This document shows positions 1 through 35,053 of a stretch of DNA of 35,053 nucleotides, piece by piece. The translations under genes were made by a program, and so were the position numbers. The stretch spans positions 1 through 35,053 of the forward strand of contig CADBHR010000005.1 in assembly GCA_902794475.1 (NCBI GenBank), read 5' to 3'. A model generated the notes under the pieces. That model worked only from the letters and a program-made list of their open reading frames with translations, made no database searches and was not told where the DNA came from. This DNA comes from an uncultured Methanobrevibacter sp. GTDB lineage: Archaea; Methanobacteriota; Methanobacteria; Methanobacteriales; Methanobacteriaceae. Positions within the stretch are counted from its first letter, which is position 1. Each line of letters opens with the position of its first letter.

Positions 1-40
1 TCCTTAATTCTTCGTTATTATCTATTTTTTCTTCTGCCAT
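1..40 (-). CDS. N-terminal fragment of an unidentified protein
   Basis: Only the first 13 codons lie in the window, reading MAEEKIDNNEELR before the edge. The ATG at 40-38 is preceded by a good GGTGA ribosome binding site (minus strand, about 48-52) and, further up, by a TATA box at 78-87. That spacing makes this a genuine gene start. The visible residues are acidic and hydrophilic and give no clue to function, so the product is unknown. Confidence 0.6.
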   Translation of the reverse strand, partial: MAEEKIDNNEELR

Positions 41-339
41 ATTAATTCACCTTGTACAAGTCGTGAAAAATATCTAATATATATAAAAAATTGCAATTTA
101 AAAACAGTTGTAAAAATTTTTACATAGTATTAGATATATTAAATGTAGTAAATACACATATATAAAGCTATTCATAAATCTCTTGGAGTAAAGTTTATAT
201 ATGAGAAACTAAAATCTCTTTAAAAATAGCCTTAAACTTTAAATTAAAGTTTTTTACACTATTTTAATCTAAATAAAGCTTAATCTTTATTTTTTGATAA
301 AACAAAAAATTAAGGTTAAGATAAATTTTCAATTTTTTA
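41..339. other. AT-rich intergenic region, no gene seen
   Basis: This 299-nt stretch separates the leftmost gene's promoter from the 3' end of the permease gene. It holds the TATA box at 78-87, a perfect 14-bp palindrome GTAAAAATTTTTAC at 110-123, and T-rich minus-strand runs just after the permease stop (about 241-339) that could act as an archaeal oligo-T terminator. I see no tRNA, no ORF with a ribosome binding site, and no repeat array. Confidence 0.5.
78..87 (-). promoter_or_regulatory. TATA box of the gene leaving the left edge
   Basis: On the minus strand the sequence reads TTTATATATA, preceded by a T-rich BRE-like stretch. Its centre lies about 27 nt before a predicted transcription start near 56, leaving a leader of roughly 15 nt that carries the GGTGA site. 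Assigned by archaeal promoter geometry only. Confidence 0.5.
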
Positions 340-1245
340 TTACAGAATCATGATTATTATTGGAAGTGTAATCAAAGAGATTACAGTGTTGATTAATATG
401 CAGTCCGAAGTCAATTCATAGTCAAGTTTGTATGTGATTGCCAGAAGCAATGACATCATTCCTGAAGGCATGGCGGCCTCAACAACTGAAATTTTAAACT
501 GAAGGTCAACCAGTCCCAGCTGCGAAGCGACAATGAATGCAACTAATGGGAAAAATGCCAATTTCATGATTGATGTAAATATGATCATAGATTTGCTTCT
601 TTTAATAGCTGAAAAATCAATTGACAAACCTAAAGCAATCATTATCAAAGGAATAGCACCTTGACCTAAATAATTAACGGTATTATCAAAAATAGGGCCT
701 ATTGGAATGTTAAAGAAATTAAATCCCAAACCTAAAATCACTGCCCAAAGCGGTGGGAAAAATGTAATTTTCTTTACTGCGGTCTTAACGGTTCCGCCAA
801 ATTTCATGATTAAAACAAATGACAATATCAAAAAGATACATAATGTGGCCATGTCACAAAATATTGCTCTTAAAAAACCGTCCTGTCCAAAAATACCCAA
901 AGTAACCGGGTATCCCATAAATGCAGTATTGGCAATCATTACTGTTACCAATACACTCCACAGCGTAATTTCATCCAGTTTCAATTGTTTTAAAATAAAA
1001 TATGAAACAATGCCTGTTACAAATGAAGATGCTAAAATAACAAATGGAAGAATGCCCAATTTCGAAAGCATTGATAAATCAGCCGAATATATTGCATGAA
1101 AAATCATGCAAGGCATTAAAATATACATTACTATCTTATTAAAAGGATCGATGTCTTTTTCACTTAAAAAATCGATTCTTTTAAGGAAATATCCAATCCC
1201 AATCATTATAATAATTGATAAAATAGTAACTTCAATTTCATTCAT
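340..1245 (-). CDS. AEC-family (auxin efflux carrier-like) permease
   Basis: A 301-residue integral membrane protein with about ten hydrophobic segments spread over its whole length, the usual size and layout of the AEC family (PF03547). Family-like features include the N-terminal hydrophobic start followed by LKRIDFLSEKDIDPFNK, the segment NTAFMGYPVTLGIFG near residues 106-120, and ALGLSIDFSAIKRSK near 203-217. AEC members export or exchange small organic acids or amino acids across the cytoplasmic membrane; the substrate here cannot be told. It follows radA on the same strand with a 57-nt gap. No clear Shine-Dalgarno sequence precedes the ATG. A TATA-like TTTTTTATAC (minus strand, about 1266-1277) sits close enough that the transcript may be leaderless, so it may have its own promoter. 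Confidence 0.85.
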   Translation of the reverse strand: MNEIEVTILSIIIMIGIGYFLKRIDFLSEKDIDPFNKIVMYILMPCMIFHAIYSADLSMLSKLGILPFVILASSFVTGIVSYFILKQLKLDEITLWSVLVTVMIANTAFMGYPVTLGIFGQDGFLRAIFCDMATLCIFLILSFVLIMKFGGTVKTAVKKITFFPPLWAVILGLGFNFFNIPIGPIFDNTVNYLGQGAIPLIMIALGLSIDFSAIKRSKSMIIFTSIMKLAFFPLVAFIVASQLGLVDLQFKISVVEAAMPSGMMSLLLAITYKLDYELTSDCILINTVISLITLPIIIMIL

Positions 1246-1302
1246 GAGTAAATATTAGATAAAAAAAGTATAAAAAAGTTAAGAAAAAAAGAAAAATTAA
1301 AA

Positions 1303-2238
1303 TTAGCTAACGATACCTTCGCTAGTAATTTTAAATACGCATTCACCTTCAGGTAAATGAGGAGAATCCACTAAACGTGCAATTCTTTTTCCAGCCAAAC
1401 CTTTTTTAAGCCAGATCCTGTAAGTAGAAGCGTGACCTAAAACATGTCCACCAATAGCTTTGGTAGGACTTCCAAAGAATGAATCCGGTTTAGCTTGAAC
1501 CTGGTTAGTTAAAAATACTGCAACATTATATGTGTTTGCAATTTGCTGAAGTGAATGTAAATGTTGGTTTAATTTTTGTTGCCTTACAGCCAAAGATTCC
1601 CTTCCAACATATTCTGCTCTGAAGTGTGCCATTAATGAATCAACAATGACCAATCTAACGTTAGCTCCACCTTGAATAAGCTCATTAATTTTATCAACCA
1701 TCAAGATTTGGTGAGCTGAATTGAATGCACGTGCAACATGGATTCTGCTTAATACTTGTTCAGTATCCAATTCAAATCCTTCTGCAATTTGTCTTATCCT
1801 TTCCGGACGGAAAGTGTTTTCAGTATCAACAAATACGCATTCACCGTCAAGCCCTCCAAGTTCTTCAGGTAACTGAACTGTAACGGCTAATTCATGAGAA
1901 ATTTGACTCTTACCAGATCCGAATTCACCAAATACTTCAGTAATGGATTGGGTTTCAATTCCCCCTCCTATCAAATCATTGAATTCTTGGCTTCCAACAG
2001 TTATGTGTCCAACATCTTTTCTTCTTTCATCTACTTCAAGAGCAGTTTCAAAAGTAATATTTTCAGCTCTACGGGCGGCTTCAATAACTTTTTCTGCAAC
2101 ACCTTCTCCGATTTCAGCTTTTACTGATAATTCTTTAGGAGTAGCTGTAGCTAATCTCATCATATCAGCGAAACCTGCATCTTTTAATTTTTCTGCTGTT
2201 TTTTCTCCAACACCTGGTAAATCACTTAATTCAATAAT
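1303..2238 (-). CDS. radA: DNA repair and recombination protein RadA
   Basis: Archaeal RecA/Rad51 recombinase, which forms ATP-dependent filaments on single-stranded DNA and drives strand exchange. Counting from codon 2238 the protein has 311 residues. An N-terminal helix-hairpin-helix segment ([20 protein letters not shown], about 3-22) is followed by the ATPase core with Walker A GEFGSGKS (about 104-111), Walker B LVIVDS (about 196-201) and the DNA-binding region ending in the typical [15 protein letters not shown] tail. The first ATG (2163) would delete most of the HhH domain, yet that domain is open and conserved upstream. There is no in-frame ATG, GTG or TTG between it and the stop codon at 2245-2247, only ATT codons at 2238 and 2235. 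I take ATT 2238 as the most likely start. The gene overlaps the end of the RPA gene, so the two are probably cotranscribed and coupled. Confidence 0.9.
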
Positions 2239-4831
2239 ATTTTTTCAAAAGTTTTTTAGGATTTAACCTATTTTCTTCAGAATATTCATTAAAACTAACA
2301 TTAGCAATAATCTCGATTGTCATACCGACTAAATCTTCAAGTTTATCTTCTATTCCATAACCATCATCAATAAGAGAGATGATTTCCTCCATATCTTTTT
2401 CTATTAGCTCTTCTGCTAATTTACCGAAGAATGTTACTGGAATTTCACCTGTGTCATCTTCGACTCTTGTAGGAATCATGAGAGTATAATCAGGTTCATC
2501 AAATGTATGGCCACAGTTATCGCAAATGTACTCATCTTCAGACTCCTCTACATTTTCACGACAGTTTGGACATTTTTTAAGTAAGATTCTGTCAGTGAAT
2601 ACCTCTTTAATTCTAGCGGTTATGTGAACATTGGTATCGTCTTCCAATAATGCTTCAATTGGTTTTGCAACAAATATTGATTCCATTAGTTCCTCTTGTG
2701 ATGGCAATTCTTCTAGTTCCTTTTCACTAGGTTCTAAAATAGTTGTTCCACCGGATACAGTAGCTTGAAGGCGATTGTCCATATCAAGGGATAAACGAGG
2801 ATTTTGTAATTTAAGAGGTTGACCCATCTCTAAATCCATTTTTGCATCATTATCCCATAACACAACTCTAATTGAGCCAGTATCATCTGCAATTTCAATA
2901 TTTCTAACGAATCCTGTATCACCATTATCCCTATCAAAATTACGTATATCATTTAATTCAATGACCCTTCCAACGATGATTGTATCTTCTTCATCTTCAT
3001 CCAAGTCTTCAATTTTCTTATAATCATAAATTGCTTTTTCTAATGTAGCAAGTTCAGGAATAAACATTGCAGAAGCTTGTTCTTCAGATAATCTAATAAT
3101 TCTAGAACCTCCACCAATGTTTAAATCAACACTGTACATGCCCAGTCTTGTTCTGGCATTTTCAATTCTGTATGCCTCACCGACTGCATAATCTCCTTCA
3201 GCCTTTTCATTCCAGAAGGATAATCTTACCTTACCTGACTCATCAGCGAATAATGCAGATCGAACAATACCTACACTAGAATCATCCCTTTGGAATTCCC
3301 TTGGTTCTTCTAGTGAGAGGATTCTTCCGATAATATCAATCTCGATACCATCTTCATCATAGTCAAATTGGATTTGCCCGATTGAAACTGGATGTAATTC
3401 ATTTCTGATTCCGTCCAATTCATCTATTTTATCGATTGATAAGTTATCAGGGTTAACTGTAATCTGAGTGTTGAAATTAGTATTCATAGAGTATTGACTT
3501 TGGGTGTATTGGTCATAACGGACATCTCCGCCGATAACTTTAATGAAATCTCCTTTATTTAACACAATATTGGTGTCATCGCCCCAAACTGTCACTCTTA
3601 TCTCGCCTGTTGAGTCCCTAACATCAAAGTTTCTTAATTTACCTTCAGTATTATCAGTTTTTCTGGTAAATACTCTGATATCCTGGAGTCTTGAAACAAC
3701 ACCTATAATTGAAACATCCTTTTGTTCACTTAAATCGCCGATAGGTAAGAATTCCTGTTGGATTTCAGGAACATCATAATCACCTTTAATGATTCTTCCA
3801 TCCCAATGGGTTAATGTGATTTCATTTTCACCATCACGGTTTGGTCTTTCACGTGCTTGTGCCTGAAGAATTTTAACTGTGTCCCCATCTTCTAATTTTA
3901 AATCATTGATTAATTCAACATTTTTATTCCATAATGTGTAAGAGATTTGTCCAGAATCATCTTGTAATTCAAGAGATGCAACTTTTCCTTCTTTTCCATT
4001 TTTTTCATAGCTTCTGATTGTTGGAATTCTAATGATTCTTGCAATGATATTGACTTTAGTTTCAGGCTGAATATCAGCAATCTTTGTTATTTCTTCTTCA
4101 TAAGCAGGGTATTTTGATGAATCCTCTTCCAAATGGACAAGAACAGATCTTGGTCTTAAGTTTGCTTCAAGACCTGAGTACCCTTCCTTGATATCAACAT
4201 TCTTAATCTGAATGATATCTCCTTCAGTGACATTTTTAAGCAATTTTATATTTTGAGTCCAGAAAACAGCCCTTATCTCACCGGTGTTATCTTTTAACTC
4301 AACATTTTGAACTTCACCACTTTGGCCTTTACGTGTTTTAAATGATCTTGGATTTGAAATTGATATTACTCTGCCTGCAACGGTGACATCCCTGCTATTA
4401 GCTTCAAGTTTATCAATTGTATCAATGGCAAATTCAGGTTTTTCAGAAACAACTTCAGGTTCTTCTGTAACTAGTTCGCCAACAACCATATCCGCCAGGC
4501 TTGTATCGGTCATGAATGGATTTTCAATTTCCTGTTGTCTAAATTTTTCTATCCTTTCAAAGAATTCTTCTTCAGAAAGTTGGTCTTTTACTTTATCAAA
4601 TCTTTCCTTAAGTTCATCAGACATCTCAGTTGATGGTTCTTCAGATTTATTTTCGAAAATAGATGTATCAACACCATTATGATTTTGAACAACTAACTGT
4701 GCAGCACTAAAATCGTCAATAAATTCTACATCTTCATTACTTGATTTCATTTTTTCCATTTCTTCTAAGAACTCTTCTTCAGAAAGTTTATCTTTAACTT
4801 TTTCGTATTCTTGTAAAATATTTTCTTGCAT
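2231..4831 (-). CDS. rpa: Replication factor A, multi-OB-fold single-stranded DNA-binding protein
   Basis: An 866-residue euryarchaeal RPA that coats single-stranded DNA in replication, repair and recombination. Five similar OB folds can be picked out by a recurring pattern of N/D-x-T/S-G-x-[IV]-R-x-x-x-W, near residues 150-235, 260-345, 372-460, 497-580 and 617-700. A sixth, C-terminal unit (about 733-866) carries a four-Cys zinc finger (C754, C757, C770, C773). The N-terminal 120 residues hold two copies of a short helical motif, [11 protein letters not shown] at 11-21 and [11 protein letters not shown] at 80-90. It is longer than the RPA I recall from Methanothermobacter. A GAGGGG site and a TATA box lie just upstream. 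RadA follows with overlap, the normal partnership since RPA and RadA act on the same DNA. Confidence 0.93.
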
Positions 4832-4878
4832 ACCAAACCCCTCATAGAAAAGTTAATTATAATTTTATATTCATAGCC

Positions 4879-4887
4879 TATATAAAG
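4879..4887 (-). promoter_or_regulatory. TATA box of the RPA-radA operon
   Basis: The minus strand reads CTTTATATA at this place, preceded by AA (BRE-like). The expected start site, about 27 nt downstream, falls near 4856 and leaves a leader of about 25 nt carrying GAGGGG before the RPA ATG at 4831. Confidence 0.6.
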
Positions 4888-4959
4888 TTAGAGAGAGAGC
4901 ATTTGAAAAGTAATCTCACTAACAATATTATTAAAAAATTTAATATAAATATTACCAGA

Positions 4960-4988
4960 GTGCATATATGTGCCTATGCACAAAAGTG
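4960..4988 (-). terminator. Hairpin after the polysaccharide operon
   Basis: Directly after the stop codon of the sugar-phosphate transferase (minus strand) come two small hairpins: GCAC-TTTT-GTGC, and an arm pair GTGCATA (4960-4966) with TATGCAC (4975-4981). A T/A-rich stretch follows (about 4930-4950). The arms overlap, so the two are alternatives. Transcription of the 10.9-to-5.0 kb gene run plausibly ends here. Confidence 0.45.
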
Positions 4989-6392
4989 CTAATATGCATT
5001 AGGATTTTTCTTTAAAACTGTTTTAATCATTATGGCCAAGTCCAGACCCAAATGCCAGTTTTCTACATATTCAATATCATATTCTATACGTTTTTTAATT
5101 GAAGTGTCTCCACGGCAGCCGTGAATTTGGGCCCAACCTGTCAATCCAGGTTTTACTTGGTGTTTAACCATATATTTAGGAATTGTTTCCTTAAATTGTT
5201 CTACAAAGTAAGGTCTTTCCGGCCTAGGTCCAACAACACTCATGTCCCCCTTCAATACATTGAAAAATTGTGGCAATTCATCAATACTGGTTTTTCTGAT
5301 AAAATCCCCGACCCTGGTTTTCCTTGGGTCATCGGGGGTTGTCCATTCGGATTTTTCTTCACTAGGATCCTGAACTTTCATGCTTCGGAACTTATACATC
5401 ATGAAGGTTTTACCGTTATATCCCATCCTTTCCTGCTTAAAGATGATTGGGCCAGGAGAGGTTAATTTAATAGCGATAGCCGTAATAATCATTATGGGTG
5501 ATGTTATAGTGATTGCTATTATGGATATGACATAATCAGAAATGAATTTGAGGAACTTATTGAAATTGTCATCGAGCGGAACATAACGAATATTGATGAT
5601 TGGAATATCTTCAATCATATCAATTGACGGTTGTGCAGGGAAATATCTGATATAATCAGGGATGATTTCCGCCTTAATCCCCACTCTTTCACAACTTTCC
5701 ACTAGTTCATTGATTTTATAATAGTACTTTAAAGGAATGGCCAAAACAACCCTATCATATCTATTGTTTTCAAGAATATGATCCAACTGGTTAAATGAAC
5801 CTATAACCCTGCTACCTTCTATTTCCATGCCTATGTGCTCTTGTCTTCCTATAAATCCACTGACAGAAAATCCCAAATAAGGATTTTCACGGATTTTGCG
5901 TGCAAATGTATATGCCAAATCATTGTCCCCAACTATTAGGATATGCTTTAGATTCTTGTTGTTAATTCTTAAATTCTTAAGAATGCTTCGGATAATGAAT
6001 CTCTCAATTATTCCCAAGAAGGTTGCAATTACAGCCAGCAGGAACAGCATTATCCTTGAAAAATCTGGCTGGTTTATGATGAAGAGAATTGAAACTAAAA
6101 CAAGAAATGCTACAACGTTTACTTTGATTATCTGCGTAGCTTCTGAGAATATGTTCTTATACGTTCTTCGCGGTTTATATAAACCAAATGCAAAGTATAA
6201 AATCAGATAAACCGGAATGACAGCCAATATTAAAAATAAAAGATAACTGGAAAAGCCTAAATGACCACCAATAGGGCCAAACAAAGTAGTCTTAAATCTT
6301 AACCAAAATGAGCATAGAAGTGAAATGGATATCACTACAATATCGATTAAAACCAGTAATATATTCAATGCCTTTTGATTTTCCTTTATCAT
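4989..6392 (-). CDS. Polyprenyl-phosphate sugar-1-phosphate transferase (WcaJ/WbaP type)
   Basis: This 467-residue membrane enzyme starts a surface polysaccharide by moving a sugar-1-phosphate from a nucleotide sugar to a polyprenyl-phosphate carrier. Order of parts: four N-terminal membrane helices (about 12-130), a Rossmann-like CoA-binding_3 domain (about 150-240), a further membrane segment (about 282-308), then the catalytic bacterial sugar transferase domain (PF02397). Within that domain are FKQERMGYNGKTFMMYKFRS, the DELPQFFNVLKGDMSVVGPRP signature, and KPGLTGWAQIHG. The length matches the long family form with the extra N-terminal domain. It is last in a run of same-strand glycosyltransferase genes, 52 nt after the previous one. 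The sugar it transfers cannot be read from sequence. Similar genes in gut methanogens are often ascribed to exchange with bacteria. Confidence 0.92.
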   Translation of the reverse strand: MIKENQKALNILLVLIDIVVISISLLCSFWLRFKTTLFGPIGGHLGFSSYLLFLILAVIPVYLILYFAFGLYKPRRTYKNIFSEATQIIKVNVVAFLVLVSILFIINQPDFSRIMLFLLAVIATFLGIIERFIIRSILKNLRINNKNLKHILIVGDNDLAYTFARKIRENPYLGFSVSGFIGRQEHIGMEIEGSRVIGSFNQLDHILENNRYDRVVLAIPLKYYYKINELVESCERVGIKAEIIPDYIRYFPAQPSIDMIEDIPIINIRYVPLDDNFNKFLKFISDYVISIIAITITSPIMIITAIAIKLTSPGPIIFKQERMGYNGKTFMMYKFRSMKVQDPSEEKSEWTTPDDPRKTRVGDFIRKTSIDELPQFFNVLKGDMSVVGPRPERPYFVEQFKETIPKYMVKHQVKPGLTGWAQIHGCRGDTSIKKRIEYDIEYVENWHLGLDLAIMIKTVLKKNPNAY

Positions 6393-6444
6393 ATTAACTA
6401 CCTAAAAAACTAGTTTCATAATATATATTGTGCTAATATATTAA

Positions 6445-7302
6445 TTAACTTTTCTTTTTAAACAAATTTAAAAATAGCTTTAAAAGGCATAAAAGAGCTA
6501 TACCCAAATAAACAACCCAATTAACAATGAATATTGATTCGCCTGCATGGTGTTTTTTATAATAAATATACATTGCACGGTAAAATTCATAAATCAATTT
6601 GGATTTTTGTTTTTTGCTGCTTGCACCTTTGAGATGAGTGATTTTTGATTTTCCATAGTAAACTATCTTCCAGCCGCCGTGCTTAATACGATAACATAAG
6701 TCAATGTCTTCGCCATACATGAAAAATGTCTCATCTAGCAGCCCGACTTGATTGAGCGCTTCCTTTCTTATGAACATGAACGCTCCGGTAAGACAGTCTA
6801 TTTCATAAATTTCATCATCAGCCAAATCGGTCAAATTATAATTGTCGTCTTTGCTTTTTGTGGGAATGTGGAACAATCTGAAAAAGGAATTCTTGACATT
6901 GGGAAAAGACCTTTTGCATGCCTTGTCAAGTTCGCCGTTTTCCAAAAGAACCCTGCATCCACATGCTCCAACGTCCTCATGCTTTTCCATATAATCGTAA
7001 ATATCTTCAAGAGTATTTTCCCATACGATTGTGTCTGAATTTAAAAGAAGTTGATATCTGCCGTCAGCTTGCCTTAATGCCTGATTGTTACCAGCTGCAA
7101 AGCCGTTATTTTCCTTTGAAGCGATGAATTTAACCTTATCCTTAAAATAATCCTCAAGGCGATTCAAGCTGTCGTCACCAGATGCATTATCCACTACAAA
7201 AATCTCATATGAAAATGGATAGTCATATTCCAAAATGGAATTTATAGTATTCCTTGTTAACTCAAAGGTTTGATAATTTACAATTACGACTGAAAGGTCC
7301 AT
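6445..7302 (-). CDS. GT2 glycosyltransferase, rhamnosyltransferase-like
   Basis: A 285-residue inverting glycosyltransferase with a GT-A fold. It shows the N-terminal LSVVIVNYQTFELTRNTINS, the nucleotide-sugar site VVDNASGDDS, a DXD-equivalent LLLNSDT near residue 90, and the late FFMYGEDIDLCYRIKHGGWK block. That last block is typical of the WbbL/RfbF-type rhamnosyltransferase group. A C-terminal hydrophobic stretch (about 258-280) ends in lysines, suggesting membrane anchoring. A GTG nine bases upstream is also in frame, but the ATG at 7302 has a GTGAG site before it and fits family starts. It lies downstream of two other GT2 genes, and the dTDP-rhamnose operon nearby makes rhamnose a reasonable donor guess. 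The acceptor is unknown. Confidence 0.9.
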   Translation of the reverse strand: MDLSVVIVNYQTFELTRNTINSILEYDYPFSYEIFVVDNASGDDSLNRLEDYFKDKVKFIASKENNGFAAGNNQALRQADGRYQLLLNSDTIVWENTLEDIYDYMEKHEDVGACGCRVLLENGELDKACKRSFPNVKNSFFRLFHIPTKSKDDNYNLTDLADDEIYEIDCLTGAFMFIRKEALNQVGLLDETFFMYGEDIDLCYRIKHGGWKIVYYGKSKITHLKGASSKKQKSKLIYEFYRAMYIYYKKHHAGESIFIVNWVVYLGIALLCLLKLFLNLFKKKS

Positions 7303-7314
7303 GAAGCTCACTAG

Positions 7315-8274
7315 TTATTTTTTTAAGAATTTGAATGTGTTAATTATTAATCTGTATTCGATTTTAAAATAATTTTTCGTATTTTCTGATTTGAATTTGA
7401 CTTTATCTATTTTGCTTCGAGTTGACAGGCCCTCCTTTATACCTGAAATGTATGTAGAACCGAAACCCTTTTTTACGAAAAACAGATATTTTATCAAAAA
7501 TCCCAAAAATAAGAATATGAAATTCACGATTTTCATTGGAATCGGCAGGTTCTTATAAACCACCCATACGTTGTTACGGGCAGCAAGACGAACCTTGAAC
7601 TCGTTATATCTGCTTCCGGATGTTGCAGAGCCAATGTGATATACGATTGCATCAGGACATAGCAGATTCCTGTATCCGTTGATTTTTGACCTTATTGCCA
7701 AATCCACATCTTCCATATATGCAAAAAAGTTATCGTCAAACATTCCAATTTCCGAAAGCAAAGATTTCCTATACATTGCTGCACCTGCACAGGCTGAAAA
7801 GATTTCACAAACTTCTGTGTACTCGCCGGAGCTGTGATTTTCTCCTGTTTTTTTAGTCCAGGCAAGCAGGTTATACTCATCCCCAACATCATCAATCAAT
7901 TCCTTTTTGTCATACTGAAGCATCTTGGCTTGAAGAGAAAAAATATTGTCATCTGAAGACATCAAATCCACTAATGCCTTTATTGAACCTTTTTTGACTT
8001 CAGTATCATTATTTAGAGAAAATATGTATTCATATTTGGCTTTTCTTATTCCTTGATTGACTGCAGGTGAAAATCCAAGATTTTCTGTGTTTTCGATGAG
8101 CTTCACTGGGAATTTGAAAGTGTTATTCTTGATATATTCCCTGCTTCCATCGGATGATCCGTTGTCAACTATGATAACTTCACCGATAAGCTCTGAATCA
8201 TTGTCTAAAGATTCGAAGAATGTTTTTAAAAACCTTTCCCCATTATAATTTGGTGTAACTACAGAAACCTTCAT
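7315..8274 (-). CDS. GT2 glycosyltransferase, WbbL-like
   Basis: A 319-residue GT2 enzyme with MKVSVVTPNYNGERFLKTF at its start, VDNGSSDGS, the DXD-type motif SLNNDTEV, and the block FFAYMEDVDLAIRSKINGYR before a conserved VYHIGSATSG. This set marks the rhamnosyltransferase-like branch. A hydrophobic segment near residues 250-270 (VNFIFLFLGFLIKYLFFV) followed by lysines suggests a membrane-associated tail. An in-frame TTG nine bases upstream exists, but ATG 8274 follows the preceding gene's stop directly (TAGCATG) and gives the normal family N-terminus. Probably adds one sugar of the repeat unit built by the neighbouring enzymes. Confidence 0.9.
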   Translation of the reverse strand: MKVSVVTPNYNGERFLKTFFESLDNDSELIGEVIIVDNGSSDGSREYIKNNTFKFPVKLIENTENLGFSPAVNQGIRKAKYEYIFSLNNDTEVKKGSIKALVDLMSSDDNIFSLQAKMLQYDKKELIDDVGDEYNLLAWTKKTGENHSSGEYTEVCEIFSACAGAAMYRKSLLSEIGMFDDNFFAYMEDVDLAIRSKINGYRNLLCPDAIVYHIGSATSGSRYNEFKVRLAARNNVWVVYKNLPIPMKIVNFIFLFLGFLIKYLFFVKKGFGSTYISGIKEGLSTRSKIDKVKFKSENTKNYFKIEYRLIINTFKFLKK

Positions 8275-8275
8275 G

Positions 8276-9235
8276 CTAATCAATTGAATTTTTTAATTTT
8301 TTCCATGTCTTATAATATAATTTAGGACTTAATAAGAATAATCTTATTTTGGACTTGAATTTGCTGTTCCCTTCATATTTGGATAATTTTGAAAGCAAAT
8401 CAAGCTCTTTCATTTTGCCGATTACTTCATCAAAATCATATCCATTGTAGAAAAAGTAATTCATATTTCCAAATATGGCCTTTGGGATTCTGGAGGTTAT
8501 TATCATTTTGGCTAAGTCATCCCTGCCCTGACTCCTATAAAATTCCGCTAATTTTTCAAAAATATCAACAACCTCAAAGCGCCTGAACTCGGTTGTATTG
8601 ATAGCTGACTGTGAGTGTTGGACATAATAATAAGTTACTTCATTGCTAATGGCAATTTCATCACCAAAAACTAATGTTCTAAGTGCAAAATCAATATCTT
8701 CACCATAAACCAAGTCAGGATTGAATCTTATGCCATTATCATTGACCAGACTGGCCCTATACATTAACTGCCAAAAATTGAATGGCATTTCCATATTCAA
8801 CTCTTTTTTTATAAACTCATCGCAGGACATCAATTCAGCATCAAAATAATGGGGCGAGGATAACTTATCTCCATCCTTTTTAATGAATTGAATCATGCTG
8901 AAATCCGTTTGACCGTTGAATAACTCAGACAAATGATTTTCAGTGACAAAATCATCTGCATCTATGAAAACCAAATAATTACCTTTTGCTACATCAATTC
9001 CACGATTTCTTGCACTGCTTACACCTGAATTTTCCTGATGTATGACATTATATGAAATTGTTGATTCGGACAATTTTTGATTAATGATTTCAAGGCTGTT
9101 ATCTGTTGATCCGTCATCTATGACAATAACTTCAAAACTTTTAAAATCCTGATTAATTATCGAATCGAGTGTTGTGCCTATATACTCTTCACTATTATAA
9201 ACTGGAACGATAACACTAACATCAATATTATCCAT
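8276..9235 (-). CDS. GT2 glycosyltransferase, EpsJ-like
   Basis: This 319-residue enzyme belongs to a different GT2 branch from its two downstream neighbours. It has VSVIVPVYNSEEYIGTTLDS, VIVIDDGSTDNSLEI, the ARNRGIDVAKGNYLVFIDAD core with the DAD metal/nucleotide site, and a later YGEDIDFALR segment. That pattern is common in capsule and exopolysaccharide transferases. The start at ATG 9235 is supported by GAGGG five bases upstream, placed within the end of the previous gene; an upstream ATG (9247) would overlap that gene and lacks such a site. The C-terminus (about 285-319) is basic and amphipathic rather than a full membrane helix. Donor and acceptor unknown. Confidence 0.9.
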   Translation of the reverse strand: MDNIDVSVIVPVYNSEEYIGTTLDSIINQDFKSFEVIVIDDGSTDNSLEIINQKLSESTISYNVIHQENSGVSSARNRGIDVAKGNYLVFIDADDFVTENHLSELFNGQTDFSMIQFIKKDGDKLSSPHYFDAELMSCDEFIKKELNMEMPFNFWQLMYRASLVNDNGIRFNPDLVYGEDIDFALRTLVFGDEIAISNEVTYYYVQHSQSAINTTEFRRFEVVDIFEKLAEFYRSQGRDDLAKMIITSRIPKAIFGNMNYFFYNGYDFDEVIGKMKELDLLSKLSKYEGNSKFKSKIRLFLLSPKLYYKTWKKLKNSID

Positions 9236-9236
9236 T

Positions 9237-10325
9237 TTATCCCTCATTATTCAAAAGATAATCCACGATACGCTCAGATGAATGACCGTCTATTTCATCA
9301 AATTGGGTCTTTACAAATTCCGATATTTTGCTTTTGTCAAATTCATCATTTTTTATTGCAGCAATAAGCTCATCAGATGTATGGACAATAGGTCCCGGAA
9401 CGGTTGTTCTGAAATCATAGTAGAATCCACGTTCATTGGCCAAATATTCATCCAAATCATACGTGAAAAATACAGTAGGCTTATCTAAAATAGAATACTC
9501 AATCATGATAGATGAATAGTCTGTTATTAAAACATCACTAATCAGCATCAACTCCTGTTCAGATTCATATCCGCTCACATCAATATATTGTCCTTTTGAA
9601 GAGATATCCTCTTTATAGAAGTTCTTTATCTTTGGATGAAGCCTCAAGGCCAAAACATAATCATTTCCCAATTGTCTGTTAAATTCTTCTACATCCAAGT
9701 AGTTGAAAACATTATTATATTTTTCCTCATCCCTAAATGTTGGGGCATAGAGAATTATCTTCTTATCTTTGGATATATTATATTTTTTACAGAAATCCCC
9801 TTTCAATTTATCTAAATCATGGTTTTCAAAATAATAATCCATTCGAGGAAGACCCAAGGCTTTAATCTTGGATTCAGGCATTTGAAAAGCTTCACCATAA
9901 TATCCTATGATATTTTTAGAGGTGACTATTAAGCAATCCGTATTTTCAGAGATTTTGCCTAATATCTCTCTGCTTTCAACATCAACTGAGCCCCCAAATT
10001 TTTTAGAGGCACCAGGAGCATGCCACAATTGCACAATTGTATTTTCATCTCCGAATTTCATGAAAGCAAGTGGAAAAAAGTTATCGTTTAAGAAAATGTA
10101 TTTGGAACTTGCCAATTTTTTGAAACTGCCAAAAGATAATTTGTCCTTGTAGAAAAAATGGAATTCAAAGTTTCCTCTCCTTTCGAATTCCTTTTTAATA
10201 TAGTCCAGATTGCCTTTAAATGATTCGCGAGAATCAATTATAAAAGAAATTCTATTATCTTTAACATCTGTATGTTTAAATAAGCTAAACATCAAACCAT
10301 AAAGTTTATGCTTTAAATAGGACAT
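9237..10325 (-). CDS. CDP-glycerol glycerophosphotransferase family protein (TagF-like)
   Basis: A 362-residue member of PF04464, enzymes that move glycerol-phosphate or ribitol-phosphate from CDP-polyols onto a growing chain and so build teichoic acids in Gram-positive bacteria. Visible hallmarks are IVQLWHAPGASKKFG (about 96-110), ILYAPTFRDEEKY (about 190-202), a LRLHPK motif, and the C-terminal DVLITDYSSIMIEY with KPTVFFTYDLDEYLANERGFYYDF. The two key histidines (LWHA and LRLHP) are present. It precedes the GT2 run and ends two bases before the next start, so it is cotranscribed. It implies a polyol-phosphate in the surface polymer. No CDP-glycerol synthesis gene is visible in the window. 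Confidence 0.88.
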   Translation of the reverse strand: MSYLKHKLYGLMFSLFKHTDVKDNRISFIIDSRESFKGNLDYIKKEFERRGNFEFHFFYKDKLSFGSFKKLASSKYIFLNDNFFPLAFMKFGDENTIVQLWHAPGASKKFGGSVDVESREILGKISENTDCLIVTSKNIIGYYGEAFQMPESKIKALGLPRMDYYFENHDLDKLKGDFCKKYNISKDKKIILYAPTFRDEEKYNNVFNYLDVEEFNRQLGNDYVLALRLHPKIKNFYKEDISSKGQYIDVSGYESEQELMLISDVLITDYSSIMIEYSILDKPTVFFTYDLDEYLANERGFYYDFRTTVPGPIVHTSDELIAAIKNDEFDKSKISEFVKTQFDEIDGHSSERIVDYLLNNEG

Positions 10326-10331
10326 GATAAT

Positions 10332-10613
10332 CTAAGGTAAAAATGCTAGCATTCCAGGAATTGCTCCGGCCATTGCTTGGATACCTAAAATAAAAATTGC
10401 CAATCCACCAATGAAATTGATAATTCTTGCATATTTCATTGCTACTTTTGTACCGAATGTTCCAATAAACAGCCAGCAAAAAACAGCAATAAAACTCAAA
10501 ATAGCCAAACCAACGGGGTCAACATGTGCCGCAACACCCTGAGCTGCCAAAATCAAGTTTTCAATGTTTCCAAAAACTAATAATGGTAAGAAATGCATTA
10601 ATTCAGGATCCAA
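10332..10613 (-). CDS. Three-helix membrane protein, LysE-like half (second of a pair)
   Basis: A 93-residue, very hydrophobic protein with three predicted membrane helices (about 6-28, 36-54, 63-90). It is a paralog of the gene just upstream: from VFGNIENL to QAM I count 44 identical residues of 69 by eye. The pattern (N..L.L..QGV in helix 1, a Gly-rich middle, GG....LG.QAM in helix 3) resembles one half of LysE-superfamily exporters, which are two inverted three-helix repeats. Positive charges lie between helices 2 and 3 (GTK, MKYAR). I favour the TTG at 10613 as start, because AGAGGTGA in the last codons of the previous gene sits five bases before it; a GTG at 10622 would lie inside that site. 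Substrate unknown. Confidence 0.75.
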   Translation of the reverse strand: MDPELMHFLPLLVFGNIENLILAAQGVAAHVDPVGLAILSFIAVFCWLFIGTFGTKVAMKYARIINFIGGLAIFILGIQAMAGAIPGMLAFLP

Positions 10614-10614
10614 T

Positions 10615-10881
10615 CTATTCACCTCTAAATGAAGTAATCATTGCTTGGGCTCCTAAAATGAAAATGGCTAATCCACCAATGAACTCAATAAAACTAACAT
10701 AATCTATAAGCATCTGTGTTCCTAATGTTCCAATTGCCAGCCACATTCCAACACAAATAAAACTTGCAATACCTAATTTAATTGGATTTACGCCTGCTAC
10801 AACCCCTTGTGAAGACAGCACCAAGTTTTCAATATTACCAAAAACAATCAATGCCACAAAAGGTAAATATTGCTCTAACAT
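10615..10881 (-). CDS. Three-helix membrane protein, LysE-like half (first of a pair)
   Basis: An 88-residue membrane protein, first gene of the polysaccharide run, with three helices (about 5-28, 36-56, 62-82) and the same FGNIENLVL, IGTLGT and FIGGLAIFILGAQAM segments as its downstream paralog. Its charge pattern is reversed: a lysine lies in loop 1 (NPIK) and an arginine at the C-terminus, and loop 2 is acidic (Asp). By the positive-inside rule it should sit upside down relative to its partner. The ATG at 10881 has GGTGAT (10886-10891) four bases before it; an ATG at 10893 is also in frame but less well served. The conserved Glu in FGNIENL and the Glu in helix 3 may be functional. No specific role can be assigned. 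Confidence 0.75.
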   Translation of the reverse strand: MLEQYLPFVALIVFGNIENLVLSSQGVVAGVNPIKLGIASFICVGMWLAIGTLGTQMLIDYVSFIEFIGGLAIFILGAQAMITSFRGE

Positions 10882-10937
10882 CCAAATCACCATTTCCCCA
10901 AATAAAATAAATTAACATTATTATTTTATCAAAATTA

Positions 10938-10946
10938 ATATATAAA
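10938..10946 (-). promoter_or_regulatory. TATA box of the glycosyltransferase operon
   Basis: The minus strand reads TTTATATAT after an A/T-rich BRE-like stretch. A start site near 10913-10915 would give a 5' leader of about 33 nt to ATG 10881. No other promoter-like site of this quality occurs between here and the end of the run near 4989, apart from weak A/T tracts at 6393-6444. Confidence 0.5.
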
Positions 10947-11099
10947 ATTATCTTTAAATTACAATGAATCTTGTAGATTTAGTATTGAAAACTGGTTAAT
11001 ATAGATTACATAAAATTTAAATAAATTAAACAAGATTTTGAAAAATCAGAAAAAAATGAATATTATAAAATAAAGAGGTATATTTCAAGTGTAAATTAC

Positions 11100-12107
11100 C
11101 TATCTATTTGCATACATTTTCTCATAATATTCCTGATACTGTCCACTTTTAACCTGATTTGTCCAATCCTGGTTGTCCAGATACCATTGGATTGTTTCTT
11201 TAATACCGACTTCAAATGTATATTCGGGACTCCAACCCAATTCATCCTGTATTTTACTTGAATCAATAGCGTAACGCCTATCATGACCTAAACGGTCTGT
11301 TACAAATTCAATTAATGACTCATCCTTGCCTAGAGTTTCAAGTATTAGCTTTACAATATAGATATTTTCCTTTTCGTTGTTGCCACCTATATTGTAAACC
11401 TCACCAAGTCTGCCCTCATGCAGAACCAGATCAATGGCCGTACAGTGGTCATGCACATGCAACCAGTCCCTGATGTTTTTCCCGTCACCGTAAACCGGCA
11501 ATTTCTTATCTTCAAGGGTATTTGAAATCATCAGCGGAATCAGTTTTTCAGGGAACTGATAAGGCCCATAATTGTTTGAACACCTTGTAATGTTGATTGG
11601 CAGGTTAAAAGTCTCAAAGTATGCTCTTGTTATTAGATCTCCACCGGCTTTGGAAGCTGAATACGGACTGTTAGGCTGCAAAGGAGTAGTTTCTCTAAAG
11701 TATCCTGTTTTGCCTAAAGTGCCGTAGACTTCATCAGTGGATATCTGTATATACTTTTCAACACCATATTCCTTTGCGGCATTTAAGAGAACCTGTGTAC
11801 CCAACACGTTTGACTTGATGAAGATTTCCGGGTCGGTTATGCTTCTGTCAACATGGCTTTCAGCCGCAAAATTAATGACATACTCACATTTTTTAACTAA
11901 CTCATCAACGACATCCTTATCCCTGATATCGCCTTTAACAAAAGTGTAATTGTCTTTATTTTCAATGTCCTTCAAATTTTCAAGGTTTCCACAATATGTT
12001 AGAGCATCAAGGTTTATAATATGATAATCAGAGTATTTGTTAACCATGTATCTTACAAAATTACTTCCGATGAAACCTGCTCCACCTGTAACTAAAATAT
12101 TTGCCAT
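11100..12107 (-). CDS. rfbB: dTDP-glucose 4,6-dehydratase
   Basis: Second enzyme of dTDP-L-rhamnose synthesis, turning dTDP-glucose into dTDP-4-keto-6-deoxyglucose with bound NAD. The 335-residue protein is a short-chain dehydrogenase-type epimerase/dehydratase with the NAD motif GGAGFIGS (8-15), the catalytic TDE triad in STDEVYG (124-126), and YSASK (Y149, K153). It also has NNYGPYQFPEKLIPL and NIRDWLHVHDHC, which are hallmarks of RmlB. I start at ATG 12107 because GTGAT sits five bases ahead; an in-frame GTG at 12116 lies within that site. It is the last gene of the rhamnose operon, directly after rfbC. Confidence 0.96.
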   Translation of the reverse strand: MANILVTGGAGFIGSNFVRYMVNKYSDYHIINLDALTYCGNLENLKDIENKDNYTFVKGDIRDKDVVDELVKKCEYVINFAAESHVDRSITDPEIFIKSNVLGTQVLLNAAKEYGVEKYIQISTDEVYGTLGKTGYFRETTPLQPNSPYSASKAGGDLITRAYFETFNLPINITRCSNNYGPYQFPEKLIPLMISNTLEDKKLPVYGDGKNIRDWLHVHDHCTAIDLVLHEGRLGEVYNIGGNNEKENIYIVKLILETLGKDESLIEFVTDRLGHDRRYAIDSSKIQDELGWSPEYTFEVGIKETIQWYLDNQDWTNQVKSGQYQEYYEKMYANR

Positions 12108-12115
12108 AAAAATCA

Positions 12116-12682
12116 CTAATATTTAATTTTAGCCTCTTTAAAACTTTTTAATTCCTTATCCTTATCTGATAAAATTATCTCATCAATTCCATCCAGTGGC
12201 CAGTCGATGGCAATGTCTTCATCATCCCATTTTATTCCGCTTTCATCCTCGCCATGATAGAATTCTGTGCATTTATAAAGAAATTCAGCCTCGTCTGACA
12301 ATACCAAAAATCCATGTGCAAATTTAGGAGGAATATAGAGTTGCTTTTTATTTTCCTCGGACAATATTACTCCATGCCATTGTCCATAAGTCGGTGAATC
12401 TCCCCTTAAGTCCACTCCAACATCAAAAACCTCTCCTTTAATAACACGGACCAGTTTACCCTGCGGATACTTTAACTGTAAATGAAGTCCTCTAAGCACA
12501 CCTTTTGTTGATTTTGATTGATTATCCTGAACGAAAGTTAAATCATACCCCGCTTCCTTAAAATCATTTTCCTGAAATGTTTCCATAAAATATCCTCTGC
12601 TGTCCTCAAAGACAGTGGGTTCTACGATAAACATGTCCTTTATTCCAGTTTCTATGAATTTAAATTTTCCCATAATAATCAT
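12116..12682 (-). CDS. rfbC: dTDP-4-dehydrorhamnose 3,5-epimerase
   Basis: Third step of dTDP-L-rhamnose synthesis, a cupin-fold epimerase of 188 residues, the usual RmlC size. Seen: [15 protein letters not shown] near the start, the substrate-binding [15 protein letters not shown] with the catalytic His, [30 protein letters not shown], and FLYKCTEFY with the tyrosine that acts as general acid. The ATG at 12682 overlaps the rfbA stop as ATGA, so translation is probably coupled. A second ATG at 12673 (MGKFKF) fits homologue starts and may be the one used. Confidence 0.95.
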
Positions 12683-13545
12683 CTTTTAGCTAAATTAAAT
12701 AGATATTCTCCATAATCAGTTTTCTTAAGTTCTTCAGCGGTTTTCAATAATTGCTCTTCATCAATGTATCCTTTAAGGTATGAAATCTCTTCAAGGCAAG
12801 CAATATAGAGGCTTTGTCTTTTTTGAACGGTTTCAATGAAATTTGCAGCTTCAAGAAGTCCTTCATGAGTTCCTGTATCAAGCCAGGCCATGCCTCTTCC
12901 TAAAAGTTCCACTTTCAATTTTCCACGATTCAGATATTCCTCATTGACGGAAGTGATTTCAACTTCTCCCCTGTCTGATGGCTTAACGTTTTTAGCTATT
13001 TCAATTACATCATTGTCATAGAAATACAGTCCCGGCACGATATAATTTGATTTAGGTTTTTCCGGCTTTTCTTCTATTGACAGTACATTCCATTCGTCAT
13101 CAAACTCCACAACGCCAAACGCTTCAGGATTATTGGTGTAATAACCGAAAATCACTGCCCCCTCATCAAGGGATGTTGCCCTTTCGAGTATTTCAGTGAA
13201 CCTGTGTCCATGGAATATGTTATCCCCCAAAATTAGCGCGACATTATCATCACCGATGAAGTCTTCGCCTATGATGAACGCTTCGGCAAGACCGTTAGGA
13301 TTTTCCTGAACTGCATATTCAAATCGGATTCCTAAAGATGAACCGTCACCTAAAAGATCCTTATACATCGGCAGGTCCCTTGGAGTAGATATAATCAATA
13401 TTTCCTTAATACCAGCTAGCATCAATACTGAAATGGGATAATAAATCATTGGTTTATCATAAAGTGGCAATAACTGCTTAGAAACCGCCTTTGTAATGGG
13501 ATATAGGCGAGTTCCAGAACCACCTGCAAGCACTATACCTTTCAT
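12679..13545 (-). CDS. rfbA: Glucose-1-phosphate thymidylyltransferase
   Basis: First step of dTDP-L-rhamnose synthesis, joining glucose-1-phosphate and dTTP to dTDP-glucose and pyrophosphate. The 288-residue protein matches RmlA: nucleotide-binding [20 protein letters not shown] at 6-25, [43 protein letters not shown], and [17 protein letters not shown] near the C-terminus. A GTGAT site precedes the ATG. It begins 16 nt after the barstar-like gene, so in this operon rfbA is separated from rfbD by the nuclease-inhibitor pair. Confidence 0.97.
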
Positions 13546-13561
13546 AATATCACTATATACT

Positions 13562-13789
13562 TTATACTATTTTAAACTTTAAAAAATCATTTTCATCAGC
13601 TGCATCTTGAAACGTGCCAATAATGTCAGCACTAACCTCACCAGCATTAACTAGCTCAATTTCACATTCCATCTCACATAAACAATCGTATAATGCGTCA
13701 AGATTCTTTCCATAGTACTCAGGCAAATTCAAAGCATCCTTCAAATAGTCATGACCATCCTTTTTAATCAAATTGCCGTCCAATTGCAT
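13562..13789 (-). CDS. Barstar-family ribonuclease inhibitor
   Basis: A 75-residue acidic protein matching barstar (PF01337). The diagnostic segment [16 protein letters not shown] spans residues 22-37. It holds the equivalents of barstar Tyr29 (Y25 or Y26), Asp35 (D31) and Asp39 (D35), which in Bacillus barstar plug the barnase active site; barstar Trp38 is Tyr here. The rest has the expected alternation of helix and strand and ends in LKFKIV. I start at ATG 13789, one base after the nuclease stop codon, with AAAGAGGT from the end of that gene as its ribosome binding site. A longer in-frame reading to 13894 only re-reads the nuclease gene in another frame. Predicted to stay in the cytoplasm and protect the producer. 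Confidence 0.9.
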
Positions 13790-13790
13790 T

Positions 13791-14243
13791 TTAAACCTCT
13801 TTGAATGTGTTATAGTGGTCGCCAGTGTAATAAACCTTATAGTTTCCAGTATTGTATACAATCCTTTCAGCACCGCGCTGTGTTCCATTTGCATTTATGT
13901 CACATTCTATGTAGTCAGAATTACTGTCTGGAAGCACATGTTGCCTGTTTGTAAATCTGTCTCCACCTATGCTTTTTCCGGGAGCATAATTTTTAAGGGG
14001 TCCCCCATGCCATCCAAGACTTTGAGCTTCCTTTTTTGTTATATAATTACTTGGAAGCTTATGAAACTCCTTAATGTAAGCTGAAACCTCGTCAACAGTG
14101 CAATACTCTCCGTTTTCAACAACACTAACATCGCTTGCATGGTCACCTCCAAAATTAAGAAAGTCAAAAAATCCTGCGCTGACAGCTGAAATGCTGACAA
14201 AAGCGATGAACAATGCAATTATTAAAAATAACTTCTTATTCAT
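13791..14243 (-). CDS. Secreted barnase-family ribonuclease (N1/T1-type)
   Basis: A 150-residue protein with a Sec signal peptide (about 1-23, MNKK, a hydrophobic core, then SAVSAG). A full barnase domain follows (about 45-150) and aligns along its length with Bacillus barnase: HKLPSNYITKKEAQSLGW, APGKSIGGDRFTNR, ECDIN, RGAERIVYNTG, TGDHYNTF. The catalytic and substrate residues are all kept: K70 (barnase K27), R100 (R59), E113 (E73, general base), R123 (R83), R127 (R87) and H143 (H102, general acid). So an active RNA-cleaving enzyme is expected. Its ATG overlaps the rfbD stop as ATGA, and the barstar gene follows after one base. The export signal suggests action outside the cell, as a weapon or scavenger; that use is inference. 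Confidence 0.92.
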   Translation of the reverse strand: MNKKLFLIIALFIAFVSISAVSAGFFDFLNFGGDHASDVSVVENGEYCTVDEVSAYIKEFHKLPSNYITKKEAQSLGWHGGPLKNYAPGKSIGGDRFTNRQHVLPDSNSDYIECDINANGTQRGAERIVYNTGNYKVYYTGDHYNTFKEV

Positions 14244-15076
14244 TTAATCAACTCAATATATTCTTTGATTGCTTCTTTATAACTTCTAAGTGGTTTGAAT
14301 CCTTTTTCTATCCAATTCCTATTTTCCAAAACAGAATAGCTTGGCCTTGGAGCGGGTCTTGCAAACTCAGATGCTGTAACAGGAACCACATTGATGTCCT
14401 TGCCGGCAACCTCAAAAATGTATTTTGCAAACTCACACCAGGAACAGCTGCCGGAATTGGTCAGATGATATATTCCATAATAATCCGTTTCGATCAGCTG
14501 TGAAATTCCGCCCGCCAAATCCGGAGTGTATGTCGGCGTTCCAACCTCATCATATACGACAGTAATTTCTGAGTGGCTTTCAGCAAGTTCAAGCATTGTC
14601 CTTGGGAAATTTTTGCCGTTAACCCCATATAACCATGCAGTCCTAACAATGAAATATTTGTCAAGGATTTCCAGAATTGCCTCTTCTCCCTTAAGCTTGC
14701 TTTTACCATAAACACTTATTGGGCCGATTTCATCATCTTCAACCCATGGCCTGTCATTTTTACCATTGAAAATATAATCTGTGCTTATATGAACAAGGGG
14801 ACAGTCAGCTTCCCTGCAGGCCAGCGCCAAGTTTCGAACGCCCTCTCCGTTGACGGCATATGCAAGGTCCTGATTCTCCTCACAGCCATCGACATCAGTA
14901 TAGGCTGCAGAATTGATGACTATGTCAGGTTTTGCTTCACAAATAAAGTCAATTGTATGATTTTTATCTGTAATATCCAATGTTTTGGAATTTGTTAAGA
15001 TTAAATCATGATTTTTTAAAGCATTGATTAAATCATGCCCCAACATTCCATTAGAACCGGTAATTAGAATTTTCAT
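14240..15076 (-). CDS. rfbD: dTDP-4-dehydrorhamnose reductase
   Basis: Last step of dTDP-L-rhamnose synthesis, NAD(P)H-dependent reduction of the 4-keto sugar. The 278-residue RmlD-type reductase shows the nucleotide motif ITGSNGMLGHDL (5-16), NSAAYTDVDGCE, HISTDYIFNG, and the catalytic YGKSKLKGE. It also shows VRTAWLYG and a C-terminal RPAPRPSYSVLEN typical of the family. First gene of the rhamnose operon, with a GTGAT site before ATG 15076. It shares a 71-nt divergent promoter region with the UDP-ManNAc dehydrogenase gene. Its stop overlaps the start of the secreted nuclease gene. Confidence 0.96.
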   Translation of the reverse strand: MKILITGSNGMLGHDLINALKNHDLILTNSKTLDITDKNHTIDFICEAKPDIVINSAAYTDVDGCEENQDLAYAVNGEGVRNLALACREADCPLVHISTDYIFNGKNDRPWVEDDEIGPISVYGKSKLKGEEAILEILDKYFIVRTAWLYGVNGKNFPRTMLELAESHSEITVVYDEVGTPTYTPDLAGGISQLIETDYYGIYHLTNSGSCSWCEFAKYIFEVAGKDINVVPVTASEFARPAPRPSYSVLENRNWIEKGFKPLRSYKEAIKEYIELIK

Positions 15077-15102
15077 ATTATCACTTAAAACTTTTATATT
15101 AG

Positions 15103-15114
15103 TTTTTATATATC
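15103..15114. promoter_or_regulatory. Shared TATA element between rfbD and wecC
   Basis: The sequence TTTTTATATATC is nearly symmetric and can act as a TATA box either way. On the plus strand it predicts a start near 15135, leaving a short leader with GGGAG before the wecC ATG at 15148. On the minus strand it predicts a start near 15080, close to the rfbD ATG. Back-to-back use would link the two sugar-nucleotide pathways. Confidence 0.45.
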
Positions 15115-15147
15115 TTTGATGTAATATTTATATAGGGAGTTGGAATT

Positions 15148-16386
15148 ATGAAAGTATGTATTATTGGTCAAGGCTACATCGGACTGCCAACAGCCGCATT
15201 ATTCGCCCGTAATCACTGCGAAGTGGTTGGGGTCGATATATCAGAAGAAATGATAGAAAACTTAAATAAAGGAATTATCCATATCGAAGAGCCAGGAATA
15301 TCCGACATCATCAAAAAGGCTGTCGAATTGAAAGTATACAAAGCTAGCCTAACTCCTGAAAAAGCTGACGCTTTCATAATTACCGTGCCGACACCATACA
15401 TCGTTGAAAACTATAGCTGCGATTTAAGCTATGTTATAACAGCATGTGAATCAATCTTGCCTTATATTGAAAAAGGAAATACTGTCATTATTGAATCTAC
15501 AATAGCTCCCATGTCAACTGATGAAACCATCAAACCTATTTTTGAAAATGCAGGATTTACAATTGGAAAGGATCTATACCTAGCACATTGCCCGGAAAGG
15601 GTGCTTCCAGGAAAAATCATTGAAGAATTAATTCACAATGACCGCATAATCGGCGGAATTACAGCTGAATGTGCCAAAAAGGCCGGCGAAGTTTATGGTC
15701 AATTTGTTGAAGGTGACCTGATGCTTACAGAAGCGAAAACCGCTGAACTTTCAAAATGTATGGAAAATACCTTTAGAGACGTCAACATTGCCCTTGCAAA
15801 TGAACTTGCTAAAATTTGTGCTGAAATTGGAGTTAACGCTCTTGACGTTATCAAAATGGCTAACAAACATCCAAGGGTTAATTTACATTCACCTGGCCCT
15901 GGCGTTGGAGGACATTGCCTTGCAATAGACCCTTACTTTATCTATGCAAAAGCGCCTGAGCAGGCAAAAATAATAAAATTGGCACGTGACACCAACAACT
16001 CAATGCCTGATTTTGTCGTTGAAAATGCTAAAAAAATTATTCCAAATGGTAAAATCGCCATTTTAGGCGTTTCATATAAAGGCAATACCGGAGACGATAG
16101 GGAAAGTCCGGCCTATGAAATAATTGCGAAATTAAGCAGCAATTATGAAATAGCCATTCATGATCCTCACATATCCAATCCTAATTTCGTCAGTTTAGAT
16201 GAAGCGACTAAAGATGCTGATTTAATTTTAGTATTGTGTGACCATAATGAATTCAAAAACCTTGATTATGATTTGATTTCTAAAAATATGACTGATCCAG
16301 TAATATTCGATACAAAAAATATAATAAAAGAAGTTCCAAAGGAAATTAAATTATATAATTACGGGAACTTATTTGAACTAAATTAA
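15148..16386 (+). CDS. wecC: UDP-N-acetyl-D-mannosamine dehydrogenase (nucleotide-sugar dehydrogenase)
   Basis: Oxidises the C6 alcohol of a UDP-sugar, most likely UDP-ManNAc, to the uronic acid with two NAD, giving UDP-ManNAcA for surface glycans. The 412-residue protein has the NAD motif IGQGYIGLPTAALFA (6-20), VPTPY, IIESTIAP, HCPERVLPG, LSKCMENTFRDVNIALANE with the catalytic lysine/asparagine region, and GPGVGGHCLAIDP with the catalytic cysteine (about residue 256). A C-terminal UDP-binding domain contains SYKGNTGDDRESP. The full set of family motifs is intact. UDP-glucose or UDP-GalNAc dehydrogenase is possible, but the short HCPER and GGHC contexts suit WecC. It is transcribed alone, away from rfbD, and its stop codon overlaps that of the convergent DUF2264 gene. 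Confidence 0.88.
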   Translation: MKVCIIGQGYIGLPTAALFARNHCEVVGVDISEEMIENLNKGIIHIEEPGISDIIKKAVELKVYKASLTPEKADAFIITVPTPYIVENYSCDLSYVITACESILPYIEKGNTVIIESTIAPMSTDETIKPIFENAGFTIGKDLYLAHCPERVLPGKIIEELIHNDRIIGGITAECAKKAGEVYGQFVEGDLMLTEAKTAELSKCMENTFRDVNIALANELAKICAEIGVNALDVIKMANKHPRVNLHSPGPGVGGHCLAIDPYFIYAKAPEQAKIIKLARDTNNSMPDFVVENAKKIIPNGKIAILGVSYKGNTGDDRESPAYEIIAKLSSNYEIAIHDPHISNPNFVSLDEATKDADLILVLCDHNEFKNLDYDLISKNMTDPVIFDTKNIIKEVPKEIKLYNYGNLFELN

Positions 16387-17594
16387 AAATTAACTGATTG
16401 GTCCAATTGTATCTGATTGCCGTTCCATGCTTTTAGACTACTCCAATCCTCAGATGGGGATTCCCAGAAATCATCTTCAGGTTTCAAACCTAAAGCTAAG
16501 AATACTAAACAGCATGCATAAAGACTGCCGGTGTTAATATCATCTTCGCAAATTTCCATTTGTGATCCATTTAATCCACAAATTAACCATCCTTCAGAGT
16601 TAAAGTTTTGATTACCTTCGAATTGTCTTTTAATAACTTTTGTAAGTGCACATCTGACCTGTGCAGCTGAAATATTCCTTGGTAAAACCTTTAATAAGAC
16701 AGCCTGTGAAAGCAAGTGGAAAATACCGCAACGATAGGACAAAGCCTTACCTAAAAGCGGATAGGTTCCTTCGGGAGAAATAATTCTTTCAAGCTGAGAA
16801 GCCAATCTAGAAGACCTCATTAATTGTACATCCAAAAATTCTCCATCACGAAGACCATATTTCCTCATTACAACAAGTATATCATTAAGCATAGGATGAA
16901 TGACTAAACTGTTGAAATAACCCACTTCAAAATCAGCACCGTTAGAATATATTGCATCTCCAACATATAACTCATCTCTAAATTTAGAAACAGCATATGT
17001 CAATCTTTCCATATCACATTCACCGGTAAACTCTAAAAGAGCTGCTTCAATCATTGAAGTGTATAACAGCCAGTGATTTTCATAAGGGGCTATAATTCTT
17101 GTATTTTTAAGTTCACGTATTAGTCTAGCTTGAACATCCATAGGTAAATTCAGCCAAATCTGATTCTTAGCCCTGAGTAATCCTTGAGCAAATAAAGCAA
17201 CTTCAACTAAAGATTGTTTAGGTTCCACAATAAAAATATTATCATTACTATTATTGTTAACGGCATTTTTAATAGCTTGTAAAGTCAAACGAATATATTT
17301 CTCACGGACTTTACCTTCTTCAGAAGTATCGGCCCCTAACTCCAACCAAGGAGCAATACCGTTAAATACACGAGCAAAAGCTTCAAGATATGCAAATTTT
17401 TGTCCTTCAGAAGTTTTTGATTCAAAAGGCATGGTTTTCCTAAGTGAACCCTTTGACAAATTATTTATGACAGGGAATGCAATTTTTTGCAATGTTGAAA
17501 CCCAATAAATCCTATCTTCCCAAACAGGAGGCTCTTCCTCAATTACAGGAGGCTCTTCTTTTTTTTTGAATCTTTTGAAAAATGAGTTGCTCAT
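16383..17594 (-). CDS. DUF2264-family protein
   Basis: A 403-residue cytoplasmic protein whose body resembles DUF2264 (PF10022), an uncharacterised alpha-helical family with a likely (alpha/alpha)-toroid fold related to carbohydrate-active enzymes. Family-like stretches are the start PVINNLSKGSLRKTMPFESK, YLEAFARVFNGIAPWLELG (about 69-87), ENHWLLYTSMIEAALLEF (about 176-193), DAIYSNGADFEVGYFNSLVIHP, and the C-terminal SSEDWSSLKAWNG-type ending. A basic then acidic, proline-rich N-terminal tail (FFKRFKKKEEPPVIEEEPP) is extra. No signal peptide is seen. The TATA box at 17615-17625 lies so close that the mRNA may be leaderless. The link to polysaccharide genes suggests a glycan-related role, but that is inference only. 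Confidence 0.7.
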   Translation of the reverse strand: MSNSFFKRFKKKEEPPVIEEEPPVWEDRIYWVSTLQKIAFPVINNLSKGSLRKTMPFESKTSEGQKFAYLEAFARVFNGIAPWLELGADTSEEGKVREKYIRLTLQAIKNAVNNNSNDNIFIVEPKQSLVEVALFAQGLLRAKNQIWLNLPMDVQARLIRELKNTRIIAPYENHWLLYTSMIEAALLEFTGECDMERLTYAVSKFRDELYVGDAIYSNGADFEVGYFNSLVIHPMLNDILVVMRKYGLRDGEFLDVQLMRSSRLASQLERIISPEGTYPLLGKALSYRCGIFHLLSQAVLLKVLPRNISAAQVRCALTKVIKRQFEGNQNFNSEGWLICGLNGSQMEICEDDINTGSLYACCLVFLALGLKPEDDFWESPSEDWSSLKAWNGNQIQLDQSVNF

Positions 17595-17614
17595 GAATTA
17601 TATTTTGTTAAACA

Positions 17615-17625
17615 TTATATATAAA
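17615..17625 (-). promoter_or_regulatory. TATA box of the DUF2264 gene
   Basis: The minus strand reads TTTATATATAA. Placing the start site 25-27 nt downstream puts it at about 17594-17596, at the ATG itself, so a leaderless transcript is predicted. No Shine-Dalgarno-like sequence precedes that ATG. Confidence 0.5.
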
Positions 17626-17637
17626 CATTAAAAAGCC

Positions 17638-17647
17638 TTTATATATT
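17638..17647 (+). promoter_or_regulatory. TATA box of the leuC operon
   Basis: TTTATATATT preceded by CC. The start site is expected near 17670, leaving a leader of about 20 nt that carries GAGGT (17678-17682) seven bases before the leuC ATG at 17690. Confidence 0.55.
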
Positions 17648-17689
17648 TTGATAAATATAAATAATTATCATTACTAAGAGGTTAGAAAT

Positions 17690-18934
17690 ATGCCAACAAT
17701 GTCCGAAAAAATATTAGCTAGAGCTTCTGGAAAAGAGAATGTAGAAGCTGGAGATATAATTATAGCAAATATTGATATAGCAATGACTCACGATTTAACA
17801 GGACCTCTTTCTGTTGAGTCTTTTGAAAAAATCGGTGCTGAAAAGGTGTGGGATTCCTCAAAGATTGTTATTCCATTTGACCATCAGGTTCCAGCCGATT
17901 CAATAGATTCTGCAAACAACCACATTTTAATGAGAGAATTTGTTAAAAAACATAATATCGAACATTTTTATGATGTAAATGCAGGTGTTTGCCATCAAAT
18001 TCTACCCGAAAAGGGTCATGTAGTGCCTGGAGATGTTATTGTAGGCGCCGATTCACATACATGTACCCATGGTGCATTGGGTGCATTTGCAACAGGTATT
18101 GGTTCAACTGACATGGCTATGGTATTTGCTGAAGGTAATTTATGGTTTAAAGTGCCTGAAACAAATCGATTTAACATTACAGGCGAGTTAAAAGATAACG
18201 TGTATGCAAAAGATGTTATTTTACACATCATCGGTAAGATGGGTGCGGATGGATCCACCTACAAAGCCTGTGAATTCGCAGGCGAGACAATCTCAAATAT
18301 GACCGTTTCAGACAGAATGGTTTTATGCAATATGGCAATTGAAATGGGTGGAAAAACCGGTTTGGTAGAACCCGATGAAAAAACCATCGATTATGTAAAA
18401 AAACGTTCAAATAAACCATATAAAGTATTTAAAACTGATTTAGACTCATCTTCACTAGATATAATTGATATTGATGTTAATGATTTAGAACCTCAAATTG
18501 CTTGTCCTCACAATGTTGATAATGTAAAGCCTATCAGCGAGGTAGACCAAGAGATTGACCAAGTATTTTTAGGTTCCTGCACTAATGGCAGAATCAGTGA
18601 TTTAAGAGATGCCGCAAAGATTTTAAAAGGTAATAAGATAGCTAAAGGCACTAGAATGTTAGTCATACCGGCATCCAAAGAAGTTTATTCAAAAGCATTG
18701 GACGAAGGGTTAATCAGGATATTCGTTGATGCTGGAGCTCTTGTATCCGCTCCATGCTGTGGCCCATGTCTTGGAGGCCATACAGGAATTATAGGACCTG
18801 ATGAAGTGAGCCTTTCCACATCCAACAGAAATTTTAAGGGAAGACAGGGAAGTCCTGACGGAAAAGTTTATTTATCCTCTGCTGCTGTTGCTGCAGCTTC
18901 AGCAATTGAAGGAAAAATCGTTGCACCGGAGTGA
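17690..18934 (+). CDS. leuC: 3-isopropylmalate/homoaconitate dehydratase, large subunit
   Basis: The iron-sulfur subunit of a hydro-lyase that isomerises 2-isopropylmalate to 3-isopropylmalate in leucine synthesis, or homocitrate to homoisocitrate in coenzyme B synthesis. At 414 residues it is the short archaeal form. It has the start [56 protein letters not shown] and [11 protein letters not shown]; the last two, with the SHTC cysteine, supply three cluster ligands. Methanogens usually carry two such pairs, and sequence of the large subunit does not separate them. The small subunit follows after four bases and the dehydrogenase overlaps that, so a leucine-type operon is likely. Confidence 0.9.
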
Positions 18935-18938
18935 TTAT

Positions 18939-19418
18939 ATGAAAGGAACAGCTTGGAAATTTGGAAATGACATTGATACAGACATTATAGTTCCCGGAAG
19001 ATATCTGATTTATACCGATGAAGAAAGGTTATCACAGCATTGTATGGAAGGACTTGATGCTGACTTTAATAATAAATGCAAAAAGGGAGACTTTATCGTA
19101 GCTGGAACAAATTTCGGATGCGGTTCTTCAAGAGAACATGCTCCGATTGCACTTAAGGGTGTTGGCGTGTCAGCCGTGATTGCAGAATCCTTCGCAAGAA
19201 TATTTTACAGAAACGCTACTAATGTTGGAGTCCCTCTTCTTGAGGCTCCGGGAATTACAGAAATTATAGAAGATGGAGATGAAATCGAAGTGGATATGGA
19301 TGAAGGAACCATTACCGCTTCAAATGGCGAAAAAATTACATTTAAAAAATTACCTCCATTCATGTTAGAAATTTTAAATCAAGGTGGTTTAATTGAATAC
19401 CTCAAAAACAAAAGATAA
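18939..19418 (+). CDS. leuD: 3-isopropylmalate/homoaconitate dehydratase, small subunit
   Basis: A 159-residue swivelling-domain subunit that completes the isomerase with LeuC. Seen: [19 protein letters not shown] (4-22), [30 protein letters not shown], and the late GGLIEYLKN ending. Start at ATG 18939, because GGAGTGA overlapping the leuC stop is well placed; an earlier in-frame codon would overlap leuC. The substrate loop reads [10 protein letters not shown]. As I recall, leucine-specific archaeal enzymes have YLRT here while methanogen homoaconitase has YLVY, so dual or homoaconitase activity should be considered. Synteny with leuB argues for leucine. Confidence 0.88.
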
Positions 19419-20400
19419 ATATCAAATTGCAATCGTGCCGGGTGATGGAATCGGCAAAGAGGTTATGAAAGCAACATTGGATGTTTTGGATGTATTGGAT
19501 ATTGATTTCGAATACGTTTATGGTGATGCAGGAGACGAATGCCTTGAAAAGACAGGCACTGCACTTCCTAGCGAAACTCTAGATATCATTAGAGAATCTG
19601 ATGCATGCCTATTTGGTGCAGCCGGTGAAACCGCAGCAGATGTTATTGTTAAGATACGCCAGGAAATGAAAATGTTTGCTAATTTAAGACCAGTTAAAGC
19701 TTATCCTAATACTAACTCATTATTTGACGATATTGACTTTATGATTGTGCGTGAAAATACTGAAGGAATGTACATTGCCGATGAGGAATCATTTACCGAT
19801 GAAGGGGCAATAGCAAGACGTATCATCACACGAGAGGCAGAAAGACGCATTATCGATTATGCATTCAAATATGCCGAAGCAAATGACAAGAAAAAGGTAA
19901 CAGCCGTTCATAAAGCCAATGTGCTCAAAAAAACTGATGGTCTGTTTCGTGAAATTTTCTATGAAGTTGCAAAAGACTATCCTGACATTGCAACCGAGGA
20001 CTTTTATGTGGATGCAACAGCAATGTATCTCATCACACAACCGGAAAGCTTTGAAGTTATTGTGACAACCAACCTTTTCGGAGACATTTTATCCGATGAG
20101 GGAGCAGGTCTTGTCGGAGGACTTGGTTTAATCCCATCCGCAAATATCGGGCAAGATGGAGCTTTATTTGAACCTGTTCATGGTTCAGCACCAGATATTG
20201 CAGGTCAAAACAAGGCAAATCCAATAGCCATGATGCTTTCAGCAATAATGATGCTTAGATATTTAGGTGAAAATGATGAAGCCGACAGATTTGAGGCTTC
20301 AATATTGAAAGTACTTAATGATGCTAATACTTTAACCGGTGATTTAGGCGGTTCAGCTACAACCGACGAATTAACCAGAGAAGTTATAAAAAATTTATAA
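19393..20400 (+). CDS. leuB: 3-isopropylmalate dehydrogenase (LeuB-type)
   Basis: A 335-residue NAD-dependent beta-decarboxylating dehydrogenase that turns 3-isopropylmalate into 2-oxoisocaproate after spontaneous loss of CO2. Seen: IAIVPGDGIGKEVM at the start, FGAAGETAADVIVKIR, the RPVKAYPN loop, IVRENTEGMY, the catalytic region VTAVHKANVLKKTDG, and DILSDEGAGLVGGLGLIPSA. The GAAGETAADV segment and the following text resemble the methanogen LeuB I recall more than the homoisocitrate dehydrogenase AksF. The start is TTG at 19393 with AAGGTGGT just upstream; no ATG exists before the conserved PGDGIG. It overlaps leuD by 26 bases. Confidence 0.88.
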   Translation: MNTSKTKDKYQIAIVPGDGIGKEVMKATLDVLDVLDIDFEYVYGDAGDECLEKTGTALPSETLDIIRESDACLFGAAGETAADVIVKIRQEMKMFANLRPVKAYPNTNSLFDDIDFMIVRENTEGMYIADEESFTDEGAIARRIITREAERRIIDYAFKYAEANDKKKVTAVHKANVLKKTDGLFREIFYEVAKDYPDIATEDFYVDATAMYLITQPESFEVIVTTNLFGDILSDEGAGLVGGLGLIPSANIGQDGALFEPVHGSAPDIAGQNKANPIAMMLSAIMMLRYLGENDEADRFEASILKVLNDANTLTGDLGGSATTDELTREVIKNL

Positions 20401-20412
20401 GGAGAAATGTAT

Positions 20413-20529
20413 ATGAATTTCAAAAAATTAACTAAAATGCAAATGGCAGCACTTTTTATCATATTCATTATGGTAATCAGTGGGGTAGCAGGATTTTTAC
20501 TCATTATATTCGGTACTGCCGGAGCATAA
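20413..20529 (+). CDS. 38-residue single-span membrane peptide
   Basis: A small gene between leuB and ribH. GGAG (20401-20404) precedes ATG 20413 by eight bases, and the frame runs 38 codons to TAA. The peptide has a basic amphipathic start (MNFKKLTKMQ), then a hydrophobic helix of about 25 residues ending GTAGA. Codon use and the tight spacing (12 nt after leuB, 16 nt before ribH) fit an operon member. Another ATG at 20407 is too close to the ribosome binding site. I do not recognise it. It could be a small regulatory or assembly peptide, or simply a conserved linker gene. Confidence 0.7.
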   Translation: MNFKKLTKMQMAALFIIFIMVISGVAGFLLIIFGTAGA

Positions 20530-20545
20530 GAAGAGGATTGATAAA

Positions 20546-20962
20546 ATGGCAAGATATGAAATAGCAGCAGTAGTTGCTGAATTTAACTATGACATTACAC
20601 AAATGATGTTAGAACTCGCACAGGCAGAAGCAAAAAACAGAGGCTGTGAAATCACAAAAGTGGTTGCAGTTCCAGGTGTATTCGATATGCCTCTTGTAAT
20701 CAAAAAATTATTGCAAAAAGACGAATATGACGCAATCATTACCCTTGGTGCTGTGATTGAAGGTGCAACTGATCACGACCAAATCGTAGCACAACACGCT
20801 TCCCGTAAAATCGCTGATTTAGCACTTGAATACGACACTCCAGTGGCACTCGGTATTACCGGACCTGGTATGACCAGAATGGATGCTCACAGACGTGTTA
20901 AAAACGCAAAAAGTGCAGTTGAAGCAGCAATAAAAATGTGCGACAGATTAAAAGAAATCTAG
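20546..20962 (+). CDS. ribH: 6,7-dimethyl-8-ribityllumazine synthase
   Basis: Penultimate step of riboflavin synthesis, joining 5-amino-6-ribitylamino-uracil with 3,4-dihydroxy-2-butanone 4-phosphate. The flavin product also feeds FMN, FAD and F420. The 138-residue protein is the short archaeal form: AAVVAEFNYDITQMM (4-18), VPGVFDMPLVIKKLL, ITLGAVIEGATDHDQIVAQ with the catalytic histidine, PVALGITGPGMTRMDAHRRV and a C-terminal AIKMCDRLKEI. GAGGATTGAT precedes the ATG. It lies between the membrane peptide and marker protein 11 and appears cotranscribed with leuCDB. Confidence 0.95.
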   Translation: MARYEIAAVVAEFNYDITQMMLELAQAEAKNRGCEITKVVAVPGVFDMPLVIKKLLQKDEYDAIITLGAVIEGATDHDQIVAQHASRKIADLALEYDTPVALGITGPGMTRMDAHRRVKNAKSAVEAAIKMCDRLKEI

Positions 20963-20969
20963 TGATTAG

Positions 20970-21911
20970 ATGGAAATATTAAAGCCTAACGAATTAAGAG
21001 AAAAGTTTAACGACCCATGGATAGCACCATATGAAAAAGTATTGACAATGGTGGATGGAGACAAAGTGGAACTCGTAGAATACCATCCATGCATTTCAGG
21101 GTCTCACTGGCTATTGCATCAGTACAGAAACAATTCAGAGCTAATCGATTCCGCTTACCGTGACGGAAACAAGCATGTATATAAATGCCATGTGGGTAAG
21201 GCTCCACTTGATCTGAAGGCAAGTTTCAATGCGGCAGGAATAGATGAAATTGTCATTGATGGCGATGAGGTTAAAGTTACACATGCAGGCCTTGCCGGTG
21301 CTGGCGTTGGAGCTGGAATGTGCAGAGGAATGGGCGAAGGCGTTAAATACGTTGAACTTATTCAAGTTGGAGGAGGCTCAAAAGAGGGAAAAGCTACAGT
21401 TGTAACCCCTAAACTTGAAAAGATAGTTATTGGTGTTGACGATACCGACACCAAAGACGCAGGTGCTACCTGGACAATGGCTCATAATCTAGGAGTTGAA
21501 CTTGCAGGCATGGGTTTCGAATACCTGGACCACATTATCGTTCAGCTATATCCTCATAACCCTCACAAAACCCAAAACTGTGTTTCAATTGCCCTTACTT
21601 TCGCTGTTGAAAGTGATAAAAAGCAGGAATTAATTGATAATGTAATTGAAATTCTTAAAAGGGACACCCTATCTGATAAAACAGCAATTGCAATATTGGA
21701 AGGATTGGACATTCCTGAAAAATTAAGGGAGTATTCAATTGCCACAAAATCCGGAATGATGGATGTCGAAACTGCAGAATCTGTTGCAGAAGAATTAAAC
21801 ATTCCATTGATTGCAGTTACTGGTGAACAAGGTAAAGTTGGTGCTCTTGCAGCTCTTGGACTCTATGATGATGTTGAAGAAGCTGTAAAAGCTTATGAAA
21901 AAGAAATCTAG
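20970..21911 (+). CDS. Methanogenesis marker protein 11
   Basis: A 313-residue protein matching methanogenesis marker protein 11 (TIGR03280), a family found in methanogens and relatives, of unproven function. Its second half resembles the ATP-dependent domain of TiaS, the enzyme that modifies tRNA-Ile2 with agmatine: IVIGVDDTDTKDAGATWTMA (about 151-170) carries the DDTD phosphate-binding motif. The first half contains PCISGSHWLLHQYRN, a glycine-rich AGLAGAGVGAGMCRGMG (about 107-123) and VELIQVGGGSKEG. It starts seven bases after ribH, with GTGAT just before the ATG, and ends at a perfect hairpin terminator. Being in a riboflavin/leucine operon, it may serve a cofactor pathway, but that is unproven. 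Confidence 0.88.
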   Translation: MEILKPNELREKFNDPWIAPYEKVLTMVDGDKVELVEYHPCISGSHWLLHQYRNNSELIDSAYRDGNKHVYKCHVGKAPLDLKASFNAAGIDEIVIDGDEVKVTHAGLAGAGVGAGMCRGMGEGVKYVELIQVGGGSKEGKATVVTPKLEKIVIGVDDTDTKDAGATWTMAHNLGVELAGMGFEYLDHIIVQLYPHNPHKTQNCVSIALTFAVESDKKQELIDNVIEILKRDTLSDKTAIAILEGLDIPEKLREYSIATKSGMMDVETAESVAEELNIPLIAVTGEQGKVGALAALGLYDDVEEAVKAYEKEI

Positions 21912-21939
21912 ATTAATTCTAGATTTTAACTTATTTTTT
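21904..21939 (+). terminator. Hairpin with T-run after marker protein 11
   Basis: Perfect 9-bp arms AAATCTAGA (21904-21912) and TCTAGATTT (21918-21926) with loop TTAAT, then a run of T at 21933-21939. The first arm covers the stop codon. This looks like an intrinsic-type terminator ending the leuC operon. Confidence 0.65.
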
Positions 21940-22098
21940 TAATATCTATTTTTCAAAAATGTGAAAAATAACCCTACTGTAAAAATAAACTCGAAAAAAC
22001 AAATAGGGTCATTAGTCACATCAAGATTTTGTCATACGTTTGCTTTTATTTGAAAAATCTTTTTTTCAAGATTTATTTACAAATAAAAAGGCATATGT

Positions 22099-22113
22099 CC
22101 CACCCGCCTGCCC
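22099..22113 (-). other. G-rich element in the 3' region of the PEP-synthase-like gene
   Basis: On the minus strand this reads GGGCAGGCGGGTGGG, four close G-runs in otherwise very AT-rich DNA. It lies about 45-60 nt after the stop of the gene ending at 22158. A two-layer G-quadruplex is possible in RNA. A 7-bp inverted repeat (AAATCTT at 22055-22061 and AAGATTT at 22068-22074) follows it. Function unknown. Confidence 0.35.
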
Positions 22114-22157
22114 TAAAATAATGAAATGTTTTCCATTACCTTTAAACTATTACATGA

Positions 22158-24797
22158 TTACTTGAAAATGCACAGTGTTTCATCTTTATTCATATCATGA
22201 TATAATTCCGCCTTATCTTCGTCAAAGTCTATAACCTGTATCATGGAATACACTTCCTCACTCAAATTAGGATTGATATCCTCAAGGATATTCGGATAAT
22301 CATAGACCATGTCCCGGTTGAATTCTAATTTCTTCTCGTTTTCAAACAATGCCCCGTAGTATATTTCCGCTTCCACAAGATCCTGAAACATATGGCTTCC
22401 AAAAGACAATTCAGGCATATAGCCAACTTCACTATATGATTCCTCCAGAATTGCAGAAAAATGACTGATATCAGCAAATACAACAGGAATGCCTAATTCG
22501 GGAGAAGAAGTACCTATTCTTCCAGGAACTATCAAAATAGCTGTTTTATCGTTGTTCTTGCAATAGGTGTTTACATCGCTAATAACCCGAGATATTGAAC
22601 TCTTTTGTGCATAAGGATACTCATAATACTTGTGAGGGTCAACATAGCAAATTGTGTCTATCTTGTTCTTTCGAGACATTCCCATGGAGGATTCCTTAAT
22701 GTGGAAGAAGACGTTTTTGTCTTCAGGCATTTCAATGGCCTCATCATTTACTGAAACCTGAAGAGGGCGGCATTGCAATAGGTTTATATTGAATGAATTG
22801 TCCTCTCCGACGTTTACGGTATATTCGATGTCGACAGGATAATCGTATGCTGTTTGTAATGTTTTCAGGATTTCCTTCATCTCCTCAATGAATTCCTGGT
22901 TCTTCACAATTCCCTCACAGTTGACAAATACGATTTCACGGCGTTGTCCACGGTCGCGAAACATTCTTTCAGCTTCACGGTCATGTTCGACCAAAATTCT
23001 TTTTGCATACCTTGGAATTACGCCTAAACCCTCATCGACAGGTATATCATGCAAAGAGATATTTTTTAAATCGATGACATCAAGATAATGCTGTGAATAT
23101 CTATGCTTTTCCTTTATATCCTTTGTTAGAGTCACTTCAGGCTTATCAAGATTGATGATTCTTGGATAATCCTTTTTTGTCCTGTCAACAGCTTTTGTAC
23201 CAAGACCCATTACAAGCCTCAACATTCCCTTGCTGTTGTCCATGTCCGGAAGCGGAGAATATGGGCTGTATGAAAATCCGACACCTGCAGCTGTCGGGAA
23301 TAAATAGTCTCCATGATAAGAGCCAGAAACCCTTTGAACCAAAAGAGCCATCTGTTCGTCAGTGTCGTCCAAACCGTTTATTTTCCTATATTCCAAAGCG
23401 GAAATGTTCATGGTACTTGAATATACAATCTTTACAGCCTCTTCAAAAGCGGCCAGACGTTCTTCAAGACTGCCCCTATTTACACAGAACACAGATTCGT
23501 ATTTTCCGGCAAATGCATTTCCATACCCGTCCTCAAGGAAACTACTTGATCTGACAATTATTGGATTCTGTCCGAAGTAATCCAATATGCGTATGAATTC
23601 CTTTTTAATTTCTTCCGGGAAGCTGCCATTTTTAAGGGCTTCTTCCAATTCCTTACCGTATTTGTAATAACCTTCATGTGTCCTTTGCTTTACCCTAAGG
23701 TCCCACAAGTCGTTTGTAACTATATATGTATAGAATAAATCAGAACCTATATAGAACGAATCGTCAGGCTCGAAATTGCTGTATATGTCCGGACGATCCT
23801 TTTCGATTATTTTTCTTGCAAGCAGCATTCCACATGTCTTACCGCCCACCAATCCGCTGCCGACACGACGGTCATAAATTGTGATGTAATCCTCAAAAGT
23901 GAAGTATTCCTTGATTTTCGAAAGCATCTTTTCATCTTTCGTCATCATCAGCTCACAGATCTTATTGCATTCATCATCAATGTTTTTGCCTTCTTTATAC
24001 TCCCTTCTAACCTGAATCATATACCTTTCCCAACTGTCCAAGGTTCGTCCATCCTGATATTTATCCGAATTGATGGTCTTGTAGTATTTGCTGACTTCCT
24101 GACCATCCTGAAGAACCTTGACGAATCCTGTCTGAGGGTTGAACTTGTGTCCCAGAAACATGGTCTGGGAATACCTGTTCCACACCTTAAGCGGAGAAAC
24201 GTAAACCTCTTCGGGGGAATTTGAGTACACATTCAGGAACAACTGAGTAGTTTCACGAATCTTGGCTATTGCATCATAAGAATGCCTTCCACGAATGATT
24301 GGGAAATATGCCACAGTGTCCAGTTGGAACAGGAACGGACAGGTGACCTTAAAGAAATTGCCCATCATCAAATCTGTCGACCAGACCGCCTGCAGGTCAC
24401 TCAGGCAGTCGAAAACATAAAATGCGTCAAAACCTTCCTTTTCGATGATTCTGTGAACTTCAAGAGTGAATGTTTCAAATTGGTTATATGGATTTACCTG
24501 ATATATCTTAATCCCGTCACGCTCTATCATGCAAAACTCGGTGTCGGGATTATCCTGTTCGATTTCAAGCAGCTCAAAATCCTTATCTGTCATTTCTATT
24601 AATGGAGGATGATTAGCAAATCGAATGTATATCAAGTTCCTGCCATCTTCCTTTGCCTGTTTCACATAGGGATTGACAAAGTAGGAAAACTCATTCAAGT
24701 TTGTTACATTCCATACTACATTATCTCCCAATCGAATATTGTCTAAGGCTTCATCAAGCCCGGGAATTCCGGATTTAATTCTATCGAATGCGGCCAT
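22158..24797 (-). CDS. KaiC-like domain fused to PEP synthase/PPDK-type ATP-grasp
   Basis: An 879-residue two-part protein. Residues 1-215 resemble a KaiC/RecA-type domain: RIKSGIPGLDEAL start, GRNLIYIRF strand, FDAFYVFDCLSDL Walker-B-like strand. The Walker A loop is gone, replaced by NVTNLNEF. Residues about 310-690 match the PPDK/PEP synthase N-terminal ATP-grasp (PF01326): VGGKTCGMLLA (317-327), IIVRSSSFLEDGYG with R416, FAGKYESVF (429-437), LLQCRPLQ (673-680). The C-terminus has VPGRIGTSSPELGIPVVFAD (757-776), seen in a subgroup of such proteins. The phospho-histidine domain with its (S/T)-H-A-A motif is not visible, so it is probably not a classical PEP synthase. It follows the glutamate synthase genes after 77 nt with GGAGA before ATG. 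Substrate unknown. Confidence 0.75.
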   Translation of the reverse strand: MAAFDRIKSGIPGLDEALDNIRLGDNVVWNVTNLNEFSYFVNPYVKQAKEDGRNLIYIRFANHPPLIEMTDKDFELLEIEQDNPDTEFCMIERDGIKIYQVNPYNQFETFTLEVHRIIEKEGFDAFYVFDCLSDLQAVWSTDLMMGNFFKVTCPFLFQLDTVAYFPIIRGRHSYDAIAKIRETTQLFLNVYSNSPEEVYVSPLKVWNRYSQTMFLGHKFNPQTGFVKVLQDGQEVSKYYKTINSDKYQDGRTLDSWERYMIQVRREYKEGKNIDDECNKICELMMTKDEKMLSKIKEYFTFEDYITIYDRRVGSGLVGGKTCGMLLARKIIEKDRPDIYSNFEPDDSFYIGSDLFYTYIVTNDLWDLRVKQRTHEGYYKYGKELEEALKNGSFPEEIKKEFIRILDYFGQNPIIVRSSSFLEDGYGNAFAGKYESVFCVNRGSLEERLAAFEEAVKIVYSSTMNISALEYRKINGLDDTDEQMALLVQRVSGSYHGDYLFPTAAGVGFSYSPYSPLPDMDNSKGMLRLVMGLGTKAVDRTKKDYPRIINLDKPEVTLTKDIKEKHRYSQHYLDVIDLKNISLHDIPVDEGLGVIPRYAKRILVEHDREAERMFRDRGQRREIVFVNCEGIVKNQEFIEEMKEILKTLQTAYDYPVDIEYTVNVGEDNSFNINLLQCRPLQVSVNDEAIEMPEDKNVFFHIKESSMGMSRKNKIDTICYVDPHKYYEYPYAQKSSISRVISDVNTYCKNNDKTAILIVPGRIGTSSPELGIPVVFADISHFSAILEESYSEVGYMPELSFGSHMFQDLVEAEIYYGALFENEKKLEFNRDMVYDYPNILEDINPNLSEEVYSMIQVIDFDEDKAELYHDMNKDETLCIFK

Positions 24798-24874
24798 AAT
24801 AATGTCTCCTAATTTTTATTTAATTTTTTTAAACCCCAATAATTTTTAACAATAATCACTAACTCCACATCAAA

Positions 24875-26362
24875 TTAATATTGTTTGCTTGACATTGGCA
24901 CTCCGGTTAACTGTGATGCTTCCATGGTCAATGCAAGCAGGTCTTGACGTTCAAGATTTTCTATATCAGTGTTTCCTGCCTGTTGAGTCAAGGATGTCAC
25001 TTCCTGAGTCATTGCCTCTATATAATTTGCAACTTGCTGACCTTTTCTTATAGGATCCAGTCTTCTTCTGAGCATCCTGTCCTGTGTGGCAATTCCTTTA
25101 GGGCATATTCCTTCAGAACAACTTTGACAGACCTTACATCCTATTGAAATTAATGCGGAGGTTGCAACATACACGGCATCTGCACCTAAAGCAATTGCTT
25201 TTGCCACATCCGCTCCGGACCTTATTCCACCGGCAGCCACAAGACTGACCTCGCTTCTTAAGTTTATCTCCTTAAGTGCATCATCAGCCTTTACAATCGC
25301 TTCTATTGTAGGAATACCTGCATGTTCAGTAACTACTTCAGGTCCGGCACCGGTTCCTCCCTGCATACCGTCGACTACAATTATGTCTGCGCCTGCCTTT
25401 GCTGCAATCTTTACATCCTGTTCAACCCTACCTGATGCGAATTTCACAATGATAGGTATTTTCCAGTCGGTGATTTCCCTTAACTGGTTGATTTTCATGC
25501 CTAAATCCTCAGGTCCGACAATATCCATGTGTCTTGCAGGACTTAATGCTGAGGTTCCTTCCGGAATGTTTCTGACTCTAGCCACTTCAGCAGTCACCTT
25601 ATGGGAAAGCAAATGTCCGCCCATACCTGATTTTGCACCTTGACCTATCTTTATCTCAACGGCTTCAGCATTGTTAAGGTAACTGGCTGAAACTCCAAAA
25701 CGACCGGATGCATACTGGGCAATCAGCTTATCGGCATAATGCCTCTCTTCAGGAAGCATTCCCCCTTCACCTGTATTGGTTATAGTGCCCACTTTACTGC
25801 TTCCAATAGCAAGTGCTATTTTTGCCTCTTTGCTCAGTGCGCCGAAAGACATTGCTCCAATCATGATTGGAGTATCGATTTCGATTGGGTTTTCAGCAAA
25901 CCTGTCCCCAAGCACTACTGAAGTCTTGCAGGTTTCCCTGTATGAATCTATTGGAGGCCTTGAAACCTGTGCAGGCAATATGCTTAAATCGTCAAATGTT
26001 GGGATTTTCCTGGTCAGTCCACATCCGCGCACTTTATATGCTCCGCTTTGGCTTTTACGTTTGATTTCAACCATTGTTGAATTTGACCAGATTCCTCTGC
26101 CTTCATCTACAAGAGGCCTGACATATATTGCGTGTGTCGGACACATTTCTTCACATATTTTACATCCTACACAGTTTTCCTGATGAATAGGAAGCGGTTC
26201 GTCATTGATTACCTCATATACGTTGTGAGGGCAATTTGAATAGCAGCTGTAACAGTTTTTACATGCTGATTTTTTAGGATTGTCACATAAATACCAGCAG
26301 CAGCCAGGCCTATCATTGTTCTGTCTACATATCTCTATCTTTCTTTCAACAGTGAATGACAT
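24875..26362 (-). CDS. Archaeal glutamate synthase, FMN-binding catalytic subunit with ferredoxin domain
   Basis: A 495-residue subunit that makes glutamate from 2-oxoglutarate and glutamine-derived ammonia. The N-terminus holds two [4Fe-4S] motifs (C34, C37, C40, C44; C64, C67, C70, C74), which would pass electrons to the flavin. The barrel (about 130-440) is the GltS FMN domain: PIMIGAMSFGALSKEAK, GTITNTGEGGMLPEER, QGAKSGMGGHLL, DGMQGGTGAGP, AAGGIRSGADVAKAIALGAD. Near 408-420, CKVCQSCSEGICPKG supplies the cysteines of the extra cluster. It starts directly after the FrhB-like stop (TAGATG), with GAGGGGGT inside that gene's end, so the two are tightly coupled. It is the last of the four glutamate synthase genes. 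Confidence 0.93.
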   Translation of the reverse strand: MSFTVERKIEICRQNNDRPGCCWYLCDNPKKSACKNCYSCYSNCPHNVYEVINDEPLPIHQENCVGCKICEEMCPTHAIYVRPLVDEGRGIWSNSTMVEIKRKSQSGAYKVRGCGLTRKIPTFDDLSILPAQVSRPPIDSYRETCKTSVVLGDRFAENPIEIDTPIMIGAMSFGALSKEAKIALAIGSSKVGTITNTGEGGMLPEERHYADKLIAQYASGRFGVSASYLNNAEAVEIKIGQGAKSGMGGHLLSHKVTAEVARVRNIPEGTSALSPARHMDIVGPEDLGMKINQLREITDWKIPIIVKFASGRVEQDVKIAAKAGADIIVVDGMQGGTGAGPEVVTEHAGIPTIEAIVKADDALKEINLRSEVSLVAAGGIRSGADVAKAIALGADAVYVATSALISIGCKVCQSCSEGICPKGIATQDRMLRRRLDPIRKGQQVANYIEAMTQEVTSLTQQAGNTDIENLERQDLLALTMEASQLTGVPMSSKQY

Positions 26363-27436
26363 CTAATTTACCCCCTCTTTTATATCTCTTAACGGTTTGA
26401 ATACCGGGCATACCGAATATTTTGTTCCACCGGATTTAACAATCTCATCAATTTCTCTTGTTATCTTTGCATAAGGCTTCCAGGCCAGGTCATCTTTTTT
26501 ATCAACAATGAGGGCCTCGGTAACGATTTCATTGGTCAACAGATAGTCTAAAAGTGTAGTTACAATGGAACCGTCCTGTCCCTGGCTATGTTTCAATGAC
26601 CTGACTGTCAGCACTTTAATAAAGTTACCAATCGGTTTTTTATTGTCGTTTCGTAAATTTTGAGGTGTAAAAGTTCTTGGACAAACTGCAAAACATGCAT
26701 GGCAGTCTTGAGGGCATTCACCTTTCATTATCGGTTTTGTATCATCAATTGTTATCAGATTGTCAGGACATACATATTCACATGCTCCACAGAGCACACA
26801 TGCCCCTATATCGATGATATTTGACTTCAAATCTAAGAAATTAGACTCTGAAATTTCATTATTAATTGAATCGTCTGATTTTTGCCTCTGATACAATACT
26901 GGCCTAGCAAGAAATTCCTTATTTTCTATATGTTCCAGATTTTTGCTAATTTTGTTTCCAGCAAGTTTATTGAGTAAATTAAATTGAAATTCAGTAAGGT
27001 CTTTGGCTTCAATGAATTTTTGTTCTATTGCTCCATTGACTATTTCCTCTCCTTTTTCGGTTCTGATTATCACTGTTGACCAGCCATCATCTGATCCAAT
27101 GGAACCTACTGAAATGTCGGATGTTTCTGATGTCAATTCAACGCATATGTTACAGTTTTTTCTAATGATTCTTTTAGCTACAGATAACGGTATTTTCACT
27201 GTTTCTTTGGTTTTCAGTAATAAAAATACGAATCCTTTATCAATCTGGAATTTTTCAATGTCATCCATTTTCAAATCATATTCCTCTAAAAGATTTTCAA
27301 AGTACTTATATGAAAAATTCTCCATACAAAATAAGCCCAGTTTAACATCAATAGGGCTGTCAGTATAATGTTGCAGTTTGGATGCTGCCATAATTTCGCA
27401 TGGTGTTCCTACCATTGCTATCCTATGTTCACTCAT
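26363..27436 (-). CDS. FrhB-like F420/iron-sulfur subunit, domain order reversed
   Basis: A 357-residue protein of the F420-hydrogenase/dehydrogenase beta family. In FrhB, two ferredoxin clusters and the FrhB_FdhB_N domain (PF04422) come first, then FrhB_FdhB_C (PF04432). Here the order is swapped. Residues 1-170 are the C-type domain (RIAMVGTPCEIMAASKL, LGLFCMENFSY, KNCNICVE, DISVGSIGSDDGWSTVIIRT). Residues 205-357 are the N part: clusters C213/C216/C219/C223 and C241/C245/C248/C252, then GQDGSIVTTLLDYLL and GGTKYSVCPVFKPLRD. The family binds FAD and uses reduced F420 as electron donor. Placed between glutamate synthase parts, it probably feeds electrons from F420H2 to GltS. AGGAG precedes ATG 27436. 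Confidence 0.85.
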   Translation of the reverse strand: MSEHRIAMVGTPCEIMAASKLQHYTDSPIDVKLGLFCMENFSYKYFENLLEEYDLKMDDIEKFQIDKGFVFLLLKTKETVKIPLSVAKRIIRKNCNICVELTSETSDISVGSIGSDDGWSTVIIRTEKGEEIVNGAIEQKFIEAKDLTEFQFNLLNKLAGNKISKNLEHIENKEFLARPVLYQRQKSDDSINNEISESNFLDLKSNIIDIGACVLCGACEYVCPDNLITIDDTKPIMKGECPQDCHACFAVCPRTFTPQNLRNDNKKPIGNFIKVLTVRSLKHSQGQDGSIVTTLLDYLLTNEIVTEALIVDKKDDLAWKPYAKITREIDEIVKSGGTKYSVCPVFKPLRDIKEGVN

Positions 27437-27447
27437 TTTCTTAGCTC

Positions 27448-28101
27448 CTATTGTATATTAACGATTTTTTTAAAACTTTTATAGTCCTCATCACTTAAAT
27501 CAAAATCATATTGAGTTAAAATTTCTTTAAGCTCTTTTTGATCCTCTTGTGTGGCTTTATCCATAACGGCATTCTTTCCTAAGCTTTTCACATCTCCAAG
27601 AACATAAATGCTTCCCCTCATGATTGATTCACCAACGTCATCGGTTACGTCGCCGAGTATTATTAGTCTGCCTCCCATCATGAGAAGTCCAGTCATATAT
27701 CCGCTGTTTCCGCCGATTATTACGGTTCCACCTTTCATGATTTCTCCAGTTCTTGAACCTGTGCTTCCTTTTACTAATACGGTTCCGCCATAGATTCCCT
27801 GTCCTGCACCGTCACCTGCTGTACCTTCAATGATAAGTTCTCCTTCTGTCATGTTGTCTCCGGCAAACCATCCTGCGTTTCCGTTGATATGTATCCTTGG
27901 GCCGTTGACCATGGTGCCGACAAAATAACCTGCAGACCCGTTAATTTCTATTTCAACATCTTCAATCAAGCCTGCGCAGATATTGTGTCTGGATTCAGGA
28001 TTGTTAATAATGAGTTTATCGTGAGTTATGGCCTGTTCTTTTATGGTACGGTTTAATTCCTTCTCATCCATATTTTCTGCATTGATAACATATTCTTTCA
28101 T
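27448..28101 (-). CDS. Glutamate synthase GXGXG (domain 3) subunit
   Basis: A 217-residue right-handed beta-helix protein matching the C-terminal GXGXG domain of bacterial GltB and the FwdC subunit of formylmethanofuran dehydrogenase (PF01493). Regular glycine-rich turns recur about every 19 residues: GSAGYFVGTMVNGPRIHING, NAGWFAGDNMTEGELIIEG, TAGDGAGQGIYGGTVLVKG, STGSRTGEIMKGGTVIIGG, NSGYMTGLLMMGGRLIILG. In the full-length enzyme this domain holds the others together and lines the ammonia tunnel. Here, as in other methanogens, it is a separate gene beside the amidotransferase and GltS parts. GAGGGGGT precedes the ATG. Confidence 0.92.
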   Translation of the reverse strand: MKEYVINAENMDEKELNRTIKEQAITHDKLIINNPESRHNICAGLIEDVEIEINGSAGYFVGTMVNGPRIHINGNAGWFAGDNMTEGELIIEGTAGDGAGQGIYGGTVLVKGSTGSRTGEIMKGGTVIIGGNSGYMTGLLMMGGRLIILGDVTDDVGESIMRGSIYVLGDVKSLGKNAVMDKATQEDQKELKEILTQYDFDLSDEDYKSFKKIVNIQ

Positions 28102-28116
28102 AGATAAACCCCCTCA

Positions 28117-29034
28117 TCAGATAGTGTAAGCTCTTGTTTCACCTGGAGCTATCTGTTCTATTTCATTGGAATCTGTGACATCATGCAATGCCATTTCCTC
28201 TGAAGCTATTGCAAAAATTTCATCAGTTTCCACCATTACTCCTGGCCTGAGACCAAGTTTGTCCTTTGCAATTCCGATTCCGTTGGGAGTTCCGACCAAT
28301 ATTGAAAATGGGCCGTCCAAATCAATTACCGCCTGGTCAAGGGCTTCCTCCAATTTATATCCCTGATCAAGTTTATCGGCCATGTAGTGAACTATGCATT
28401 CTGTATCGTTGAATGATTCAAAAGTGTGTCCTTTTCTCTCTAAAGGATCTCTGATTTTCCAGTAATTGGTGATTTGGCCATTGTGCACTACAGTTATGTC
28501 TGGTATGATGTAGCTTTGGTATGGGTGTGCATGATAGCGGTCCACACCACTTTCTGTTGCAAAACGAGTATGTCCTATTCCGTGTGTTCCCCTTCTGCTT
28601 TGAACATCAAACCTTTCTGCAATGTCCTTTACTTTTCCGGTGTCCTTTATCATTTCAAATGAATGTGAACCGTTGATTGCCCTTACGTTTTCAAGCTCGT
28701 CTATCTCTCTTATGCATGGCTGTAAAAGAGAGTACTCGTCCAATGCTATTTTACATTTGTATACGTCTGAGTCGCCTACAGACTCTATTAACTGTTCTTC
28801 GAATATTGGACTTATCTGATTTAATAATGATTTTAAATTGTCTAATGCTCCTCTTCTTCTTTGTACTTCGATATTTAATTGATAATAATTTTCAGGGAAA
28901 TCTAAACTGCCATAGATTGCATAACCTGCTGAATCCGGGCCCCTGTGTTGTAGGGATTCCAACATTGATGTCAATGCCTGGCCTACATTGTGAGTTTTTT
29001 TATCTTTGTATATTACACCTGCTATTCCACACAT
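28117..29034 (-). CDS. Glutamate synthase glutaminase subunit (class II amidotransferase)
   Basis: A 305-residue Ntn-hydrolase that frees ammonia from glutamine for the GltS subunit, the separate equivalent of GltB domain 1. Start at ATG 29034 is certain: it gives MCGIAGV, placing the catalytic Cys at position 2, and GGAGGT (29041-29046) lies six bases upstream. A longer in-frame reading to 29073 would bury the cysteine. Seen: LQHRGPDSAGYA, RGTHGIGHTRFATESGVDRYHAHPY, VVHNGQITNYWKIR, FNDTECIVHYM and DGPFSILVG. First gene of the four-gene set; the region upstream (to glnA) is the only place for its promoter. Confidence 0.95.
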   Translation of the reverse strand: MCGIAGVIYKDKKTHNVGQALTSMLESLQHRGPDSAGYAIYGSLDFPENYYQLNIEVQRRRGALDNLKSLLNQISPIFEEQLIESVGDSDVYKCKIALDEYSLLQPCIREIDELENVRAINGSHSFEMIKDTGKVKDIAERFDVQSRRGTHGIGHTRFATESGVDRYHAHPYQSYIIPDITVVHNGQITNYWKIRDPLERKGHTFESFNDTECIVHYMADKLDQGYKLEEALDQAVIDLDGPFSILVGTPNGIGIAKDKLGLRPGVMVETDEIFAIASEEMALHDVTDSNEIEQIAPGETRAYTI

Positions 29035-29040
29035 TTTTTT

Positions 29041-29046
29041 ACCTCC
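29041..29046 (-). promoter_or_regulatory. Ribosome binding site fixing the amidotransferase start
   Basis: GGAGGT on the minus strand, six bases before ATG 29034. It is the strongest ribosome binding site in the window and shows that Cys2 of MCGIAGV becomes the N-terminal nucleophile after Met removal. Confidence 0.8.
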
Positions 29047-29372
29047 AAACAAAATAATAGGTGAATACAACATGTAAGTTAATGACAGATCAAATCAATA
29101 ACTTAAGTCGAGTTTATTTTAAATCTGATATCTCAGTTTTTCATCATGCTTGAAATATCATGATTTAGATTTCATATGCCTAATGACTGCAATTCTAAAA
29201 TTACCATATGCCTTAAAAAAAATAATTCTAAAATCTTAAAAACTGTTTAACTTCAATATTTTACTGTTTTCTGATTTCGCTTTAATTCTCAACCTCCAAA
29301 AAAATTTAAAAGTAATTGGCAGCCCATTTAAAGACCAAATTTTAAACAAGACCGCCAATCAATTCAGTGATA
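29047..29372. other. Intergenic region between glnA and the glutamate synthase genes
   Basis: About 330 nt holding the glnA terminator (29299-29359) and, presumably, the promoter of the amidotransferase gene. I find no strong TATA box and no second GGAA-N6-TTCC operator. A direct repeat CATATGCCT occurs at 29173-29181 and 29205-29213, 32 nt apart, or about three helical turns. No ORF with a usable start is seen. Confidence 0.4.
29299..29359 (-). terminator. Terminator after glnA
   Basis: On the minus strand, after the glnA stop, ATTGGC (29354-29359) pairs with GCCAAT (29315-29320) around an A/T-rich loop. It is followed by TTAAATTTTTTT (about 29299-29309). A long loop weakens the hairpin, but stem plus T-run is the best terminator candidate here. 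Confidence 0.45.
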
Positions 29373-30710
29373 TTATACGTTTAAGTACTCATCCCTTTCA
29401 TAATCGAAGACTTGAATTCTATAAGCATCCCATTCGGCTCTTTTGATGTTATAGAATTGATTAAATACTTTTTCTCCAAGAGCGTTTTTAACAACCTCGT
29501 CCTCTTCTAATGAATGGTATGCTTCCCATAAACTTGTTGGTAAGTTGCCGATTCCTTTTTGGGCAATTTCATCTTCAGAAAGTGCGAAAAGGTTTTCTTC
29601 AGTCGGTTCACCAGGGTCAATCTTATTGTCCATACCGTCTAAACCAGCTTCAAGCAGTACTGCAAATGCCAGGTATGGGTTACATGATGGGTCAGCTGAC
29701 CTGCATTCGATTCTTGTACCTAAGCCACGGGATGCAGGAATTCTTAATAATGTTGATCTGTTCTTGAAACCGTAAGCTATGTAACATGGTGCTTCGTATC
29801 CCGGCACCAAACGTTTATAAGAGTTGACTGTTGGGGATAATATTGCTGATAAAGCCTGTGCATGTTTCAGCAATCCTCCAATGAAGTATAATGCATCTTG
29901 TGAGATTTGATTTTCAGTGTCAGGATCGTAGAAAATGTTTTTTCCGTCTTTAAACAAACTTTGATTACAGTGCATTCCACTACCGTTGATTCCAAGGAAC
30001 GGTTTTGGCATGAATGTTGCTTTAAAGCCTAAATTGTTAACTACAGCTTTGACAGCTTCCTTAAATGTTATTACAGCATCAGCTGTTTTTAAAGCGTCTG
30101 CATATTTAAAGTCAACTTCGTGCTGACCTGCTGCCACTTCATGGTGACTTACTTCAACATTGAAATCCAATTTTTCCAAACCTAATACGATTTCCCTTCT
30201 GATATCGGTACCCTGGTCTAGAGGTTCTACATCAAAATATTCAGCTTCGTCGGCAGGTATGTAATTTCCATCTTCATCTTTAGTAATGATGAAGAATTCA
30301 GGTTCCGGACCCATATTGAATTGGTATCCTCTTTTTTCTGCCAATTGCAATGATTTTTTAAGTACTCCCCTTGGATCACCGCCATATGGTTTTCCTTCTG
30401 TAGTAAAAATATCACATATGAATCTGCTGGTACCTTTCACTTCAGGCCTCCATGGAATTGTTGAAAATGTGTCGATATCAGGTTTTGCAAGTAAATCACT
30501 GTCATTGATTGAAGCTAAACCTGCAATTGAGGATCCGTCAAACAATAATCCATCATTTACAATATCTTCAACATCATCAGCTTTTTTAAGAGGTACTGCC
30601 ATGCTTTTTGGTAATCCGTGTATGTCTGAGAGTTCTAATTTCAAAAATTTTATGTCGTTTACATCAATTGTTTTAATTATTTTGTCTAATTTATCATCTC
30701 TTGCTGACAT
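29373..30710 (-). CDS. glnA: Glutamine synthetase, type I
   Basis: Makes glutamine from glutamate, ammonia and ATP, the entry of ammonia into metabolism. At 445 residues it has the usual GSI length and motifs: [92 protein letters not shown], and [19 protein letters not shown] with active-site arginines. A bacterial GSI-beta adenylylation loop is not obvious, which fits control at transcription. The gene has its own promoter with an NrpR-type operator and is followed by the glutamate synthase genes on the same strand. Together they form the GS-GOGAT route. Confidence 0.97.
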
Positions 30711-30817
30711 TATTTCACATCAATATTTGAGTTTATTTTTCATTTAGCCGAATATTTTGAAAGTTGAAAAAATTTTTTACTAAATGAATTTAAAATGTAT
30801 TAGTCGGAAATACATTG

Positions 30818-30839
30818 TCGGAAGGAATGTTCCTTCCGA
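30818..30839. promoter_or_regulatory. NrpR-type operator of glnA
   Basis: Perfect inverted repeat of 10-bp arms TCGGAAGGAA (30818-30827) and TTCCTTCCGA (30830-30839) around TG. It contains the GGAA-N6-TTCC pattern known for the euryarchaeal nitrogen repressor NrpR. It starts at the predicted transcription start for glnA, so bound repressor would block initiation. An extra half-site GTCGGAA lies at 30803-30809, 14 bp from the same word in the main site (30817-30823). Expected behaviour: repression with ample nitrogen, relief by 2-oxoglutarate. Confidence 0.8.
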
Positions 30840-30860
30840 TTAATAAATTTAGTAGTATTG

Positions 30861-30870
30861 ATATATAAAT
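30861..30870 (-). promoter_or_regulatory. TATA box of glnA
   Basis: The minus strand reads ATTTATATAT, preceded by CAAAAT (BRE-like). The start site is expected near 30839, right at the operator, with a leader of about 130 nt to the ATG at 30710. Confidence 0.6.
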
Positions 30871-31042
30871 ATTTTGAATATGAAAAAAAATTAAAACTAA
30901 AATAAAACTTGGATTTTCTTAATTTCCTGCTAATTTATGTAAAATTAATTAAAATAACTCTTTTAAATGTTATTAAAAATAGATTAAAGAAAAATAGTAA
31001 TAATAAATAAAAAAAATAGATAATTTAATGAAAAATATTTTT

Positions 31043-32770
31043 CTAAATATTTGTCATGTCATCAGCGGAATCTATTTCAAAATTCAGGAATGTCCCCTGA
31101 CTTTCACGCGGAATTTGTTTTATGGATGTTGTATTCTTATCCTTGAACAATATCTCAACAGTGTGATTTTCATAATCAAATGTGACATTGGTATCATTCT
31201 TAAAGTTAAATGAAGTTGTAAATTCATCATTTACCTTTATAGCATATGTTGAGTTCTTCTTAAATATTCCAGTTGAATAAGCAATTGAGGAATTATCCAA
31301 AAAGATTTCATATGTACATGAATTAACATCCCTTGAAGAAACGGTATACTGTTCATGAACTGTTGCATTACTATTTTCATAACTATGGGTCATTACAGTT
31401 CCCTCAAACACTTGCTTTAAGCGTGTATTTTGAATCACATTTCCTTCTTCAAGATTTAAGAAGTTTTTAGCCTCTTTAGGCAATCTTAATACATTAGGTT
31501 CGCCGTCCCTTGCATCTTTGATTATATAAGTGTTGTCATCAATCTGTATCGTATCGTTTTCCTTTACACCCAATGTCATCATGGCATCGGTCGGCATACG
31601 TATTATGTCCAATTCGTCTTCAATTGCAATGTCAACCGTATAAGGTCCCCTTACAGTAATTGTATTGTCTCTTGGTGAATCATCAGCATAAACAATCAGG
31701 TTTCTGGAATTAGGCTCGATAGATAAAATACCATTTTCAAAATGTGCCGCTCCGATAAACGTTGAAATCATTAAAAGCAATATAACGATAGATATTATAA
31801 GGGGAAAATGAATTTTGATAAACGATCTTACAAGGTTGCCTTTAGGCGTCTTTTTAAACATTAGGATTGATTTTATGATAACCTTGACAATATAGTAGAT
31901 TGCAATAATAAGGCCGATTACTCCAATCATAATACCGATAGCCAATGGAACGAAGCTAACGAAAAATATTGTAAATAAACCCAATATAACCAATGACAAT
32001 CCAACAATTGACATTCGGATAAAATGACCGATTTCGTCAATCATGATAACACGGCCATATTTATTTGCACGGCTCATGATTGTCCTAACAACCTCATTGG
32101 CCATTAAGTTCAAATCCTCAAGAGGGGACATGTCATGCTCGATTGCACCGATGTCCACTTCAGTTATTGAAATTCCCAATACATCAGCATCAATGACTAT
32201 ACCCACATCGACACCATAGTCCTTTTCAAAATTAATGCGTTTCAATACATCCTTACGTGCTGCAAACTGACCGCTTAAAGGTTGCTCAAAAGTAATTTCA
32301 GGAAAGAAAAAGTTTAAAAGCGGTTTCGCTGTAAGTTCAGTTACACGTCCACGAGCACGTGCGAATTTGGTTTTGGTAATATCGGTTTTGCCTTCGAGAA
32401 TCGGCATAATCATAGCCTCAACCTTTTTGGAAGTCAGGTTATGAATGTCCGCATCAATGAAAGCTATAATATCACATTCCGCTTCCCTATAACCAGTAAA
32501 CAATGCTTCACCCTTACCCTTGTTGATATCATGGGTAATTACACGAGCTCCGGCATTAATCGCTTCGGCTTCGGTGTTATCGGATGAACCATCATTGACA
32601 ACGAGTATCTCATCAACAAAGGATACCTCCCTAACCACTTCGACAACTTTGGCTACAGTATCCTCTTCGTTGTAGGCAGGAATGATTACTGAAACCTTCT
32701 GGTATTTTTTAGGTTTTTGGGTTTTAATGCCCGCCAGCAAAAATGCAATAATTACAAAAAACCAATACAA
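31043..32770 (-). CDS. Membrane GT2/GpgS-like glycosyltransferase with extracytoplasmic domain
   Basis: A 575-residue protein in three parts. An N-terminal helix (1-14) leads to a GT-A domain (about 24-245) with VSVIIPAYNEEDTVAKVV, LVVNDGSSDNT, DINKGKGEALFTG and AFIDADIHN. Further on, QPLSGQFAARKDVL, YGVDVGIVIDADVLG and VDIGAIEHDMSPL resemble glucosyl-3-phosphoglycerate synthases. Three membrane helices follow (about 250-270, 272-298, 322-342). The last 230 residues should lie outside the cell: they contain eight N-X-S/T sequons (N405 to N546) and two similar barrel-like repeats, IRMPTDAMMTLGVKENDTIQ and VLRLPKEAKNFLNLEEGNVI. The start is TTG 32770 with GGTGA eight bases before. Donor and acceptor are unknown; it may glycosylate a lipid or wall precursor. 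Confidence 0.82.
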   Translation of the reverse strand: MYWFFVIIAFLLAGIKTQKPKKYQKVSVIIPAYNEEDTVAKVVEVVREVSFVDEILVVNDGSSDNTEAEAINAGARVITHDINKGKGEALFTGYREAECDIIAFIDADIHNLTSKKVEAMIMPILEGKTDITKTKFARARGRVTELTAKPLLNFFFPEITFEQPLSGQFAARKDVLKRINFEKDYGVDVGIVIDADVLGISITEVDIGAIEHDMSPLEDLNLMANEVVRTIMSRANKYGRVIMIDEIGHFIRMSIVGLSLVILGLFTIFFVSFVPLAIGIMIGVIGLIIAIYYIVKVIIKSILMFKKTPKGNLVRSFIKIHFPLIISIVILLLMISTFIGAAHFENGILSIEPNSRNLIVYADDSPRDNTITVRGPYTVDIAIEDELDIIRMPTDAMMTLGVKENDTIQIDDNTYIIKDARDGEPNVLRLPKEAKNFLNLEEGNVIQNTRLKQVFEGTVMTHSYENSNATVHEQYTVSSRDVNSCTYEIFLDNSSIAYSTGIFKKNSTYAIKVNDEFTTSFNFKNDTNVTFDYENHTVEILFKDKNTTSIKQIPRESQGTFLNFEIDSADDMTNI

Positions 32771-32915
32771 TTTAAATTCACCGTTTTTAATTTCTACATT
32801 ATTATTTTTATAATTTAAATAGTTATAAATGTTATTATTAATTCAAACAAAAAATTATTAATTAATAAGCAATAATATTGAATTAAAAAGAAATATTGAT
32901 TTAGGTAGTAATTAG

Positions 32916-35023
32916 ATGATTGTTAATACACTCCAAAAAGAATTGAATCTGGCCAACTGGCAAGTTAAAAAAGTAATCAAACTGATTGATGACGGAAATA
33001 CCATACCTTTCATTGCAAGGTACAGAAAGGATGTAACAGGTTCTTTAAACGATGAAACATTAAGAAAATTTGATGAAAGGCTTAAATACTTGCGAAACCT
33101 TCAAGAAAGAAAAGAAAAAGTAATAAAAAGAGTTGAAGAACTTGGAAAGCTTGATGATGAATTAAAAAGCCAGATTTTAAGGGCGGAAACATTGGTAGAA
33201 CTTGAAGACATATACAGGCCATTCAAAAGCAAAAAGCAAACAAGGGCGACAAAGGCACGTGAAAAAGGCCTTGAGCCACTTGCAAATATCATCTTAAAAC
33301 AAAAAGTTAAGGAAAGCGTCAAAAATATTGCTAAAAAGTATGTTACTGATGAGGTGAAAACACCTGAAGAGGCCATTCAGGGTGCACAGGACATCATAGC
33401 TGAAATTGTCTCAGATAATTCCACATTCAGAAAGAAAATCCGTCAAAATACATTCCACACCGGCCAAATCGAAACAAAGGCTAAGGACAAAGACATCTCA
33501 ACAGAATATGATATCTACTATAACTATTCAGAAAAAGTCAAAAGGATACCTCCCCACAGGATTCTGGCAATCAACCGGGCTGAAAAGGAAGGTGTTATCA
33601 AGGCAAAAATCACCTGCGACAGCGATGAAATCATAAAATATCTAAACAGGCACATGCTTAAAAACATCTCAAAAGTTCCTGAAAAAGTCAAATACAATAA
33701 GTATACAACACCAATCATTAAGGAAGCCGTTAGTGACGCTTATAAGCGTTTAATTTCACCTGCAATTGAACGGGAAATAAGAAATTCATTAACTGAAAAG
33801 GCTGAGGAAAAGTCAATTGAGGTATTTGCAAAAAATCTAAATCAGCTTCTGATGGAAAGTCCGCTTGTCGGCAAGACGATTCTGGGATGGGATCCTGCAT
33901 TCAAAACAGGCTGTAAGCTTGCAATTATTGACGAAACCGGAAAAGTATTGGATACCTCTTTGATTTATCCGACAGCGCCTCAGAATAAGATTAAAGAATC
34001 CATAAAAACTGTTCGTGAATTGATTGAAAAATATGACATTAACGTTATTGCAATTGGAAACGGTACGGCTTCAAGAGAGTCTGAAGAGATTGTATCTCAA
34101 ATTATCAAAAACACAAATGTCGAATACATTATCGTCAATGAGGCGGGAGCATCAGTATACTCCGCATCAAAATTGGCCGATGAGGAATTCCCAGAGTTTT
34201 CAGAAGGTGAGAGAAGTGCAGTATCAATTGCAAGAAGGCTGCAGGATCCGTTAGCAGAGCTTGTTAAAATCGACCCGAAATCAATTGGTGTCGGACAGTA
34301 CCAGCATGATATGAATCAAAAGAGATTGAATGAATCATTGACCGGTGTTGTTGAAAAAGTGGTTAATGAAGTGGGGTTTCAGGCATTGGAAATACAACAG
34401 CTAAAAATATTATCGAATACAGAGAAGAGAACGGAAGCTTTGAAAACAGAAAGGAATTACTAAAAGTCAATAAACTCGGTAAAAAGACATTTGAACAATG
34501 TGCAGGCTTTATTAAAATTGATAATCCGGATTATCCTCTTGACAATACCACAATTCACCCCGAATCATATGATGCAACCTTAAAATTATTGGATAATCTG
34601 AATTACTCCGTTAATGATATAGGAACCTCAAAACTCAAATTAGATAACATTAACATCAAGGAACTGTCTGAAAGACTGGACATCGGCCAAGAAACCCTAA
34701 AGGATATCATTAAGGAGCTCAAAAAGCCTGGCCGTGACCCCCGTGAAGACATGCCGAAGCCGATGCTGAGAAAGAACGTGTTATCGATTGATGACTTGGA
34801 GGAAGGCATGATAATGCAGGGAACAGTCCGAAACATTGTTGATTTCGGTGCATTTGTAGATATTGGAGTTCATCAGGACGGACTGGTTCACATCTCGCAG
34901 TTAGTGGCAGATAGATTTGTCAAACACCCTTTAGATATTGTGAGTGTAGGGGACATCGTTGACGTTAAGGTCTTGGATGTTGATACCAAAAGGAACAGGA
35001 TTAATCTTTCGATGATACTCTAA
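32916..35023 (+). pseudogene. tex: tex, S1-domain transcription accessory protein, broken by deletion and frameshift
   Basis: Tex is a nucleic-acid-binding protein tied to transcription. Frame one (32916-34463) reads normally from the N-terminal helical domain through the YqgF-like RNase H fold (GWDPAFKTGCKLAIIDETGK, AIGNGTASRESE, VNEAGASVYSAS) to NESLTGVVEKVVNEVG. It then runs out of frame to a stop. From 34376 the correct text continues two frames on (VSGIGNTTAKNIIEYREENG, KLGKKTFEQCAGF, then the S1 domain QGTVRNIVDFGAFVDIGVHQ) to a stop at 35023. The conserved V-D-x-N-T-A-S-x-P-L-L stretch is absent, so about 13 codons (near 40 nt by comparison with E. coli Tex from memory) were lost. The product would be a truncated 515-residue protein without HhH and S1 domains. 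An assembly error is possible but would have to remove about 40 bases. Confidence 0.85.
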
Positions 35024-35053
35024 ATCTCCAATTTAATTTCATCAAATGTTAAG

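Follow-up and report, generated by a model that had tools for sequence, protein, structure and literature searches.

The analysed stretch of DNA, hereafter the window (35,053 nucleotides), makes up contig 5 in a draft assembly of 2.27 Mb from an uncultured Methanobrevibacter sp. Its dTDP-rhamnose operon contains a predicted exported barnase-type ribonuclease followed by a compact barstar. The features of the locus, in window coordinates and with the evidence for each assignment, are the following:

14240..15076 (-), rmlD, dTDP-4-dehydrorhamnose reductase (TIGR01214, E=6e-98, over the cut-off)
13791..14243 (-), predicted exported barnase-type ribonuclease, 150 aa (PF00545, PDB match, AF2 model)
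14175..14243 (-), Sec-type signal peptide of the ribonuclease, residues 1-23, with predicted cleavage between SAVSA and GFFDFL
13794..14099 (-), barnase catalytic domain, residues 49-150, containing K70, R100, E113, R123, R127 and H143
13796..13799 (-), GAGG, Shine-Dalgarno-like site of barstar within the 3' end of barnase (junction sequence)
13562..13789 (-), compact barstar, 75 aa (PF01337, alignments, AF2 model)
12679..13545 (-), rmlA, glucose-1-phosphate thymidylyltransferase, next gene downstream of barstar (TIGR01207, E=4e-148, over the cut-off)
12116..12682 (-), rmlC-like, same operon (ORF; assigned from its position and from orthologues that keep this gene order in relatives)
11100..12107 (-), rmlB-like, same operon (ORF; assigned in the same way as the rmlC-like gene)

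The rmlD and rmlA genes were identified by NCBIfam equivalogs. The junctions are as tight as a preliminary description of this DNA had reported: the barnase ATG (14243-14241) overlaps the TGA of rmlD (rfbD in that description) as ATGA, and the barnase TAA (13793-13791) is separated by one base (A) from the barstar ATG (13789-13787). Beyond the rml genes, two tandem genes that overlap (10332-10622 and 10615-10893, minus strand) encode small hydrophobic proteins with 55% identity to each other; many relatives keep this tandem close to their rml operon, and neither product matched Pfam, NCBIfam or PHROG.

The ribonuclease matched the Pfam barnase profile PF00545 with E=1e-18 and 68 bits (cut-off 24) over profile positions 4-97 of 98, and a sequence search matched it to the PDB barnase 1b21 with E=5e-26. 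When aligned with barnase, K70, R100, E113, R123, R127 and H143 correspond to K27, R59, E73, R83, R87 and H102, which confirms the signal-bearing, catalytically complete barnase described previously. K27, E73, R83 and R87 were invariant in all 69 aligned barnase rows, R59 was kept in 68 of the 69, and H102 was present in every row reaching that position. The AF2 model also matched barnase structures (E 6e-13, rmsd about 1.4 A, TM-score about 0.9 when normalised by target). The residue after the catalytic glutamate is a cysteine (C114, window 13902-13904), which is invariant in archaeal barnases and was found in 51/51 bacterial relatives scored, whereas Bacillus barnase has alanine there. A second cysteine (C48) is common in barnases of the window's genus. 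The GFFDFL motif that follows the signal peptide was considered as a surface tag used throughout the genome; this idea was discarded, as a search of the window's genome found the motif in barnase only.

The barstar was recognised by PF01337 with E=8.3e-13, and its inhibitor-loop aspartates D31 and D35, correctly located in the preliminary description, equal D35 and D39 of known barstar and are invariant in the alignments. A third acidic residue, D62, was invariant in 31 aligned sequences and takes the position of barstar E76, as placed by the alignment. The longest mechanical barstar ORF has 110 aa and begins within barnase, but the 75-aa start is favoured because of the Shine-Dalgarno-like site and the starts of most close relatives. 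This protein has no signal peptide and is predicted to be cytoplasmic. Its AF2 model reached a mean pLDDT of 96.9, and the predicted strand-helix-helix-strand-helix-strand order fits the barstar fold with the helix 3 region absent. Profile alignment to solved barstars stops at residue 40, leaving the C-terminal half unaligned, and a Foldseek search with the model returned no barstar match, although the sensitivity of this search for small proteins is possibly low. In view of these two results, the expectation that the window barstar inhibits its barnase is based on its conserved N-terminal half and on the invariant acidic residues.

Chance origin of the barnase and barstar matches is excluded by the E-values together with conservation in 89 genomes. 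The pair is real and conserved, and its sequence features indicate that it is probably a working ribonuclease and inhibitor. Of 139 genomes searched in the family Methanobacteriaceae, those 89 have barnase, one copy in each, and 87 have barstar, which lies next to barnase on its downstream side and in the same orientation. Three main genera carry the pair in most of their genomes, and a search of 13 further genomes of the phylum yielded no additional barnase. Named barnase records came from Methanobrevibacter, many from the guts of goat, deer and other ruminants, and from Methanosphaera.

The few genomes in which the pair is incomplete were looked at individually. G007 (98% complete) has barnase (L071, 3088-3546) without barstar, and this enzyme carries the only R59 substitution seen (R59E), so it may be attenuated or repurposed. 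The barnase of G072 (L074, about 7889-8439) is broken by an internal stop and an apparent deletion, with an intact barstar downstream; this disruption could be an assembly error. In G084 the barstar was not found and the locus lies at a contig edge. With this genome set aside, every barnase whose active site is complete is accompanied by barstar. The pattern in G007 and G072 is what would be expected of an active ribonuclease that needs inhibition, with draft assemblies allowing for error.

Among the 56 pair-bearing genomes of the window's genus, 55 have rmlD immediately upstream of the pair and in the same orientation, mostly overlapping barnase or within 12 nt of it, and rmlA, rmlC and rmlB follow downstream wherever the contig extends far enough. 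ABC-exporter genes lie between barstar and rmlA in some species of one subclade. The single genome of the genus with the pair away from rmlD, G062 (L212), encodes a barnase 50% identical to that of the window. In a second pair-bearing genus, which we take to be the M. ruminantium type, the pair sits between glycosyltransferase and threonyl-tRNA synthetase genes, and one sampled genome of this genus also has an rml cluster, from which the pair is absent. In the Methanosphaera-type genus the pair occupies yet another site, away from rml. The earlier view that the pair is wired into surface-sugar synthesis, inserted between rfbD and rfbA, thus holds genus-wide but not for G062 or the other genera, and the link to rhamnose synthesis is one of genus level only, because the pair sits elsewhere in those genera. 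The tie to the rhamnose operon is old and stable within one genus and is not required for the existence of the pair.

The history of this tie was followed on a tree of flanking genes. The pair is missing from the early branches of the genus and present in 42 sampled genomes, amongst which G067 and G074 are nested without it; three changes, one gain and two losses, suffice to explain the distribution. In G067, rmlD and rmlA are 166 bp apart, and this gap retains stretches that resemble part of the barnase signal region (GRFFDFLHG) and the end of barstar (ENEFLKFKILY followed by a stop), whereas the 54-bp gap of G074 holds an apparent barstar 3' end. Because these gene scars remain, the two absences are read as deletions, and the possibility that these lineages never acquired the pair was rejected.

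In the barnase tree all archaeal sequences fall into a single clade (support 97), nested among barnases of gut Clostridia that have the same arrangement of exported barnase and barstar. Clostridia and other bacteria lie outside the clade and one Anaerovorax sequence adjoins it; the shortness of the alignment leaves the exact donor uncertain. Most loci of the bacterial relatives have a barstar motif downstream of barnase. These data are best read as a single acquisition of the pair by Methanobacteriaceae from bacteria of the gut Clostridia type, followed by mostly vertical inheritance. A mobile or defence origin was rejected: PADLOC matched neither protein, and searches with the pair gave no match to phages and four weak matches in a plasmid collection.

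A hydrophobic export-type N-terminus was present in all 58 archaeal homologues scored, and it takes three forms: the window's genus has an AxA-like signal (with the AxA-like cleavage site in 36/38 scored members), the ruminantium-type genus and g2 have a lipobox, and the Methanosphaera type has an apparent membrane anchor. Bacterial relatives are mostly of the lipobox type. The retention of export through three designs argues that barnase acts outside the membrane, and the enzyme is presumably secreted in the window's organism. Median dN/dS values, which are rough because dS is near 1, were 0.062 for the barnase catalytic domain, 0.043 for rmlA and 0.107 for rmlD; barstar (0.283) and the post-signal linker of barnase (0.297) were looser. 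The catalytic domain is under strong, housekeeping-like purifying selection.

Amongst known systems, the barnase and barstar of Bacillus amyloliquefaciens share with the window pair an exported guanyl-type RNase fold with the same active site, the barnases being about 45-49% identical in structural alignment, and an intracellular inhibitor with the D35/D39 loop. The window pair differs in being archaeal and co-operonic with rml, in the cysteine in place of alanine after E73, and in a shorter barstar that lacks about 9 residues at helix 3. Phylogenetically nearest to the archaeal proteins are the exported barnases of gut Clostridia, Treponema and Campylobacter, which often carry a lipobox and have the same gene order, an export signal and the ECD motif, but usually have a longer N-terminal linker, whereas the window's genus has a cleavable-type signal. 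Polymorphic toxins with Tox-Barnase tips have the nuclease domain and immunity family in common with the window pair. However, the window barnase is a single-domain protein of 150 aa, conserved across the genus, with no trafficking domain, repeats, cassettes or variable C-terminal tip, and it is not a polymorphic toxin system.

Systems of this kind have been recorded before. One 2012 paper states that a few methanoarchaea have simple barnase-barstar-like systems (PMC3482391), and another lists a putative secreted barnase of Methanosphaera stadtmanae amongst laterally acquired genes (PMC3445992, 2012). These are the same kind of system as the window pair and probably stem from the same ancestral acquisition. 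With these records and its presence in most genomes of three genera, the pair is not unusual in a methanogen, contrary to what had been supposed. The rml-operon insertion, a family-wide survey, loss scars and export variants are not described in the portions of the two papers available, nor were genus-wide lock-in to the rhamnose operon, loss scars or a switch of export mode found in the literature searched. These features are refinements of a well-known kind of system and not a new kind.

The reading we regard as likely is a ribonuclease, secreted or at the surface, that has a guard in the cytoplasm; the pair would have come from gut bacteria in a single acquisition and is fixed within the dTDP-rhamnose operon of the window's genus. 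Barnase would be synthesised with its N-terminal signal, and barstar, whose start codon lies one base beyond the barnase stop, would keep it inactive in the cytoplasm. The enzyme would then be exported and either released or retained at the cell surface, and outside it would cut single-stranded RNA by the barnase mechanism. The sequences show the two homologies, the set of active-site residues, the export signal, the gene order, the conservation and the purifying selection; catalysis, inhibition, secretion and role are predictions. Hydrolysis of RNA around the cell, for nutrients or RNA clearance, has about an even chance of being that role; antagonism of neighbours is possible, if rather unlikely, and any other role has a small chance. 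Scavenging is plausible by analogy with Bacillus. It is weakened by the two families tried: the distribution of nucleobase permeases does not follow that of the pair, and no PF02872 5'-nucleotidase was found in 22 genomes.

An unlikely alternative, in our assessment, is an anti-competitor exotoxin, in which surface-held or released barnase enters or meets damaged neighbour cells and degrades their RNA while barstar protects kin. The toxin-then-immunity gene order agrees with it, being called an incipient toxin-immunity order for simple barnase-barstar pairs in PMC3482391, as do the crowded gut and rumen communities in which the hosts live and the same exported arrangement in the closest bacterial relatives. 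The barnase nevertheless carries neither a delivery domain nor a repeat stalk nor a tag for a secretion system, and it occurs as a single copy per genome with no polymorphism and with the purifying selection noted above. This selection pattern is not decisive, because a broad RNA target needs no diversification. The preliminary description had proposed an anti-competitor or scavenging RNase; the exported enzyme and cytoplasmic inhibitor, encoded in one operon with rmlD and rmlA, are supported, but the selection pattern gives no help to an arms race and the permease and 5'-nucleotidase results give none to scavenging.

Dedication of the pair to the rhamnose polymer, for example as an RNase displayed on or regulated with it, draws on the close and nearly constant presence of rmlD upstream and on the ABC-exporter genes that also lie between barstar and rmlA in one subclade. 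This reading is improbable, given that two other genera have the pair away from rml genes, that rml operons are intact in pair-free relatives, and that operon membership may merely provide steady expression. Still less probable is an intracellular toxin-antitoxin pair serving dormancy or phage defence. The two-gene toxin and antidote layout, and the antidote retained where the toxin is broken (G072), would fit such a pair, but the toxin gene precedes the antidote, the neighbourhoods are chromosomal and housekeeping, the defence, phage and plasmid searches gave next to nothing, and every scored homologue has a predicted export-type N-terminus in one of the three designs. A type II toxin-antitoxin system, with its toxin in the cytoplasm of the producer, was rejected on this last observation.

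In the literature found, methanogen barnases are mentioned merely in passing. The proposition that gut methanogens domesticated an exported RNase of bacteria, together with its immunity protein, as a secreted or surface weapon against neighbours, locked into a surface-polysaccharide operon for most of the genus, is quite doubtful; if true, it would represent an active antagonism route for methanogens in the rumen. Independently of the role, a small bacterial toxin-like pair appears to have moved into methanogens and to have been preserved there under strong selection, through changes in export route and genome position. For the cultured rumen and gut methanogens, it offers a concrete, easily purified protein with which effects on neighbouring microbes or on environmental RNA may be tested.
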